From Desulfurobacterium atlanticum (GTDB taxonomy: Bacteria > Aquificota > Aquificia > Desulfurobacteriales > Desulfurobacteriaceae): DNA of 64,000 nt. Under the pieces are notes generated by a model, which worked only from the letters and a program-made list of their open reading frames with translations, was not told the DNA's origin and ran no database searches. How positions within the stretch are numbered: position 1 is the stretch's first letter; the number at the start of each line of letters is the position of its first letter. Positions 1 to 64,000 of the stretch are shown here, in pieces. Where the stretch lies: assembly GCF_900188395.1 (NCBI RefSeq), contig NZ_FZOB01000001.1:1-64000 (forward strand). The letters are read 5' to 3'. The position numbers and the translations under genes were made by a program.

Positions 1-28
1 CGTGGTATAGGTTTATATTTAGCTGCAT
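1..28 (-). CDS. 5' end of an unidentified leftward gene
   Basis: Only the first nine codons lie in the window (M-Q-L-N-I-N-L-Y-H). The start is supported by a strong AGGAGG Shine-Dalgarno six bases upstream of the ATG on the minus strand. No product can be named from so short a piece. Its leader carries a 9-bp inverted repeat that overlaps the ribosome binding site (separate entry). It diverges from the ymdB-folD operon. Confidence 0.5.
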
Positions 29-37
29 GGTTGTCCT

Positions 38-103
38 CCTGGTAGTGGTTTTGGTTTTCTGAAAATTTGAATGTTTAGTGCTCTTAATATTTTAACTACC
101 AGG
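38..103. repeat. 9-bp inverted repeat overlapping a ribosome binding site
   Basis: CCTGGTAGT at 38-46 and its exact complement ACTACCAGG at 95-103 flank a 48-nt A/T-rich loop. In the minus-strand transcript the downstream arm covers half of the AGGAGG of the gene starting at 28, so pairing would hide the ribosome binding site. This may be a leader control element. The same interval and the following 110 bases (weak GGGCAG/CTGCCT stem at 105-110 and 206-211, then a T-run) hold no gene that I recognise; a small RNA is possible but unproven. Confidence 0.4.
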
Positions 104-235
104 TGGGCAGCCTTTTTCCTTTGGTGTGGGTGGGGAGTATGTGTATACCTATGCAGGAACAATCTTGTAAAACTGCTTGATTTGGTAAGATAATGGTCGT
201 AAAATCTGCCTGACTTTTTTCACGGAGAAGGTGTT

Positions 236-1022
236 TTGGATACATTTAAAGTTGTTTTTGTTGGAGATGTTGTAGGAAAGCCCGGAAGAAGGGCGCTTCA
301 TCTCTGGCTTGAAGAAAACAGGAGAAACATTGATTTTTGTATTGTTAATGGTGAGAATGCTGCAGCCGGATTTGGTATTACCGAAAAAATAGTTAAAAGT
401 TTTATCTCCTGGGGAGTTGATGCTATAACTCTCGGTAATCACACATGGGATAAAAAAGAGATATATGATTTTATTGGAAAATATCCCCTTTTAAGGCCTG
501 CAAATTATCCTGATAGAACTCCCGGGAAGGAGTTTTTAAAGTTTGATTTTGATGGTTTTTCGCTTTCTGTTTTAAGTATTATGGGAAGAGTTTTTATGGA
601 ATGTCTTGATAATCCTTTCAGAGTTTTTGATAAGTTATTTGTGGAATTTAAAGATTCTTTTGTTATTGTGGATTTTCACGGTGAAGCTACTTCTGAAAAG
701 CAGGCTTTCGGGTTTTATGTTGACGGGAGAGCTGGAGCGGTTTTAGGCACTCATACCCACGTTCAGACAACAGATTTAAGACTTCTTCCAAGAGGAACAC
801 TTTATATTACGGATGTTGGAATGACAGGAGCTGTTGATTCTGTAATAGGAATGGAAATAAAAGAGAGTGTTGATAGGTTTGTTAAACAGCTTCCTGTGAG
901 ATTTAAGATTCCTGAGAAACCTGAGAAAATAAAATTTTCAGCGATTACTTTTGAGATTAATAAGCGATCTAAAAAGGTAGTTTCTTTTGAAAGGGTTGAA
1001 AGAATTTATATAAGAGGTGATG

Positions 1023-1039
<17 letters not shown>
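236..1039 (+). CDS. YmdB-like metallophosphoesterase (TIGR00282 type)
   Basis: A 267-residue cytoplasmic metallophosphoesterase of the YmdB family. Bacillus YmdB is a 2',3'-cyclic nucleotide phosphodiesterase linked to RNA turnover and biofilm choice. Visible metal-site motifs are GDVVG (D11), NGEN (38-41), GNHTWD (67-72), HGEATSEK (148-155) and GTHTHVQT (171-178), in the family's order and at its usual length. The start is TTG, preceded by GGAGAAGG. The 3' end overlaps folD. In many bacteria this gene follows rny (RNase Y), but no rny is adjacent here. The substrate in this organism is inferred, not seen. Confidence 0.85.
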
Positions 1040-2074
<1,035 letters not shown>

Positions 2075-2085
2075 AGAGGTAGATT

Positions 2086-2391
2086 ATGAGTTTAAAGCAG
2101 GTACTTTATTCTGTGTTTGTTGCTGCTTTGATTTTGGCAGTGTCTCTTTTTGCACTTATGAATCTTCAAGATGTAACAGTTGTTATTCCGTTTTTAGGAG
2201 AGTATCAAACAAAACTTTTTATGCTTATTGTAGTTTCTTATATTGCAGGATTTTTAACAGCTGCTTTTCTGTCTTTGCTTACCCGTCTTTTCAGTATTCC
2301 TTCAAGGAGGAAAAAGGAACGTGAGAATAGACCTGTTTCTGAAACTGTCAAGAGTGGTGAAACGAAGGAATCAGGGGAAGATTCTTTGTGA
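2086..2391 (+). CDS. LapA-like (DUF1049) small membrane protein
   Basis: A 101-residue inner-membrane protein with two hydrophobic helices (about residues 7-27 and 44-67) and a basic, then charged, cytoplasmic tail. The spacing N-L-Q-x-V-x-V-x-x-P-F-L-G between the helices is typical of the LapA/DUF1049 family. E. coli LapA works with LapB in control of lipopolysaccharide synthesis through LpxC, but no lapB is adjacent, so that role is only a possibility here. The 3' end overlaps the S4-domain gene by 71 nt. Confidence 0.7.
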   Translation: MSLKQVLYSVFVAALILAVSLFALMNLQDVTVVIPFLGEYQTKLFMLIVVSYIAGFLTAAFLSLLTRLFSIPSRRKKERENRPVSETVKSGETKESGEDSL

Positions 2392-2608
2392 TGAAGGGGT
2401 TGTTAGAGTAAACGGGACTGTGGTTAAAGCTTCAAAAGAGATAAAGGTCGGTGATGTTGTTGAAATAGATACTGTAAATAGGTTTTTAAAATTTAGAATA
2501 GAAGAGGTTCCATCAAGAAAAACTGTTTCAAAAAAGAAAGCAAAAGAGTTGATTTCTGTTCTTGAAGATAGAAGAAAATCCATTTCCGATATAATTGACC
2601 TTATTTAA
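2321..2608 (+). CDS. S4-domain RNA-binding protein (RqcP/Hsp15 type)
   Basis: A 95-residue protein made almost wholly of one S4 RNA-binding domain (MRIDLFLK start, then RxxxxKxLCDEGVVRVNG and VKVGD-like turn). Members include E. coli Hsp15 and Bacillus YabO/RqcP, which bind stalled 50S-peptidyl-tRNA complexes during ribosome rescue. Start GTG 2321 has a strong AAGGAGG upstream, inside the preceding reading frame. The family call is secure; which of the two rescue roles applies is not visible. Confidence 0.8.
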   Translation: MRIDLFLKLSRVVKRRNQGKILCDEGVVRVNGTVVKASKEIKVGDVVEIDTVNRFLKFRIEEVPSRKTVSKKKAKELISVLEDRRKSISDIIDLI

Positions 2609-2627
2609 TTTTTCCGGGAGGAAATTT

Positions 2628-4204
2628 ATGTTTCTTGAAGATATCATTGAAAATTTTGATAAGAAAGGTGATAAAGAGATTCTTGTTGAAAAAAAAGACG
2701 GTAAATATAGTTCTATCACTTTTTCTGAGTTTAAAAAACTTGTCTCCAGTGTTCAAAAGGAGCTTGGAGATATAAATAAAGAGGACAGAGTGGTTATTTT
2801 TATGGAGAACTCTCCATTGTGGATTGCGTCTCTTTTTGCTGTTATGTTTTCTGGTGGAATTTCTGTTCCTGTTGATTATCTTCTTTCTGAAAGTGAGTTT
2901 TTTAATATTTTAAGGGATGCTCAGCCAAGGGTTATATTAACTTCAACTCAAAACTATGATAAGGCAAAATTAGCAGCCAAGAAACTTGGTTATAAACCGG
3001 AGATAGTGAAAGTTGATAATGTTGTTGTGGAGGACAGAGAGTTAAAGATTTTATTACCTTCAATGGATGATGTAGCGGTAATTCTCTATACTTCAGGAAC
3101 AACAGGTAATCCGAAAGGGGTTATGTTAACTTATAGGAATCTAAATCATAATATAGAGGGAATAAGGGATATCAGGCTTCTAAATGAGAAAGACAGGTTT
3201 ATAGCTATTCTCCCTTTTCATCATACTTATCCTTTGCTTGCAACAGTTGTTTTACCTATTACTGAAGGATTACCTCTTGTTTTTATAGAGAGATTAACTC
3301 CTGCAGACATACTTTCAACGATAAGAGATCAGAATGTTACGATAATGGTTGGAGTTCCAAAACTTTTTCAGGTTATTTATCACAACATTTAATAGAGATT
3401 TCCAAGCTTCCTGCTATTAAGAAAGGGTTTGTGAATTCAGCGTTGAAGTTTTTTAGAAAAGTGAATGCAAAAGCTCTTCAGAAAAAGGTTTTTAAGCAGG
3501 TTCATGAAAGGATAGGGCCATCATTAAGGTATATGATTTCCGGCGGAGCAAAGCTAAATGTTGAAGTTGCCCGTGGACTTGAAGCTATGGGATTTAATAT
3601 ATTGGAAGGTTATGGTTTAACAGAAACTTCTCCTTTAATATCGGTTAATACTCCTGAAAGAAAAAAGATAGGTTCTGCTGGTCCTCCTATAAAAGGTGTT
3701 GAGGTAAAGATAGTTAACGGAGAAATTGTTGTAAAAGGTGATAATGTTATGAAAGGTTACTTTAACAGACCGGAAGAAACTGAAAAAGTTATAAAAGATG
3801 GATGGTTTTATACTGGAGATCTGGGTTATATTGATGATGAAGGGTTTCTTTTTATAACTGGAAGGGCCAAAGATGTGATAGTTCTTGATAATGGAAAGAA
3901 TGTTTACCCGGAAGATATAGAGAATGAAATATTAAAAAGTAGATATATCCTTGAAATAGGAGTTTTTGAAGAGGAAGGAGTTATAAAAGCTATCGTAAAA
4001 CCGGATTTTGAACTTCTTATAGAAGAAGAGATTGAAGATATCTATGAATTTATTAAAAACGAGATAAAGAGAACCACAAAGCACTTGCAGTCATATAAGC
4101 GGGTTAAAGAGTTTAAAATCACAGATAGAGAACTACCGAGGACCAGAATAGGGAAGCTTAGAAGGTTTATGCTTCCTGCCTTATATAAGGAGATAGTTGA
4201 TTAA
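2628..4204 (+). pseudogene. Frameshifted AMP-forming acyl-CoA/acyl-ACP synthetase
   Basis: Two abutting frames together make one adenylate-forming ligase of about 525 residues (FadD-like). The first (2628-3392, good GGGAGG) holds the A3 P-loop YTSGTTGNPKG and ends prematurely. The second frame continues without a gap in similarity (I-E-I-S-K-L-P from about 3392) and contains GYGLTETSP, the YTGDLG and GRAKDVIVLDNGKNVYPED motifs, and the C-terminal PRTRIGKLRR with its catalytic lysine. A one-base loss near AACATTTAA at 3384-3392 explains the break. An internal GTG at 3431 could begin the second part but has only a weak ribosome site. It may be a real inactivation or a sequence error. Confidence 0.8.
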
Positions 4205-4279
4205 TGGTAGGACCGAGGGGTTTCGAACCCCTGACCTCCACCGCGTCAAGGTGGCGCTCTCCCACTGAGCTACGGTCCT
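4205..4279 (-). tRNA. tRNA-Val (anticodon GAC)
   Basis: The minus strand folds as a complete cloverleaf: acceptor AGGACCG/CGGTCCT, D-arm with AGCTCAGTGGGAGAGC, anticodon stem CCACC/GGTGG around loop TTGACGC (anticodon GAC), and T-arm with GGTTCGAACCC. The discriminator is A and CCA is encoded. It lies directly after the acyl-CoA synthetase stop on the opposite strand. Confidence 0.97.
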
Positions 4280-4294
4280 GCAGTGTGAGATAAA

Positions 4295-4322
4295 AATATA
4301 GCCCCTGGATTATTAAATTCAA
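4295..4322 (-). promoter_or_regulatory. Probable sigma-70 promoter for tRNA-Val
   Basis: On the minus strand TTGAAT (4322-4317) and TATATT (4300-4295) are separated by 16 bases and sit about 16 bases before the mature tRNA 5' end. Position and matches fit a housekeeping promoter, judged by eye only. Confidence 0.5.
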
Positions 4323-4329
4323 GAGTTAT

Positions 4330-4356
4330 AAGAAAAGGAAAGGGAACATTCCCTTC
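4330..4356 (-). terminator. Probable terminator of the resB-ccsA operon
   Basis: Just after the ccsA stop the minus strand has AAGGGAA-TG-TTCCCTT followed by a pyrimidine-rich TTCCTTTTCTT tract. The loop would be small unless the top pairs open, so strength is uncertain. Confidence 0.5.
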
Positions 4357-4364
4357 CCCTCGTT

Positions 4365-5372
4365 CTATTGTGCGTAACTGTGAAGTCCAGGAAGTATCAG
4401 GTTTACTCCATAGTATGTAAATACGACACTTAAAAATCCTATAATGGTGAAGTGAGCAAGTGGTTTTCCAGAAAGTCCTTTAACATATCTTGCATGGAGA
4501 TATACAGAGTAAACAAGCCATGTGATAAGGGACCAGGTTTCTTTTGGATCCCAGGACCAGTATCCGCCCCATGCATATTTAGCCCATACAGCACCGAGAA
4601 TTATTCCAAGTGTTAAAAATACAAATCCTACAGCTGCAGCCTGATACATTATATCTTCAAGGGTTTCAACTGTAGGGAGCTTTTTTGCAAAACCGCTTTT
4701 GTTCATCCAGTAGAGGAATCCAACTACACCGGCGGCTATTACTGCAGATATTAAAAAGAAAAGAAATACACTGGTTCTGTATGCTGAATAGGTTATGAAG
4801 AAAGCTATAAATATTGTTGATAGGAAAAGGACTATCCAGTCTGTGCTGTTTGTGTCATCCCTTTTTGCAAAATAAGCGTAAGCTACTCCTGCACTTACTG
4901 CAAAACCTGCATAACCGATAAAAGATGTAACAACATGGAATAGAAGCCAGTTGCTCTGAAGTGCTGGAACAAGCGGTTGAGCTTCAGGATTGAAACCGAG
5001 TATCTGTGTTGAAGCTTCTGAGATGACTGCAAGGGGCATTACAAACATACCAAATATTTTGTTACGGTACTTTCTCTCAAAAATCAGGTAGATTACCACA
5101 ATGGTCCAGCCAAAAAGCATCAGGGATTCATACATATTTGTGAAAGGGGCATATTTATAGAAAGCAAGCCAGTCATCTACCATGTTTAACTGAGCTTTCT
5201 CCATACCCCTTAGCACAAAAGCGATACCTTGAACAATCACTCCAGCAAGAGCGATGTAGGTAGCGATTTTCCCCATTTTCTCAGATTTTGAAAAAACATG
5301 AATGGTGTAAAACACTGATGCTGCCAAAAACAGCACCATTCCGATGTTAAAAAACTCCACTGAATTAAACAT
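4365..5372 (-). CDS. ccsA: Cytochrome c System II haem-handling protein CcsA/ResC
   Basis: A 335-residue polytopic membrane protein that, with ResB/Ccs1, exports haem and attaches it to CxxCH motifs of cytochromes c outside the inner membrane. The periplasmic WWD haem-binding segment lies at about 263-286 (WGGYWSWDPKETWS), flanked by conserved histidines in NWLLFHV and near the C-terminus (PGLHSYA). Its start overlaps the resB stop by 8 nt. The window encodes two multihaem cytochromes that would need this machinery. Confidence 0.93.
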   Translation of the reverse strand: MFNSVEFFNIGMVLFLAASVFYTIHVFSKSEKMGKIATYIALAGVIVQGIAFVLRGMEKAQLNMVDDWLAFYKYAPFTNMYESLMLFGWTIVVIYLIFERKYRNKIFGMFVMPLAVISEASTQILGFNPEAQPLVPALQSNWLLFHVVTSFIGYAGFAVSAGVAYAYFAKRDDTNSTDWIVLFLSTIFIAFFITYSAYRTSVFLFFLISAVIAAGVVGFLYWMNKSGFAKKLPTVETLEDIMYQAAAVGFVFLTLGIILGAVWAKYAWGGYWSWDPKETWSLITWLVYSVYLHARYVKGLSGKPLAHFTIIGFLSVVFTYYGVNLILPGLHSYAQ

Positions 5373-6729
5373 CTTTCTCCTCCTTAGGGGCTTGGATATT
5401 ACAGTATGAAGACTTTAGAACCCCTAAGACTTTTTCCATATCCTTTTCAAGGCTTTCGTTTCCTTTGTTTGTCCTTCCAGCAATTACAATATTAACTTTT
5501 CCATCTTTCACATCTTTAACTCTTACAAGGATTCTCTTGTGGGAAATAAAGAAGGCTATAAAAAGACCGATAGTAAGTATTGTGCTTCCAGTCCATACAA
5601 CCCATGTGCCCGGGTCATATGATACCTGTAAACCGGTGTAGAATTTATTATCTGCCCCTGCTATCGCAACAAACTGGTCTGTTTGTGGAATTCTATACCA
5701 GTTGTTTGGCATCATCTGAGCTTGAGCAATTCGTTTTCCATCTTTTGTGAGAAGGTCAACAAATATTATTCCTCCCTGCGCTGCAACAGGGGAAAGGAAA
5801 TATTTTTTTCCATCTTTGCCTTTTCCGACATAAAACGGTTGTCCAAATGCAACGATAAGTTGTTTCTCTTTGGCATTTTGATTTTCTTTATGGAAGAAAA
5901 ATACTCTGCCTTGGCCGTAGCTTGCCTGATAAAAATATATACCTTCGTAGGAAAGAGGAGTGTTTACTTCTATTATTTGCTCTTTTACCGCTTTTCCATC
6001 TTTTAATATTACAAGGTCACTTATATAAGATTTTGGCATGCCAGATGGGTAAAATTCCATTGTGAATTTTTTACACTCCACCTCAAAAGGAAGTTCTATA
6101 ATGTGACCGTTCCCAAAGAGAGTAACAAGGTTGCTTTTTCCTCCCTGGGCAAGGTTCATATAACCTCTGTATCCGAAAAGGGCTGTTAATAAGCCACCTA
6201 TCAGAACAATAATGATTCCGGCATGAACTATGTAAACACCGAATCTTGCAAAAACATTTTTATCTGCAAAAAGATATTTAATGTTTTTCTCTTTTTCATC
6301 TTCAACGACTTCTGTTTTATATCCAAGTTTTGATAGAGCTTCTTTGATTTTTCCTACGACTGCTTCTTTATCTGGAACAGAGAGAGTTATTTTGTGAACA
6401 AGTTTGAAAGAGCTTTCTGCTCCCTCAGCTAATTTCTTTTTAGGATATTTAGCAAGCTTCCAGATGTAGGGAAGTCTTTCAATTGAGCAGATTATAAGGT
6501 TTAATCCGAGTAGAACTAAAAGAAGTATATACCACCATGAGTGGTAGACATCTGTGAAACCTAAGAATTTGAATATTTTGTATGTTACTTCTCCATATTC
6601 TCTTAAATATTTATCAGGATCTTGCTGCTGCTCTATGATCGTTCCAATTATTGAGGTTACTGCAAGGGAAATGAGAATTACGATTGCTAATTTTACGGAA
6701 CTGAAAAGATTGTAGAGTTTTTTTAGCAT
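5365..6729 (-). CDS. resB: Cytochrome c System II protein ResB/Ccs1
   Basis: Partner of CcsA in cytochrome c biogenesis; the family supplies a large periplasmic domain that presents the apocytochrome and helps haem reduction. The 454-residue protein has hydrophobic helices at about 13-33 and 65-85, one near 168-188, a long periplasmic segment, and a last helix near 380-400, which is the ResB topology. A conserved IIGT-x5-Q motif follows helix 1. It is the first gene of a two-gene operon with ccsA. Confidence 0.92.
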   Translation of the reverse strand: MLKKLYNLFSSVKLAIVILISLAVTSIIGTIIEQQQDPDKYLREYGEVTYKIFKFLGFTDVYHSWWYILLLVLLGLNLIICSIERLPYIWKLAKYPKKKLAEGAESSFKLVHKITLSVPDKEAVVGKIKEALSKLGYKTEVVEDEKEKNIKYLFADKNVFARFGVYIVHAGIIIVLIGGLLTALFGYRGYMNLAQGGKSNLVTLFGNGHIIELPFEVECKKFTMEFYPSGMPKSYISDLVILKDGKAVKEQIIEVNTPLSYEGIYFYQASYGQGRVFFFHKENQNAKEKQLIVAFGQPFYVGKGKDGKKYFLSPVAAQGGIIFVDLLTKDGKRIAQAQMMPNNWYRIPQTDQFVAIAGADNKFYTGLQVSYDPGTWVVWTGSTILTIGLFIAFFISHKRILVRVKDVKDGKVNIVIAGRTNKGNESLEKDMEKVLGVLKSSYCNIQAPKEEKDV

Positions 6730-6803
6730 ATTTTTGTCCTCCGCTGTCTGTGTCCACTGCTAATAATTCTCAATTCTCTTTTATCTATGTGATAGAAAAT
6801 CTA

Positions 6804-7925
6804 TCATTTTGGACTGCTTAAGTCAAATAACTCTATTGATATATCATCCATTAACAGTGTTTTAAAAGGGTCAGATATTTTAAGAGCAGGTTTAACAGCT
6901 GTAAAAATTCCGCTTTTTCTGTAAGTTTCTTCTATTCCCAGCGTTCTGGCTCCGCCTGTAGTTGCCATATAAAGCAGATTTTTAAGAGAAATTTTCCCTT
7001 CAGTTCTAAAATAAAGAGTTTTTATTTCAGAAAGCAGTGATAGAGATGTATTTGAGCTGAGGCCGTCTGTTCCTATGCCAGCTTTTTCATATTGGCCGAT
7101 AAACTCAACATTCGGGAAACCGGTTTTTAAAAACAGATTGCTTCTTGGACATATAACTATTCCTGCTCCAGTATTCATCAGTTTTTCAAGTTCTTTTCTT
7201 GTGAGATTTGTGCAGTGGACTGCTATTAACTGTGGACAGAGTGCTTCACATTTTTCTATGTAATCTATCACAGAATCAGCTGTAAGATGTTCAAACCGTT
7301 TACGTCCAAGTGTTGGGTAGATTCTTGATTCAAATACATTTTTTTCTCCTCTTGCAAATAAAAGCTCATTGTAGCTTTCTCCTATATGCATCTGAAAAGG
7401 AAGATTTCTTTCCTTTGATAAACGGGCTCCTTGTTTTATAACTTCAACAGATGTTGAATAGATGGCGTGGATAGATATAGGGAGAGAGATTTTCCCGGGG
7501 AATCGGTTGCCTATTATTTCATGAAAAACCATTCCGTTTTCAACTTCAGATACTCCAAAGGAAGAGATATCTCCTATGAATCCTGTTCCCCATTTTCTTG
7601 TAAGATTTTTCCCTATTTTAACTCCCTTTTTTATCTCTTCAATGTCAAGTTTTTGTCTGTTTGAGATTATCCAGAGAAGCCAGTTATCAAAAGAGGTGGT
7701 CTTTTCTGGATTAAAATCCATCAGAGAAAGTTCAAGATGGGTGTGGGCGTTTACAAGTGCCGGGAAAAGAACAGTATTTTTTTTGTAAATCTTTTTTATT
7801 CTGCCCTGCGGTTCCTGATACTGAAATTTTACGGTTTTTCCATCGTAAATTATCCAGCCATTTTCAAAAACATTTATTTCATAATCTATAACAAAATCTG
7901 CTGTTACTGCTACTGCCGTTTTCAC
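6804..7925 (-). CDS. Amidohydrolase, probable aminodeoxyfutalosine deaminase
   Basis: A 373-residue metal-dependent hydrolase of the TrzN/SsnA/MtaD superfamily. Visible are NAHTHLELS (metal ligands H61, H63), QMHIGES, VHCTNL and GTDGLSSN (catalytic Asp). The HTHLE-x-S start followed by a D-N-W-L-x-x-I-I-x-N-R stretch resembles epsilonproteobacterial 6-amino-6-deoxyfutalosine deaminases (MqnX) of the futalosine menaquinone route, which fits an anaerobe of this kind. No other mqn genes are in the window, so the substrate is inferred; an S-adenosylhomocysteine or methylthioadenosine deaminase is the alternative. It overlaps the gene before it by 4 nt. Confidence 0.65.
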   Translation of the reverse strand: MKTAVAVTADFVIDYEINVFENGWIIYDGKTVKFQYQEPQGRIKKIYKKNTVLFPALVNAHTHLELSLMDFNPEKTTSFDNWLLWIISNRQKLDIEEIKKGVKIGKNLTRKWGTGFIGDISSFGVSEVENGMVFHEIIGNRFPGKISLPISIHAIYSTSVEVIKQGARLSKERNLPFQMHIGESYNELLFARGEKNVFESRIYPTLGRKRFEHLTADSVIDYIEKCEALCPQLIAVHCTNLTRKELEKLMNTGAGIVICPRSNLFLKTGFPNVEFIGQYEKAGIGTDGLSSNTSLSLLSEIKTLYFRTEGKISLKNLLYMATTGGARTLGIEETYRKSGIFTAVKPALKISDPFKTLLMDDISIELFDLSSPK

Positions 7926-9319
7926 AGTGAAAATCCTTTTATAAATTTTTCTGCTTCTTCTCTACTGTTGATTTTCCCAAGTAATTGTAACTCCATAAGT
8001 TTCTTTTTAATCCTGCCAATATCTTTCCCGCTTTCTACTTTCAGAATGTTCATTATATCCTTTCCAGAAAGAAAAGGCTTTAAGTTTCTAAATTTTTCAA
8101 AGAACGGAACCAGTCTTGTGTTTATAAAACAGGTGTAGCTTTTTACTCCCTTTTCCATCTTTTCACAGGTGGCACAGAAGTCAGCTATGCTGTGAAGTAT
8201 GACATAAGGGAATAAATCTTCACTGTCAAAAATAAATTTTACAATAGCCCTGTTTGATAGTTTTCCGTTTTTGTAAAGCTGATATAGAAAGAACGGGCGA
8301 AGATGTAATTTTATTATTTTAGATATGTTTTGTGAAACCTTTTTTCCAAATCCAAGATAAAAAAGTCTATCTTGTGATAGATACGCTCCTATTTTATCGT
8401 GGTTATAAAAGGTTAACTTCCCGTTTTTTTCCTTTACAGTGAAAGGTTTTCCGATGTCGTGAAGTAGTGCTGTTAGAATAAGAAGCTCTCTTCCTGTAAA
8501 TTCTTTAAAATATGTAGCTTCTTTTACCACCTTTATTAGATTTTTATCAATATTTGTTGTAAATTTTTCATCTATTAAAAGAGTTACTTTCTCTACGGCT
8601 TTCAAAGTATGAATTATGAGGGGATATTGGTGGAGACCTGAAGGTGGTATTGTTTCCTGTTTTTTAAGTTCTGGAAAAATAACATATAAAACATTAAGCT
8701 CTTTCATATCGTGAAAAGCACTGTAGCTGGCTGGAAGTTTTAAAATTTTAACGATTTCCTCTCTTATCCTTTCTACAGGTTCCTTTTTAAGGAGATTACT
8801 GTATTTTTCCGATGCTACTTTAAATGTTTCGTCATATTTAAAATGGAGTTTATTTTTTATTCTGATTCCCCTTAAAATTCTTACAGGGTCTTTTTTTATG
8901 GAGTTTTCGTTTATGGGTTTTATGATTTTTCTCTTTATATCGTTAAGTCCGTTTAAAGGGTCTATTATTAATGGTTTATTTTTTATAATGCTTTTAATTT
9001 CTACCGCAATGGCGTTGATTGTAAAATCTCTGCTTTTCAGGTCTTGTTCAAGGGTTTCCTGAATCTCGGAGATGTCAATTCTACGGCTGCTATTCTCTAT
9101 TGTGAATACCACTTTTTCTCTTTTATACAGGAAACCGTTTTTACCGGTTTTCTCTCTTACACATTCAATTCTTTCAGGGTCAAGGTCGGGAACGATAATA
9201 TCTATATCTTTATTTGTTATATCAAGTATAGCGTCTCTTACACATCCGCCTACAAAATAACCATCTTTAACACATGGGACAATATCTTTGATAAGAATAA
9301 GTAATTTTCTGAAGTTCAT
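7922..9319 (-). CDS. tRNA nucleotidyltransferase (CCA-, CC- or A-adding) with HD domain
   Basis: A class II polymerase-beta-like nucleotidyltransferase that adds or repairs the tRNA 3' CCA. The N-terminal domain shows GGCVRD (24-29), the metal-binding D38-x-D40, RRIDIS and SRDFTINA, then DPVRILRGIR and an ERIREE nucleotide-selection motif. A C-terminal HD domain carries LLHDIGKP. At 465 residues it matches HD-containing members. Some Aquificota split the job between CC-adding and A-adding enzymes, and the sequence alone does not tell me which this is; poly(A) polymerase is a further possibility. Confidence 0.85.
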   Translation of the reverse strand: MNFRKLLILIKDIVPCVKDGYFVGGCVRDAILDITNKDIDIIVPDLDPERIECVREKTGKNGFLYKREKVVFTIENSSRRIDISEIQETLEQDLKSRDFTINAIAVEIKSIIKNKPLIIDPLNGLNDIKRKIIKPINENSIKKDPVRILRGIRIKNKLHFKYDETFKVASEKYSNLLKKEPVERIREEIVKILKLPASYSAFHDMKELNVLYVIFPELKKQETIPPSGLHQYPLIIHTLKAVEKVTLLIDEKFTTNIDKNLIKVVKEATYFKEFTGRELLILTALLHDIGKPFTVKEKNGKLTFYNHDKIGAYLSQDRLFYLGFGKKVSQNISKIIKLHLRPFFLYQLYKNGKLSNRAIVKFIFDSEDLFPYVILHSIADFCATCEKMEKGVKSYTCFINTRLVPFFEKFRNLKPFLSGKDIMNILKVESGKDIGRIKKKLMELQLLGKINSREEAEKFIKGFSL

Positions 9320-9404
9320 TTTAACCTTTAATTTTTTAAGATGTTATTATTAAAGTTTAAATAAAAATTTTAGCTAAATAAAGGTATGAAAGCAGGGGTG
9401 CTTT

Positions 9405-10076
9405 ATGATTCTTGTAAGAGTGGAAAATTTGTGGAAGATTTACAGGTCTGGAAATGATAGTGTTGAAGCTTTGAAAGGAATAGATCTTTCTCTTAAAAAG
9501 GGTGAATTTTCTTTGATAATGGGAGCTTCAGGTTCCGGGAAAAGCACTCTTTTGCATATTCTCGGAACGTTAGATAAGCCAACAGATGGAAAGGTTTTCT
9601 ATAAAGAAAAAGACCTCTTTTCTCTTTCTTCAGATGAACTTGCAGAGTTTAGAAACAGGAATCTGGGATTTGTTTTTCAGTTTCATTATCTTATTATGGA
9701 TTTGAATCTTGTTGAAAATGTTATGGTGCCCCTTCTTCTTTCGGGGGAAAAAGATAGTGTTGCAAGGGGAAAAGCTGTTGAAATGTTGAAAAAAGTTGGT
9801 CTTGGGCATAGATTATCTCACAGACCATTTGAAATTTCTGGCGGTGAACAGCAGAGAGCGGCAATAGCCCGAGCACTTGTTACTTCTCCAGAGCTTGTTC
9901 TTGCTGATGAACCTACTGGAAATCTTGACTCAAAAACTTCAGAATCGGTAATTTCTCTTATGCTTTCTCTTAATCGGGAAACAGGAACTACATTTTTGAT
10001 AGCCACTCATAATAGAGAACTGGAAAAGTTTGCTGATAGGATATACCTTATAAAGGACGGCACTATTAAGATTTAG
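9405..10076 (+). CDS. lolD: LolD-type ABC transporter ATPase
   Basis: A 223-residue ATPase of the MacB/FtsE/LolD class. It has Walker A GASGSGKST (40-48), Q-loop FQFHYL, signature SGGEQQR and Walker B VLADEPTGNLD. LolD drives release of outer-membrane lipoproteins by LolCE. No LolC/LolE permease is next to it, so the partner must be elsewhere and MacB- or FtsE-like roles remain open. It stands directly before clpC with the clpC ribosome site overlapping its stop. Confidence 0.8.
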   Translation: MILVRVENLWKIYRSGNDSVEALKGIDLSLKKGEFSLIMGASGSGKSTLLHILGTLDKPTDGKVFYKEKDLFSLSSDELAEFRNRNLGFVFQFHYLIMDLNLVENVMVPLLLSGEKDSVARGKAVEMLKKVGLGHRLSHRPFEISGGEQQRAAIARALVTSPELVLADEPTGNLDSKTSESVISLMLSLNRETGTTFLIATHNRELEKFADRIYLIKDGTIKI

Positions 10077-10087
10077 GAGAGGTGTAT

Positions 10088-12553
10088 ATGTTTGAGAAGT
10101 TTACCAAAAAAGCAAGACAAATTGTAATAAAAGCCAAAGAAGAGGCTGTAATTTTAAGAACACCTTACCTTGGCACCGAACATTTATTGCTTGTTTTGCT
10201 TAAAGATGATGAAATTGTAAACCAGATAATCAGCAAATACAACATCTCAAAGATAAGAATTCAGGAAATGATAATTCATCAGCTTCAGCCATCAACTGAT
10301 GAGATAGATGTTAACACAATAGCTTTTACTACAGAGGCAAGACGCGCCCTTGAGCAGGCTGTAGAAGAAGCAAAGATACTTGGTCATGCTTATGTGGGGC
10401 CAGAACACATATTTATAGGACTTGCAAAGGAAAGACTTGGACTTGCAGGACGTATTTTAAGAAGTTACGGTCTTGACCATTATACGTTAAGAAGAGATAT
10501 AACACAGCTTTTGAAAGGTATGCTTGGCAGGGCTAAAACTTCCCGTAAAAGTTCAACTCCAAATCTTGATAAGTATGGAAGAGACCTGACCAAACTTGCA
10601 CAGGAAGGTTCTTTAGACCCTGTTATAGGCAGGGATAAAGAGATAGAAAGGGTCGTTCATATTCTTGCAAGGAGAAGGAAGAACAATCCGGTGCTTATAG
10701 GTGAGCCGGGAGTTGGAAAAACAGCAATTGTAGAGGGACTTGCCCTCAGGATTGCAGAGGGTTCTGTTCCTGAAAAACTAAAAGAGAAAAGGATAGTTTC
10801 CCTTGATATGGCTTCTCTTATAGCAGGGACAAAATACAGGGGACAGTTTGAAGAGAGGTTAAAGGCGGTTGTAAAAGAGCTTGAAAACAACAAAGATGTG
10901 ATTCTCTTTATAGATGAGCTTCATACGCTTGTTGGTGCTGGAGCTGCTGAAGGTTCTATGGATGCTTCAAATATCCTTAAACCTTCTCTTTCAAGGGGAG
11001 AGATACAGGTTATCGGAGCTACAACTCTTGATGAGTACAGAAAGCATATAGAGAAAGACGGTGCTCTTGAGAGGAGATTTCAACCTGTTCTTGTGGAGGA
11101 ACCTTCAGAGGAAGAAACAATTGAGATTTTAAAAGGATTGAAGTCCAAGTTTGAAGAGTTTCACAATGTAAAGATTACAGATGAAGCTATTGAAAGGGCT
11201 GTAAAGCTGTCTGTCAGATATATAAACGACAGAAAACTTCCTGACAAGGCGATAGATATTATTGATGAAGCTGGGGCAAAGGCACAGCTTATGGTTGGGA
11301 CAAAACCTATGGAGATAAAGGAGATAGAGGAGGAGATACAGACAGTAAGGGCACTTAAAGAGGAAGCCCTCGCAATGGCAGAGTATGAGAGAGCTCACGA
11401 GTATAAACAGAGAGAGATATCTCTTACAGCAAAACTTGAGGAGCTTAATAGAAAATGGCTTGCTTCAAAGAAAAATGATAAACCGGTAATAGATGTAAAA
11501 GAGGTTGAAGAGATAGTTTCTCTGTGGACAGGAATTCCTTTAAGCCAGATTCATGAAGCGGAAAAGGAGAAACTTATCAGGCTGGAGTCTGAACTTCACA
11601 GAAGGGTGGTCGGTCAAGAAACTGCTGTAAGTGCTGTGGCAAGGGCTATTAAACGTTCAAGACTCGGAATAAGAACAAATCTTCACAGGCCTATAGGTTC
11701 TTTCCTTTTCCTTGGGCCGACAGGTGTCGGTAAAACAGAGCTTGCAAAAACTCTTGCAGAGGTTCTGTTTGGCGATGAGAAAGCGATGGTCAGGATTGAT
11801 ATGTCTGAGTATATGGAGAAACATACAGTTTCAAGGTTGATAGGAGCACCGCCAGGATATGTTGGTTATGAGGAAGGTGGACAGTTAACAGAGATTGTAA
11901 GAAGAAAGCCTTACAGCGTGATCCTTCTTGATGAAATAGAAAAGGCACATCCTGATGTTTTAAACATTCTTCTTCAGATAATGGAGGATGGAAGGTTAAC
12001 AGATGGTCTTGGCAGGACAGTATCCTTTACAAACACAATTTTGATTATGACTTCAAACCTTGGAGCAAAGCATCTTGTTTCTGCTCAAAAGGGAATGGGG
12101 TTTGATACCGCTTCTGAAAAGGATATGGAGCAGAAGGCTTTTGACAGGATGAAATCTTTTGTGCTTGATGAGGTTAAAAGATACTTTAAACCTGAGTTTA
12201 TAAACAGAATAGATGAGATAGTTGTATTCCATCCTCTTACAAAAGCTGATGTTAAAGAGATAGTTAGAAAGCAGATAGACAGACTTAATGAGGAACTTAA
12301 AGAAAGAAATCTTAAAATTTATGCTACAAATAAATTTGTTGATTACATTGTGGATAAAGAATTCCGTAAAGAGTATGGTGCAAGGACGATAAGGCGGGCT
12401 ATACAATCCCTTGTAGAAGATAGACTTACCGATGAGATTCTTGCCGGTAGATTTACTGAAGGTGGAGAAGTTGTGTTTGATGTAACTCCTAAAGGAAAGG
12501 TTACTGTAAAAGAGAAAAAGAAAAAACGAAAGCAAACTGCTAATATAAACTGA
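10088..12553 (+). CDS. clpC: ClpC-type AAA+ unfoldase
   Basis: A two-ring AAA+ unfoldase that feeds substrates to ClpP. The 821-residue protein has a Clp-N repeat domain (1-145), first Walker A GEPGVGKT, a short middle domain with a UVR-like helix, and second Walker [13 protein letters not shown] followed by [15 protein letters not shown] motif after SNLG matches the ClpC loop (VGF in Bacillus) that docks on ClpP, so degradation rather than pure disaggregation is expected. Start ATG 10088 is six bases after AGGAGAGG; an upstream GTG at 10082 is too close to that site. clpP itself is not in the window. Confidence 0.9.
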
Positions 12554-12555
12554 AT

Positions 12556-12585
12556 AAGGGGGCTTTATGCCCCCTTTTCTTTTTA
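12556..12585 (+). terminator. Rho-independent terminator after clpC
   Basis: GGGGGC-TTTAT-GCCCCC (12558-12574) followed by a T-rich run through 12583, starting five bases after the clpC stop. Confidence 0.92.
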
Positions 12586-12629
12586 AATGTTAAAATTCTT
12601 ATAAAGAGCAATTACCTGCTGGAGAGGTT

Positions 12630-13349
12630 ATGAGGAGATTTAAGGTAAACGATATAAGAGAAGATGTGGCTTATTTAAGGGGACAGGAAGCAAGACATGT
12701 GCTTAAGGTTTTAAGGTTAAGACCGGGAGATGAAATAGTTATATTTGACGGGAAAGGGAATGAGTATCTTGCTGTTATAGAGGCTTCTTCAACCCAATCT
12801 GTAAGGTTGAAAGTTCTTGAAAAGCTTATGATAGATAGGGAAAGTCCCCTTAAAACGGTTCTTTATATGGGTTTAACAAACAGACTGCAAAAATTTGAGA
12901 TGGCTCTTCAAAAGGCTACAGAGCTTGGTGTTTCAAGGATAGTCCCTATAATTTGCAAACGTTCTGCTTTCGGTGAGAAGGTTAAGGATTGGAGTGGTAA
13001 GCTTAGGAGATGGAATGAGATTGTAGTGAACGCTTCCAAGCAGTGTGGAAGAGCTGTTATTCCTCCAGTTGAAGAGCCTGTTAAACTTTTAAATATAGAT
13101 GATGATTCAGAGTTAAAATTTGTTCTCTGGGAGAGAGGCGGAAAGAGTTTTAATAACTTTAAGGATAATACTGCTACCTCTGTTTCGCTTCTTGTTGGAC
13201 CTGAAGGTGGTCTTGATGAGAGTGAGGTTGAGATTTTAAAATCAAAAGGTTTTCATGTTATTCATCTTGGAAAGAGAATAATGAGAGCGGAAACGGCGGC
13301 TATAGTTGGCCTTGCAATAGTCCAGTATATCTGGGGAGATTTAAAATAG
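12630..13349 (+). CDS. rsmE: 16S rRNA m3U1498 methyltransferase
   Basis: RsmE methylates U1498 of 16S rRNA in the assembled 30S subunit using S-adenosylmethionine. The 239-residue SPOUT enzyme has an N-terminal PUA-like part and C-terminal knot motifs: QKATELGVSRIVP, LLVGPEGGLDESEVE and LGKRIMRAETA. ATG 12630 follows GGAGAGG. It starts a short operon after the clpC terminator and is followed three bases later by the macro-domain gene. Confidence 0.93.
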   Translation: MRRFKVNDIREDVAYLRGQEARHVLKVLRLRPGDEIVIFDGKGNEYLAVIEASSTQSVRLKVLEKLMIDRESPLKTVLYMGLTNRLQKFEMALQKATELGVSRIVPIICKRSAFGEKVKDWSGKLRRWNEIVVNASKQCGRAVIPPVEEPVKLLNIDDDSELKFVLWERGGKSFNNFKDNTATSVSLLVGPEGGLDESEVEILKSKGFHVIHLGKRIMRAETAAIVGLAIVQYIWGDLK

Positions 13350-13352
13350 TTT

Positions 13353-13904
13353 ATGAACAGGGAACTTTTAATTGTTGATAAGGATGGAGTGCTTATTCAG
13401 GTTGTTCAGGGAGATATAACTCAAGAAAATGTTGATGCTATTGTGAATCCTGCAAACTCTTCCTTAAAGCATGGCGGAGGTATTGCTGGAGCGATAATTA
13501 GAAAAGGTGGAAGGATAATTCAGGAAGAGAGTGACAGGATAGGTTTTCTTCCAACAGGAAAGGCTGTTTATACAGGTGCAGGAAATTTAAAGGCAAAGTA
13601 TGTTATCCATACTGTTGGGCCTGTTTGGGGAGAAGGTGATGAAGAGAGAAAGTTAAGAAGTGCCGTTTCTTCAGTTTTTGATGTTGCAAGGAAAATATCC
13701 GTAAAGTCTATATCCATTCCTGCCATCAGTACAGGGATTTTCGGTTATCCTAAAAAAGAAGGAGTTTATGTAATTGTTGACCAGGTTTTGAAGGAGATAG
13801 AAAAGGATGCTTCCTATTTAGAAAAGGTGAGGTTGATAGCAATAGATGATGAAACTGTTGCTCTTTTCAAAGATGAAATTTCAGCTAAATTTGGTTTAAA
13901 ATAG
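13353..13904 (+). CDS. Macro-domain ADP-ribose-binding protein
   Basis: A 183-residue stand-alone macro domain. Family members bind ADP-ribose and often hydrolyse O-acetyl-ADP-ribose or remove ADP-ribose from proteins. Key loops are visible: [27 protein letters not shown], the [10 protein letters not shown] strand and ISTGIFGYP. It follows rsmE with no real gap, so the two share a transcript; the functional link is unknown. Confidence 0.88.
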
Positions 13905-13935
13905 TTTTTTAAATTTCTACTTTTGGAGTTAGATT

Positions 13936-15153
13936 ATGCCGGAGTTTCAGTTTGCAAGAATAGACAGGCTTCCCCCCTATGTTTTTGCTGTTGTTAATGA
14001 TTTAAAAACAAAATTAAGAAGGGCTGGAGAGGATATTGTTGATCTTGGAATGGGGAATCCCGACCTTCCTACTCCTAAACATATTGTAGATAAATTGTGT
14101 GAAGCGGCGCAAAATCCGAGAAATCATAGATACTCACAAACAAAAGGTTTGTATAAGCTCAGGGAGGCTCTTTCCCTCTGGTACAAACGGAAGTATGATG
14201 TTGATCTTGACCCTGAAACCGAAGTTATAACCACAATAGGTTCAAAAGAAGGACTGGCACATCTTGCCCTTACGCTTGTTAATCCCGGTGATGTTGTTAT
14301 GGTTCCGACCCCCGCTTACCCTATTCACCCTTACTCCTTTATAATTGCCGGTGGAGATGTAAGGAGTATTCCTCTTTTGACAGATGAGGGTTTTAATGAG
14401 GATGCTTTTTTTGAGTCCATTATAAAAGCATATAAGGAAAGCTGGCCAAGGCCCAAGGTTTTACTTTTAAATTTTCCTCACAATCCGACAACTGCGTGTG
14501 TTGATATCGGTTTTTTTGAAAAAATTGTTGATTTTGCAAAAGAGAACAACCTTCTTGTTATTCAGGATTTAGCTTATTCAGAAATATCGTTTGATGGTTA
14601 TGTGCCTCCAAGTATTTTTCAGGTTAAGGGGGCGAAAGAGGTTGCGGTTGAATTTTATTCCCTTTCAAAGACTTACTCAATGGCTGGGTGGAGAGTTGGT
14701 TTTGCAGCTGGAAATAAGCAGGTTATTCATGCTCTTTACAGGATGAAAAGCTATCTTGATTACGGAATGTTCCAGCCGATTCAAATAGCGGCTATCATAG
14801 CTTTAAAGGGAGACCAGTCCTGTGTTGAGGAATACAGAAAAATTTACGAGAAGAGAAGAGATACTCTTGTAAATGGATTAAACCGTATAGGTTGGCGTGT
14901 TGAAAAGCCAAAATCCACAATGTTTGTCTGGGCAAAGATACCTGAAAAGTTCCGTTCTATGGGCTCTCTTGAGTTTTCTAAAATGCTCCTTCTTGACGGT
15001 AAAGTGGCTGTCTCTCCAGGTATCGGTTTTGGTGAGTATGGTGATGAGTATGTTAGATTTGCGCTTGTTGAAAATGAATTGAGAATTAAACAGGCGGTTA
15101 GAGGGATAAAAAGAGCTTTTGAGAAGTATGGTTTGAGAAACATTAACGTTTAG
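13936..15153 (+). CDS. AlaC-type PLP-dependent aminotransferase
   Basis: A fold-type I class I/II aminotransferase of 405 residues. Motifs include [38 protein letters not shown], and [14 protein letters not shown] holding the PLP lysine. It resembles the AlaC/YfdZ group (glutamate-pyruvate transaminase), and such genes frequently precede homoserine dehydrogenase, as here with a 9-nt gap. LL-diaminopimelate or aspartate aminotransferase is a less likely alternative. Cytosolic amino-acid synthesis. Confidence 0.85.
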
Positions 15154-15162
15154 GGGTAAAGG

Positions 15163-16443
15163 ATGGATTTGGTTAAGGTTGGAGTTGTTGGCTGTGGAAC
15201 GGTTGGTTCAGGTGTTGTTGAGATTCTGTTGAAAAACGGAGATCTTATAGAGAAGAGGACAGGTAAAAAGATAGAATTATCCCTTGTAGCAGATAGAAAT
15301 GTTGAGAAAGTTAAAAAACTTGATGTTCCAGAGAACATTATAGTTGATGACGGTTTTAAAGTTGTTGATTCTGATGTTGATGTAGTGGTTGAGCTTATAG
15401 GTGGAGTGACTGTTGCTAAAGAGATAGTTTTAAAGTCTTTAAAAAACGGAAAGCATGTTGTAAGTGCCAATAAGGCACTTTTTGCATCTTACGGAAAGGA
15501 GCTTTTTGAAGAAGCTAAAAGGAATGGGGTTTCAATAAGGTTTGAGGCAAGTGTTGGTGGCGGAATTCCTGTAATAAAAGCTTTAAATGAGGGTCTTGTT
15601 GCAAATAGGATAGAGAAGATTCTGGGTATAATTAACGGAACTGCCAATTTTATCCTTACGAAGATGACAGAAAATCTTCTGCCTTTTAAAGCTGCTCTTC
15701 AGATAGCAAAGGATAGAGGTTATGCTGAAGCTGACCCATCGTTTGATATTAATGGAATTGACGCTGCTCATAAAATAGCCATTTTGTCTTCAATAGCCTG
15801 TGGTAGATGGATAACGGTTGATGATGTGTATGTGAAAGGTATCAGAGATATAACACCTTTTGATATAGAGTTTGCCAATGAGTTTGGTTACAGAATAAAG
15901 CTTCTTGCTGTAGCAAAATTTGAAAATGGAACGATAGAGGTAAGGGTGCATCCGGCTTTCCTTCCCAAGTCTCATATTCTTTCCTCGGTGGATGGTGTTT
16001 TTAATGCCTGCTTGATAGAGGGAGATTTTGTTGGTCCCACCCTTTATTACGGTATGGGTGCTGGAAAGGAACCGACTGCAAGTGCGGTAGTTGCAGATAT
16101 TGCAGATATTGCATCTTCAAGGGGAAGCAGCGTTCCTGCACAGCTCCTTTATCAGGAGTCACAGATTTTTATTAAAAACCCAGAAGACTTTGTTTCAAGT
16201 TTCTATTTAAGGTTTACTGCTGTTGATAAACCGGGAGTGCTTTCAAAGATTTCAGGAATTCTTGCAAAATACGGTATAAGTATTAAGATGGCATTTCAGA
16301 AAAATGTTGGGTTTAACGGCGGTGTTCCGGTGGTTATGACAACCCATGATGCTTCGTTTAAAACGGTAAGAAGGGCTGTTGAAGAGATTGATAATCTTGA
16401 TGTTATTTTAAATCCAACATTTCTGTGTATGATAGAGGAGTAG
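15163..16443 (+). CDS. hom: Homoserine dehydrogenase
   Basis: Reduces aspartate semialdehyde to homoserine with NAD(P)H for threonine and methionine synthesis. The 426-residue protein shows the N-terminal GCGTVGSGVV Rossmann motif, SANKALFA, FEASVGGGIPVI and GIINGTANFILT of the catalytic domain, and a C-terminal ACT domain from about 345 (F-T-A-V-D-K-P-G-V-L), the site of feedback control in homologues. ATG 15163 has AAAGGA upstream. It is coupled to the aminotransferase before it and to queE behind it. Confidence 0.95.
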   Translation: MDLVKVGVVGCGTVGSGVVEILLKNGDLIEKRTGKKIELSLVADRNVEKVKKLDVPENIIVDDGFKVVDSDVDVVVELIGGVTVAKEIVLKSLKNGKHVVSANKALFASYGKELFEEAKRNGVSIRFEASVGGGIPVIKALNEGLVANRIEKILGIINGTANFILTKMTENLLPFKAALQIAKDRGYAEADPSFDINGIDAAHKIAILSSIACGRWITVDDVYVKGIRDITPFDIEFANEFGYRIKLLAVAKFENGTIEVRVHPAFLPKSHILSSVDGVFNACLIEGDFVGPTLYYGMGAGKEPTASAVVADIADIASSRGSSVPAQLLYQESQIFIKNPEDFVSSFYLRFTAVDKPGVLSKISGILAKYGISIKMAFQKNVGFNGGVPVVMTTHDASFKTVRRAVEEIDNLDVILNPTFLCMIEE

Positions 16444-16444
16444 C

Positions 16445-17116
16445 TTGTTAAAGGTTTCTGAAATTTTCACTTCCATTCAGGGTGAAGGGGTAGATGTAGG
16501 GAGAGTTGCTGCTTTTGTCAGATTCTCCGGATGCCCCCTTGGATGTAGATTTTGTGATACAGAGTATGCTAAAAGAGAAGGGAAAGAAATAAGTATTGCA
16601 GAACTCATTTCTAAATTGAAAAAGTTTCAGATACCTGATATTGTTGTTACAGGTGGTGAGCCTCTTGTTCAAGAAAATATAGCATCTTTTCTAACTACTC
16701 TTTCAAAAGAGTTGTGGGTGAGAAAGATATTTATTGAAACGTGCGGGTTTGTTTTCAAAGAGGAGATTTTTGCCGGGAAAGTATTCCTGAATCTTTCTCC
16801 AAAACCTCCTTCTATGATTGGAACCGATTACAGCAGATTTCTGCTTCAGTATATCAGATTTTTCCCTGAAAGGGTGAATGTTAAGTTCTTAATTGCTGAT
16901 AAGACTGACCTTTCTTATGCTTTAAAGATAGTAAAAAGCGAACCTGAGTTTTTCAAGATTAAAGGGCTTGTTTTCCAGCCTGTTGAAATACCGGGAAAGC
17001 CTTACCCTGATGCAGTAAAACAGGTGCTGTCGTTGATATTTAAAAACAGAAGTATTCTTTCACAGTTTGAAGTTAAGGTTATTCCTCAGGTTCACAAACT
17101 TTTAGGGATAAAATGA
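16445..17116 (+). CDS. queE: 7-carboxy-7-deazaguanine synthase (radical SAM)
   Basis: QueE contracts 6-carboxytetrahydropterin to 7-carboxy-7-deazaguanine on the way to queuosine. The 223-residue protein has FTSIQGEG near the N-terminus, the radical-SAM cysteines C30, C34 and C37 in CPLGCRFC, and VTGGEPLVQ. The start is TTG 16445 one base after the hom stop, with AGAGGAG upstream. It overlaps waaA by 4 nt. Other queuosine genes are outside the window. Confidence 0.92.
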   Translation: MLKVSEIFTSIQGEGVDVGRVAAFVRFSGCPLGCRFCDTEYAKREGKEISIAELISKLKKFQIPDIVVTGGEPLVQENIASFLTTLSKELWVRKIFIETCGFVFKEEIFAGKVFLNLSPKPPSMIGTDYSRFLLQYIRFFPERVNVKFLIADKTDLSYALKIVKSEPEFFKIKGLVFQPVEIPGKPYPDAVKQVLSLIFKNRSILSQFEVKVIPQVHKLLGIK

Positions 17117-18321
17117 GCAGATTCTGGCTTTATCTTTATAATTTTGTATATCTTTCTCTTCTTCCGGTTGCGGTTCCTGTTATGGTTTATACCTCAAAAA
17201 AGAGGGGAGGATTTTCTCCACTAAGAAGAATTAAAACTAAACTGGATGTTTTAGAGGGAAGGGATATATGGATACACTGTGCAAGTATAGGGGAGGTAAA
17301 TTCTGCAAAACCTCTTATTGAAAGATTGAGAGATAGAGTTGTGATAACAACTTTTACAGATTACGGTGCAGAAAGGGCGAGAAAGCTTTTTAAAGATGTT
17401 CCTGTCTATGTTATTCCTTTTGATTTAAAGTTTTTAACAGATAGATTTTTATCTTTCACTCATATAAAAAAGCTTCTTATTTATGAAACAGAAATATGGC
17501 CCTCTCTACTTTCTTCTGCTGTTGAAAGAGGGATTGAGGTTTATATTGTGAGCGGAAAGATAACAGAAAGATCTTTTAAAAATTACAGAAGGTTTTCTCA
17601 GATTTTTTCTCCTATTTTTAAAAATATTATTTTTTTAGGTAGAAGCGTTGAAGATGTTAAAAGGGCTAAAGATTTAGGATTCAAAAAATGTTCTGTTGTT
17701 GGAGATTTAAAGTTTGACAGTGTTTCATTTTTTCTATCGCCCTTAAAAGTTGATATAGAAGGAAGCAGAAAGATTATTGTCTGGGGTAGCACCCATGAAG
17801 GGGAAGAGAAAATCGCTGAGAAGATTCATTTTAAACTTAAAAAAATTTTTCCTGAAGTTTTAACTGTTATTGCTCCAAGGCACATTGGAAGGGCTAAGGA
17901 GATTAAAGATTCTCTTTCTGGAAAAGTGGTTTTGAGAACGGAAACAAGACAAATTTCTCGGGATACAGATTTTTATATTGTTAATACGATAGGTGAGCTT
18001 ACATCCTTTTATGCCGTTTCTGATGTTTCTGTTGTAGGCGGAACTTTTAACAGGAAAATAGGTGGACATAATCCTCTTGAACCTATGGCGCTTGGAAAGC
18101 CGGTTGTTATTGGACCTTATTACTACCATTTTAAAGATGTTGTAGAGAAGGTTAGAAAAGCACTTATTTTTGCAGATGAAAGCTCTCTGTTTGATAAAAT
18201 TTTCTCTCTTTTTAAAAATAGAGAATTTGCATCTTCAGTCGGTGCTGTTGGAAAAAATATAATTTTAGAAGAGAAAGGTGTAATTGAAAGAATTTTGAAA
18301 GAGGTATCTATTGAATCTTGA
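17113..18321 (+). CDS. waaA: Kdo transferase
   Basis: WaaA/KdtA transfers 3-deoxy-D-manno-octulosonic acid from CMP-Kdo to lipid IVA at the inner face of the cytoplasmic membrane. The 402-residue GT30 protein has an N-terminal anchor helix, WIHCASIGEVNSAKPLI with the conserved E, YETEIWPS, and the C-terminal GGTFNRKIGGHNPLEP nucleotide-sugar motif. It is coupled by ATGA to queE and overlaps lpxK by 11 nt. Clear evidence for a lipopolysaccharide-bearing outer membrane. Confidence 0.93.
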   Translation: MSRFWLYLYNFVYLSLLPVAVPVMVYTSKKRGGFSPLRRIKTKLDVLEGRDIWIHCASIGEVNSAKPLIERLRDRVVITTFTDYGAERARKLFKDVPVYVIPFDLKFLTDRFLSFTHIKKLLIYETEIWPSLLSSAVERGIEVYIVSGKITERSFKNYRRFSQIFSPIFKNIIFLGRSVEDVKRAKDLGFKKCSVVGDLKFDSVSFFLSPLKVDIEGSRKIIVWGSTHEGEEKIAEKIHFKLKKIFPEVLTVIAPRHIGRAKEIKDSLSGKVVLRTETRQISRDTDFYIVNTIGELTSFYAVSDVSVVGGTFNRKIGGHNPLEPMALGKPVVIGPYYYHFKDVVEKVRKALIFADESSLFDKIFSLFKNREFASSVGAVGKNIILEEKGVIERILKEVSIES

Positions 18322-19417
18322 AGAGGTTAGAAAAAAGGTTTTAAGTAAAAAAGGCGGTTGGTTTTTCCTTTATCCACTATTTTTTATACTTTCAAAACTT
18401 TTCTGCTTTTTTGCAAGGTTTCGTTATGAACTGTATAAAGGTGGTATATTAAAAACGATTACTCCTGCTGTGCCTGTTATTTCTGTTGGAAATATTGTTG
18501 CTGGAGGTACTGGTAAAACTCCACTTGTTGAGTATATCTATACGATGCTTCAGGATGTTGGATTTACTCCTGCTGTTGTTATGAGGGGCTATGGAGGGAA
18601 GGAGAAAGGGCCTGTAGTTGCAGAAGATGAACCTGAAAGATTCGGAGATGAGGCGGCACTTTATGTAAAAAAGGGATTTTTCGTGGTTGTAAGCAGGGAT
18701 AGACTGGCAGGGATAGATTTTGCCGTTTCTAAAGGGGCCAATGTAGTTGTGCTTGATGATGGATTCCAACAGCTTGGAATAAAACCAACGGTAAATGTTG
18801 TTGTTGTGGATCCTTTTAATCCCTTTGGTGGAAATATGTGTCTTCCTCTTGGCACTTTAAGGGAGCCTGTTGATGCTCTTGAAAGGGCAGACTGCTTTGT
18901 TATATCAAGAGCCAACTTTGCTTCTTTTGAGAAAGTTAACTCTCTTGAAATATATCTTAAAACATTTAGAAAACAGGTATTTAAAGGGGAGCAGTGTTTT
19001 AAATACTGGATTGATAGAACTTTTAGAAAGGTTGAACCGCCAGAAAAGGAAATTACAGTATTTTGCGGAATAGGTTCTCCACAACAGTTTCTACAACAGC
19101 TTAAAGAGGAAGGATTTAAGGTTATCAAATCTTTTCTGTTTCCTGACCACCATTTTTACACAGCGGAAGAAATTAAAACTCTTTCTAAGTATCCGAATCT
19201 TGTTACAACAGAGAAAGATCTTGTTAAAGTAAAAGATTATGATATTGATGTGAAAGTGCCTGTTCTTGGAGTTGAGGTATTTGGACTGAAAGAGTTTATC
19301 TTAAATAGGATAAAGAATGTTGAAAAGCATGAGGAAAAGAATGAAAAAGAGTCTTTCGTACCAGATGGAGTATCTGTTTCTCAATCTGTTGAAAGAAGGA
19401 TTTTTAAAGAGAGTTAG
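18311..19417 (+). CDS. lpxK: Tetraacyldisaccharide 4'-kinase
   Basis: LpxK phosphorylates the lipid A disaccharide at the 4' position. The 368-residue protein has an N-terminal membrane helix (about 17-37), the P-loop GNIVAGGTGKTP (60-71), MRGYGG, VVLDDGFQQ and TTEKDLVK motifs. The start is TTG 18311 inside waaA. The 3' end overlaps the acyltransferase gene by about 77 nt, so the last 25 or so residues are also read in a second frame. Confidence 0.93.
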   Translation: MNLEEVRKKVLSKKGGWFFLYPLFFILSKLFCFFARFRYELYKGGILKTITPAVPVISVGNIVAGGTGKTPLVEYIYTMLQDVGFTPAVVMRGYGGKEKGPVVAEDEPERFGDEAALYVKKGFFVVVSRDRLAGIDFAVSKGANVVVLDDGFQQLGIKPTVNVVVVDPFNPFGGNMCLPLGTLREPVDALERADCFVISRANFASFEKVNSLEIYLKTFRKQVFKGEQCFKYWIDRTFRKVEPPEKEITVFCGIGSPQQFLQQLKEEGFKVIKSFLFPDHHFYTAEEIKTLSKYPNLVTTEKDLVKVKDYDIDVKVPVLGVEVFGLKEFILNRIKNVEKHEEKNEKESFVPDGVSVSQSVERRIFKES

Positions 19418-20234
19418 CAGAAAGCAGGCACTTTCTTTTGGTTCCTATCTTGCGAAAATTTTATACACAAAAACGAGGGCAAAAAGAGTTTCGGAAGAAA
19501 ACCTGAAATTTGTAGGATTTGACATTTCCATAGGAGAAAAAGCGTTTGAAAATTTTGTTAGATGCAGTGTTGATTTTTTAAGGTCTGAAAAATATTCTTT
19601 TGAATTTCTAGATTCAATTTTCTCCTTAAGAGAGGAAAGTACTGTATCAATTGAAGAGCTTAATTCTCTTAACGGAGGAATTTTACTGACAGCTCATATA
19701 GGAAATTGGGAGCTTTTAGGCGGATGGTTTTCCCGTGTAAGTGGCGGTAGGCTTTCTGTGGTGGCAAAACCAATGAGAAACAGAAAAGTTGATAGCTTGA
19801 TAAACAGAATAAGAAGTCATCTTGGGGTTAAAGTCATTCCTACGGGAAAGCCGATTGAGATTTTAAAGGATTTAAAAAAAGGAAAGTTTGTGGCTATTCT
19901 TCTTGACCAGAGACCGACAGAGAAGGAAGGGGTGTTGCTTAAATTTTTGGGAAGAGATACATATGTGAACAAAGGAGCAGCTATTTTAAGCCTTAAAACT
20001 GGAAAACCTGTTATTCCGGCTTTTTGTTATGTGGAAGGAGAGAGATACTCTTTTGAAATTCACAAACCTATCTATCCTGAAGGAAAAACAGTGGAGGAGT
20101 TGACATCCATTTATTCTTTCTGGATAGAGAGAGCTGTAAGAAAAAAACCTGAACAATGGTTCTGGATTCACCGTAGATGGAAAAATTCACCGGAGTTTAA
20201 AAGATGGAAAGAGAGCTGCCAGTTGTCATCCTGA
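19341..20234 (+). CDS. lpxL: Lipid A late acyltransferase
   Basis: A 297-residue LpxL/HtrB-family acyltransferase that adds secondary acyl chains to Kdo2-lipid IVA. It carries the HxxxxE catalytic motif as HIGNWELLGG and the downstream DQRP block (ILLDQRPTEKEG). ATG 19341 is chosen because GAGG stands six bases before it; upstream ATGs at 19317 and 19329 lack a good site. It overlaps lpxK at one end and miaA by 31 nt at the other. LpxL versus LpxM specificity cannot be read off. Confidence 0.87.
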   Translation: MKKSLSYQMEYLFLNLLKEGFLKRVSRKQALSFGSYLAKILYTKTRAKRVSEENLKFVGFDISIGEKAFENFVRCSVDFLRSEKYSFEFLDSIFSLREESTVSIEELNSLNGGILLTAHIGNWELLGGWFSRVSGGRLSVVAKPMRNRKVDSLINRIRSHLGVKVIPTGKPIEILKDLKKGKFVAILLDQRPTEKEGVLLKFLGRDTYVNKGAAILSLKTGKPVIPAFCYVEGERYSFEIHKPIYPEGKTVEELTSIYSFWIERAVRKKPEQWFWIHRRWKNSPEFKRWKESCQLSS

Positions 20235-21127
20235 CAGGTCCTACAGCTACGGGAAAAACCGATTTCTCAATAAAACTTGCTAAAGAAATAGATGCTGAAA
20301 TTATAAGTGCAGACTCTATGCAGGTGTATAAAGAACTTGATATCGGGACGGATAAAATATCTTATGAAGGGATGAAAGGGATTCCTCACCATCTGATAGA
20401 TATTGTTCCTCCAGATAGACCGTTTTCTGTTGCAGATTTTGTAAGAGAAGCAGATAAAGCTATAAAGGAGATAAGAGAGAGGGGTAAGATTCCGCTTGTT
20501 GTAGGCGGAACAGGTTTTTACATAAGGAGTCTCATTTACGGTCTTCCTGAACTGCCGCCTAAGGATGAGAATTTGCGAAAAGAGCTTGAGAAAATTCCTT
20601 CAGAAAAACTGTATGATGAACTTAAGAGAGTTGACCCTTTGTATGCTTCAAGAATTTCTCCTGAAGACAGAAAAAGAATCATAAGAGCTATTGAGGTGTA
20701 TAAACTTACAGGGAAGCCTCTTTCTTCTTTTAAGGAGCCTGATACTCCAAGGTATAGGTTTGTCGGGTATTTTCTATACCGCAACAGGGATGAGCTTTAT
20801 AAAAGGATAGAAAATAGGGTTGATTCTCAGATAAAGAGAGGGCTTGTTGAGGAGGCGAAAAAACTACTTTCTTACGGAAGAGAGATAACCGCTTTTCAGG
20901 CTTTAGGGTATAAGGAGATGTTGCCTTATATAGAAGGGGAAGTTTCTCTTGAAGAAGTGGTAAGAGTGTTAAAGAGGAGAACAAAACAGTTTGCAAAAAG
21001 GCAGTTTACATGGTTTAGAAAGGAGAAAGGTTTTAAGTGGCTAAATATGTCTCAAATTCCTGAAGAAGATATTATTAATATGATAAAGGAAGATATTAAA
21101 AAGGGGGTAAGGCTATGCAGCCGATGA
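20204..21127 (+). CDS. miaA: tRNA dimethylallyltransferase
   Basis: MiaA transfers a dimethylallyl group to N6 of A37 in tRNAs reading U-initial codons. The 307-residue protein has P-loop GPTATGKTD, the SADSMQVYKELDIGTDK block, GGTGFYI and the QALGYKEM motif. It starts inside lpxL and overlaps hfq by 13 nt. The miaA-hfq-hflX order is the same as in gammaproteobacteria. Confidence 0.95.
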   Translation: MERELPVVILTGPTATGKTDFSIKLAKEIDAEIISADSMQVYKELDIGTDKISYEGMKGIPHHLIDIVPPDRPFSVADFVREADKAIKEIRERGKIPLVVGGTGFYIRSLIYGLPELPPKDENLRKELEKIPSEKLYDELKRVDPLYASRISPEDRKRIIRAIEVYKLTGKPLSSFKEPDTPRYRFVGYFLYRNRDELYKRIENRVDSQIKRGLVEEAKKLLSYGREITAFQALGYKEMLPYIEGEVSLEEVVRVLKRRTKQFAKRQFTWFRKEKGFKWLNMSQIPEEDIINMIKEDIKKGVRLCSR

Positions 21128-21354
21128 AGGTGCAGGATGCTTTCTTGAATAAACTAAGGAAAGAGAAAATCCCTGTAAACATTTTTTTAACAAAGGGAAT
21201 AAAACTTCAGGGTATTGTAGTTTTTTTTGACCAGTTTACCATTATTCTTGAAAATGAAGATACACAACAACTTGTTTATAAGCATTCCATAGCAACTATA
21301 GTTCCTTTAAAACCGATAAAGATTTTTGTTTACGGGGAGGAAAATTCTGATTAA
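21115..21354 (+). CDS. hfq: RNA chaperone Hfq
   Basis: Hfq forms a hexameric Sm ring that helps small RNAs pair with mRNAs. The 79-residue protein has the Sm1 pattern (Q-D-x-F-L-N-x-L-R-K-E-K-I-P-V) and the Sm2 motif YKHSIATI, with alanine where YKHAIST-type proteins have serine. The C-terminal tail is very short. A GGGGG-rich ribosome site precedes ATG 21115; ATG 21124 is a second option. It sits between miaA and hflX. Confidence 0.93.
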   Translation: MQPMKVQDAFLNKLRKEKIPVNIFLTKGIKLQGIVVFFDQFTIILENEDTQQLVYKHSIATIVPLKPIKIFVYGEENSD

Positions 21355-22435
21355 AAAGGTTATTCTCCTCGGAGTGTTGAAGGATAGAGAAGAGATAGAT
21401 GTTAATGAGATGAAAGGTCTTGTTGAAGCTCTTGGCGGTGAAGTTGTTGGCCTGGTTTTTCAAAAGAGGAAAAGTCTTCATCCTGCAACCTATATAGGGA
21501 AAGGAAAACTTGAAGAAGTAAAAAGGTTGGCAGACTATAGAGGAGCTGATGCTGTTGTTGTTTATCACAATATTTCTTCTTCACAGATAAGAAATATTGA
21601 AAGGATAACAGGGCTTCAGGTTCTTGACCGCTCCGAAATCATAATAGAGATTTTTGCAAGAAGGGCAAAGACAAAAGAGGCAAAGGTTCAGGTTGAGCTT
21701 GCAAAATGTTATCACCTTCTTTCTCGATTACGGGGGAAGGGTAAAGAGCTTTCAAGGCTTGGTGGCGGAATAGGGACCAGAGGCCCCGGGGAGAAAAAAG
21801 TAGAAATTGATTTAAGGGCTATCCGCAGGAAAATGTATAAGCTTCAAAAAGAGATAGAAAAATTTTCAAAGAGAAAGAAACTTGTTCTGGATAGCAGGAA
21901 AAAGAAAGGTTTTGTCACTGTTGCAGTTACTGGATATACAAATGTTGGTAAGTCAACACTGGTAAGAAAACTTACAGGGGAGGACATTTTTATAAAAGAT
22001 ATGCCCTTTGCTACCCTTGATACAAGGACAGGTTCTATTTACCTTAAAAATGCAGGAAAAAAAGCGCTTATAACAGATACCGTTGGGTTTATAAAGGATA
22101 TACCTCATGAGCTTATAGCTTCATTTAAAGCTACACTTCAAGAGGTGGCAGAGGCAGATATAGTTGTGGTTGTATATGATGTGACATCACCTTCTTTGAA
22201 AGAGGAATCTGAAACCGTTGAAAAGATACTTTCAGAGCTTGGCGCTTCTAAAAAGCCCCGTATAACGGTGATTAATAAAATTGATAAAACTTCTCTTAAT
22301 AGAGATGAGATTATGGTTGATGTGGCGGGGCATATTAAAAATTTTGAAAACCCTGTATTTTTATCGGCGGTTTCAGGAGAAGGGATGGATGAATTTTTTG
22401 AAAAACTTGAATATGTTGTTTCATCTTTCTTTTAG
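21347..22435 (+). CDS. hflX: Ribosome-associated GTPase HflX
   Basis: HflX splits stalled or hibernating 70S ribosomes. The roughly 362-residue protein shows the N-terminal HflX domain (PATYIGKGK, FARRAKTKEAK), the GGGIGTRGPGEKK linker, and G motifs GYTNVGKST, DTVGFIKDIP and NKID. The start is unusual: a strong GGGGAGG at 21334-21340 points to CTG 21347 (or ATT 21344/21350), while the only standard upstream start, TTG 21326, lies before that ribosome site and has none of its own. The start here is therefore a reasoned guess. Confidence 0.9.
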   Translation: MIKKVILLGVLKDREEIDVNEMKGLVEALGGEVVGLVFQKRKSLHPATYIGKGKLEEVKRLADYRGADAVVVYHNISSSQIRNIERITGLQVLDRSEIIIEIFARRAKTKEAKVQVELAKCYHLLSRLRGKGKELSRLGGGIGTRGPGEKKVEIDLRAIRRKMYKLQKEIEKFSKRKKLVLDSRKKKGFVTVAVTGYTNVGKSTLVRKLTGEDIFIKDMPFATLDTRTGSIYLKNAGKKALITDTVGFIKDIPHELIASFKATLQEVAEADIVVVVYDVTSPSLKEESETVEKILSELGASKKPRITVINKIDKTSLNRDEIMVDVAGHIKNFENPVFLSAVSGEGMDEFFEKLEYVVSSFF

Positions 22436-22822
22436 GGCTTTATTCCAATTCTCTCTTATACTATCTCTTATTTCCATGTAATCTTTTCCTTCGTTGAAGG
22501 CTCTTTCTATCGCTCTGGAAAACACTTTTTCGTAGAATTCCTCTCCCATCCTTTTAACTATTTTTTCATCAAACTCGGACGGCGTTGCCATTTTTCTCCA
22601 CCATGGTGTTCCTTCCTTTTTCTCTATGTATTCTTTTGTTGCTCCCCGGTATTTTGTTTTATGTCCATAAAATTTTCTTGCGGCTACAACTTCGGCTACT
22701 GCAAGACCGTATGATTTGGCTTCTTCTGGAGAAAGTCCCAGTTCTTTTATGCCTTTTAATCGGTTCCATTCTGCGAAGACATCAAATCTTCTTATGGGAG
22801 CTTTTGGTTTTATTTTGTCCAT
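22421..22822 (-). CDS. Conserved-looking protein of unknown function
   Basis: A 133-residue soluble protein that I do not recognise. The ATG at 22822 has a strong AAGGAGG six bases upstream, so it is a genuine gene. The sequence is charged, with likely helices, a middle segment T-P-W-W-R-K-M, and a C-terminal helix (Y-M-E-I-R-D-S-I-R-E-N-W). There is no signal peptide, membrane helix or metal motif. It is convergent with hflX, overlapping its last 15 bases, and divergent from ybaB. Confidence 0.75.
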   Translation of the reverse strand: MDKIKPKAPIRRFDVFAEWNRLKGIKELGLSPEEAKSYGLAVAEVVAARKFYGHKTKYRGATKEYIEKKEGTPWWRKMATPSEFDEKIVKRMGEEFYEKVFSRAIERAFNEGKDYMEIRDSIRENWNKALKER

Positions 22823-22936
22823 TTTGTTCCTCCTTAGTGAATTTATGTTCATTTTAACTTTTGTTCCCTCTTGTTTAATTTTTACAAATTTTTTACAATT
22901 AAGCTACACTATTATGAAGTTTATTTGGAGGATTTA

Positions 22937-23260
22937 ATGTTTAAAGGTGGTATGGGAAATATGGGAAATCTTATGAAAATGGCAAAACAGCTTCAGAAAG
23001 AGGCTGAAAATTTGAAAAAAGAGATTGAAGAGATGGAGTTTACAGGTTCTGCCGGTGGAGCTGTTGAGGTTGTTGTTAAAGGAGATGGAAAACTTGTAAG
23101 TGTTAAGATTTCTCCTGAAGTTGCAAAGGATGATGTGGAAATGCTTGAAGATATGATTGTTGTTGCAGCCAATCAGGCTATAGATAAGGCGAATAAAAAA
23201 ATGGAAGAGGAGATGAAAAAGATAACAGGTGGGCTTGGAAATCTTGGAGGCCTGTTTTGA
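22937..23260 (+). CDS. YbaB/EbfC nucleoid-associated protein
   Basis: A 107-residue DNA-binding protein of the YbaB/EbfC family, which binds as a dimer and coats DNA. Family features are the glycine/methionine-rich ends, the MKMAKQLQKEAENL helix, and V-K-G-D-G-K-L-V-S-V-K-I-S-P-E. ATG 22937 follows TTTGGAGG. The longer in-frame upstream start lacks a ribosome site. It overlaps recR, its usual partner gene, by 4 nt. Confidence 0.9.
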   Translation: MFKGGMGNMGNLMKMAKQLQKEAENLKKEIEEMEFTGSAGGAVEVVVKGDGKLVSVKISPEVAKDDVEMLEDMIVVAANQAIDKANKKMEEEMKKITGGLGNLGGLF

Positions 23261-23862
23261 TATATCCTGAAACTCTTGAAATAGTAATTGATTTTCTTTC
23301 TTCTGTATCTGGTATAAGTGAGAGGGCAGCAGAAAGGGCAGTTTTATCTCTGGCAAAACTTCCGGGTAATGAGCGGATAAGGGTAATAAACGCTTTAAAG
23401 GAGATAGATACTATAAAATCCTGCTCAAAATGCGGTCTTCCAACTGTTGAAACCTTATGCCCTATATGTGCTTCAGAAGAGAGAGATAAAACTGTTGTAT
23501 GTGTTGTTGAACAGCCAAGGGATGCTGTTTCTATAGAGAAACTTGGTAAGTATAAAGGAGTTTATCACGTTCTTGGAGGTCTCATTTCTCCACTTGAAAA
23601 TATTGGTCCGGAAGATTTAAGAATAAAGGAGCTCTTTCAAAGGTTAAAAACAGAAGGTGTAAAAGAGATAATAATTGCCCTTAATCCGACGGTTGAGGGT
23701 GAAGCAACAGCAAAGTTTCTGATTGATAGAATTAGGGATAAACACATTAAAATATATCGTATAGCCTATGGGATTCCCTACGGCGGTACAATAGATATGG
23801 CTGATGAGTTAACTTTAAAACGTTCCTTTGAAGATATGAAACTTTTAACTGGAGGAGACTGA
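23257..23862 (+). CDS. recR: Recombination mediator RecR
   Basis: RecR with RecO/RecF loads RecA at gaps. The 201-residue protein has the N-terminal helix-hairpin-helix (SSVSGISERAAERAVL), the zinc motif C-x2-C...C-x2-C (CSKCGLPTVETLCPIC), and a Toprim domain (VVCVVEQPRD, ALNPTVEGEAT). The start TTG 23257 overlaps the ybaB stop. It is followed without a gap by the pyruvate oxidoreductase genes, so these functions share an operon. Confidence 0.95.
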   Translation: MIYPETLEIVIDFLSSVSGISERAAERAVLSLAKLPGNERIRVINALKEIDTIKSCSKCGLPTVETLCPICASEERDKTVVCVVEQPRDAVSIEKLGKYKGVYHVLGGLISPLENIGPEDLRIKELFQRLKTEGVKEIIIALNPTVEGEATAKFLIDRIRDKHIKIYRIAYGIPYGGTIDMADELTLKRSFEDMKLLTGGD

Positions 23863-24428
23863 TGATAGAGATCAGATGGCATGCCAGAGGCGGCCAGGGA
23901 GCTGTTACCGCTTCTAAAATTCTTGCAAGTTCTGCTATAAGGGAAGGAAAGTACGCTCAGAGTGCTCCAGATTATGGTGCTGAAAGGGCAGGAGCTCCTT
24001 TAAGAAGTTTTAACAGGGTTTCAGAGGAGCCGATAACACTGCACTGTCTTGTTTTACATCCGGACATTGTGGTTGTGGTTGATCCGACTCTTCTTAAAAC
24101 TGTTCCTATTCTTGAAGGAACTGATGAGAATGCAATTCTTGTTGTAAATACTGATAAATCACCAGCACAGCTTAGAGAGTATCTTGGTGTGGAAGGTAGA
24201 AAAATTTATACAGTTAATGCTTCTCAGATAGCTATGGAGGAGCTTAAAAAGCCTCTTATGAATATTCCTATGCTTGGTGCACTTGTTAAAGTTATAGAGG
24301 ACCTTGTTTCTCTTGAGAGTGTGGAAGAGGACATAAAGGCAACATTTGGCAAAAAGATAACTCAAGAGCTTCTTAATGCAAACTTAAAAGCTCTTGACAG
24401 AGCTTATAGGGAGGTAAAGGGCGAATGA
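23862..24428 (+). CDS. porC: Pyruvate:ferredoxin oxidoreductase gamma subunit
   Basis: The gamma subunit of a four-subunit 2-oxoacid:ferredoxin oxidoreductase. It shows the typical RWHARGGQGAVTASKIL start and APDYGAERAGAPLRSFNR. The 188-residue size is normal. It overlaps recR by one base and porD by 4. In an autotroph with the reductive TCA cycle the enzyme carboxylates acetyl-CoA to pyruvate with reduced ferredoxin. Confidence 0.92.
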   Translation: MIEIRWHARGGQGAVTASKILASSAIREGKYAQSAPDYGAERAGAPLRSFNRVSEEPITLHCLVLHPDIVVVVDPTLLKTVPILEGTDENAILVVNTDKSPAQLREYLGVEGRKIYTVNASQIAMEELKKPLMNIPMLGALVKVIEDLVSLESVEEDIKATFGKKITQELLNANLKALDRAYREVKGE

Positions 24429-24739
24429 AAGGATGGAAGGATTTAGAAATAGGAGCTGTTATAACAAATCCTGGCTCAAGTGCAGAGTATAAAACAGGTG
24501 AGTGGCGTGCCTGGAGGCCGGTGTTTCAAAGGGAAAACTGTATAGACTGTATGATATGTTGGGTTTTCTGTCCTGACAGTTCAATAATTGTAGAAGATAA
24601 AAAAGTTGTCGGAATTGACTATGAGCACTGTAAAGGTTGCGGTATATGTGCTTTTGAGTGTCCAAAAAGTAAAGGTGATGATGAATCAAAAAAGGCACTT
24701 GTTATGAAACCGGAATATCTGTTTCGTGAGGAGGATTGA
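24425..24739 (+). CDS. porD: Pyruvate:ferredoxin oxidoreductase delta (ferredoxin) subunit
   Basis: A 104-residue 2[4Fe-4S] subunit with CIDCMICWVFCP and CKGCGICAFECP. It conducts electrons between the TPP site and ferredoxin. The N-terminal stretch WKDLEIGAVITNPGSS is characteristic of PorD. Translationally coupled to porC by a 4-nt overlap. Confidence 0.92.
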   Translation: MKGWKDLEIGAVITNPGSSAEYKTGEWRAWRPVFQRENCIDCMICWVFCPDSSIIVEDKKVVGIDYEHCKGCGICAFECPKSKGDDESKKALVMKPEYLFREED

Positions 24740-24741
24740 TT

Positions 24742-25947
24742 ATGGCAGTTACAATAATAAAAGAGAGAAAGATGGTTCCGTACTCCGGAAATATGGCAGC
24801 AGCAGAAGCTCTAAGGCAGATTAATCCTGATGTTGTTGCTGCTTATCCAATTACACCTCAGACTGAAATAATGCACTTTTTTGCCGACTTTGTAGCTAAC
24901 GGGCTTGTTGATACAGAACTTATGACAGTTGAGAGTGAACACAGTGCTCTTTCGGCAGCTGTTGGTGCAGCGGCGGCTGGTGCAAGAGCGATGACAGCAA
25001 CAGCTGGTCCAGGTCTTGCTCTTATGTGGGAAATTCTCGGTGTTGCTTCTGGAATGAGGCTTCCCATAGTTATTGCTGTTGTTAACAGGGCTCTTTCTGC
25101 CCCGATAAACATTCACGGTGATCATTCCGATATGATGGGAGCAAGGGATCAAGGATGTATTATGCTTTTTTCGGAAAATGCAGAGGAAGAGTATGACAAT
25201 ATGATTCAGGCTATTAAAATAGCTGAAGATGAAAGAGTGCGTCTTCCGGTAATGGTGGGAATGGATGGTTTTATTATTTCTCACTCAATTGAAAATGTTT
25301 CCCTTTTAACCGATGATGAGGTGAGAGAGTTTATTGGAACTCAGAAGATGATGAACTCTCTTCTTGATGTTGACAATCCTGTGACTCACGGTGCTATTGC
25401 CATGTCAGATTCCTATATGGAGTTTAAGAGACAGCAGAGAGAAGCTATGATGAACGCTTATAAAGTAATTAGAGAAGTTGGTGAGGAATTTGCTGCTTTA
25501 AGGGGCAGGAAGTATGAACATATAGAAACTTATAAAACAGAGGATGCAGAATACATTCTCGTTGTTATGGGTTCTACTGCAGGTACAGCAAAATATGTGG
25601 CTGACAGGTTAAGAGAGAAAGGGGAAAAGGTTGGAATTATAAAGGTTAGAACGTTCAGGCCATTTCCTTACTACGATATTGCTGATGCTATAGAGGCATC
25701 AAATGCAAGGGCGATAGGGATTATGGATAGGGCCGAAACGTTTGGTGGATATTCAGGTCCTTTGTTTGAAGAAGTTTGCACGGCACTTTATACAAGGGGT
25801 AAAATTTATCCTGTAACAGGAATAATTTATGGTCTTGGTGGAAGGGACTGTAATATCAATCATATAGAAGAAGCTTTTGATGTTGTTAAAAAGAAAGCTG
25901 CAGGTATTGAAGTTCCACCTGTAACTTATCTTAATTTAAAAGCTTAA
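24742..25947 (+). CDS. porA: Pyruvate:ferredoxin oxidoreductase alpha subunit
   Basis: The 401-residue alpha subunit with the domain I motif AAYPITPQTEIMHFFAD, the VESEHSALSAAVGAAAAGAR segment, TATAGPGL, and a C-terminal domain with GSTAGTAKYVADRLREKG and VRTFRPFPYYDI. The N-G-N-M-A-A-A-E-A opening is as in archaeal and Aquificota enzymes. ATG 24742 follows GAGGAGG; an ATG six bases earlier overlaps that site. Forms an alpha-beta-gamma-delta complex with its neighbours. Confidence 0.93.
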   Translation: MAVTIIKERKMVPYSGNMAAAEALRQINPDVVAAYPITPQTEIMHFFADFVANGLVDTELMTVESEHSALSAAVGAAAAGARAMTATAGPGLALMWEILGVASGMRLPIVIAVVNRALSAPINIHGDHSDMMGARDQGCIMLFSENAEEEYDNMIQAIKIAEDERVRLPVMVGMDGFIISHSIENVSLLTDDEVREFIGTQKMMNSLLDVDNPVTHGAIAMSDSYMEFKRQQREAMMNAYKVIREVGEEFAALRGRKYEHIETYKTEDAEYILVVMGSTAGTAKYVADRLREKGEKVGIIKVRTFRPFPYYDIADAIEASNARAIGIMDRAETFGGYSGPLFEEVCTALYTRGKIYPVTGIIYGLGGRDCNINHIEEAFDVVKKKAAGIEVPPVTYLNLKA

Positions 25948-25958
25948 TGGAGGAAAAT

Positions 25959-26945
25959 ATGGCTCAGATATCAAATAAACCAAAGTTTGTTACAAAAGAT
26001 GAGATAAAAGTGCCACCTTTAAAGGAGCTTACCTCTTTAAGGGAAGGCATAGCACCGGGACATAGGCTCTGCACCGGTTGTGTAGCTGGAACTATTTTAA
26101 GACAGATGTTTATGGCGGCAGAAGCTGCAGGGTATACACTTATAATTGCAAATGCAACAGGATGTGTGGAGGTTTGTACTTCTATCTATCCTCATACATC
26201 GTGGAAAGTTCCCTGGATTCATAACGCTTTTGAAAATGCTGCAGCAACAATTACAGGTGCAGAAGCTGCTTACAAAGCTCTAAAGAAGAAAGGATTGCTT
26301 CCTTCCGATAAAAAAGTAAAATTTGTTGCTCTTGCAGGAGATGGAGGAACTTACGATATTGGCTTTCAATCTTTATCCGGTGCTTTTGAAAGGAATCACG
26401 ATTTTATCTATGTTTGTTATGACAACGAAGCTTACATGAATACAGGAATTCAGCGTTCAAGTGCCACTCCAAGATATGCTTCCACAGCCACTCAGCCTGC
26501 TGGAAAAGTGATTCCTGGAAAACCTCAACCGAAAAAGTGGATGCCAGAAATAGCTGCTGCTCATGGGATTCCTTATGTTGCCCAGCTTGCTCCTTCCCAT
26601 TTTAACGATTTTATGAAAAAATTCATTAAAGCTTTAAACACGAAAGGTCCTTCATACCTGAATATTTTCTGTACCTGCCCAAGAGGATGGAGGGCAAAAG
26701 AAGAAGAAGGTATTTTGATTTCAAAACTTGCAGTTGAAACAAACTATTGGCCCCTTTTTGAGGTTGAAGAAGGGAAGTGGAAAATAAATTATAAGCCTAA
26801 AAATAGAAAACCTGTGGTAGAATTTCTGAAAAAGCAGGGGAGATTTAAACATATGTTTAAACCCGGAAATGAGCATTTGATTGAAGAGCTTCAGAGAGAT
26901 GTTGATGCAAGATGGGAAAGATTGCTTAAACTTGAACAGTTGTAA
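25959..26945 (+). CDS. porB: Pyruvate:ferredoxin oxidoreductase beta subunit
   Basis: The TPP-binding subunit, 328 residues. The cluster cysteines begin in HRLCTGCVAG, ATGCVEVC continues the set, and the TPP/Mg motif runs GDGGTYDIGFQ to YDNEAYMNTGIQRS. ATG 25959 follows GGAGGAAAAT; the ATG at 25947 lies within that ribosome site and is rejected. Followed after 5 nt by mglB. Confidence 0.93.
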   Translation: MAQISNKPKFVTKDEIKVPPLKELTSLREGIAPGHRLCTGCVAGTILRQMFMAAEAAGYTLIIANATGCVEVCTSIYPHTSWKVPWIHNAFENAAATITGAEAAYKALKKKGLLPSDKKVKFVALAGDGGTYDIGFQSLSGAFERNHDFIYVCYDNEAYMNTGIQRSSATPRYASTATQPAGKVIPGKPQPKKWMPEIAAAHGIPYVAQLAPSHFNDFMKKFIKALNTKGPSYLNIFCTCPRGWRAKEEEGILISKLAVETNYWPLFEVEEGKWKINYKPKNRKPVVEFLKKQGRFKHMFKPGNEHLIEELQRDVDARWERLLKLEQL

Positions 26946-26950
26946 AGAGG

Positions 26951-27430
26951 GTGAAAGTGCTTAGTATAAGACCTGAAGAAGATAGAAAATTAAGAGAAAT
27001 ACTTACTGCTCTGTGTACTGAAAGTAAAGCAAAGGTTGTGTTTCTTATTGATAAGGCAGGTCAACTTATAAGCCGGAGTAATGCTCCGGCTTATACTTCA
27101 AACGATATTACGTTTGCATCTTTAACTGCTGGAAATGTGGCTGCTTCAGAGGCACTTTCAAAGCTTCTTGGAGATAAAACTTTGAATCACGCTTTTACAG
27201 AGACGGAAGATGAAGGTATATATATGTCTCTTATAAAGCAGAAACTAATTCTTGTTGTTATTTTTGAAAAGTATACGTCAAATCTTGGGATAATTAGAGT
27301 AAAACTTAAGAAGTATAAACCTCAGATTGAGGAGATTATAGAAAACATAGAGATGAAGTCGTCTAAAGAGAAAGAGCTTGGAAAAGAGATAGATATTGAA
27401 GATATTAACATAGATAATCTGTTTGAGTAA
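26951..27430 (+). CDS. mglB: MglB-like Roadblock/LC7 protein
   Basis: A 159-residue Roadblock/LC7-domain protein closely resembling Myxococcus MglB, the GTPase-activating partner of MglA that sets cell polarity and pilus placement. The core AKVVFLIDKAGQLIS and SLTAGNVAASEALSKLLG are near-identical in pattern. The C-terminal tail ends D-I-N-I-D-N-L-F-E, like the D-I-D-N-L-F tail through which MglB contacts MglA. Start GTG 26951 with AAAGAGG upstream. Paired with mglA 12 bases later, but placed in a pyruvate oxidoreductase operon. Confidence 0.88.
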   Translation: MKVLSIRPEEDRKLREILTALCTESKAKVVFLIDKAGQLISRSNAPAYTSNDITFASLTAGNVAASEALSKLLGDKTLNHAFTETEDEGIYMSLIKQKLILVVIFEKYTSNLGIIRVKLKKYKPQIEEIIENIEMKSSKEKELGKEIDIEDINIDNLFE

Positions 27431-27442
27431 ACGGAGATATCA

Positions 27443-28024
27443 ATGCCGCTGATAAATTTTGCTACTAAAGAGATAAACTGCAAAATAGTTTATTATGGTC
27501 CTGGGTTAAGCGGTAAAACTGCCAATATAAAGTGGATATACGATCATATAAGACCAGAAAGTAGAGGGGAGCTTATAACTCTTGCCACTGAAACAGAAAG
27601 AACCCTCTTCTTTGATTTTGTTCCTATTGAAGTTGCCAATGTTAAGGGATTTAAAGTCAGGTTTCATCTTTATACTACTCCCGGTCAAATTATTTATAAG
27701 GTCAGCAGAAAGCTTATTCTTAAAGGCGTTGATGGAATCGTTTTTGTTGCTGATTCTCAGGAAGAGAGGCACGATGCCAATCTTGATACTCTTGATGATA
27801 TGCTTGCCAATATGGAGGAGCTTGGAATAAGATTTGAAGATACTCCTTTAGTTTTTCAATATAATAAGCGGGATTTGCCCAATATTTTACCTGTTGAAGT
27901 TCTTAGAAGAGATTTAAATAGGTGGAACTGTCCTGACTTTGAGGCTATAGCTATTAAAGGTGTTGGTGTTATAGAGACTTTTAAAGAAATAACAAAACTG
28001 GTTGTCCAGAAACTAAGAAAATGA
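27443..28024 (+). CDS. mglA: MglA-like small Ras-type GTPase
   Basis: A 193-residue bacterial Ras-like GTPase. Features are the P-loop GPGLSGKT, switch region with TERTLFFDF, TTPGQ (Myxococcus has TVPGQ), RKLILKGVDGIVFVADSQ and NKRDLPN. Similarity to Myxococcus MglA runs the full length, including the N-terminal N-F-A-T-K-E-I-N-C-K-I-V-Y-Y. MglA-GTP marks the leading pole in gliding bacteria; in thermophiles its targets are poorly known. Pilus genes lie 24 kb downstream. It overlaps bioB by 4 nt. Confidence 0.93.
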   Translation: MPLINFATKEINCKIVYYGPGLSGKTANIKWIYDHIRPESRGELITLATETERTLFFDFVPIEVANVKGFKVRFHLYTTPGQIIYKVSRKLILKGVDGIVFVADSQEERHDANLDTLDDMLANMEELGIRFEDTPLVFQYNKRDLPNILPVEVLRRDLNRWNCPDFEAIAIKGVGVIETFKEITKLVVQKLRK

Positions 28025-28959
28025 TAAATATTAGAGAATTTTTACTATTGTCTCTGGAAAATGTTTTAGAGCAATTTTCTGAGATTTATAACATTAAGAA
28101 GATCTTTTCTGGAAAGAAGATTGAGACGTGCGCGATTGTGAATGCTAAAAGTGGGAAATGTGTCTCTGATTGTAAATTCTGTGCCCAGTCTTTAAAATCA
28201 AGTGTGAAAATTAAAGTATATCCGTTGCTGACAGAAGAAAAACTTTTTTCAGCAGCAGAGGAAGCTTTTTCGGAAGGAATAAATAGATTCAGCTTTGTTT
28301 GCAGTGGTGTTAGAGTTTCAAAGGAGGATGTGGAGAAGATAGCTTCTGTGGTTGAGAAATTGAAAAGCAACTATAAAAGCAAAAAGATATGTGTTTCCCT
28401 TGGTCAGATAGATAAAGATAGTTTGAAACTTTTGAAACTGTCAGGAGTTGATAGATATCATCATAATCTTGAAACTTCAAAAGAGTTTTATCCCTCTGTT
28501 TCAACTGTTCAAAACTGGGAGGATAGATATAAAACTGTGGCTTTAGCCAAAGAGGTGGGGTTTTCTGTTTGTAGTGGAGGGATTTTTGGGCTTGGTGAGA
28601 CTGTTAATGATGTTGTTTCTTTATTTAAGTCTCTTAGAGAGCTTGAAGTTGATTCTATTCCGTTGAATTTTCTTCATCCCATAAAAGGAACTGCGTTTGA
28701 AAACAATAAATTTTTAACTCCTTTAAAAGCACTTAAAATAGTTTTTGCTGCAAGAGTTTTCTTTAAAGATAAGGTTATCAGGATTTGTGGTGGAAGAGAG
28801 TACAATTTTAGGGAATTACAACCTTTTGCTATTTCTGTTGTTGATGGGCTGATGGTGGGGAACTATTTAACTACTAAAGGAAGAACGCTTGATACTGACA
28901 AACAACTTTTGGAAGATCTTGGTTTTAAGGCATTTTCTGATGATTGTTTAATACAATAA
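28021..28959 (+). CDS. bioB: Biotin synthase
   Basis: A radical-SAM enzyme that inserts sulfur into dethiobiotin. The 312-residue protein, slightly short for the family, has the 4Fe-4S motif CVSDCKFC (C47, C51, C54). It also has the further cysteines expected to hold the sacrificial 2Fe-2S cluster (FVCSG, KICVSLG, VCSGGIFGLGE) and R in RICGGRE. YHHNLETS is the typical substrate-channel motif. Last gene of the ybaB-recR-por-mgl operon; no other bio genes are nearby. Confidence 0.9.
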   Translation: MINIREFLLLSLENVLEQFSEIYNIKKIFSGKKIETCAIVNAKSGKCVSDCKFCAQSLKSSVKIKVYPLLTEEKLFSAAEEAFSEGINRFSFVCSGVRVSKEDVEKIASVVEKLKSNYKSKKICVSLGQIDKDSLKLLKLSGVDRYHHNLETSKEFYPSVSTVQNWEDRYKTVALAKEVGFSVCSGGIFGLGETVNDVVSLFKSLRELEVDSIPLNFLHPIKGTAFENNKFLTPLKALKIVFAARVFFKDKVIRICGGREYNFRELQPFAISVVDGLMVGNYLTTKGRTLDTDKQLLEDLGFKAFSDDCLIQ

Positions 28960-28980
28960 AAAAATGTGTTAAATTTGTGT

Positions 28981-28986
28981 TATAAT
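28981..28986 (+). promoter_or_regulatory. Candidate -10 box upstream of the heptahaem cytochrome
   Basis: A perfect TATAAT with TGTGT just before it, in the 97-bp gap after bioB. No convincing -35 hexamer is seen, so it would rely on extended -10 contacts or an activator. Confidence 0.5.
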
Positions 28987-29056
28987 TTACCTGTTTAGGA
29001 AACAAGTTTATTAGAACTGTATAAATGTTTAAAACTAAACCAGAGGGAGTAGAAGA

Positions 29057-29836
29057 ATGAGGATAGGGAGATTTCTTTTAACCATTGCCCTGGGAGTGCT
29101 GGTAGGGGGAACCTCTTACGCGGCTGAGTGTGGAGGGAAAGGTTATACAGGAACTGATAGTTCTTATTGTTTAAAGTGTCATAAACCCTGTGTAACTTCC
29201 ACCCTTGCCAAAGGTGAGCCTAAAGGTTGTGTTAAAGTACCTGCAAGCTTTCCGCTTGCAGATGGAAAGGTAACATGTGTAACCTGCCACGATATGGTGA
29301 ATGGAAATCAGCAGGATATGTTTTTAAGGGGCAATTACAACCCAAATCAGGCGATGTCTTTCTGTTTCAATTGTCATACTAAAGAATGTTACACCAAATT
29401 TAATCCTCATGAAGGTATGTGGCTTTATTCTGGTAAGAAGCTAAGACAGACCTGTGCTTACTGTCACGGCAGGAACAATACTGCTGATGCTAAAAAGGTT
29501 TGTATAGGATGCCATACTAAAAATCCTCACCCTGGAGCTCTTGAGCACGTTGGACAGTCAACTTCTGTTAAAGACTTACCATCAGTTGATGGAAAAATTC
29601 ACTGTATAACCTGTCATAATCCTCACCCATCAACTCTTGATAAACATGAAGGAAAGCTTTTAACTGGTCTTGGTGAGAAAGTGGCAAAAGCTGACTTTGA
29701 AGCTGTTTTAAAAACTATTTCCTTTAGAAATCTTGAACATGTTGAGTTTAAAAACGGACCCCGTCAGTTGATGAGAATGTCAACAGAAGATGGAAAGCTC
29801 TGTCTTGAGTGTCACAGCGATATTCTTAACAAATAA
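29057..29836 (+). CDS. Periplasmic heptahaem cytochrome c
   Basis: A 259-residue secreted cytochrome with a signal peptide of about 22 residues (ending T-S-Y-A) and seven CxxCH motifs: CLKCH (38-42), CVTCH, CFNCH, CAYCH, CIGCH, CITCH and CLECH. Additional histidines (for example NPHEG, NPHPG, NPHPS) are likely distal ligands. It has its own promoter-like site and a strong terminator, so it is a single-gene unit. No catalytic subunit is adjacent. An electron-shuttling role between menaquinol and a periplasmic reductase is inferred; I cannot assign a named family. Confidence 0.85.
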   Translation: MRIGRFLLTIALGVLVGGTSYAAECGGKGYTGTDSSYCLKCHKPCVTSTLAKGEPKGCVKVPASFPLADGKVTCVTCHDMVNGNQQDMFLRGNYNPNQAMSFCFNCHTKECYTKFNPHEGMWLYSGKKLRQTCAYCHGRNNTADAKKVCIGCHTKNPHPGALEHVGQSTSVKDLPSVDGKIHCITCHNPHPSTLDKHEGKLLTGLGEKVAKADFEAVLKTISFRNLEHVEFKNGPRQLMRMSTEDGKLCLECHSDILNK

Positions 29837-29858
29837 TTGTTGATTTTGTTGTTAAATA

Positions 29859-29891
29859 GAACCCACCGCTTAAGCGGTGGGTTTTTTGTTT
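29859..29891 (+). terminator. Rho-independent terminator after the heptahaem cytochrome
   Basis: A ten-pair stem AACCCACCGC-TTAA-GCGGTGGGTT (29860-29883) followed by a T-rich tail, 24 bases after the stop codon. Confidence 0.93.
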
Positions 29892-29917
29892 TGGACTTTT
29901 AAAAAAGGGTGTATAAT
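29891..29917 (+). promoter_or_regulatory. Candidate promoter for secD-secF
   Basis: TTGGAC (29891-29896) and TATAAT (29912-29917) are 15 bases apart, 36 bases before the secD start. The -10 is perfect; the spacer is short and the -35 abuts the preceding terminator. Confidence 0.5.
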
Positions 29918-29952
29918 AGGAGCTTGATTTTTAGCCATTTGGCAGGAGAGGA

Positions 29953-31491
29953 ATGATGAAAAGTTTGAAATGGCGATTGTTAGTTGTTCTTTCTGTTTTT
30001 TTTGCAGCCCTTTATGTATCTTTTACAAAAAAAGTTAACCTCGGTCTTGACCTTCAGGGTGGAACCCATCTTGTGCTTCAGGTTGATGTTGAGAAAGCAC
30101 TTGAGAATGAAGTTTCAACCTATATGAGAGAGATAACCTCTCTTTTAAGAGAGAAAAAAATTCCTGTTCTTGACGTTAAAAGGAAAGGGACTTTCATTAC
30201 TGTAGAAATTCTTGATAGTGATAGACTTTCTTCTGCTGTTAAATTGATAAAGGATGAGTATGGAAAGGTTTTTGATATAAAAGTTAGAGGAACTTCGCTT
30301 TTACTTTCTTTAAAAGATTCCTACAAACTAAAAGAGGAAGACAGATTATGTAATCAGGCTCTTGAAACCATAAGAAACAGAATAGACCAGCTTGGAGTGG
30401 CAGAGCCTGTTATTGTGAGAAGCGGAAAGGACCGAATAATAGTTGAACTTCCTGGAATCAAAAATCCAGATAGGGCGAAAAAAATTCTCGGGAAAGTGGC
30501 AAAGCTTGAATTTAAGCAGGTTATAGATGTTGCTCCTACAAAAGAAGAGCTTATAAGAAAAGCGGGTGGAAAAATACCTGATGATGAAGAAATCCTGGTT
30601 CAGGAGATAAAGAAAAACGGAAAAGTGGTTAATAAGATATACTACCTGGTCAAGAAAGAACCGATTCTCACAGGTGCTTACCTTAAAGATGCATATCCGG
30701 GCGTTGACCAGTACAATATGCCGGCTGTGAATTTTGAGTTTAAGTCTCAGGGAGCAAAAATTTTTAAAGAATATACTGCTTCTCACATAGGGACAAGACT
30801 TGCGATAGTGCTTGATGGAAAAGTTCAATCAGCTCCTGTTATTCAATCTCAGATTGGAGAAAAAGGTCAGATAACAGGACAATTTACCTATCAAGAAGCA
30901 AAAGATCTTGCGATAGTTTTAAGAGCTGGTGCTCTTCCTGCCCCTGTGAAGATAATAGAAGAGACAACTATAGGACCTTCTCTTGGTAAGGAATCTATAG
31001 AGAAAGGTATAAAGTCTGCGGTAGCCGGTCTTATTATTGTGATGATTTTTATGGCTATCTATTACAGGCTTTCTGGGGTTATTGCTGATATAGCTCTTCT
31101 GATGAATGTTGTTTTGCTCTGGGCGCTTCTTGCGCTTCTTGGTGCAACTCTAACTCTTCCGGGAATAGCAGGGTACATTCTTACTATTGGGATGTCTGTG
31201 GATGCCAATGTTATCATTTTTGAAAGGATAAAGGAGGAGCTTAAGAAAGGGCGTTCTCTCATATCTGCGATAGAGATTGGTTTTTCTGCAGCGTGGGGAA
31301 CAATTCTTGATGCCAATATAACCACCCTTGTATCTGCGGCTGTTCTGTTTCAGTTTGGTACAGGTCCGATTAAAGGTTTTGCTATTACACTTTCCCTTGG
31401 TATTTTATGCAGTATGTTTACTGCAGTTTTTGTTACAAAGGTTCTTCTTGACCTGATTATCAGGTATAAAAGGGAACTATTCAGTATTTAA
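29953..31491 (+). CDS. secD: Protein translocase subunit SecD
   Basis: SecD with SecF uses the proton or sodium gradient to pull proteins through SecYEG. The 512-residue protein has an N-terminal helix, GLDLQGGTHLVLQVD, a large periplasmic P1 domain with IRNRIDQLGVAEP, then five membrane helices bearing the SecD signatures TIGPSLG and GMSVDANVIIFERIKEE. It is the usual size for a bacterium. ATG 29953 and 29956 are both possible. secF follows after 12 bases. Confidence 0.95.
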   Translation: MMKSLKWRLLVVLSVFFAALYVSFTKKVNLGLDLQGGTHLVLQVDVEKALENEVSTYMREITSLLREKKIPVLDVKRKGTFITVEILDSDRLSSAVKLIKDEYGKVFDIKVRGTSLLLSLKDSYKLKEEDRLCNQALETIRNRIDQLGVAEPVIVRSGKDRIIVELPGIKNPDRAKKILGKVAKLEFKQVIDVAPTKEELIRKAGGKIPDDEEILVQEIKKNGKVVNKIYYLVKKEPILTGAYLKDAYPGVDQYNMPAVNFEFKSQGAKIFKEYTASHIGTRLAIVLDGKVQSAPVIQSQIGEKGQITGQFTYQEAKDLAIVLRAGALPAPVKIIEETTIGPSLGKESIEKGIKSAVAGLIIVMIFMAIYYRLSGVIADIALLMNVVLLWALLALLGATLTLPGIAGYILTIGMSVDANVIIFERIKEELKKGRSLISAIEIGFSAAWGTILDANITTLVSAAVLFQFGTGPIKGFAITLSLGILCSMFTAVFVTKVLLDLIIRYKRELFSI

Positions 31492-31503
31492 GGAGAAGTT
31501 GGT

Positions 31504-32385
31504 ATGGAAAAACAGTTTGATTTTATAGGCAAAAGGTATATTGCTTATTTGATTTCTATTCTCTTGATTGTTGGCTCCTGGGGGTATGGCCTTTATAAAG
31601 GACCAAAATTTGGAATAGATTTTACCGGTGGTGTTCTTGTCCAGATTAAAATTGATGAGAATGTTAGCACAGAAAAGATCAGGCAGGTTTTCAAAAATAG
31701 TGAAATAGCTAAAGGTTTAACGGTTCAGAAAATAAAAGGGAGTAATGAATTTATTTTAAAAGTTCCAGCTGAAAAAGATCCAAATAAGCTTGTGGAAGAG
31801 TTGAAGTTACAATTGAAGAAAGTTTTTAAAGATGGAGTTCATATTTTACGTATTGAAATGATAGGTCCTGCCATAGGAAAGGAGTTGAGGGAAAAGGGTT
31901 TGCTTGCGGTAGTTTATTCCATGATAGCTATTCTTATCTATGTTGCATGGCGGTTTGAGCCTGTATTTGCAGTGACTTCTGTTCTTGCGCTTCTTCATGA
32001 TTCTCTTATAACTGTTGGTATGTTAATGGCTACCGGAAGGGAGTTCAACCTTCCCGTTGTTGCTGCTGTTTTAACGATAATTGGTTATTCTATCAATGAT
32101 ACTATTGTGGTGTTTGATAGGATTCGGGAAAATATGAAAAAGTATAAAAACTCAAAGCCGTTTGAGGAACTTGTTAATGAAAGTATTAATCAGACACTTT
32201 CAAGAACGGTTATTACAGCTTTGACAACTTTTTTTGTTGTTCTCTGTCTATTTCTCTTTGGAGGTAGTACCATAAATAACTTTTCCTTTGCCCTGCTTGT
32301 GGGAATTGTTGTAGGAACATACTCTTCCATCTTTATAGCAAGTTCTCTTGTTGTGGATTGGTACAGGATAAGACATAAAGGATGA
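31504..32385 (+). CDS. secF: Protein translocase subunit SecF
   Basis: Partner of SecD, 293 residues with six membrane helices. Signatures are GIDFTGGVLVQIK after the first helix, MIGPAIGKELREKG and YSINDTIVVFDRIREN. It overlaps the next gene (lptF-like) by 4 nt, coupling protein export to LPS export genes. Confidence 0.95.
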   Translation: MEKQFDFIGKRYIAYLISILLIVGSWGYGLYKGPKFGIDFTGGVLVQIKIDENVSTEKIRQVFKNSEIAKGLTVQKIKGSNEFILKVPAEKDPNKLVEELKLQLKKVFKDGVHILRIEMIGPAIGKELREKGLLAVVYSMIAILIYVAWRFEPVFAVTSVLALLHDSLITVGMLMATGREFNLPVVAAVLTIIGYSINDTIVVFDRIRENMKKYKNSKPFEELVNESINQTLSRTVITALTTFFVVLCLFLFGGSTINNFSFALLVGIVVGTYSSIFIASSLVVDWYRIRHKG

Positions 32386-33461
32386 AAGTTTTACACAGGT
32401 ATATTTTATCGGAGATTATAAGGTATTTCTTTCTGTTTATAGCAGTATTTATACTTATAATGTTGATGAATAAAGCTTCTTTTATTGCTAAAACGGTTCT
32501 TGGGTACGGTGTTTCTTTTTCTTCCCTGTTTTCAGTTTTGGTTAAAACTATTCCTTCGTTTTTTGAGTTTCTTATTCCGATGTCCCTTGTTTTTGCTGTT
32601 CTTGTGACCTTTTTTCTTCTTTCAGGTAGAAATGAGATTGTTGCTGTTAAGTCCTGCGGGATAAGTGTAAAAGAGCTTGCAAAACCTGTAATAGTGTTTT
32701 CTATTGTGTTGACAATTTTTAATTTTTTCTCTGTGATGTATCTTGTGCCTGAAAGTAATGTTGCTATGAAAAGAGAGATTCAGGAACTTGTAAGAAAAAA
32801 ACTTTCTCTTGGAATAATTCCGGGAAAGTTTATATCAAATTTTCCCGGAGTTACATTTTATGCGGAAAGTGTTTATCCAAGTAAGGGTATATTAAAAAAC
32901 TTTATGGTTTCGGTAGTAAAAAAGGATGAACAGGCTACAATTTTTGCAAAATATGGAAGAGTAAGAATGACTAACGGGACAGTATTCCTTGACATAGATA
33001 CGGGAATTGCTCACTTTCTTAACTGGAAAAGGCCAGAAAATCTTAAAATTTTAGAATTTAAGACCTATACGCTTGTTGTTTATAAATTTGCCTCTCAAGA
33101 AAAGTTTGAAGCCTCAAAGTACAAAACGCTTAATGAACTTTTTAAGAGATGGAATTTGAAGGATAGGCTTGAGTTTTTTAAGCGTTTAACCCTTGCCGTT
33201 TCCCCAGTTATAATGGGATTGTTTGCGTTCAGCATAGCTGTTGTGATTCCGAGGGGGTCTATAGGAACAGGGATTCTCGTTGGGCTTATTGTTATTGTTA
33301 GTTATTATGTGTTTTTTACGTTTTTAAGGAAAGCTGCTCAGTTTTCAGGATTTGTTTTTCTTCCTGTTTTTGTTGATATAGTGTACTTCTCTGTTGGTTT
33401 AATATTTTACAAGAAAGCAATAAACGAAAATTATTTTAATATGGGGATTGGTAGGTGGTAA
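32382..33461 (+). CDS. lptF: LptF/LptG-family LPS export permease (first copy)
   Basis: A 359-residue YjgP/YjgQ-family permease of the LptB2FG transporter that lifts lipopolysaccharide from the inner membrane. Helices near 8-28, 49-80 and 98-120 precede a periplasmic domain, with three more at the C-terminus. The family motif near 85-100 reads GRNEIVAVKSCGIS. It overlaps the second permease gene by 7 nt. F and G are assigned by order only; the ATPase LptB is not in the window. Confidence 0.85.
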   Translation: MKVLHRYILSEIIRYFFLFIAVFILIMLMNKASFIAKTVLGYGVSFSSLFSVLVKTIPSFFEFLIPMSLVFAVLVTFFLLSGRNEIVAVKSCGISVKELAKPVIVFSIVLTIFNFFSVMYLVPESNVAMKREIQELVRKKLSLGIIPGKFISNFPGVTFYAESVYPSKGILKNFMVSVVKKDEQATIFAKYGRVRMTNGTVFLDIDTGIAHFLNWKRPENLKILEFKTYTLVVYKFASQEKFEASKYKTLNELFKRWNLKDRLEFFKRLTLAVSPVIMGLFAFSIAVVIPRGSIGTGILVGLIVIVSYYVFFTFLRKAAQFSGFVFLPVFVDIVYFSVGLIFYKKAINENYFNMGIGRW

Positions 33462-34519
33462 AAATCCTGGATGGATATATTTTTAATAGAGTTTTTATCT
33501 ATTTTTCCCTTTCATTTCTTGTGTTGATGGTTATCTTTCTCCTTGTTGATTTTGTTTCTCATGTGGATTTAGTAGCAAAAGGGAAACTTGTTGATGTTCT
33601 GCTACTGGTTTTTTCCCGTATTCCTGTTTATTCAATCAGGATGCTTCCTATAGCTACTCTTATCGGAGTTATGGTAGCAATAAGTGAGCTTTCCTCAACA
33701 AATGAGCTTGTTGTAATAAAATCTTTAGGAATAAGCATCTATCGGATTTCTGTTCCCATTTTTATCTTTGCTTCTCTTGTTGTTCTGGCAGGTTTACTTA
33801 TTACAGAATTCTTTGTTCCAAAAGGTGCTGCCCTGGAAAATTTTATGTATGAAAAACTTGGGAAAAGAAATAAAGTTTTTTATCTTGTAACTCCTGAGGT
33901 ATGGATTAAAAAGGGAAATACTTTCTTTTCTGTTAGAAATTTTGATCCTGTTAAAGGTTGTGGGGAATATTTTTCTTTAATAAAAATCGGAGAAGATTTT
34001 AGACCTTTTTATAGAGAGGATGCACTTAATATTAGGTATGAAAAAGATGGTAACTGGAAACTTGAGAATGTTTATGAGAGAGATTTATTAAGAGAGAAAA
34101 CCTTATTTAAAAAGGAAAAAGTGGAAAATCTTGGCATTACTGTTAAAGATCTAACCAGTTTTTTTATAAATCCTTCTACAATGGAGCTGTTTTCACTGTT
34201 TAAACTGATTCATCATTTAAAACTTCTTGGTTATAACACTACAACTTATGAGATGGAGTTTTACAGTAGAATTTCTATGCCTTTTATTGTTTTTGTTGTG
34301 GCGTTGATAGGTATTCCTCTTGGAGCTTTTAATCCGAGAAACCAGAAAGGTTATACTGCAGTTGTTGCTGTAGGGTTTATTGTTTCTATGTGGGTAACAG
34401 TGTCATTTTTTAATAATTTGGGTAAAACAGGTTTTCTTCCTCCTGTTTATGCAGCTTTTGCTTCTCATTTTATTTTCCTTTCAATTGGTCTTATTTTGTT
34501 TTCGCGGAGCCATTCTTAA
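33455..34519 (+). CDS. lptG: LptF/LptG-family LPS export permease (second copy)
   Basis: The second half-permease, 354 residues, same topology as its neighbour: N-terminal helices, a motif ELSSTNELVVIKSLGIS, a periplasmic beta-jellyroll segment, and C-terminal helices with F-Y-S-R-I-S-M-P-F. Start GTG 33455 with GTAGGTGG context. It overlaps nfi by one base. Together they would form the membrane part of the LPS extractor. Confidence 0.85.
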   Translation: MVKILDGYIFNRVFIYFSLSFLVLMVIFLLVDFVSHVDLVAKGKLVDVLLLVFSRIPVYSIRMLPIATLIGVMVAISELSSTNELVVIKSLGISIYRISVPIFIFASLVVLAGLLITEFFVPKGAALENFMYEKLGKRNKVFYLVTPEVWIKKGNTFFSVRNFDPVKGCGEYFSLIKIGEDFRPFYREDALNIRYEKDGNWKLENVYERDLLREKTLFKKEKVENLGITVKDLTSFFINPSTMELFSLFKLIHHLKLLGYNTTTYEMEFYSRISMPFIVFVVALIGIPLGAFNPRNQKGYTAVVAVGFIVSMWVTVSFFNNLGKTGFLPPVYAAFASHFIFLSIGLILFSRSHS

Positions 34520-35196
34520 TGTTTAATTTTAAAAAAGCAGCGGTTGCTCAGCAGATTTTAAGGAAAAAAGTTCAGGTTAAACCACTTGAAACTTCTATAA
34601 ATTATGTTGCCGGATGCGATTTGACATTTTTAAATCCTTTTAAAACACCAACGGTAGGGATAGCTGCTTTTACACTTTTTAAGTATCCTGAGCTTGATCT
34701 TATTGAAAAGGTGTGGATTTCTGGAGAGGTGGAAATTCCTTATGTTCCAGGTTTTCTTGCTTTTAGAGAGATTCCACTTTTAGTGCGAGCTTTCAACAAG
34801 CTTTCTACAAAACCTGATATTGTAATTGTGGATGGGCACGGTATTGCCCATCCACGGAGAATGGGAGTGGCTTCCCATTTTGGAGTTGTTACGGGAACAC
34901 CTACGATAGGCTGTGCTAAAAAGCCTTTATATGGGAACTTTTCTCCTCCTGAAAACAGGAAAGGGGCATTTTCATTTATTTTTGATGAAGAAGGAAAGCG
35001 GATAGGAGCGGTTTTGAGAACCAAAGTAAATGTTAAGCCTGTTTATGTTTCTCCCGGCCATCTTATAGATGTTGAGGGTGGTTTGCATCTTGTTTATAAC
35101 TGTGTGAAATCTTATCGGCTGCCAGAACCTACCAGGATTTCCCACAACTTTTTAAAAGGGATAAGAAAACAACTAATGAAAAATAACAAAAAATAA
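34519..35196 (+). CDS. nfi: Endonuclease V
   Basis: Cuts DNA (and RNA) next to deoxyinosine arising from adenine deamination, a frequent lesion at high temperature. The 225-residue protein has GCDLTF with the metal-binding Asp, the YVPGFLAFREIP wedge motif, and DGHGIAHPRRMGVASHFG. All catalytic residues appear present. Last gene of the secDF-lptFG operon. Confidence 0.93.
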   Translation: MFNFKKAAVAQQILRKKVQVKPLETSINYVAGCDLTFLNPFKTPTVGIAAFTLFKYPELDLIEKVWISGEVEIPYVPGFLAFREIPLLVRAFNKLSTKPDIVIVDGHGIAHPRRMGVASHFGVVTGTPTIGCAKKPLYGNFSPPENRKGAFSFIFDEEGKRIGAVLRTKVNVKPVYVSPGHLIDVEGGLHLVYNCVKSYRLPEPTRISHNFLKGIRKQLMKNNKK

Positions 35197-35233
35197 TACT
35201 GTTTTCTATAGAAATAATATTTTATGTTTCTTG

Positions 35234-35262
35234 TTGACATAATATCAGAATTTCCTTATACT
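35234..35262 (+). promoter_or_regulatory. Near-consensus promoter of the hydrogenase operon, flanked by inverted A/T repeats
   Basis: TTGACA (35234-35239), a 17-base spacer and TATACT (35257-35262) lie 34 bases before the hydB start. This is the best promoter by eye in the window. An AATAATATT box at 35213-35221 and the related inverted box AATATTAT at 35264-35271 flank it and may be operator half-sites. Confidence 0.8.
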
Positions 35263-35295
35263 AATATTATCTTAACTTCATCTCTGGAGGTTAGA

Positions 35296-36384
35296 ATGGA
35301 ATTCCAGTTAGAGACCGCAAAAATTCTTCCTAAGGAAAATTTAGGCAGATTTCTTGAAAGCTTAAAAAGTTTTGGTAGATTGATTGCTCCAGTTAAAAAG
35401 GAACAAAAGTTTGTCTTTTCAAAGATTGATGATGTTTCTGTAGTTGAAACAGACTATGTTAGAACAATTCTTCCTCCAAAAAAGTTTATTCTTGGCTATT
35501 TAAGAGAAAGATTTGAATACTCTCCAGATAGTATGGAGTTTACTGAAACTTTCACTTCTCAACCTCAGATTATTTTTGGATTGCATTCCTGCGATCTTCA
35601 TGGAATAGCGATTCTTGATGCAGTTTATTTAAAGGGAGAAAATCCTGATCCTCGCTATCTTGCTGCAAGAAAGGAAACGGTGCTTATAGGTATTTCTTGT
35701 ATTCCTGATGAGGATTGTTTCTGTATTTCAACAGGAACAGCTTTTCCAGATGGAACAAGCTGGGACCTGTTTTTTACCGATATAGGGGATAGTTATTTTG
35801 TTTCTATCGGTAGCGTAAAGGGAGATGAGATAGTTCACTCTTTTGAAGAACTTTTTAAGGATATTTCAAAAAAGGAACTTTCACTTTATAAAAAGGTGAC
35901 TGCTGAAAAGAAGTATATGTTTAAAGAGAGGGATGTTCCAGATCTTGAAAGGATTTCTCAGGTTATTGAGCTTGAGTTTGATTCTGAAATCTGGGATGAA
36001 GAGGCAAAGCGATGTTTTAGCTGTGGAACCTGTACCAACACCTGTCCAACGTGTTTTTGTTATACAAGTGTTGATGTTCCTTCACTTGACGGCTCGCTTG
36101 TGAAAAGGGTTGAATTTATTACCTCATGTCAGTATCCCTATTACTCTCTTGTTGCCGGTGGCCACAGATTCCATGAGAATCTTAAAGAGAGATTTAGAAA
36201 CCGTTATTACCATAAGTATGTGGGGTATCCCTATCAGATAGAGCGTTTCGGCTGTGTTGGATGTGGTAGGTGCCAGCATGAATGCCCTGCAGGTATAAGA
36301 ATTGTTGATACTCTTAAAAAACTGAGAGGAGCGGGAGATGAAGAAGAGTCTGGAAAAGTTACTGACAATATCCACAGTGCATGA
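35296..36384 (+). CDS. hydB: Group 3b hydrogenase beta (iron-sulfur) subunit
   Basis: The electron-transfer subunit of a tetrameric NAD(P)-linked NiFe hydrogenase (sulfhydrogenase type). The 362-residue protein has a GLHSCDLHGI motif and two C-terminal cluster sets, CFSCGTCTNTCPTCFC and CVGCGRCQHECP. ATG 35296 follows CTGGAGG; a longer frame from 35224 overlaps the promoter and is rejected. It overlaps hydG by 47 nt. Confidence 0.9.
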   Translation: MEFQLETAKILPKENLGRFLESLKSFGRLIAPVKKEQKFVFSKIDDVSVVETDYVRTILPPKKFILGYLRERFEYSPDSMEFTETFTSQPQIIFGLHSCDLHGIAILDAVYLKGENPDPRYLAARKETVLIGISCIPDEDCFCISTGTAFPDGTSWDLFFTDIGDSYFVSIGSVKGDEIVHSFEELFKDISKKELSLYKKVTAEKKYMFKERDVPDLERISQVIELEFDSEIWDEEAKRCFSCGTCTNTCPTCFCYTSVDVPSLDGSLVKRVEFITSCQYPYYSLVAGGHRFHENLKERFRNRYYHKYVGYPYQIERFGCVGCGRCQHECPAGIRIVDTLKKLRGAGDEEESGKVTDNIHSA

Positions 36385-37216
36385 TCCCTTTAAACCGCAA
36401 AAAGTCAGAATTGCGGATATTGAGGAGCTTGCTCCTGGCCATAAGAGGTTTTCCTTTGTTTTCCTTAATGATGAGCTTAACGAGACCTGGAGTTTTAAAC
36501 CAGGACAGTTTGTAATGTTAACCGTGCCTAAAGCCGGGGAGATTCCTATATCTATCTGTTCCTCTCCTACAAGGAAGGGAACGGTTGAATTAACAGTCAG
36601 GAATGTTGGAAGAAAAACCAGCGTTCTTCATCAGATGAGTTGTGGAGATGTGCTGGGTTTGAGGGGACCTTACGGAAATTCGTTTCCAGTTGATTTGATG
36701 GAAGGGCATAATGTTTTAATTATAGCTGGTGGTCTTGGAATGGCTCCCCTTCGTTCTCTTGTCTGGTATGTTCTTGATAAAAGAGAGAGGTATAAAGAGA
36801 TATACCTGCTTTACGGAACAAGGAATTATGAATCTGTGCTTTATAAAGAGGAACTTAAAAGATTGAAAGAGCGGGATGATATTAAGTGTCTTTTCATACT
36901 TGACCGATTGGAAACAGAGGAGGATAGAAGCTGGACAGATAGAGAAGGATTAATTACCTCTTTAATTCCTGAAGTTGACCTTGATCCTGCAGATACTTAT
37001 GTGGCTGTTTGCGGTCCTCCCGTTGCCTACAAATTTATAGGGGCTGAACTGATAAGGAACGGTTATCAGGAGAGTAAGGTTTTTGTTTCTCTTGAAAGGA
37101 AGATGGAGTGTGGAGTTGGCAAGTGTGGTCACTGTCAGGTTGGTTATAAGTTTACATGTGTTGACGGGCCTATCTTTCCGCTGTGGGATACAAAAAATCT
37201 TCCAAAAATGATTTAG
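36338..37216 (+). CDS. hydG: Group 3b hydrogenase gamma (FAD/NAD(P)-binding) subunit
   Basis: A 292-residue ferredoxin-NADP reductase-like subunit that passes electrons from the iron-sulfur chain to NAD(P). It has the flavin site PGQFVMLTV and SICSSP, a GGLGMAPLRSL nucleotide motif, and C-terminal 2Fe-2S cysteines in MECGVGKCGHCQVG...C. The order B-G-D-A is that of Pyrococcus sulfhydrogenases. Confidence 0.92.
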   Translation: MKKSLEKLLTISTVHDPFKPQKVRIADIEELAPGHKRFSFVFLNDELNETWSFKPGQFVMLTVPKAGEIPISICSSPTRKGTVELTVRNVGRKTSVLHQMSCGDVLGLRGPYGNSFPVDLMEGHNVLIIAGGLGMAPLRSLVWYVLDKRERYKEIYLLYGTRNYESVLYKEELKRLKERDDIKCLFILDRLETEEDRSWTDREGLITSLIPEVDLDPADTYVAVCGPPVAYKFIGAELIRNGYQESKVFVSLERKMECGVGKCGHCQVGYKFTCVDGPIFPLWDTKNLPKMI

Positions 37217-37228
37217 ATGGGGTGTAAA

Positions 37229-37999
37229 ATGGCTAAACCTAAAATTGGAATAATGTATCTTACAAGCTGTTCAGGGTGTCAGTGTGAAATTTTAAATTAT
37301 GAGTCTGCCCTTTTAAAACTTCTTGATATAACCGAGATAAAGTATTTCCCTATAGGAAGCAGTGCCAATACCCTTGATGAAGAGCTTGATGTTCTTTTTG
37401 TAGAAGGTTCTGTTTCAACAGAACTGGATGAAAAGATGGTGAAAAAAGGAAGAGAGGCGTCTAAAGTTCTTGTTGCTATCGGTACGTGTGCATCTTTTGG
37501 AGGAGTTCAAGCAAATAATAATGATATTCCTGTAGAAGAACTGCTTGAGACTATTTACGGAACGTCTGAAATGCCTTTTGAGATAACAAAGGCAAGACCT
37601 CTTGATGAGGTTGTGAGAGTTGACTATAAGCTTCCTGGCTGTCCTGTTGAAGGAAAGCAGTTTGTTCAGGCGGCAGCTTTCCTTTTAAACGGTGTAAAAC
37701 CGTTTTTCCCAAAAATGGCTGTCTGTTATGAATGTAAGCTTTCAGAAACAGAGTGTAGAACTTTACAGGGATTGTGGTGTCTTGGTCCTATTACTAACGC
37801 CGGTTGTGGTGCTCCCTGCACTTCAAAAGGGTTTGGTTGTCAAGGGTGCCGTGGTGACCATGACGATCCCAATTATATGGAGATGGTTGAAGTGCTGACG
37901 GAAAGGGGATTGAAAGGTGAAGACCTTGTAAACTTTATGAAAACCTTTCGGGGTAATTATCTTAAAGAGAAATTGAAAGATGCGGGAGTTGAGTTATGA
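37229..37999 (+). CDS. hydD: Group 3b hydrogenase delta (small) subunit
   Basis: The 256-residue small subunit that holds the [4Fe-4S] cluster chain next to the NiFe site. It has YLTSCSGCQCEIL at the N-terminus, GTCASFGGVQANNN, a PGCPVEGKQF motif, and further cysteines in CYECKLSETEC, GCGAPC and CQGC. ATG 37229 is preferred over ATG 37217 because a GGGGTG element stands before it. Overlaps hydA by 4 nt. Confidence 0.9.
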   Translation: MAKPKIGIMYLTSCSGCQCEILNYESALLKLLDITEIKYFPIGSSANTLDEELDVLFVEGSVSTELDEKMVKKGREASKVLVAIGTCASFGGVQANNNDIPVEELLETIYGTSEMPFEITKARPLDEVVRVDYKLPGCPVEGKQFVQAAAFLLNGVKPFFPKMAVCYECKLSETECRTLQGLWCLGPITNAGCGAPCTSKGFGCQGCRGDHDDPNYMEMVEVLTERGLKGEDLVNFMKTFRGNYLKEKLKDAGVEL

Positions 38000-39300
38000 G
38001 AAGAGAAGTAAAGGTTGAACATCTTACCCGTGTTGAAGGGCACGGGGCTATAGAGATAGTTTTTGAGGAAGATAAAGTTAAGGATGTTAAAGTCAGAATA
38101 ACTGAAGGACCGAGGTTTTATGAATATACTGCAAGGGATAGGCTGTGGGGAGAGATTCCAAAAGTCATGTCAAGAATTTGCGGGATATGTTATGTTAGCC
38201 ACAGGATAGCTTCTGTAAGGGCTATTGAGGATGCGTTTGATGTTTCTGTTCCTGAACCTATAGAGCTTTTAAGAAAACTTCTTATAGTTGGTGAGTTTTT
38301 TGAAAGCCATTCCTTACATGTTTATTTTCTGGCTCTTCCAGACTATATGGGATACAACTCAGCTCTTGAGATGGCAAAAGAGTATCCGAATGTTGTAAAA
38401 CGTGCTTTTAAGATGAAGAATTTAGGCAATAAGATAATGAAAACTATAACTGGAAAGCACTTTCACGGAGAGAATATTGTTCCCGGTGGATTTGCTACTT
38501 TTCCTTCTAAAGATGAACTTCTTGAGCTTAAGGAAAATCTTGAGGATATTTTAGTTGATGCGAAGGATACAATAAAACTTTTTGATTCTCTTGAGTATCC
38601 TGAATTTAACGCTCCTTTTGAGCTTCAGATGGCAATTTCAAAGGAGCACTTTTCTCTTGTAGGAGATGAGGTTTACGTGTCAAATGGGACTGTGTTTACG
38701 AAGAATGAGTTTGAGATGTTTGTTGTTGAGACTTTTAACGGATATTCAATGGCAAAGCAGTCAACCATAGAAGGGAAACCTTTCCTTGTGGGACCTCTTG
38801 CAAGAGTTAACCTTCATCTTGATTCGTTAAGACCTGAAACAAAAGAGATTATGAAAGATATGAGGGTGAAATTTCCATCTGCAAATATTCTTCATCAAAA
38901 CGTTGCAAGAACCATAGAGCTTTTTGAATTGGCTTTAGAGGGGATTGAACTTATAGATAAGATTCTTGAAAATTATCCAGCCTTTTCAGTGGTTGATATT
39001 AAGCCTAAAAAGGGCTCTGGTTTTGGTTTAAAAGAAGCTCCACGGGGAACACTTTATCATAAGTACTCTTTTGATGAGAACGGCAGGTGTATATCTGCAA
39101 ATGTTATAACACCGACTGCCCAGCTTCAGGCGAATATGGAGAGGGATTTAAGAAGTCTTGCTGAAAAGCTTGTTTCTGCTGATGATGAAACAATTAAAAA
39201 ATATGCAGAGATGGTTATAAGGTCGTATGATCCGTGTATTTCCTGTTCTGTTCACATGTTCAAAGCAGAATTTGACACTTTAAAGATAATTCGCCTTTAA
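37996..39300 (+). CDS. hydA: Group 3b hydrogenase alpha (NiFe catalytic) subunit
   Basis: The 434-residue large subunit with the nickel-binding pairs RICGIC (N-terminal) and DPCISC (C-terminal). After the C-terminal H (DPCISCSVH) come 14 residues, the peptide expected to be cut off by a maturation endopeptidase once the metal centre is built; neither that protease nor hyp genes are in the window. Group 3b enzymes are cytosolic and reversible, and some also reduce sulfur, which would suit a sulfur-reducing thermophile. Confidence 0.94.
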   Translation: MRREVKVEHLTRVEGHGAIEIVFEEDKVKDVKVRITEGPRFYEYTARDRLWGEIPKVMSRICGICYVSHRIASVRAIEDAFDVSVPEPIELLRKLLIVGEFFESHSLHVYFLALPDYMGYNSALEMAKEYPNVVKRAFKMKNLGNKIMKTITGKHFHGENIVPGGFATFPSKDELLELKENLEDILVDAKDTIKLFDSLEYPEFNAPFELQMAISKEHFSLVGDEVYVSNGTVFTKNEFEMFVVETFNGYSMAKQSTIEGKPFLVGPLARVNLHLDSLRPETKEIMKDMRVKFPSANILHQNVARTIELFELALEGIELIDKILENYPAFSVVDIKPKKGSGFGLKEAPRGTLYHKYSFDENGRCISANVITPTAQLQANMERDLRSLAEKLVSADDETIKKYAEMVIRSYDPCISCSVHMFKAEFDTLKIIRL

Positions 39301-39315
39301 AAATTCACTTTTCTT

Positions 39316-39342
39316 GAAGCCCTTAAAGGGCTTCTCTCTTTC
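39316..39342 (+). terminator. Probable terminator of the hydrogenase operon
   Basis: GAAGCCC-TTAAA-GGGCTTC (39316-39334) followed by a TCTCTTTC pyrimidine tract, 15 bases after the hydA stop. Confidence 0.65.
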
Positions 39343-39402
39343 AAAAATCTCTTTTTAACCTTTTTAAAATGTTAAAATTTTTTAAAAAGCTCTGGAGGAT
39401 TT

Positions 39403-39825
39403 ATGGATACAGCTATAAAGATTTTTTATTACGTTGCAAGGGTATTTTTCTTCCTTGCTTTCATCTATCTTGTGCTGGTTATTCTTCTTAGAATATATTG
39501 GAACTTTAAATCTAAAAGAATGAGAGGAAAACCTTTACCTTTACTTGATGGTGAATTTTCTAGATTAAAGAAAGGTAAAGGGATGGTTTATTTCTTTTCT
39601 CCAACATGCAAACCGTGTAAGGAGATGGAACCTATAATTAAAAAACTTTCAAGAGATGCAAAGATTAAAGTTGTAAGGGTTGATGTTAACAAAAAACCCG
39701 AACTTGCAAGGAAGTTTGGAGTTCTTGCTACGCCGTGTGAGATCCTTACAAAGGATGGAAAGATTGTGAAGATTTTTCTTGGCCCTGCTACAGAAGGGGA
39801 TATAAGGAAGGCACTTGAGCTATGA
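39403..39825 (+). CDS. Membrane-anchored thioredoxin-like protein
   Basis: A 140-residue protein with one N-terminal membrane helix (about 9-31) and a thioredoxin fold carrying the redox motif CKPC after FSPT and the cis-proline in ATPC. The anchor is followed by a run of basic residues, which by the positive-inside rule suggests the thioredoxin domain is cytoplasmic. Its function (thiol exchange, peroxide or cytochrome maturation support) is not evident. It overlaps the nuclease gene by 4 nt. Confidence 0.82.
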   Translation: MDTAIKIFYYVARVFFFLAFIYLVLVILLRIYWNFKSKRMRGKPLPLLDGEFSRLKKGKGMVYFFSPTCKPCKEMEPIIKKLSRDAKIKVVRVDVNKKPELARKFGVLATPCEILTKDGKIVKIFLGPATEGDIRKALEL

Positions 39826-41183
39826 AGGTAACCTTTTGCGGTGCTGCTGGTGTTGTAACGGGAAGTTGCTTTCTTATTGAAGCGGAAAATGTCAGGTTTC
39901 TTGTTGATTGTGGTCAGTTTCAGGGTGATGTGAAGCTTGAGGATGAGAACTTTCGTTTTCCCTTTGATCCTTCAACGATAGATTTTGTTCTTTTAACCCA
40001 CGGACATCTTGACCACTGCGGCAGATTGCCGCTTCTTGTAAATAAAGGTTTTAAAGGCAAAATCTTTGCTACAGACGGGACTATAGATATAGCCCGGCTG
40101 ATTTTAATGGATGCGGCTCAGGTTCAGGAAGAGACAATAGTTACTGTTAATAGAAAACGGATGAGGGAAGGATTACCACCTGTTAAGCCACTTTTTCTCC
40201 TTGATGATGTTTTTGAGGTTTTTCCTCTTTTTGAGTCTGTTGAACAGAACAGGCAGATTGAATATAAAGGGGTAAGATTTTGTTTTCGTGATGCGGGACA
40301 TATTCTCTGTTCTTCTTTTGTTGAGATTGATATTGAAGGAAAAACGGTTGTTTTCTCGGGGGATTTGGGAAATAGAGGAAAACCAATAGTTCCCGACCCT
40401 CAAGAGCCATCCCCGGCAGATGTGGTTTTTATGGAGACAACTTACGGAGATAGGAAACATAGAACTTTGGAGGATTCAGTTAAAGAGCTTAAAGATGCGA
40501 TCAATGATACTTTTAAAAGGGGAGGTGTTGTTCTCATTCCCTCTTTTGCCCTTGAAAGGGCTCAGGATGTCCTTTATTTTATCAGACAGTTTGTTGAGAA
40601 AGGAGAGATTCCCCGATGTAACGTTTTTCTTGACAGTCCCCTTGCAATTTCAATAACCAAAGTTTTTAGAAGACATCGGGAGTGTTTTGATGATGAAGCT
40701 TTAAATAAAAGAAATCTTTTTGATTTTCCTGGGTTGAAATTTACTAGAACGGTGGAAGAATCTATGAAAATTAACAATATAAAGTCAAAAGCGATAATAA
40801 TTGCCGGGAACGGCATGTGCACAGGGGGAAGGATACTTCACCATCTGAGGCATCATCTGTGGGATAGAAATAGCTCAATAGTGTTCATAGGTTATCAGGC
40901 AGAAGGAACAACGGGAAGGGAAATAGTTGATGGAAAGAAAAAGGTTAAAATATTTAACGAGCTTATAAAGGTTAATTCAAAGGTATATACGATTAACGGG
41001 TTTTCATCTCATGCAGATCAACCGCAGCTTCTTAACTGGCTTTCTCACGGAATTAAAGAGGGGACAGAGGTGGTTCTTATACACGGAGAGAAAAGAGCTA
41101 TGAGTGTTTTTGCTAAAAAGGTAGAGGAGTTGTTTGATATTTCACCGGTAATGCCGTCTCTTTATGAAACTTTAATTTTTTGA
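39822..41183 (+). CDS. Beta-CASP metallo-beta-lactamase nuclease
   Basis: A 453-residue RNA-processing type nuclease of the CPSF73/YSH1-like beta-CASP family. Metal motifs are HGHLDHCGRLP, FRDAGHILCS and SGDLGNRG; the beta-CASP part has METTYGDR, IPSFALERAQ and SGMCTGGR-like GNGMCTGGR, then INGFSSHADQ near the end. The KH domains of archaeal homologues are absent. Such enzymes cut or trim RNA in bacteria; the target is unknown. Confidence 0.88.
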   Translation: MKVTFCGAAGVVTGSCFLIEAENVRFLVDCGQFQGDVKLEDENFRFPFDPSTIDFVLLTHGHLDHCGRLPLLVNKGFKGKIFATDGTIDIARLILMDAAQVQEETIVTVNRKRMREGLPPVKPLFLLDDVFEVFPLFESVEQNRQIEYKGVRFCFRDAGHILCSSFVEIDIEGKTVVFSGDLGNRGKPIVPDPQEPSPADVVFMETTYGDRKHRTLEDSVKELKDAINDTFKRGGVVLIPSFALERAQDVLYFIRQFVEKGEIPRCNVFLDSPLAISITKVFRRHRECFDDEALNKRNLFDFPGLKFTRTVEESMKINNIKSKAIIIAGNGMCTGGRILHHLRHHLWDRNSSIVFIGYQAEGTTGREIVDGKKKVKIFNELIKVNSKVYTINGFSSHADQPQLLNWLSHGIKEGTEVVLIHGEKRAMSVFAKKVEELFDISPVMPSLYETLIF

Positions 41184-41195
41184 AAGGGTATAAAG

Positions 41196-42920
41196 ATGAA
41201 AAACAGGGAGCTTGCGAAGATTTTTGAAAAGTGGGCTGATATTCTGGAATTTAAGGGAGATAATCCTTACCATATAAGAGCTTACCGAAATGCTGCAAGG
41301 ATTATAAACGACCTTACTGAAGATATAGAAGTTCTTGCGAAAGAAGGGAAACTTACTTCTATTCCAGGAATAGGACAGAGATTGCAGGCTAAAATTCTTG
41401 AGTTTCTGAAGACCGGTAAGATTGAGGAGTTTGAAAAAATTAAAAGGGAAGTTCCTGATACTATTTTCACACTTCTTGATATTCCCGGTGTGGGGCCTAA
41501 AACGGTAAAACTTCTGTATGAAAATTTGGGGGTCAGAAGTTTAGAAGATCTTAAAAGGGTGATTGAAAACGGAAAAATTTACTCTCTACCAGGTTTTCGC
41601 CAGAAAAAGGTTGAGAAGATAAGGAAGGGAATAGAGCTTCTTGAAAAATCAAGGGGAAGAATTTTACTTGGAGTTGCTGTTTTTATAGTTGACAGGATAG
41701 TGGAGCAGCTAAAATCCCATTCGGCTGTTGAAAAGATAAGTGTTGCCGGTTCAACAAGACGAATGAAAGAGACTGTTGGGGATATAGATATTCTCGCAAC
41801 AGGTAAAAATCTTGAAATAATAGAAGCTTTTGTTTCTCTTCCAAATGTTAGGGAGATTCTATGGAAAGGAACAAAAAAGGCAACAGTTATTGTTGAGGAG
41901 GGCGAGCAAGTTGATTTAAGGGTAACAGAGCCGGAGTGTTATGGAGCGGCGCTTCAGTATTTTACAGGTTCAAGGGCACATAATATCCATCTACGAACTA
42001 TTTGTGTTAAAAATGGGTTAAAGCTTAACGAGTATGGGCTTTTTAAGGGAGATGAGAGGATAGCTGGAAAAACGGAGGAGGAGATATATTCGGCTCTTGG
42101 GATGGATACGCCACCTCCAGAAATAAGAGAGGATACGGGGGAGATAGAAGCGGCTCTTGAGCATAAGCTTCCTGCTCTTTTGGAGGATAAACATATAAAA
42201 GGAGACCTTCACATTCATTCAAACTGGTCAGACGGTGCTTCAACCATTGAAGAGCTGATAGATGAGGCGCTAAAAAGAGGTTATAAATATATAGCGATAA
42301 CAGACCATTCGAAATCTTTAAAGGTTGCTTCAGGTCTTTCTGAGGAGGATCTTTTAAGAAGAAACTACGAGATAGATAAGTGGAATGAAAAGCTTAACGG
42401 GAAACTTGTTCTTCTTAAAGGTACAGAAGTTGATATTCTTCCTGACGGTTCTCTTGATTATGATGATGAGATTTTAAAGCAGCTTGATTTTGTGGTTGCC
42501 TCAATTCATTCAAGATTTAATAGGGACAATACAGACAGAATTTTAAAAGCGATGGAAAATCCTTATGTTAATGTTATAGGACATCCTACAGGTAGAATTA
42601 TCGGAAGCAGGGACCCTTATCCTCTTGATATGGAAAAGGTTATGGAGAAAGCTGTAGAGACAGGAACTGCACTTGAGCTTAACTGTTACTATGATAGGCT
42701 TGACCTTAAAGATACCAACTGTCGTCTTGCAAAAAGATACGGAGTAAAAATTTCCCTTGGCACAGATTCACACCATAGGGACCACATGTGGATGATGAAA
42801 CTTGGCGTGGGGACGGCGAGAAGGGGCTGGCTTGAAAGGAAGGATGTTATCAATACATACACATTGAAAAAATTAAAGGAGTTCGTTTTAAGAAAACGAA
42901 AACTGTTTGGAGTTTTGTAG
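41196..42920 (+). CDS. polX: Family X DNA polymerase with PHP domain
   Basis: A 574-residue repair polymerase. The N-terminal half is polymerase-beta-like, with two helix-hairpin-helix motifs (SIPGIGQRLQ, DIPGVGPKT), a GSTRRMKETVGDIDIL catalytic block and a third Asp in VDLRV. The C-terminal PHP domain (DLHIHSNWSDG, AITDHS, GTEVDIL, GTDSHH) provides 3'-5' exonuclease and AP-endonuclease activity in homologues. Length and domain order are typical of bacterial PolX, which acts in base excision repair. Confidence 0.93.
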   Translation: MKNRELAKIFEKWADILEFKGDNPYHIRAYRNAARIINDLTEDIEVLAKEGKLTSIPGIGQRLQAKILEFLKTGKIEEFEKIKREVPDTIFTLLDIPGVGPKTVKLLYENLGVRSLEDLKRVIENGKIYSLPGFRQKKVEKIRKGIELLEKSRGRILLGVAVFIVDRIVEQLKSHSAVEKISVAGSTRRMKETVGDIDILATGKNLEIIEAFVSLPNVREILWKGTKKATVIVEEGEQVDLRVTEPECYGAALQYFTGSRAHNIHLRTICVKNGLKLNEYGLFKGDERIAGKTEEEIYSALGMDTPPPEIREDTGEIEAALEHKLPALLEDKHIKGDLHIHSNWSDGASTIEELIDEALKRGYKYIAITDHSKSLKVASGLSEEDLLRRNYEIDKWNEKLNGKLVLLKGTEVDILPDGSLDYDDEILKQLDFVVASIHSRFNRDNTDRILKAMENPYVNVIGHPTGRIIGSRDPYPLDMEKVMEKAVETGTALELNCYYDRLDLKDTNCRLAKRYGVKISLGTDSHHRDHMWMMKLGVGTARRGWLERKDVINTYTLKKLKEFVLRKRKLFGVL

Positions 42921-42929
42921 GGGGATGGG

Positions 42930-44543
42930 ATGTATGTTTTAAAAGCAACCGAGATGGCGGAGATAGACAGAGTAACTATTAATGAGATAGGCGTTCCCGG
43001 TGCTGTTCTTATGGAGAATGCGGCAAGAGGATTGGCATCTGTTATTTTTGACCGTGTAAAAGGGAAAAATGCTCTTATTGTTTGTGGTGCCGGAAATAAC
43101 GGTGGAGATGGTTTTGCCGTTGCAAGGAATCTTATTAATCACGGCTATAAAGTAGAAATAGTTCTTCTTACATCTCCTGAGAGGTTGAAAGGTGATGCAA
43201 AAATCAACTACGACATTCTCCTTAATATGGGAGTTGATGTTAAAGTTGCTGAGAAAGAAACAGATTTAACTGTTTTGCTTGATAGTCTTAAAAATGCAGA
43301 TTTTGTTGTTGATGCTATTTTTGGCACAGGTTTAACAAGACCTGTTGAGGGTTTTTATGCTACGGCTATAAAGTTTATTAATGAGAAGAGTAACTTTACT
43401 GTTTCTGTTGATATTCCATCTGGACTTTTTGCCGGTGAATCATTCCTGCCTGAAGGTGAATTTATCAAGGCTGATATAACTGTTACATTTGCCTATCCTA
43501 AAATTGCTCACGTCTTACCGCCAGCGTGTAAAATGTGCGGGGAGGTTTTTGTTGTTGATATTTCTATTCCTGAGAGTAAAGTTAAAAATCTTTTACCCCA
43601 TAGAGAGCTTATAACGGTTGAGAAAGTTGCTCCCGCTTTTCCAGGAAGGGATATGGATACTCACAAATACAATTACGGCTATCTTGCTGTTATAGGTGGT
43701 TCTTGCGGAAAAACCGGTGCTGTTTCTATGACTGCTATGGCATCTTTAAGAACCGGCGTTGGTCTTGTAACTGCTATTGTTCCGAGGGATCTTAACACTA
43801 TTTATGAGGTGAAACTTACCGAGCCGATGACAATTCCGATAATTTCTGCTGAAAAAGGACATTTTAATGCCAATTCCCTTGATGAGGTTATTACTGTTTT
43901 AAAAGAAAGCAAGTTTTCTACAGTTGCGATAGGCCCGGGACTTGGATGGAATAAAGATACTGAAATTTTCGTTTCGGAACTTTTGAAGACTATTAAAAAG
44001 CCTGTTGTCCTTGATGCTGACGGACTTAACAGTATTTCTAAGAATGTTGATATTCTTAAAACTTTAAGGGAAACTCCAATTCTTACTCCTCATACAGGAG
44101 AGTTTTCAAGGCTTACAGGAATACCTGTAAAGGAGATAAATAATAGACCTATTGACACTGCAGTTAAGTTTGCTACAGAATATGGTGTTGTTCTTGTTCT
44201 AAAGGGGGCAAGAACTATTGTTGCAACTCCCGAAGGGAAAGTTTACATAAATACTTTAGGTAATCCGGGAATGGCAACAGCTGGAACAGGGGATGTTTTA
44301 ACGGGTATTATAGGAGCTTTAAGGGCTAAAGGATTATCAGCAGAACTTTCTGCTGTTGCCGGAGTGTTTGTTCACTCTCTTTCAGGGGATTTAGCAGCTA
44401 AAACTTTGGGAGAAGAGTCTCTTATCGCTACAGATTTAATTAAAACTCTTCCTGAGGCTATACGATTTTTAAAGGAAGCTGCAGAAAAAGAAAAGTCTAA
44501 AGATAGCTTTGTTAAATCTTTTCGTGAGATTGTAGGTGCTTAA
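42930..44543 (+). CDS. nnrD: Bifunctional NAD(P)HX epimerase/dehydratase
   Basis: Repairs hydrated NADH/NADPH, damage that forms faster at high temperature. The N-terminal YjeF_N epimerase domain (1 to about 215) has GNNGGDGFAVARNL and FGTGL; the C-terminal ADP-dependent dehydratase (about 225-500) has GPGLGWN, LTPHTGEFSRLTG and GNPGMATAGTGDVL. The 537-residue fused form is the common bacterial version. A short extra charged tail follows. The next gene starts inside its last codons. Confidence 0.94.
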   Translation: MYVLKATEMAEIDRVTINEIGVPGAVLMENAARGLASVIFDRVKGKNALIVCGAGNNGGDGFAVARNLINHGYKVEIVLLTSPERLKGDAKINYDILLNMGVDVKVAEKETDLTVLLDSLKNADFVVDAIFGTGLTRPVEGFYATAIKFINEKSNFTVSVDIPSGLFAGESFLPEGEFIKADITVTFAYPKIAHVLPPACKMCGEVFVVDISIPESKVKNLLPHRELITVEKVAPAFPGRDMDTHKYNYGYLAVIGGSCGKTGAVSMTAMASLRTGVGLVTAIVPRDLNTIYEVKLTEPMTIPIISAEKGHFNANSLDEVITVLKESKFSTVAIGPGLGWNKDTEIFVSELLKTIKKPVVLDADGLNSISKNVDILKTLRETPILTPHTGEFSRLTGIPVKEINNRPIDTAVKFATEYGVVLVLKGARTIVATPEGKVYINTLGNPGMATAGTGDVLTGIIGALRAKGLSAELSAVAGVFVHSLSGDLAAKTLGEESLIATDLIKTLPEAIRFLKEAAEKEKSKDSFVKSFREIVGA

Positions 44544-46503
44544 GAGTAAAAGGGTAAGGAAGCGGATTTTAAACATAGCCGGTTTATTAACCGGCTTTTT
44601 TATTCTTGCTTTTTTTGGAACCAAGTTTCTCTCATGGATATCTGGAAAATTCTATTTAAGCAACCCTTCCTTTCATATACTTTTTTCTATTAATCTCCTT
44701 TTACTTCTTGTTATCTTTGTTTTTCTTATCAGAAACATTTTTCTGCTTTTTGTTCCCTATCGTTCAACCCGTTTAAGATTTAAACTTGTAACGGCTTTTT
44801 CTCTTCTTATCCTTGGACCTGCTCTTTTTTCAGTTTTTATCTCTACAAATTTTATTAATAGGGGGCTTGATAGACTTTTTAAACTTCAAATGAAAAGAAG
44901 TATAGAGACTGCAGTATCTGTAGGTTCTGCAACATTTGATCTTCTTTCTGATGACGTTGCTTCATTTTTAAAAACTTTTCCTTCATTTAAAAGAGTTAAT
45001 TTAAAAAAAAGTGGATTTGAAGGAATCTGCCGTATTACAGGGGAAAAGGTGGAATGTAGAGGGAAGATAGATATAAACCCGGACCTTGTTAAAAATGTTG
45101 TTGATGTTTCAGGTATCTATTCTCGCCTTAATAGGAAAAATAGGAGTTTAACTGTCTGTATAAAGAGGGGAGGAAGATATTACTGTGCCTTGAAAAAGCT
45201 TCCTGAAAAGTTTATGAAAAACCTTTCTCAGCTTGAACAGTTAAAACTGGATTACTCTTTAATGAAAAGTTATGAGAAGCCTATAAAAGGGGTTTATACA
45301 GCTACTTTCTTTGTTATGGGTGTTCTTGTTTTGGTTGGAGCTTTTTGGTTTGCAAGATATTTTGAGAAAATGATAAATGTTCCAGTTGAAGCTCTTTACA
45401 GAGCCACAAGAAAAATTTCTACTGGAAATCTTGATGTAAAAATTGAGGTGGAAGGGACGGATGAACTTAGAAATGTTATTTCGGCTTTTAACTATATGGT
45501 TGAGCAGTTAAAGGCTTTGAAAAACAGATTGGAGATGGAAAAGAGATACATTGAAAACATTATTAATGCGATTTCTCCTGCTGTGATAACTATTTCAAAA
45601 GATGGACAGATTATTTCCTTCAACAGTGCTGCTAAAACGATGTTAGGTGATTTAAAGCGGGGAATTTCACCGATGAAAGCTTTTAAAGATTTTCCTGAAT
45701 TTAGGGCCTTTTTGTCAAAATTAATAGTTTCTGGTGGTGGAAGGGAGGAAGTTAAAGAAATTATTGATGGTAAAGAGCGGATATTTTCTGTAGAGGTGGT
45801 TAAACTTCCTGATGAAGGATTTGTTGTCATTATTGAAGATATTACCAAAATAGTTAGTGCTCAGAAAATGTCTGCATGGAGAGAGGTAGCTCAAAGACTT
45901 GCTCATGAAATTAAAAATCCTTTAACTCCCATTTCTCTTTCGGCAGAGAGAATAAAAAGAATTATTGGAAAACAGGATTTTCCACAGGAGAAAAAAGAGA
46001 TTATAGATAGGGCTGTTTCTCTTATACTTGAAGAGGTGGAATCTATAAGGCGATTAATTGATGAATTTAGAATGTTTGCCAGATTGCCGCTTCCTGATAA
46101 AAGACTTGAGGATATAAATAAACTTATAAATGACTTTGTTTCAAGTTATAAAGAGAAGATTTCTGTTGTTATTGATCTGGCTTCTGATATCCCTGCTGTT
46201 CCTGTTGATAAAAGGCTTTTGAGGGAAGTGTTGTTAAATCTTATGGAGAATAGTATAGATGCGGGGGCTGATACCGTTTACATCACTACCACTTATAGAG
46301 ACAACAAAGTTTTTATTGTTTTTAGAGACAATGGTCCGGGTGTTCCTGAAGAGCTTGGTGATACTGTTTTTTCACCTCACATTTCAACAAAGAAAACCGG
46401 ATGGGGACTTGGGCTTGCGATAGCCAAAAAGATTGTAGAAGATCATGGAGGGAAAATTTTTCTTGCAGATAGAAACACTTTTATTATAGAGCTTCCTGTT
46501 TAG
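44536..46503 (+). CDS. NtrY-like membrane sensor histidine kinase
   Basis: A 655-residue kinase with four predicted membrane helices (about 12-35, 45-70, 82-104 and 252-273), an extracytoplasmic segment between helices 3 and 4, and a HAMP domain (VPVEALYRATRKI). A PAS domain, HisKA with LAHEIKNPLTP (phospho-His), and HATPase boxes NSIDAGAD, DNGPG and GLGLAIAKK follow. The layout matches NtrY of the NtrYX nitrogen/redox pathway. No response regulator is encoded next to it. Start GTG 44536 overlaps the nnrD stop by 8 nt. Confidence 0.88.
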   Translation: MLKSKRVRKRILNIAGLLTGFFILAFFGTKFLSWISGKFYLSNPSFHILFSINLLLLLVIFVFLIRNIFLLFVPYRSTRLRFKLVTAFSLLILGPALFSVFISTNFINRGLDRLFKLQMKRSIETAVSVGSATFDLLSDDVASFLKTFPSFKRVNLKKSGFEGICRITGEKVECRGKIDINPDLVKNVVDVSGIYSRLNRKNRSLTVCIKRGGRYYCALKKLPEKFMKNLSQLEQLKLDYSLMKSYEKPIKGVYTATFFVMGVLVLVGAFWFARYFEKMINVPVEALYRATRKISTGNLDVKIEVEGTDELRNVISAFNYMVEQLKALKNRLEMEKRYIENIINAISPAVITISKDGQIISFNSAAKTMLGDLKRGISPMKAFKDFPEFRAFLSKLIVSGGGREEVKEIIDGKERIFSVEVVKLPDEGFVVIIEDITKIVSAQKMSAWREVAQRLAHEIKNPLTPISLSAERIKRIIGKQDFPQEKKEIIDRAVSLILEEVESIRRLIDEFRMFARLPLPDKRLEDINKLINDFVSSYKEKISVVIDLASDIPAVPVDKRLLREVLLNLMENSIDAGADTVYITTTYRDNKVFIVFRDNGPGVPEELGDTVFSPHISTKKTGWGLGLAIAKKIVEDHGGKIFLADRNTFIIELPV

Positions 46504-46655
46504 ATATGTGGTTTTGACAATATTATAAAAACTTTTAAATGGGTAGACTGTCTGTAGCTTTGGAGTATTGTTTTTTTCTCAAATTTCCTATAGATGTTAA
46601 AATATTGTAAAAAAATTTGGTAAAATAAATTGAACCATAAAGTGGGAGGAATAAT

Positions 46656-47825
46656 ATGAAAATACATGAATATCAGGCAAAAGACATATTCAGAAAGTAT
46701 GGGTTGCCTGTTCCTGAAGGGAAGGTTGCACATTCAGCACATGAAGCAAAGCAGGCTGCAGAAGAGCTTGGAACTTCTGTGGTTGTAGTTAAAGCACAGG
46801 TTCATGCAGGTGGTAGAGGAAAAGCAGGCGGTGTTAAGCTTGCGAAATCTCCAGAAGAGGCGGCTGAAATAGCTGCAAATATGATAGGTAATCGCCTTAA
46901 AACTTACCAGAATCCCGAAGGTCTTCCTATTAATGTTGTTCTTATAGAGGCAGGTGTTAATATAGATAAGGAGTATTATGTAGGTATAACTCTTGATAGA
47001 GAAGTTTCACGGCCGGTTCTTATGGTTTCGGCGGCTGGCGGAATGGAGATAGAGGAGATAGCTAAAACAAATCCTGAATTGATTATAAAAGAGCATATAG
47101 ATCCTGTGACAGGACTTATGCCTTATCAGGCAAGGAAAATTACCTTTAAAATCGGCCTTACAGATAAAAAAGTTCTTTCTCAATTTGTAAGATTAGCAAT
47201 GACCCTTGCAAGAATGTATTTTGAACTTGATGCCTCTCTTATAGAGGTAAATCCACTTGTTTTAACTAAAGAGGGGAATCTTATCTGTCTTGATGCAAAG
47301 ATAGAGTTTGATGAGAATGCTCTTTTTAGGCATTGTGATATTCTTGAGCTTGAAGATACAACCCAGATTGATCCACTTGAGCTTGAAGCTAAAAAGTGGG
47401 ATTTGAACTATGTAAAGCTTGATGGAAATATAGGTTGTATGGTGAACGGTGCAGGACTTGCTATGGCTACAATGGATACTATTAAGTTTTACGGAGGAGA
47501 GCCAGCCAACTTTCTTGATGTTGGTGGTGGTGCTACTGTTGAAAGAGTTGCTGCGGCTTTCAAGTTGCTTCTTTCAGATCCAAATGTGAAAGCTATTTTT
47601 GTGAACATTTTTGGCGGTATAGTCAGGTGTGACAGAATTGCCGGCGGTATAGTTGAAGCAGCAAAACAGGTTAATCTTGATAGGCCACTAATAGTAAGAC
47701 TTGAAGGAACAAATGTTGAACTTGGAAGAAAAATGCTTGAGGAGAGCGGTCTTAATATAATTCCTGCCAAAGATATGGCAGATGGTGCAGAAAAGGCTGT
47801 TAAAGCTGCAAAAGGTGAACTTTAA
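46656..47825 (+). CDS. sucC: Succinyl-CoA synthetase beta subunit
   Basis: The 389-residue ATP-grasp subunit, starting [20 protein letters not shown]. It contains [15 protein letters not shown], the metal/nucleotide region EVNPL, and [15 protein letters not shown] near the C-terminus. In the reductive TCA cycle it makes succinyl-CoA from succinate and CoA with a nucleoside triphosphate. First gene of sucCD-korDABC after a 152-bp gap that should hold the promoter; I could not fix -35/-10 boxes there with confidence. Confidence 0.96.
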
Positions 47826-47843
47826 TTAAAGGGAGGATGAGAA

Positions 47844-48746
47844 ATGAGCGTTCTTATAGATAAAAACACAAAAGTAGTTGTTCAGGGTTTAACGGGAAAA
47901 GAGGGTTCTTTTCACGCTAAACAGTGCCTTGAATATGGAACTCAAATAGTTGCCGGAGTTACTCCTGGTAAAGGTGGACTTACATGGGAAGATGATGAGA
48001 AGAAGTATAAAGTTCCTGTGTTTAATACCGTTGAAGAAGCTGTTAAAGAAACAGGGGCAGATGCTTCTTTAATTTTTGTCCCACCGGCGTTTGCTGCAGA
48101 TGCAATACTTGAGGCTGCTGATGCCGGAATAAAGCTTATTATCTGCATTACAGAAGGGATTCCTGTTAATGATATGGTTAAAGTTAAAAGAGCTTTAGAG
48201 GGAACAGGTGTCAGGTATGTTGGTCCAAACTGTCCCGGTGTTATTACACCTGAAGAGTGTAAAATGGGAATTATGCCAGGGCACATTTTTAAGAAAGGTT
48301 ATGTTGGTATTGTTTCAAGAAGTGGAACATTAACATATGAAGCAGCTTATCAGCTTACAACACGAGGAATAGGTCAGTCAACGGTTATTGGTATCGGTGG
48401 AGACCCTGTTCCTGGGACAACCCATAAAGAAGCTGTGGAGATGTTTAATAATGACCCGGAAACAAAAGCTATAGTTCTTATAGGTGAGATTGGTGGAACT
48501 ATGGAAGAGGAAGCGGCAGAATACATTAAAAACAATGTGGATAAGCCGGTGATTGCTTATATAGCCGGTGTTACTGCGCCTCCTGGAAGAAGGATGGGAC
48601 ACGCGGGAGCTATTATTTCTGGTGGAAAAGGTGATGCTAAAAGTAAAATGGAAGCCTTAAGAGAAGCTGGTGCTTACGTTTGCGATACTCCGGCCGAAAT
48701 CGGCGCTATGGTGGAAAAAGCTTTAAAAGAAAGAGACCTTTTGTAA
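47844..48746 (+). CDS. sucD: Succinyl-CoA synthetase alpha subunit
   Basis: The 300-residue CoA-binding subunit with [15 protein letters not shown], the GPNCPGVI loop, [10 protein letters not shown] and the active-site histidine in [15 protein letters not shown] 47844 follows GGGAGGATG. Directly followed by kor genes, giving succinate to 2-oxoglutarate in one operon. Confidence 0.96.
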
Positions 48747-48756
48747 GGAGGAAAGT

Positions 48757-48996
48757 ATGACAAAGCCAAAAGGGATAGTTGAAATTAACGTTGAGTGGTG
48801 TAAAGGATGCAATGTTTGTGCTTCTGTATGTCCTACAGATGTTCTTGAACTTGACAGAGTTAGAGCTGTTATGACTGTTAAGCATCCTGAAAAGTGTATA
48901 GGATGTAATCAGTGTGAAATGATATGTCCAGATTTCTGTATCTATGTTTTTAAACCTGAAGAGTTTGAAGAAATTACAGGAAGTAAAAGTGCTTAA
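48757..48996 (+). CDS. korD: 2-Oxoglutarate:ferredoxin oxidoreductase delta (ferredoxin) subunit
   Basis: A 79-residue 2[4Fe-4S] subunit with CKGCNVCASVCP and CIGCNQCEMICP. It precedes korA, as in other four-subunit KOR operons. ATG 48757 follows AAGGAGGAAAGT. Confidence 0.9.
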   Translation: MTKPKGIVEINVEWCKGCNVCASVCPTDVLELDRVRAVMTVKHPEKCIGCNQCEMICPDFCIYVFKPEEFEEITGSKSA

Positions 48997-49008
48997 TGGA
49001 GGTTAAAA

Positions 49009-50172
49009 ATGGCAAAGCTTGAGTTAAAGTATGGAAACCATGCCTGTGCAGAAGCGGCAATTATCGCAGGTTGTAGATTTTACGCTGGATATCCTATTAC
49101 TCCTTCTTCTGAAATTGCAGAAAAAATGGCAGAGCTTCTTCCTAAAGTGAGAGGTGCTTTTATTCAGATGGAAGATGAGATTGGTGCTATGGGTTGTGCT
49201 ATAGGTGGGGCTTTTGCAGGTAAGAAGTCTATGACGGCTACATCCGGTCCCGGATTTTCTTTAAAAGTGGAGAATATCGGTTATGCTGTGATGTCTGAAG
49301 CTCCTGTGGTTATCGTGAATGTTCAAAGGGGCGGTCCTTCAACGGGTCTTCCGACTCAGGTTGGACAGCAGGATATACTTCAAACTCAGTGGGGACCTCA
49401 CGGAGATAAACTTATACCTGCTTTCTGTCCTGCTTCTGTTGAAGAGGTTATGGAAGAGACTATTAGAGCTTTCAACTGGGCAGAAAGGTTAAGAACACCT
49501 GTGGTGCTTCTTCTTGATGAAGTTATCGGCCATATGAAAGAGTCTGTTGATATGGAAAAGTTTGAAAATCCTGAAATCTGGAATAGAAAGAAGCCAAAGG
49601 TTTCTCCTGAAGAGTATCTTGCTTATAAACCTGAAGAGGATGATGTTCCTGCTCTTGCTGATTTTGGAGATGGTTATAGATACCATGTAACAGGGCTTAT
49701 GCACGATTACACAGGCTTTCCGACAACAAATCCAGAAATGTGTCAGGAGCTTGTTGAAAGACTTATAAGAAAGGTGAGAAGGAGAGCTAAAGAGCTTGAA
49801 AAAAATGAGGAATTTATGCTTGATGATGCTGAATTTGCGATTGTTGCTTTCGGTTCAACTGCAAGATCTGCAAAGCTTGCTGTTAAGCTTGCAAGGGAGA
49901 AAGGTATTAAAGTTGGACTTTTCAGACCTGTAACTCTTTTCCCTTCACCTGAAGAAACTCTTTACAGACTTGCTGGGAAAGTAAAGGCTATACTTGTTCC
50001 AGAGCTTAATATGGGGCAGTATGTTCTTGAAGTTGAAAGATGCACAAAAGGGCAGTGTCCGATTTTCAGAATGAACAGAGCAAACGGCCAGATGATATAT
50101 CCGTTTGAAATTCTTGAAAAGATAGAAGAGATAGCAAGTAGAAAAATAGTTATTCCAGTTTCAAAAGCTTAA
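49009..50172 (+). CDS. korA: 2-Oxoglutarate:ferredoxin oxidoreductase alpha subunit
   Basis: A 387-residue alpha subunit with GCRFYAGYPITPSSEIAE, MEDEIGAMGCAIGGAFAGKK, TSGPGFSLK and NVQRGGPSTGLPTQ. The last block is typical of 2-oxoglutarate enzymes rather than PorA. Together with reduced ferredoxin the complex carboxylates succinyl-CoA to 2-oxoglutarate, the key step of the reductive TCA cycle. Confidence 0.93.
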   Translation: MAKLELKYGNHACAEAAIIAGCRFYAGYPITPSSEIAEKMAELLPKVRGAFIQMEDEIGAMGCAIGGAFAGKKSMTATSGPGFSLKVENIGYAVMSEAPVVIVNVQRGGPSTGLPTQVGQQDILQTQWGPHGDKLIPAFCPASVEEVMEETIRAFNWAERLRTPVVLLLDEVIGHMKESVDMEKFENPEIWNRKKPKVSPEEYLAYKPEEDDVPALADFGDGYRYHVTGLMHDYTGFPTTNPEMCQELVERLIRKVRRRAKELEKNEEFMLDDAEFAIVAFGSTARSAKLAVKLAREKGIKVGLFRPVTLFPSPEETLYRLAGKVKAILVPELNMGQYVLEVERCTKGQCPIFRMNRANGQMIYPFEILEKIEEIASRKIVIPVSKA

Positions 50173-50188
50173 TTTCAGGAGGTAAATT

Positions 50189-51049
50189 ATGCTTCAGCCT
50201 GTTGATATTCCAATGGATAAAGTAAAGGAAAGAAAAATCTACTTTAAATATTTAAGAACAGATAAACTTCCCCACATCTGGTGTCCTGGATGTGGAAACG
50301 GTCAGGTTTTAAAGGCTATCTGTTTTGCTCTTGATAGACTCGGTATAGATAAGAATGATGTTGCAATGGTTTCAGGTATCGGTTGTTCTTCAAGAACACC
50401 AGGATACTTTGACGGTTATACCCTTCATACTACTCACGGAAGAGCTCTTGCATTTGCAACAGGAGTAAAACTTGCAAGACCGGAACTTAATGTTATCGTA
50501 ACAACCGGGGATGGTGATTGCACAGCTATTGGTGGAAATCACTTTATTCATGCCTGCCGCAGGAATATTGACATGACAGTTCTTCTGTTTAATAACTGGA
50601 TTTACGGTATGACAGGTGGACAGGTTTCTCCTACTACTCCTGAGACTCATTACGCTACAACTGCTCCTTACGGAAATATTGACCCGAACTTTTCAATTGC
50701 TGACCTTGCAATCGGTGCTGGGGCTACGTTTGTAGCAAGAGGAACTGCATATCACGTTACAGAGCTTGTAAATCTTATAGAAGCTGGATTAAAACATAAA
50801 GGTTTTTCTCTCATTGAAGTTTTAACGCCGTGTCCTATCCAGTATGGTAGAAGGAATAAGATGGGAATTGTTGATAGTTATAAGTGGCTTAAAGAAAATA
50901 CCCTTCCACTTAAGGCGTGGGAGAAACTTCCTGAGGAGAAAAGAGAGGGTAAATTGCCAAGGGGAATTCTCCACCATCTTACAGATAGAGATGAATATAC
51001 AGAAAGATACTACAGGATGGTGGAAAAAATCGCTGGAGGTAATGAGTAA
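50189..51049 (+). CDS. korB: 2-Oxoglutarate:ferredoxin oxidoreductase beta subunit
   Basis: The 286-residue TPP subunit. It has WCPGCGNGQVLKAI, GIGCSSR, HTTHGRALAFATGVKLA and the TPP motif GDGDCTAIGGNHF followed by NNWIYGMTGGQ-x-SPTTP, the KOR pattern. ATG 50189 follows CAGGAGG. It overlaps korC by one base. Confidence 0.94.
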   Translation: MLQPVDIPMDKVKERKIYFKYLRTDKLPHIWCPGCGNGQVLKAICFALDRLGIDKNDVAMVSGIGCSSRTPGYFDGYTLHTTHGRALAFATGVKLARPELNVIVTTGDGDCTAIGGNHFIHACRRNIDMTVLLFNNWIYGMTGGQVSPTTPETHYATTAPYGNIDPNFSIADLAIGAGATFVARGTAYHVTELVNLIEAGLKHKGFSLIEVLTPCPIQYGRRNKMGIVDSYKWLKENTLPLKAWEKLPEEKREGKLPRGILHHLTDRDEYTERYYRMVEKIAGGNE

Positions 51050-51660
51050 TGAGATATGAGATAAGGGTTATAGGTTCAGCCGGGCAGGGTTCACTTCTTG
51101 CTGCTTACGTTCTTGCCCAGGCAGGGGTTGAGGATGGATATCATGTAACCCAGACTGCGACTTATGGTGCTGCCATGAGAAGTGGTACATCTATGGGTGA
51201 TGTTGTTATCTCAAATGAGCCGATAGATTTTCCAAAAGTTATAGACCTTGATGCTATTATAATTCAATCTCAGGAAGCTTATGATGAGATGGTTGGCGGG
51301 AAGCCTGTAAGGCTTGACCCTGAGTGTGGTGATAAAAATGCTGATATTCTTGTAAAAGTTAAGGATGGTGCTATTGTTGTTTTTGATGCTGATCTTGTTA
51401 AATGTGACCTTGAAGCTAACAGATATAAGCTTATTCCTGCACCGATAGCAAGAACAGCAACAGAGGTGGTTGGAAAAAGGCAAACGATGAACATTGTTGC
51501 TCTTGGTGTTCTCTGTGAAGCGTTAAAGGATTCAGTGGCTCCAATATCTGAAGAAGCTTTCGTAAAAGCTATTGAAAAAGCTGTTCCATCAAGATTTGTT
51601 GAGCTGAATAAGAAGGCTTTTGCGGAAGGGTTGAAGATAGCTAAAGAGGCTGTTAAGTGA
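51049..51660 (+). CDS. korC: 2-Oxoglutarate:ferredoxin oxidoreductase gamma subunit
   Basis: The 203-residue gamma subunit starting RYEIRVIGSAGQGSLLAA, with TATYGAAMRSGTSMGDVVIS, the gamma signature in its KOR form. Last gene of sucCD-korDABC, followed at once by a strong terminator. Confidence 0.93.
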   Translation: MRYEIRVIGSAGQGSLLAAYVLAQAGVEDGYHVTQTATYGAAMRSGTSMGDVVISNEPIDFPKVIDLDAIIIQSQEAYDEMVGGKPVRLDPECGDKNADILVKVKDGAIVVFDADLVKCDLEANRYKLIPAPIARTATEVVGKRQTMNIVALGVLCEALKDSVAPISEEAFVKAIEKAVPSRFVELNKKAFAEGLKIAKEAVK

Positions 51661-51663
51661 TTA

Positions 51664-51690
51664 GGGGGATATATCCCCCTTCTTTTTAGT
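51664..51690 (+). terminator. Rho-independent terminator after korC
   Basis: The palindrome GGGGGATATATCCCCC (51664-51679) is followed by TTCTTTTT. It begins three bases after the korC stop and ends in the stop codon of the convergent pilin-like gene. Confidence 0.88.
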
Positions 51691-53083
51691 ATTCAAGCCA
51701 TTTTTCAATTTTTATTTTTCCACCTGTTGCTCCATTTTCTATCTGCCTTTTGAGTTCGCAAAATAAGTTTTTATATACTCCTGAAATTCCGTAATCTGTT
51801 CCATTGTTGCAAAACATTTTAATTTCTTCATAAGTTAAACCACTTCCAGCAAAATCCCATTTCCCTTTAAAAGAAACATTTCCCTCAGGAACAATAACAG
51901 CCATGTTTCGTGGGTAATGTGCTGATGCATCTGAATTAATTCCATGGGCTGTAAGTCCCTTGTCAGCCCAGACTACCCAATTTGTATATTGTTTAGTGCT
52001 TCCTGTTTGGTCTATAAGATATTGGCTGTTTAAATTCTGGTTTAGTGTAAACTTCCCTTCAGTAAGAATAAAAATGTTGGATGCCTTTGTTTCTGCTTCT
52101 CCAGCAGTAATTTTGATGAAATCCTGAGTTGCTCCTACTATTTCCTCTTTCCCGTACAGTAGAATATTGTAGTTTTCTTCGGGCTTAGCTGTAAGATATA
52201 TAAATTCTTTCCCTCCATTCAACAATATTTTCCCTTTGGCCAGCACTTTTATGTCTATATTTTCTATACTTCCTGTTTCTATACTTCCTGTTTTTTTAAA
52301 GACACCGTTTGCGTTGGAGTTTACAACTATATCCTGCTGTGCTGCAATAGTTATGTTAAATTTATCATCTGTTGGTTCTATCTGGGTATTAATAGTTACC
52401 GTTTTTCCGCAAACCGTCACTATGCCGTCTCCATTTTTATCATAAGGATTAAAATTAAGTGAGTAATCACTATTGTAATTTCCGTAGTCACACGCTGTTT
52501 CTTCGGGGAAAATTTCGTCGGCATTTATGTTTGAAACCCGAGGTATTTGTGGATTTGTAAGGTAATCTATGGTAAATCCTGCATCTTCCATCTGTTCTTT
52601 TGAACTTTCATCTGCAAACTTCAAAACTCCCATATATGCGTCACTCCATTTTCCTCCATCAAAGTTTTCAACGTGATATGTCCCATTTATTGAAAAAGGA
52701 TAGAAGTTTCCTCTTCCTAAAGAGAATTCAACAATGACTTCCCTTACCGAATTTCTGTAAATTCCTTTTGATTGTATTCTTACTCTATTGCCGCTTTGCT
52801 TATTTATAGAAACATCAAAATTGCCGTATCTTAGGTTTTTTTGCACTCTATTTGGAGAGCATGTTGCACTTTTACAATCAATATCACCTTTTTTTATTTC
52901 AGTTAGTGCTACCTCTACGCCGCTTTGAGCGGCTCTTAAAGCTTTTAAGCTATTAATTGTTTTTGCGGTTGTTCCTGTTTCCTGATTTATTACATATGCA
53001 CCTATCGCTCCTGCTATACTTAGAACGGCAATTGTTCCAAGAATTGTGACAAGAACCATTCCTTTTCTCATTGTTTTCCTCAT
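51686..53083 (-). CDS. PilX-like large pilus-associated protein (paralogue 1)
   Basis: A 465-residue protein with a pilin-like N-terminus: short basic leader, a hydrophobic helix (about 8-31), then ALRAAQSGVE, the hallmark of PilX_N/GspK-type proteins. There is no G-FTLxE cleavage motif. The extracellular part has CDYGNYN (198-204), a calcium-loop-like D215-x-N217-x-D219-G-I, and a tail G-L-T-Y-E-E-I...C-E-L-K...K-W-L-E-Y. These are shared with the two upstream paralogues. Possibly a pilus-tip or adhesin component; no named function can be given. Last gene of the minor-pilin operon. Confidence 0.75.
   Translation of the reverse strand: MRKTMRKGMVLVTILGTIAVLSIAGAIGAYVINQETGTTAKTINSLKALRAAQSGVEVALTEIKKGDIDCKSATCSPNRVQKNLRYGNFDVSINKQSGNRVRIQSKGIYRNSVREVIVEFSLGRGNFYPFSINGTYHVENFDGGKWSDAYMGVLKFADESSKEQMEDAGFTIDYLTNPQIPRVSNINADEIFPEETACDYGNYNSDYSLNFNPYDKNGDGIVTVCGKTVTINTQIEPTDDKFNITIAAQQDIVVNSNANGVFKKTGSIETGSIENIDIKVLAKGKILLNGGKEFIYLTAKPEENYNILLYGKEEIVGATQDFIKITAGEAETKASNIFILTEGKFTLNQNLNSQYLIDQTGSTKQYTNWVVWADKGLTAHGINSDASAHYPRNMAVIVPEGNVSFKGKWDFAGSGLTYEEIKMFCNNGTDYGISGVYKNLFCELKRQIENGATGGKIKIEKWLEY
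52261..52290. repeat. 15-bp perfect tandem duplication in the PilX-like gene
   Basis: TTTCTATACTTCCTG occurs twice in a row, adding five in-frame residues (G-S-I-E-T repeated on the coding strand). A recent slippage-type expansion in an exposed part of the protein. Confidence 0.9.
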
Positions 53084-53105
53084 GAATCAGGGTTTATTTA
53101 ATAAT

Positions 53106-54446
53106 TTAATATTCCTTCCAGTAGATTATTTTAATTTCCCCGCTTCCTGTTTCAATCTGTGTTTTAAGTTCACAGTACAGCTGTTTTACAGTTTCAGGAA
53201 TTCCCAGAGATGTTCCGTTTAAACAGTAGTTAACTATATCTTTATAGGAAAGGCCGCTTCTGTCCTCGCTTCCGCTGAACGCCCAGTGGTCAAATACAGC
53301 ATCACCGTTTGCAACTATTACAGAAAAATTCCTTACAGTTGAAGAGGAACCGGCAATATCAAATCCTCCATTTTCACTGTTTATTCCTTTGTCACCCCAT
53401 AATACGAAATTAACGTCGTTTCGCGTTGTTGCTGTGTCATCTATAATGTCTCTGTTTACATTGATTTCACCTTCTGTCATAATAAATACATTTGAAACGT
53501 TAGCTGTGTTCTGGTTCCCTGAAATAGAGATAAACTGTCCAGTTGTATCGGGACTTGAGATTTCATTTTTTGCATATAAAATAAGATTAAAACCTTCATC
53601 GGCTCCTGAAAAGTCTATATTGCTATTTCTATCAAAATATGCTGTATCACCGGCAATAATACTTAAATCTGAAGCACTACCAACCTTTTGTTTCAATGTT
53701 GTGTTTGGAGTGAATGTTACGTTTCCTTTTGCTGCTATAACTGTATCTTTATTAAAGTAGATAAGGGCATCATCTAATGTAATGTTTTTCCCGCAAACAA
53801 CAATTTTTCCATCATTATTGACATCTTCAGGGTCATTTTTTACTACTAAATCTGTGTTGTAATTGCCATAATCACACTCTGATTCGGAAGGGTAAAAGAT
53901 AGAACTATCTATATCTGCAACTTTTGGAACATCAAGTGTGTTTGATATTGTTATTTTAAAGCCGATATCTGTTAATTCTTCATAGGTGTTGTTATCTATG
54001 GTTTTAACACCAGCTTCTGCTTCGGTCCAGTTTCCAGAGCCAGTGTTGTCAAAATCATTTATTTTAAAAAGTCCGTTTATTGCGAAAGGGTAAAAAATCC
54101 CTGTCTTTTCAACTTTTACTTCAACTTTCCTTAAAGCGTTGCTGGTTTTTCCTGTGGAGATTATGGTTATTGAATTGTCAGAGTTTTTTGTGAGATTCAC
54201 ATAGAAATAACTGCCATCTATTGTTCCGTTGAAAGCATAGGGAAAAGTGCCAACTCCATTTTTTAATTTTACAAGGGCTTCTTCTACTCCACTTTGAGCG
54301 GCTTTTAAGGCTTTAATACTGTCTTTGGTAGATTTTGCTGTTTTTGTCTCTCTTGAAATTACATATCCCGCTACTCCTCCGAGCAAAGAGAGAATTGCCA
54401 CAAATGCAAGCGTTGTTTCAATTACAAGTCCTCTTCTTGTCATCAA
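53106..54446 (-). CDS. PilX-like large pilus-associated protein (paralogue 2)
   Basis: A 446-residue paralogue of its neighbours with the same plan: R-R-G-L-V start and hydrophobic helix (about 8-31), ALKAAQSGVEEAL, FYPFAINGLF, CDYGNYN (191-197), a D208-x-N210-x-D212-G-K-I calcium-like loop, and the tail G-L-S-Y-K-D-I...C-E-L-K...Y-W-K-E-Y. It starts within the last bases of paralogue 3 (ATGA overlap), so the genes are cotranscribed. Function unknown; secreted and pilus-linked by context. Confidence 0.75.
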   Translation of the reverse strand: MMTRRGLVIETTLAFVAILSLLGGVAGYVISRETKTAKSTKDSIKALKAAQSGVEEALVKLKNGVGTFPYAFNGTIDGSYFYVNLTKNSDNSITIISTGKTSNALRKVEVKVEKTGIFYPFAINGLFKINDFDNTGSGNWTEAEAGVKTIDNNTYEELTDIGFKITISNTLDVPKVADIDSSIFYPSESECDYGNYNTDLVVKNDPEDVNNDGKIVVCGKNITLDDALIYFNKDTVIAAKGNVTFTPNTTLKQKVGSASDLSIIAGDTAYFDRNSNIDFSGADEGFNLILYAKNEISSPDTTGQFISISGNQNTANVSNVFIMTEGEINVNRDIIDDTATTRNDVNFVLWGDKGINSENGGFDIAGSSSTVRNFSVIVANGDAVFDHWAFSGSEDRSGLSYKDIVNYCLNGTSLGIPETVKQLYCELKTQIETGSGEIKIIYWKEY

Positions 54447-56059
54447 TACTCTTTCCAGTTTTTAATGTTTAAATTTTCAAATCCTTCTTTCTCTATCAAC
54501 TTTTTAAGTTCGCATATCACATTTGATAATGGCGAGTTTACACTTTCTGTGTAGTTACACCATTCAACTATCTCCTCGTAGGTTAAGCCATTTCTTTTTT
54601 CCCTTCCTGAAAAGAACATATCACCAAGAGTTAGATTTCCCTGAGTTAAAAATCCTATGTATCTTATTTCATCCCCACTGTTTGCTACGTATTTTATTTT
54701 TCCTGCGTTTATGTCTCCGTCTGACCACACAAGCAGATCAAGCCACTCTCTGCCGCTTATATTGATAAAGTTGTTATCGCCCATATCTATACCATTTTTT
54801 GATATAAGGACAACACTACTCTTCTGGTCCAGGTCTGCTGATGCGTATCCTGAAATATCAAACAGATAGGTGCCTTCGCCAGAACCGGGGGCTGAAAGTT
54901 CAGAGATTATTTTATCTCCTGCATAGATGAATGTCTGATAATTTTCGCTTTTCCCTGAAAGTTGCAGTTCGGAGTTAAGGTAAATGTCTCCTTCTTTTGC
55001 AATGATGGAAACAAGTTTTTCATCTGTGGCGTATATATGGATTTGGTCATTGATTTTTATATCTCCTTCTTCAGATATAAAGCTTATATTTACACTATCA
55101 CTATTACTGTTTCCTCCTCCAGAACTTAAGCTTCCTATATTGGCGTTAACTTCAATATCGCCGGTTGTTTTTATCACAAGAGAGGCATCATTTATATCTG
55201 TGCTTGAGATGCTGGTTTCAATACTTATAGGTCCACCGTCATTACAGAGCACTATTTTTCCATCTCCATTTTTGTCTTCTAACTTTACATAGGTTCCATC
55301 TTTGATATAAACAGCAGGATAGGAATAGCTGATTCTACCAGGCCCTGTTGCAATGGAAACGCTATCTATCTTTTCAACGTTGTTTATATCGCATTCATAC
55401 TCTGGAAATGCGATGTTTAAGTCTTCCACCTTCGGTATAAAAGCGCTGTTAGCGTCCTGGAATAAAGGAGCAAGTCTTTGTCTCATCTCTTCTGTGATTG
55501 TGCCGTCTGGTCCTACAACAAACTTAATGTTCCAGGAAGTTCCATCTATTGAGATTTTATCGTTGCAAAATCCGAAGCCTTCTCCAGCCCAGAAAATTGT
55601 TTCATTTTCCCATTCTCTTGACCCGGGAGCACCAACATTTATAAAATCACATATAGTTAACATTTCTCCAGCAGCAAAAGACCTTAACGCTCCTCCTTCA
55701 GGTTCTATTGTAACTTCTACAATCCTGCTGTTTCCGTTAAGATACCCTGTGGATGTTAACAGATAACTTCCATCATTTTTCTTCTTTATTATGACGGTGT
55801 AATTTCCATTTTTTATATTTCCTATAAGTTTGTATGTATTATTGTCAACTTTTTCAAGCTGGGATAACCTGTTGGATTTTACATACGTTAGAGCTGTTTC
55901 TATTCCTGATTGGGCAATCCGCAGGGCTGCTACACTCTTTTTTGTTCTGTGACCGGTTCCTGTTCTTTGCATCACCGTGTATGTTGCAATTCCTCCTGCT
56001 ATGGTAAGAACAGCGATTATTCCCAACGTTGCCACAATAACAAAACCTTTTCTTTTCAT
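54443..56059 (-). CDS. PilX-like large pilus-associated protein (paralogue 3)
   Basis: At 538 residues this is the largest and most divergent of the three. It has a basic MKRKGF start, hydrophobic helix (about 5-28), ALRIAQSGIETAL, an I-P-K-V-x-D-L-N...ECD segment in place of CDYGNYN, the calcium-like loop D262-x-N264-x-D266-G-K-I, and the tail G-L-T-Y-E-E-I...C-E-L-K...N-W-K-E-Y. ATG 56059 is chosen because GGAGG stands six bases upstream; a longer frame to 56083 lacks such a site. It follows the PilW-like gene. Confidence 0.77.
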   Translation of the reverse strand: MKRKGFVIVATLGIIAVLTIAGGIATYTVMQRTGTGHRTKKSVAALRIAQSGIETALTYVKSNRLSQLEKVDNNTYKLIGNIKNGNYTVIIKKKNDGSYLLTSTGYLNGNSRIVEVTIEPEGGALRSFAAGEMLTICDFINVGAPGSREWENETIFWAGEGFGFCNDKISIDGTSWNIKFVVGPDGTITEEMRQRLAPLFQDANSAFIPKVEDLNIAFPEYECDINNVEKIDSVSIATGPGRISYSYPAVYIKDGTYVKLEDKNGDGKIVLCNDGGPISIETSISSTDINDASLVIKTTGDIEVNANIGSLSSGGGNSNSDSVNISFISEEGDIKINDQIHIYATDEKLVSIIAKEGDIYLNSELQLSGKSENYQTFIYAGDKIISELSAPGSGEGTYLFDISGYASADLDQKSSVVLISKNGIDMGDNNFINISGREWLDLLVWSDGDINAGKIKYVANSGDEIRYIGFLTQGNLTLGDMFFSGREKRNGLTYEEIVEWCNYTESVNSPLSNVICELKKLIEKEGFENLNIKNWKEY

Positions 56060-56084
56060 TTTTGCCTCCGCAGTAAGGTTCAAA

Positions 56085-56633
56085 TTACCAGTTTCTGCAT
56101 ATCACTTTGTCTCCGATAGAAAACGGTTTGTCTTTTACTGTTCCGTTTATAACATAAGAAACTGTTTTGGTTGTGTTGTCTATATCTACATTGAAACTGT
56201 TAACGGTAACGATACTTTCATCAAACATCGGTTGCTCTGTTCCAGTTCCGTCAGCTCCCTCATCTACATATCGGTAAAGATTGTTGTTCTGTAAGAAGTA
56301 CTTTATTTCGTACGAACAACTGTCTCCTATAGACCATGTTTTGTTTTCACATATAACATTTTCATAATTAACATATCTAACTATCAAACTACTTCCGTTC
56401 CATTCCACCGGTTTATCACTTGCTTCAACATCGCCATAACCTGCTTTTTTTAAATCGGAGTCTATAATTTCAAGTGCGTTGAATATGGAGATACTTCCCC
56501 TTGACTTTTTCATCGTTTTATCCATCTGTCTGTAGCCAACGGAGAAGAATATAAAGGCTGCAGTCATCAGAATAAGAGCTATAGACATTCCGACAATAAG
56601 TTCGGTAAGGGTGAATCCGCTACGCCACTTCAT
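56085..56633 (-). CDS. PilW-like minor prepilin
   Basis: A 182-residue type IV prepilin with leader MKWRSG, cleavage before F-T-L-T-E-L (glutamate at +5) and a hydrophobic helix. A downstream globular domain contains several cysteines. The size and place between PilV- and PilX-type genes suggest the PilW role, part of the tip-priming minor pilin complex. The exact orthology is inferred from order. Confidence 0.8.
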   Translation of the reverse strand: MKWRSGFTLTELIVGMSIALILMTAAFIFFSVGYRQMDKTMKKSRGSISIFNALEIIDSDLKKAGYGDVEASDKPVEWNGSSLIVRYVNYENVICENKTWSIGDSCSYEIKYFLQNNNLYRYVDEGADGTGTEQPMFDESIVTVNSFNVDIDNTTKTVSYVINGTVKDKPFSIGDKVICRNW

Positions 56634-57029
56634 TTACCAGTTTCCTTTAATGTAGTTTAAAGTTACATTTCCTGTGTAGTTCTGGTATGTGAATGTTGCT
56701 ATTACCGTTATCTCTTTTGTGTCTGGAGATGTTCCCAAGTTTACAATCCATCTTACACTTTTATCACCTGCAAAGCCGTCACAACACGACCCTGTATCAT
56801 TTTCGCAGGTATCATCCGTTCCTATAGTTAGACACAAATCTGTATAGTTTAAGCTTATTAGGTGTTCTAAAACTTTGTTTGCTTTATAAAGTGCAACTTC
56901 TCTCTCTTCGTTGATTTTTGAGTATTTTATATTGAAAACAAGAAGTGCCCCTATTCCGAGTATTGCAATAGCAAATATCGCCATTGCAGCTATTATCTCT
57001 ATGATGGTGAATCCCTTTCTATTTTTCAA
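56634..57029 (-). CDS. PilV-like minor prepilin
   Basis: A 131-residue prepilin with leader MKNRKG and F-T-I-I-E-I after the cleavage site. The mature part has a cysteine-rich patch (D-T-C-E-N...S-C-C-D-G). It starts at TTG 57029 immediately after the stop of the FimT-like gene, with GAAGAGG upstream. The N-terminal A-I-L-G-I-G-A-L resembles PilV/PulJ-type proteins. Confidence 0.8.
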   Translation of the reverse strand: MKNRKGFTIIEIIAAMAIFAIAILGIGALLVFNIKYSKINEEREVALYKANKVLEHLISLNYTDLCLTIGTDDTCENDTGSCCDGFAGDKSVRWIVNLGTSPDTKEITVIATFTYQNYTGNVTLNYIKGNW

Positions 57030-57464
57030 CTAAAGCCTCTTCAATTGGATTCTGCCGCCTATATTGTTTATTACTATGTTATAGGTTACGCCATATCCTG
57101 AAATTACAATGGTGCCTCCTGTTATTGGAAGTTTATTTCTTCTAAATTTAATTTCGTTATTTGTAAAATTACTTAATAAACTGATGTTTGTGTCATCTAT
57201 CGTAATTGATTTGATCGGTGTGGTTGCCGTTTCAGGTGCGTAGATTTCATATCTGTCAGAATAGATTTTTACTTTACTTGAACCTTTTTCCATTGCGAGT
57301 CCCTGTGCAAACTGCAGGTCAGCTGTTAGCTGTTCTGCTACCTGCCTTACTTTAGTGCTATTTATCCATCTGCCTATTTTTGGAACTGCTATAGCAGCAA
57401 TAATTCCTACTATTGCTATAACAATTATAAGTTCAGTCAAAGTGAATGCATTTAACTTTTTCAA
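57030..57464 (-). CDS. FimT/GspH-like minor prepilin
   Basis: A 144-residue prepilin. The leader is MKKLNA, with alanine instead of the usual glycine before F-T-L-T-E-L. After the helix comes a GspH/FimT-type domain (A-E-Q-L-T-A-D-L-Q-F-A-Q-G-L-A). TTG 57464 is selected because GGAG lies six bases upstream and gives a normal short leader; an earlier TTG would add four residues. First gene of the six-gene minor-pilin operon. Confidence 0.8.
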   Translation of the reverse strand: MKKLNAFTLTELIIVIAIVGIIAAIAVPKIGRWINSTKVRQVAEQLTADLQFAQGLAMEKGSSKVKIYSDRYEIYAPETATTPIKSITIDDTNISLLSNFTNNEIKFRRNKLPITGGTIVISGYGVTYNIVINNIGGRIQLKRL

Positions 57465-57573
57465 AACTGTCTCCAAATTTTGTTAAAAATTTTTCTGACT
57501 TTAAATTTAATTATATACTTTGCTTTATAGAGAAACAACTTTATAAAAAATCTAAAATTCCTTTGAAAATTTA

Positions 57574-57602
57574 TTGACATTTAGATGCAGAAATCTTAAA
57601 TT
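57574..57602 (+). promoter_or_regulatory. Candidate promoter of hspR
   Basis: TTGACA (57574-57579), a 17-base spacer and TAAATT (57597-57602) lie just upstream of the hspR ribosome site. AAATTTA and TAAATTT flank the promoter as an imperfectly informative A/T inverted repeat. A classical HspR box (HAIR) is not evident. Confidence 0.6.
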
Positions 57603-57625
57603 TAATTGTGCAAGGAGGCGGTGAG

Positions 57626-57997
57626 ATGAGAGATGAGCATACTCCCGTATATATGATAAGTGTTGTAGCCCAGCTTGTAGGGGTTCATCCTCAAACGTTA
57701 AGATTTTATGAGAATGAGGGGCTTATAAAACCTTCAAGAACACAGGGAAAGACGAGGCTTTACTCTGAGGCTGATCTTAAAAGAGTGAAGCGCATAGTGA
57801 CTCTTACAAGAGAAAGAGGGGTGAATGTTGCGGGAGTTGATCTGATATTGAAAATGGAAGATGATATCGGCAGATTATTTGAGATTCTGGCTGATCTACT
57901 TGATGAAACTTTAAAGAAATCGCTTATGGAACGTCTTGAAAGTGAGAATTTTTCTGAAATTGATGTTGAAAATTTCTTAAAGATTCTATTAAGATAG
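57626..57997 (+). CDS. hspR: HspR-type MerR-family heat-shock repressor
   Basis: A 123-residue MerR-family regulator with the HspR pattern: P-V-Y-M-I-S-V-V-A-Q-L, then VHPQTLRFYENEGLIKPSRTQGKTRLYS. In actinobacteria and epsilonproteobacteria HspR represses dnaK and clpB operons and is released on heat stress. ATG 57626 is chosen from AAGGAGG seven bases before it; an upstream GTG at 57608 precedes that site. It lies directly before the ClpB-like gene, the arrangement expected for autoregulation. Confidence 0.88.
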   Translation: MRDEHTPVYMISVVAQLVGVHPQTLRFYENEGLIKPSRTQGKTRLYSEADLKRVKRIVTLTRERGVNVAGVDLILKMEDDIGRLFEILADLLDETLKKSLMERLESENFSEIDVENFLKILLR

Positions 57998-58063
57998 CAG
58001 TAATATTTTAAAACAGGACTGTAACGAAAAAACATAAAAAATATAATCAAAGGGAGGTTTAGC

Positions 58064-60619
58064 ATGAATATCTGGGATATTCTTAGTGGAAGAGCAAAAG
58101 ATTCTATTATGCTTTCTCAGGAAATAGCAAGACAACTTGGAGAAAGGTATGTAGATACGGAGCATCTTCTCCTTGCGATGGTTGAGCTGCCAGGTTCTCC
58201 AATAATAGACATTTTCACAATAGCAGGCTATGACCCTATAAGGGTTAAAAAGTTTATAAGGGAACAGGTTGATAGACTTGGGAGACTTGGTGTCCCCGGA
58301 AGTTATACAGGATATGAGGAGATTTATATAACCCCTACTCTTAAAAAAGTTCTTGATTCGGCTATAGATGAAGCAAGGAATATGAAGGCAAGAAATGTTG
58401 ATGTGGAACATCTTTTCCTTGCACTCTTTAACGTGCCTGAGGGAATGGCTGCAAGAATTTTAAACAAGCTTGGAATAACCAAAGATGAAGCTGTGAAGGC
58501 CGTTGAGAAATACAGAGCTGGTAAAAAGAAGGTTTCAAGAGATATTTCAGGTAGAAGGGGCGGTAAGCAGCTTCCTGAAATTTTAAGGAAATATGCTATA
58601 GATCTTACAGGTCTTGCTGAAGAGGGTAAGCTTGACCCAGTAATAGGTCGTGAAAATGAGATGAAAAGGGTTATTCAGATTCTTTCAAGAAGGACAAAGA
58701 ACAACCCTGTTCTTGTTGGACCTGCTGGTGTTGGTAAAACTGCGATTGTTGAAGGCGTTGCTCAAAAAATTGCAAACGGTGAAGTGCCAGATGACTTGAA
58801 AGATAAAAGAATAGTAGCTCTTGATATGGCATCTCTTGTGGCAGGAACAAAATATCGTGGAGAATTTGAGGAAAGATTAAAGCAGGTTCTTGATGCTGTT
58901 AAAAATGAGGGAAATATTATTCTCTTTATTGATGAGCTTCATACAGTTATAGGAGCTGGTGCTGCTGAAGGTTCAATGGATGCGGCAAATATTATGAAGC
59001 CGGCACTTGCAAGAGGGGAGTTCAGGGTAATAGGTGCAACTACAACCGATGAATACAGAAAACATATTGAGAAAGATCCTGCCCTTGAAAGAAGGTTTGC
59101 ACCTGTATGGGTTGATGAGCCTGATATTGATACAGCAATTGAGATGCTTAAAGGTTTGAGACCAAAACTTGAAGAGCATCATAAAGTTAAAATCACAGAT
59201 GAGGCAATAGAAGCAGCGGTTAAACTTTCCAAAAAGTACATACAGGGAAGATACCTTCCTGATAAAGCTATAGATGTTCTTGATGAGGCTTGTGCACGTA
59301 AGAGGATTCAGGCTACTTATGTATCACCTGAAATGCATGAGCTTAAAGAGAAACTTCATCAGTTAAGAGCTGAACTTGATGAAGCAGTTAAAAATGAGGA
59401 ATTTGATAAGGCTGCTAAACTTAAGAATGAGATTAAGAAAGTGGAAGAGCGTATAAAAGAGCTTGAAGAGAAACAGGAAAAGATGAGAGAGGAGGCTAAA
59501 GGGGATAAGCCGGTTGTTACTGCTGAAGATATAGCGGAAGTGATTTCTGAAATGACAGGTATTCCAGCTTCTAAGCTTCAAGAAGAAGAAATTCAGAAAC
59601 TTCTCAGAATGGAGAAAGAGTTACATGAAAGAGTTATCGGGCAGGAAAGGGCTATAAAGGCTATTTCTGAAGCTATAAGAAGGGCAAGAGCTGGACTTGA
59701 ACCGGGTAACAGACCTCTTGGAAGCTTTCTCTTCCTTGGACCAACAGGTGTAGGTAAAACAGAACTTGCCAAAGCACTTGCGGAGTATCTTTTTGGTGAT
59801 GAAACTGCAATGATAAGACTTGACATGTCTGAATATATGGAGAAGCATGCAGTGTCCAAGCTTATAGGGGCTCCTCCGGGGTATGTTGGATATGATGAGG
59901 GCGGTCAGTTAACCGAGGCGGTAAGAAGGAAACCTTACAGTGTTATTCTCCTTGATGAGATAGAAAAGGCTCATCCTGATGTGTTTAACATTCTTCTTCA
60001 GATACTTGACGATGGAAGGTTGACCGATGCTAAAGGGAGAACTGTTGATTTCAGTAATACTGTGATAATTATGACATCAAACGTAGGTTCAGAGTATCTA
60101 ATGCATCTTTCTAAGGAAGAGTTTGAGAAGAACTATGAGAAGATTAAAGAGCAGGTTATGGCTGAGCTTAAGAAAAGATTCAGACCTGAGTTTCTCAACA
60201 GGATTGATGAGATTATCATCTTCCATCCATTGGCTGAAGAGGAGATCAAGCAGATTGTTGACCTGCTTGTTAGACAGCTTAATAAGAGACTTGCTGAAAG
60301 GGGAATTAAAGTTAAGTTGACAGAAGAGGCGAAGAAAGAGCTTGCAAAACGCGGTTATGTGCCTGAATTTGGTGCAAGGCCTCTTAAGAGAACAATACAA
60401 AGAGAGCTTGAAACACCTCTTTCTGTGGAAATATTGAAAGGGGAAGTTCAGGAAGGAGATACTGTAACTGTTGACTATGATAAAGAGAAAGGAGAATTTA
60501 CGTTTAATGTTGAAAAGCCTGAGATTCCTGAGGCGAAAAAGGCAGAGATAAAAACAGAAGAACCTGAAAAATCGGAAGAAAGCGGTTCTAACGATACAAA
60601 AAGTGGTGAAAATAACTGA
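58064..60619 (+). CDS. ClpB/ClpC-like AAA+ ATPase of the hspR operon
   Basis: An 851-residue two-ring AAA+ protein: Clp-N repeats (1-150), Walker A GPAGVGKT, a middle domain with a UVR-like helix (E-F-D-K-A-A-K-L-K), second Walker [13 protein letters not shown], and a charged glutamate/lysine tail from about 815. The (V/M/L)GF loop for ClpP found in the clpC of this window is missing after SNVG. The middle domain is much shorter than the long coiled coil of classical ClpB. It may be a ClpP-independent chaperone; a strict ClpB or ClpC label is not justified. Confidence 0.88.
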
Positions 60620-60642
60620 TTTAAACCTTAGAAACACCTGGA

Positions 60643-60675
60643 AGCGGGAGGATAACCTCCCGCTTTTTCTTTTTT
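60643..60675 (+). terminator. Rho-independent terminator of the hspR operon
   Basis: A nine-pair stem AGCGGGAGG-ATAA-CCTCCCGCT (60643-60664) followed by a T-run, 23 bases after the ClpB-like stop. Confidence 0.93.
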
Positions 60676-60733
60676 CTTGAAAAAGTTTTTCATCTATGTA
60701 TAATTTTTTTATAGGAATTTTCTGGAGGTTTGT

Positions 60734-62089
60734 TTGGGAATGATGAAAGTTAAAATGTTTAATTTGCTTGTGTTAATAACTTTTCTGATTTTTCTACCAA
60801 GAGTAAATGCTGCGAATATTGGAATGTACCTTAAATCTGCCCACGGCAACGCCACCTACGGAGTAAACAGAAACTCAATGTCAGGATACTCAATAGGGAA
60901 CTGCGACCACTGCCACGAAATGCACGCAAGCCAAAATGGTGTAGAACCAACACCCCAAAACGGCTCTCCATCCCCATTTGCCCTGTTTGCCCCAAACTTT
61001 AACACTGCAAAAACAACTAACCCATACACTCTATCAGACAACTACTGCTTCTACTGCCATTCAACAACAACAGACGGCTCAGTTCAGGTAGGAGGAATAG
61101 ATAACCACAACTTCAGCTACACATTTGGTGGATACACATCATCAAGTGTAACAGGTATATACCAGATGTTTAACCAGGCATCCTACCACAACCTTTACGA
61201 CCTTCACCAATTTGCCCTTGGAAATGCAGGAAGCACAACACTTCCATTTAGCACATTCTACAAACAACAATCAAACCCATGTGACACCTGCCACAACCCC
61301 CACATAGTAAGAGCAAACAAAAGAAATGTATCAGACCCAACATACACACCACTTTCAAAACCATCAGACCACAATAACCTCTGGGGAGACGATGCAAACG
61401 AAACCCTTGCAGCCCTTACAAACGCCTACCAGCCGCCTTACTACTACGGTTCAACCACAACATTTGAACCTGACGGAGCTGCCGATACCCCATCAAATCA
61501 GGCAGCAAAGATGCCCGACTACATAACCTACTGTACAGACTGTCACAACACGGTAAATAAAATTTACAGCACTACTCTTGGAAGGGAGCTTTATGAGATA
61601 GATTGGTTTTCAGATGATGGAGATAAACATGGATTCAGGGTGGCGGATTCAGATGTAGGGGTGGGTGATACAAACACAGCTTCTTTAAAACGCCCTTACA
61701 ATGGCAGTCCGATAGCTAACGCAAACGGAGCCGGGTTTGTTGTTTCCTGTATGGACTGTCATGAAGCTCACGGTTCTAAACATGCGTATTTAATAAGGGA
61801 AGAAGTTAACGGTAAAGTTATGGAATCAATAGTAAATGATTATAATCTCTCAGAACTTTGCAGAAAATGTCATATGGATGATGAAGCTGCTTATGGAAGG
61901 GCTTCTGGAAGGAATAAATGGCGCTATGTTCATCATAGAGCACCTGATGCTCCCTATCATGGAGGAGGTTGTGGCCCTTGTCATGGAAGATTCGGGGGAA
62001 CAGGACCAGATTCTTGTATAAAATGCCATTTTCATGGTGGTACTGATAAAGTTTTAGGTACAATGGCTACTAAGCGTAGAACATTTTAG
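60734..62089 (+). CDS. Secreted octahaem cytochrome c with mosaic codon usage
   Basis: A 451-residue secreted cytochrome with a signal peptide ending near residue 26 (R-V-N-A) and eight CxxCH motifs: CDHCH (57-61), CFYCH, CDTCH, CTDCH, CMDCH, CRKCH, CGPCH and CIKCH. TTG 60734 is five bases after GGAGG; ATG 60740 is the alternative. Codon choice switches sharply inside the gene (separate entry). It resembles doubled-CXXCH/decahaem-type respiratory proteins in general design but I cannot name a family. The stop overlaps that of the convergent membrane-protein gene by 4 nt. Confidence 0.82.
   Translation: MGMMKVKMFNLLVLITFLIFLPRVNAANIGMYLKSAHGNATYGVNRNSMSGYSIGNCDHCHEMHASQNGVEPTPQNGSPSPFALFAPNFNTAKTTNPYTLSDNYCFYCHSTTTDGSVQVGGIDNHNFSYTFGGYTSSSVTGIYQMFNQASYHNLYDLHQFALGNAGSTTLPFSTFYKQQSNPCDTCHNPHIVRANKRNVSDPTYTPLSKPSDHNNLWGDDANETLAALTNAYQPPYYYGSTTTFEPDGAADTPSNQAAKMPDYITYCTDCHNTVNKIYSTTLGRELYEIDWFSDDGDKHGFRVADSDVGVGDTNTASLKRPYNGSPIANANGAGFVVSCMDCHEAHGSKHAYLIREEVNGKVMESIVNDYNLSELCRKCHMDDEAAYGRASGRNKWRYVHHRAPDAPYHGGGCGPCHGRFGGTGPDSCIKCHFHGGTDKVLGTMATKRRTF
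60838..61575 (+). other. Foreign-looking codon block inside the octahaem cytochrome gene
   Basis: From about codon 36 to 280 nearly every Tyr, His and Asn codon ends in C: I count Tyr TAC 19 of 19 and His CAC 11 of 12. In the rest of the gene it is about 1 of 7 and 1 of 11, and the signal-peptide codons before the block use AAT. The block spans exactly the first four haem motifs; boundaries are sharp at about 60838 and 61550-61575. Recombination with a compositionally different cytochrome gene is the simplest reading. Confidence 0.8.
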
Positions 62090-62508
62090 TTTTTAAAAAA
62101 CTTTATACCGCTTAAAAATAGGGCTGTTGATATACTGATATCTATAATTGAAACAGCTATAAGCAGGGTATGATTTCCTGATGCTATTTCTGATAGTTTA
62201 GAACCTAAAAAAATCATTGCTGTCAGGAAAATGTAGAATTTTGTTTCAAACACCTGCCAGATTGTAGCTCTTTTTAAATTTTCTATTCGCTTTATTTTCT
62301 TTTCGGCAGATTTTGAAAATATATATTTCCATTTAACTATTCCTAAAAGTATCCCTGAAATTAAAGCAGTTATTATCCAGACTTTTAAGGGTTTAATGCT
62401 GAATGCTTCGTTGAGAAGAGAAGCACTTTTAAATGCTAAAACTATGCTGCCGCTATACCATATAGCAACAGCAATAGATTTTAGAATTTGTGGAGATACT
62501 ATTAGCAT
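62086..62508 (-). CDS. Small four-helix membrane protein of unknown function
   Basis: A 140-residue integral membrane protein with about four hydrophobic helices (10-32, 41-60, 88-108 and 113-135) and a basic loop K-W-K-Y-I-F-S-K-S-A-E-K-K-I-K. The first helix, I-A-V-A-I-W-Y-S-G-S, vaguely recalls HemJ or DUF4149 proteins, but their conserved histidine is not seen, so no family is assigned. It is the last gene after hemH-hemY on the minus strand, which hints at a link with haem synthesis. Confidence 0.7.
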   Translation of the reverse strand: MLIVSPQILKSIAVAIWYSGSIVLAFKSASLLNEAFSIKPLKVWIITALISGILLGIVKWKYIFSKSAEKKIKRIENLKRATIWQVFETKFYIFLTAMIFLGSKLSEIASGNHTLLIAVSIIDISISTALFLSGIKFFKN

Positions 62509-62526
62509 TTATTGTATATTCCCTGC

Positions 62527-63897
62527 TTATATATTTTTTACTACAGCTTCAGCTGTTTTAAGTGAGTTGTAAACACAATCGTTTACACCAACTCCCTTGT
62601 AAGCGTTTGAGTTTAAATATAGTCCTTTGTGGTTGGTAGTTCTTTTAAAAATTTCTTCAACTTTTTCAAGGTGTCCGACTGTATAGTGAGGTATTCCCTT
62701 TGTGTGTTTAAACACTTTTGTAATTTCCGGTTTGTGTCTTATCTTCATTATTTTTTTGATGTCTTTGTATGTAAACTTTGCTATCTCCTCCTCTCCTGCC
62801 ATAGCAAGTTGAGGCTGTCTTGCTCCTCCAACCATAGCTCTTATAAGTGCTTTCCCCTCTGGTGCTCTATTTGGAAAGATACTTGAGTCCCACAGAACTC
62901 CAAGTATCTTTCTGTTTTCTGTCCTTGGGACAAGAAAACCGAATCCATCAAGGTCATGGCCGAGTCCTTTTTTCCTGAAGCCAAAAGCGACAACTGCTAT
63001 AGGAGAATAATCTATCTCGTTTAATTTTTCAGAAAGCTCTTTATCAAAATTCTTGGTGAGAGAAGCAGCAACGTATGAAGGTGTGGCAAGTACTATGATA
63101 TCAAATGTTTCTTCAAATATTTCATCCCCTCTTTCGTAAACAATTTTCCACTTATCTTTCTCTTTTATAAGTTTTTTAACAGTTGTGTTTGTTAGAATTT
63201 CCCCTTTTATATTTTCAACAAGTGCATCTATAAGGTCTATCACACCATTTTTAAACGACATAAGAACACCGCCGGGACCTGCTGTAGCATCTTTTTTTTC
63301 CTTTTTCATTGCTAAAAGTCCTTTTATAAGCCCACCGTATTTTTTCTCAAGATGCCATACTGCAGGAAAAGCAGCTTTTACACTTAACCTGTCGGGATCT
63401 CCAGCAAAAATTCCGGCTGCCATAGGGTCTATCAATTTTTCTAATGATTCCTCTCCAATCCTTCTTTTTACAAATGAGGAAAGACTTTCATCAGAATCAT
63501 CCTCTTTTGGGGGAACAAAATATTCTGCTGCAAGACGAAGTTTTCCTTTAAAGGATAATACGTATGAAGCGAGAAAAGCTATCGGACTTTCAGGTAGTCT
63601 TACCAGTTTGCCGTTTACAAACACAAATCTTTTTCTTGCTTTATCTGAGCTTCTGTAAAGTCTATCTTCAATTCCAAGTTCCTTTACAAGCTCAAGTGTG
63701 TAAGGTTTATTGTCAAGAAAACCGTTTGGGCCTGTTTCTATAATGAATCCATTTTCATGGACTGTTCTCATTTTACCGCCGCACTGCTTTTCTTTCTCAA
63801 GCACTTTAACGGTAATATATCCACCGGATAACTTTTCAATATAAAAGGCTGTTGTTAAACCTGAAACACCAGCACCTATAACTGCAACTTTCTTCAT
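62527..63897 (-). CDS. hemY: Protoporphyrinogen/coproporphyrinogen oxidase (HemY/HemG type)
   Basis: An FAD flavoprotein of 456 residues. It shows the dinucleotide motif VIGAGVSGLTTAFYIEK, EKEKQCGGKMRT, the ETGPNGFLD substrate-site motif, DPMAAGIFAGDP, and a C-terminal FAD-contact segment K-G-V-G-V-N-D-C. ATG 63897 follows AGGAGATAGA. It sits one base after hemH. In an anaerobe the electron acceptor would not be oxygen; whether protoporphyrinogen or coproporphyrinogen is the substrate cannot be read from the sequence. Confidence 0.9.
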   Translation of the reverse strand: MKKVAVIGAGVSGLTTAFYIEKLSGGYITVKVLEKEKQCGGKMRTVHENGFIIETGPNGFLDNKPYTLELVKELGIEDRLYRSSDKARKRFVFVNGKLVRLPESPIAFLASYVLSFKGKLRLAAEYFVPPKEDDSDESLSSFVKRRIGEESLEKLIDPMAAGIFAGDPDRLSVKAAFPAVWHLEKKYGGLIKGLLAMKKEKKDATAGPGGVLMSFKNGVIDLIDALVENIKGEILTNTTVKKLIKEKDKWKIVYERGDEIFEETFDIIVLATPSYVAASLTKNFDKELSEKLNEIDYSPIAVVAFGFRKKGLGHDLDGFGFLVPRTENRKILGVLWDSSIFPNRAPEGKALIRAMVGGARQPQLAMAGEEEIAKFTYKDIKKIMKIRHKPEITKVFKHTKGIPHYTVGHLEKVEEIFKRTTNHKGLYLNSNAYKGVGVNDCVYNSLKTAEAVVKNI

Positions 63898-63899
63898 TT

Positions 63900-64000
63900 C
63901 TATCTCCTGAAAAGTTTTTCACATTCTGTTGCTATGGCTTTTATTAAATTATCATCTTTGTGGTTTAAGGGAACTCTTACATATCTCTCAATGCCTGCTT
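63900..64000 (-). CDS. hemH: Ferrochelatase, C-terminal end (partial)
   Basis: The window edge cuts this gene. The last 32 codons read A-G-I-E-R-Y-V-R-V-P-L-N, then N-H-K-D-D-N-L-I-K-A-I-A and a stop at 63900-63902. The G-x-x-x-x-R-V-P-x-L-N pattern followed by a short terminal helix is the usual end of ferrochelatase. Its stop lies two bases before the hemY start, consistent with a hemH-hemY operon. Confidence 0.75.
   Translation of the reverse strand, partial: AGIERYVRVPLNHKDDNLIKAIATECEKLFRR

Follow-up and report, generated by a model that had tools for sequence, protein, structure and literature searches.

ComZ of Thermus thermophilus is a tip pilin with a beta-solenoid inserted into its pilin sheet; its authors considered that only a tip location is possible, reported that DNA, and also the neighbouring minor pilin PilA2, is bound, found no clear positive patch on the protein and noted that the solenoid resembles the ice-binding-protein fold (PMC6561018). 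ComZ carries Gly5 instead of Glu5, and its gene adjoins pilA1-pilA2-pilA3. Loss of Glu5 is common to PilX and GspK; GspK has been proposed as the ultimate tip, a place given to PilX in the Myxococcus model, and of the three gene clusters for tip complexes in Myxococcus xanthus, one is enough by itself for pilus formation (PMC7541494). Modular pilins offer another case: in Streptococcus sanguinis PilB, a loop connects the pilin module to a vWA domain, and the filament displays this functional domain on a minor pilin (PMC8179133).

A gene order similar to that of the comZ region occurs in the thermophile Desulfurobacterium atlanticum, in a window that comprises positions 1-64,000 of contig NZ_FZOB01000001.1. 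Six tightly packed genes, in the order H, I, J, K3, K2, K1, occupy positions 51686-57476 of its minus strand (Table 1), with intergenic gaps of 0 to 25 bp and an overlap of 4 bp between K3 and K2. A promoter scan of the region gave results no better than shuffled sequences, and the regional count of hairpin-type sites around the terminator-like hairpin beyond K1 was not above that of shuffles.

Table 1. Coordinates of the minor-pilin genes, their motifs and related loci; positions without a contig label are those of the window
Feature	Position	Strand	Description
H	57030..57476	-	GspH/FimT-like minor pilin opening the operon; Glu5 present; PF07963, PF12019 (GspH)
I	56634..57029	-	PilV/GspI-like minor pilin; Glu5 present; PF07963; TIGR02523 at 25.4 bits, under its cut-off
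J	56085..56633	-	PilW/GspJ-like minor pilin of 182 aa (short type-A form); Glu5 present
K3	54443..56059	-	PilX/GspK-type minor pilin, 538 aa; predicted beta-solenoid (ComZ-like); no Glu5; own extra cysteine pair
K2	53106..54446	-	ComZ-like minor pilin, about 446 aa; TTG start; no Glu5
K1	51686..53083	-	ComZ-like minor pilin, 465 aa; no Glu5; most divergent copy between species
K3 loop DKNGDG	55259..55276	-
K2 loop DVNNDG	53808..53825	-	flanked by invariant cysteines 191 and 218
K1 loop DKNGDG	52424..52441	-
Hairpin	51663..51680	.	near-symmetrical, G+C-rich; between K1 and convergent 2-oxoacid oxidoreductase genes; terminator-like on the + strand
Endonuclease V-like/hydrogenase-region junction	35197-35300		no K gene between
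T2SS locus, D. atlanticum	L084:921-10649		pseudopilins G, I, J and GspK; C-, D-, E-, F-, L-, M- and N-like genes
Solo K genes, G001 and G002	L034:4463-6088; L036:4855-6510		between endonuclease V-like and hydrogenase-region genes
Two H-I-J-K operons, G010	L041:7161-10677; L041:12015-14653		same contig
PilY1-headed minor-pilin operons	L033:4265-9893 (G001); L038:4083-9698; L043:4718-10609		long J and 135-136-aa PilX-like protein
Short PilX-like protein beside PilY1, congener G001	L033:9483-9893		135-136 aa

K3, K2 and K1 are homologous end to end, with pairwise identities of 35% (E 2e-87), 25% (5e-28) and 27% (3e-31) in BLASTP alignments of full-length coverage, which bears out a preliminary description of the locus as three tandem PilX-like paralogues ending a minor-pilin operon. 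The motifs listed in that description, AQSG(V/I)E, P(R/K)V, CD, DxNxDG and a CELK...WxEY end, are indeed found in all three proteins, and both DxNxDG and the terminal WxEY are exclusive to them among the 62 non-nested ORFs of the window (20,496 aa); the likeness, however, extends to the entire sequence and not to short motifs alone, and DxNxDG is not family-wide, being present in 7 of 13 homologues. Each protein begins with a short, basic leader ending in G or A (MKRKG, MTRRG and MRKTMRKG), followed by a hydrophobic stretch, as expected of pilins with a class III signal peptide; in K2 and K3 the N-helix is also seen in the models. Mature position 5 is Glu in H, I and J, whereas it is Ala in K3 and Thr in K2 and K1, and this departure from the Glu5 of type IV pilins is the pattern of a subunit in the GspK/PilX position.

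PilX_N (PF14341) scores 18.6 bits with K2, against a cut-off of 25.5, and does not match K1 or K3; the cut-off is passed by the homologues of two relatives (G005 and the solo copy of G002). Neither the T2SSK domain nor the PilY1 beta-propeller (PF05567) was found in K1-K3, and their C-terminal regions gave no known domain in Pfam and NCBIfam. Sequence searches of the PDB returned no meaningful match, whether the query was K3, the 13-member profile or a distant five-member profile; phmmer hits to spike S2' and to oxidoreductases (E 0.35-0.57) were rejected as chance. The genome-contig scan retrieved no relatives with K1 as the query, and with the alignment as the query conservation was too low. 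Like type IVa PilX, the K proteins have a PilX-like N-helix without Glu5 and are encoded at the end of an H-I-J-X operon; unlike it, they are three to four times longer, have a predicted beta-solenoid and lack a PilY1 partner gene. Their reading as oversized PilX/GspK-type minor pilins is upheld, and the proposed excess of two to three times the normal PilX size holds against the short PilX-like protein of the congener G001.

AlphaFold models of K3 and K2 were built from an alignment of 13 K proteins, and had mean pLDDT values of 80 and 87 and pTM values of 0.78 and 0.75, respectively. In both, a long N-helix leads into four pilin-like strands and a neck, after which come a series of short strands of the kind that makes up beta-solenoids, then two helices and one last strand. 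The WxEY end lies inside this last predicted strand (K2 436-444, K3 529-537), and these models favour seeing it as the closing strand of the pilin fold. Foldseek searches of the PDB identified ComZ (6QVI) with a probability of 1.00 (E 4.3e-7 for K3 and 2.1e-5 for K2) as the sole match under E 0.001 for either model, the next matches of K2 being solenoids of ice-binding proteins. The alignments to ComZ have low TM-scores, 0.16-0.24, with an rmsd of 13-18 A across about 550-660 columns, and therefore the agreement is one of fold type and order, not of rigid superposition. At this fold level, both models combine a pilin module with a large beta-solenoid, and the predicted strand order of K2, with solenoid, two helices and final strand 436-444, fits the ComZ-type arrangement. 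No sequence similarity to ComZ was detected by searching PDB sequences with profile A2, up to E 10.

The resemblance to ComZ therefore comprises a pilin module without Glu5, a large predicted beta-solenoid, three adjacent genes for smaller GspH/I/J-like minor pilins and a probable tip position, whereas the D. atlanticum proteins differ in their three tandem copies, in a shorter solenoid (about 190-230 residues versus about 380), in their cysteine pairs and DxNxDG loop, and in the acidity of the solenoids. Since the predicted architecture matches a solved tip pilin (PMC6561018), the suggestion that K1-K3 form a tip or adhesin not yet described is not supported, and on the models they are most likely oversized ComZ-type tip pilins rather than an undescribed calcium adhesin. 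The location at the pilus tip, also put forward previously, is supported as probable by the loss of Glu5 and by the predicted ComZ-type fold. Compared with S. sanguinis PilB, the K proteins would likewise display a functional domain borne by a minor pilin, with the difference that the solenoid is predicted to lie within the sheet.

The lack of PilY1, also noted before, holds genome-wide: neither PF05567 nor the PilY1 of a congener matched anything in the D. atlanticum genome, which is 99.7% complete, and a family profile made of three PilY1 proteins also found nothing there. The same profile detected PilY1 in 14 of the 22 genomes of the family, with E 0 in both best congeners. In G001, G002 and G017, PilY1 heads an operon that also encodes H-, I- and long J-like pilins and the short PilX-like protein. 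A profile of the short type-A J divides the genomes cleanly: the seven that have a large K, and no others, score 262-289 bits, and the rest reach at most 64 bits, their best match usually being the long J beside PilY1. Among the 16 genomes at least 90% complete, five have a large K only, nine PilY1 only, two both, and none lacks both (Fisher p = 0.005, with no correction for phylogeny); over all 22 family genomes the association of large K and PilY1 gives p = 0.052, also uncorrected for relatedness. The two cassettes coexist in G001 and G002.

In its simplest reading, this distribution has the ComZ-like cassette taking the place of the PilY1 cassette. PilY1 itself is no pilin but a separate protein with a beta-propeller; its large exposed tip domain would fill the same role as the K solenoids, and the two are nearly complementary in occurrence in the family. 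A wider proposal, which we advance tentatively and hold to be somewhat short of an even chance, is that in this one family the type IV pilus tip is made from two interchangeable cassettes, one combining PilY1 with a short PilX, the other consisting of ComZ-type solenoid pilins and lacking PilY1; the second would have expanded into alternative tips with different, strongly conserved solenoids, and PilY1 would then be dispensable wherever the tip pilin bears its own receptor domain. Outside the family, a profile search found N-terminal relatives of K in other families of the class, where several operons end in proteins of 500-625 aa with no PilY1 adjacent. The link to K seen in profile comparison (97.5% probability) is confined to the N-terminal 128 columns, and the middle parts of these proteins are either unrelated in sequence to K or too divergent for alignment.

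As the closest solved structure is the DNA-binding ComZ, and as ComEC, PilB, PilT and PilC are all encoded in the genome, K1-K3 might be DNA receptors that capture DNA as ComZ does. This explanation appears unlikely. The solenoids are acidic (pI 4.2 in K2, 5.1 in K1 and 4.2 in K3), which is a weak argument against it, although ComZ likewise has no clear positive patch; moreover, ComEC is nearly universal, occurring also in 10 of 14 control genomes, and so is not specific, and DNA capture does not need three divergent copies. Because of the acidic solenoids and the near universality of ComEC, we favour, with modest confidence, a tip receptor for a surface or a substrate rather than one for DNA. 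Candidate ligands of the K solenoids are a mineral or cell surface, a polysaccharide, or DNA.

The K homologues collected by genome search of relatives number from one to four per genome. G001 has three tandem genes and one solo copy, and G002 has one operon copy and one solo copy, while G005, G007 and G004 have one K each; single-K operons are those of G002, G005 and G007. G010 has two H-I-J-K operons, with one K of 680 aa and the other cut by the contig end, and the K of G004 reaches 841 aa, so that the solenoid varies greatly in length. H, I and J lie immediately upstream of K in D. atlanticum and in six relatives. In a tree of the K proteins, K3 groups with the K3 of G001, and K2 with the K2 of G001 and the K of G007, while the placement of K1 is not resolved. 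The solo genes of G001 and G002 are flanked by endonuclease V-like and hydrogenase-region genes; the corresponding genes of the window (61% and 86% identical to those of G001) adjoin each other.

Across the 13 aligned K proteins, five cysteine pairs are gained or lost strictly together. The pair 191/218 (K2 numbering) is present in all 13, and the pair 408/425 in 11, both residues being missing from two solo copies; the three remaining pairs are restricted to the K3 group, to the solo copies, and to G010 and G004, respectively. Since cysteines appear and vanish strictly in pairs, which is the behaviour expected of disulphides, these bonds are predicted from the alignment alone. The DxNxDG loop lies inside the invariant pair, and for this reason it is best read as a decoration on a disulphide-closed turn.

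The preliminary description had K1, K2 and K3 jointly forming one heteromeric, calcium-dependent adhesive tip. The tandem arrangement of the genes in one likely operon, the same three-gene arrangement in G001, and the presence of DxNxDG in K1-K3 and in their G001 counterparts are all in line with that idea, which is nonetheless improbable. All three proteins lack Glu5 and a single K is found in several operons, which disfavours a heteromer. The loop itself is absent or degenerate in 6 of the 13 homologues, even in the sole K of the complete operon in G002 and G005; it has the residues of an EF-hand-like loop (D1-x-N/D3-x-D5-G6-x-I8, acidic 12) at positions 1, 3, 5 and 6, but G or N in place of an acidic residue at position 12. 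Calcium dependence is thus not borne out, and the calcium loop was rejected, on conservation, as a family-defining feature; some members of the family may possibly bind calcium.

A very unlikely explanation is that the copies are spare or decaying duplicates, with one functional K. K1 is the least conserved copy between D. atlanticum (G000) and its congener G001, with 35% identity in the solenoid and 34% in the pilin core, and copy number fluctuates among relatives; against decay, the three reading frames are intact, the cysteine pairs are kept, and the orthologues of K2 and K3 are retained in G001 with solenoids 75% and 60% identical. In K2 the solenoid is better conserved than the pilin core (75% vs 42% between G000 and G001; 69% vs 44% in comparison with G007), and the solo copies follow the same trend (94% vs 80%), which is missing in K1. 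For K2, this conservation suggests a fixed ligand or docking role, and not antigenic drift.

In all likelihood the cassette belongs to a type IV pilus, because D. atlanticum has an independent type II secretion system with its own pseudopilins, and PilB, two PilT, PilC and PilA-like pilins are encoded elsewhere in its genome. The GspK of the secretion locus was confirmed by Pfam, with a T2SSK domain. Like GspK, K1-K3 lack Glu5, probably occupy a tip position and are predicted to have an additional domain set into the pilin fold; the insert of GspK is, however, alpha-helical and lies between strands 3 and 4. That the cassette caps a second T2SS-like pseudopilus, with the K solenoids recruiting secreted substrates, is suggested by the GspK-like position and the H-I-J-K order, but is highly improbable and was rejected given the separate system, a single compact locus with its own pseudopilins and GspC, D, E, F, L and M, far from K genes that lack the T2SSK domain.

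We consider it likely, therefore, that K3, K2 and K1 are ComZ-type minor pilins of the type IV pilus in the GspK/PilX position, acting as alternative solenoid tips that do the job of PilY1 and a short PilX; the tip position, the alternative use and the receptor or adhesin role are what we infer. Each K would consist of a hydrophobic N-helix, a small pilin sheet and, just as in ComZ, a large beta-solenoid that precedes the last pilin strand. The Glu5-bearing H, I and J would make up the base of the tip complex, and one K, lacking Glu5, would cap the complex and prime assembly, its solenoid being the part of the pilus that makes the first contact with the surroundings. The single-K operons of relatives indicate that one K suffices; moreover, with a single outermost place and three Glu5-less paralogues, alternatives are easier to envisage than partners, and the three copies would exclude one another at the tip, each offering a different solenoid. 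The K cassette would do the work of PilY1 and the short PilX in sister genomes.

What is new here is the tandem expansion, a cysteine-paired variant outside Thermus and the apparent exchange with PilY1. Descriptions of ComZ have so far come from Thermus, where it was characterised as a receptor of DNA for competence; that a distant lineage shares the predicted architecture, with the genes in tandem and in place of PilY1, suggests that PilY1 may have a general alternative in solenoid tip pilins. What a tip requires for starting a pilus and for sticking is a long-standing question, which could be tested through sister species with one tip or the other, and the close relatives with both cassettes, G001 and G002, are natural test systems.
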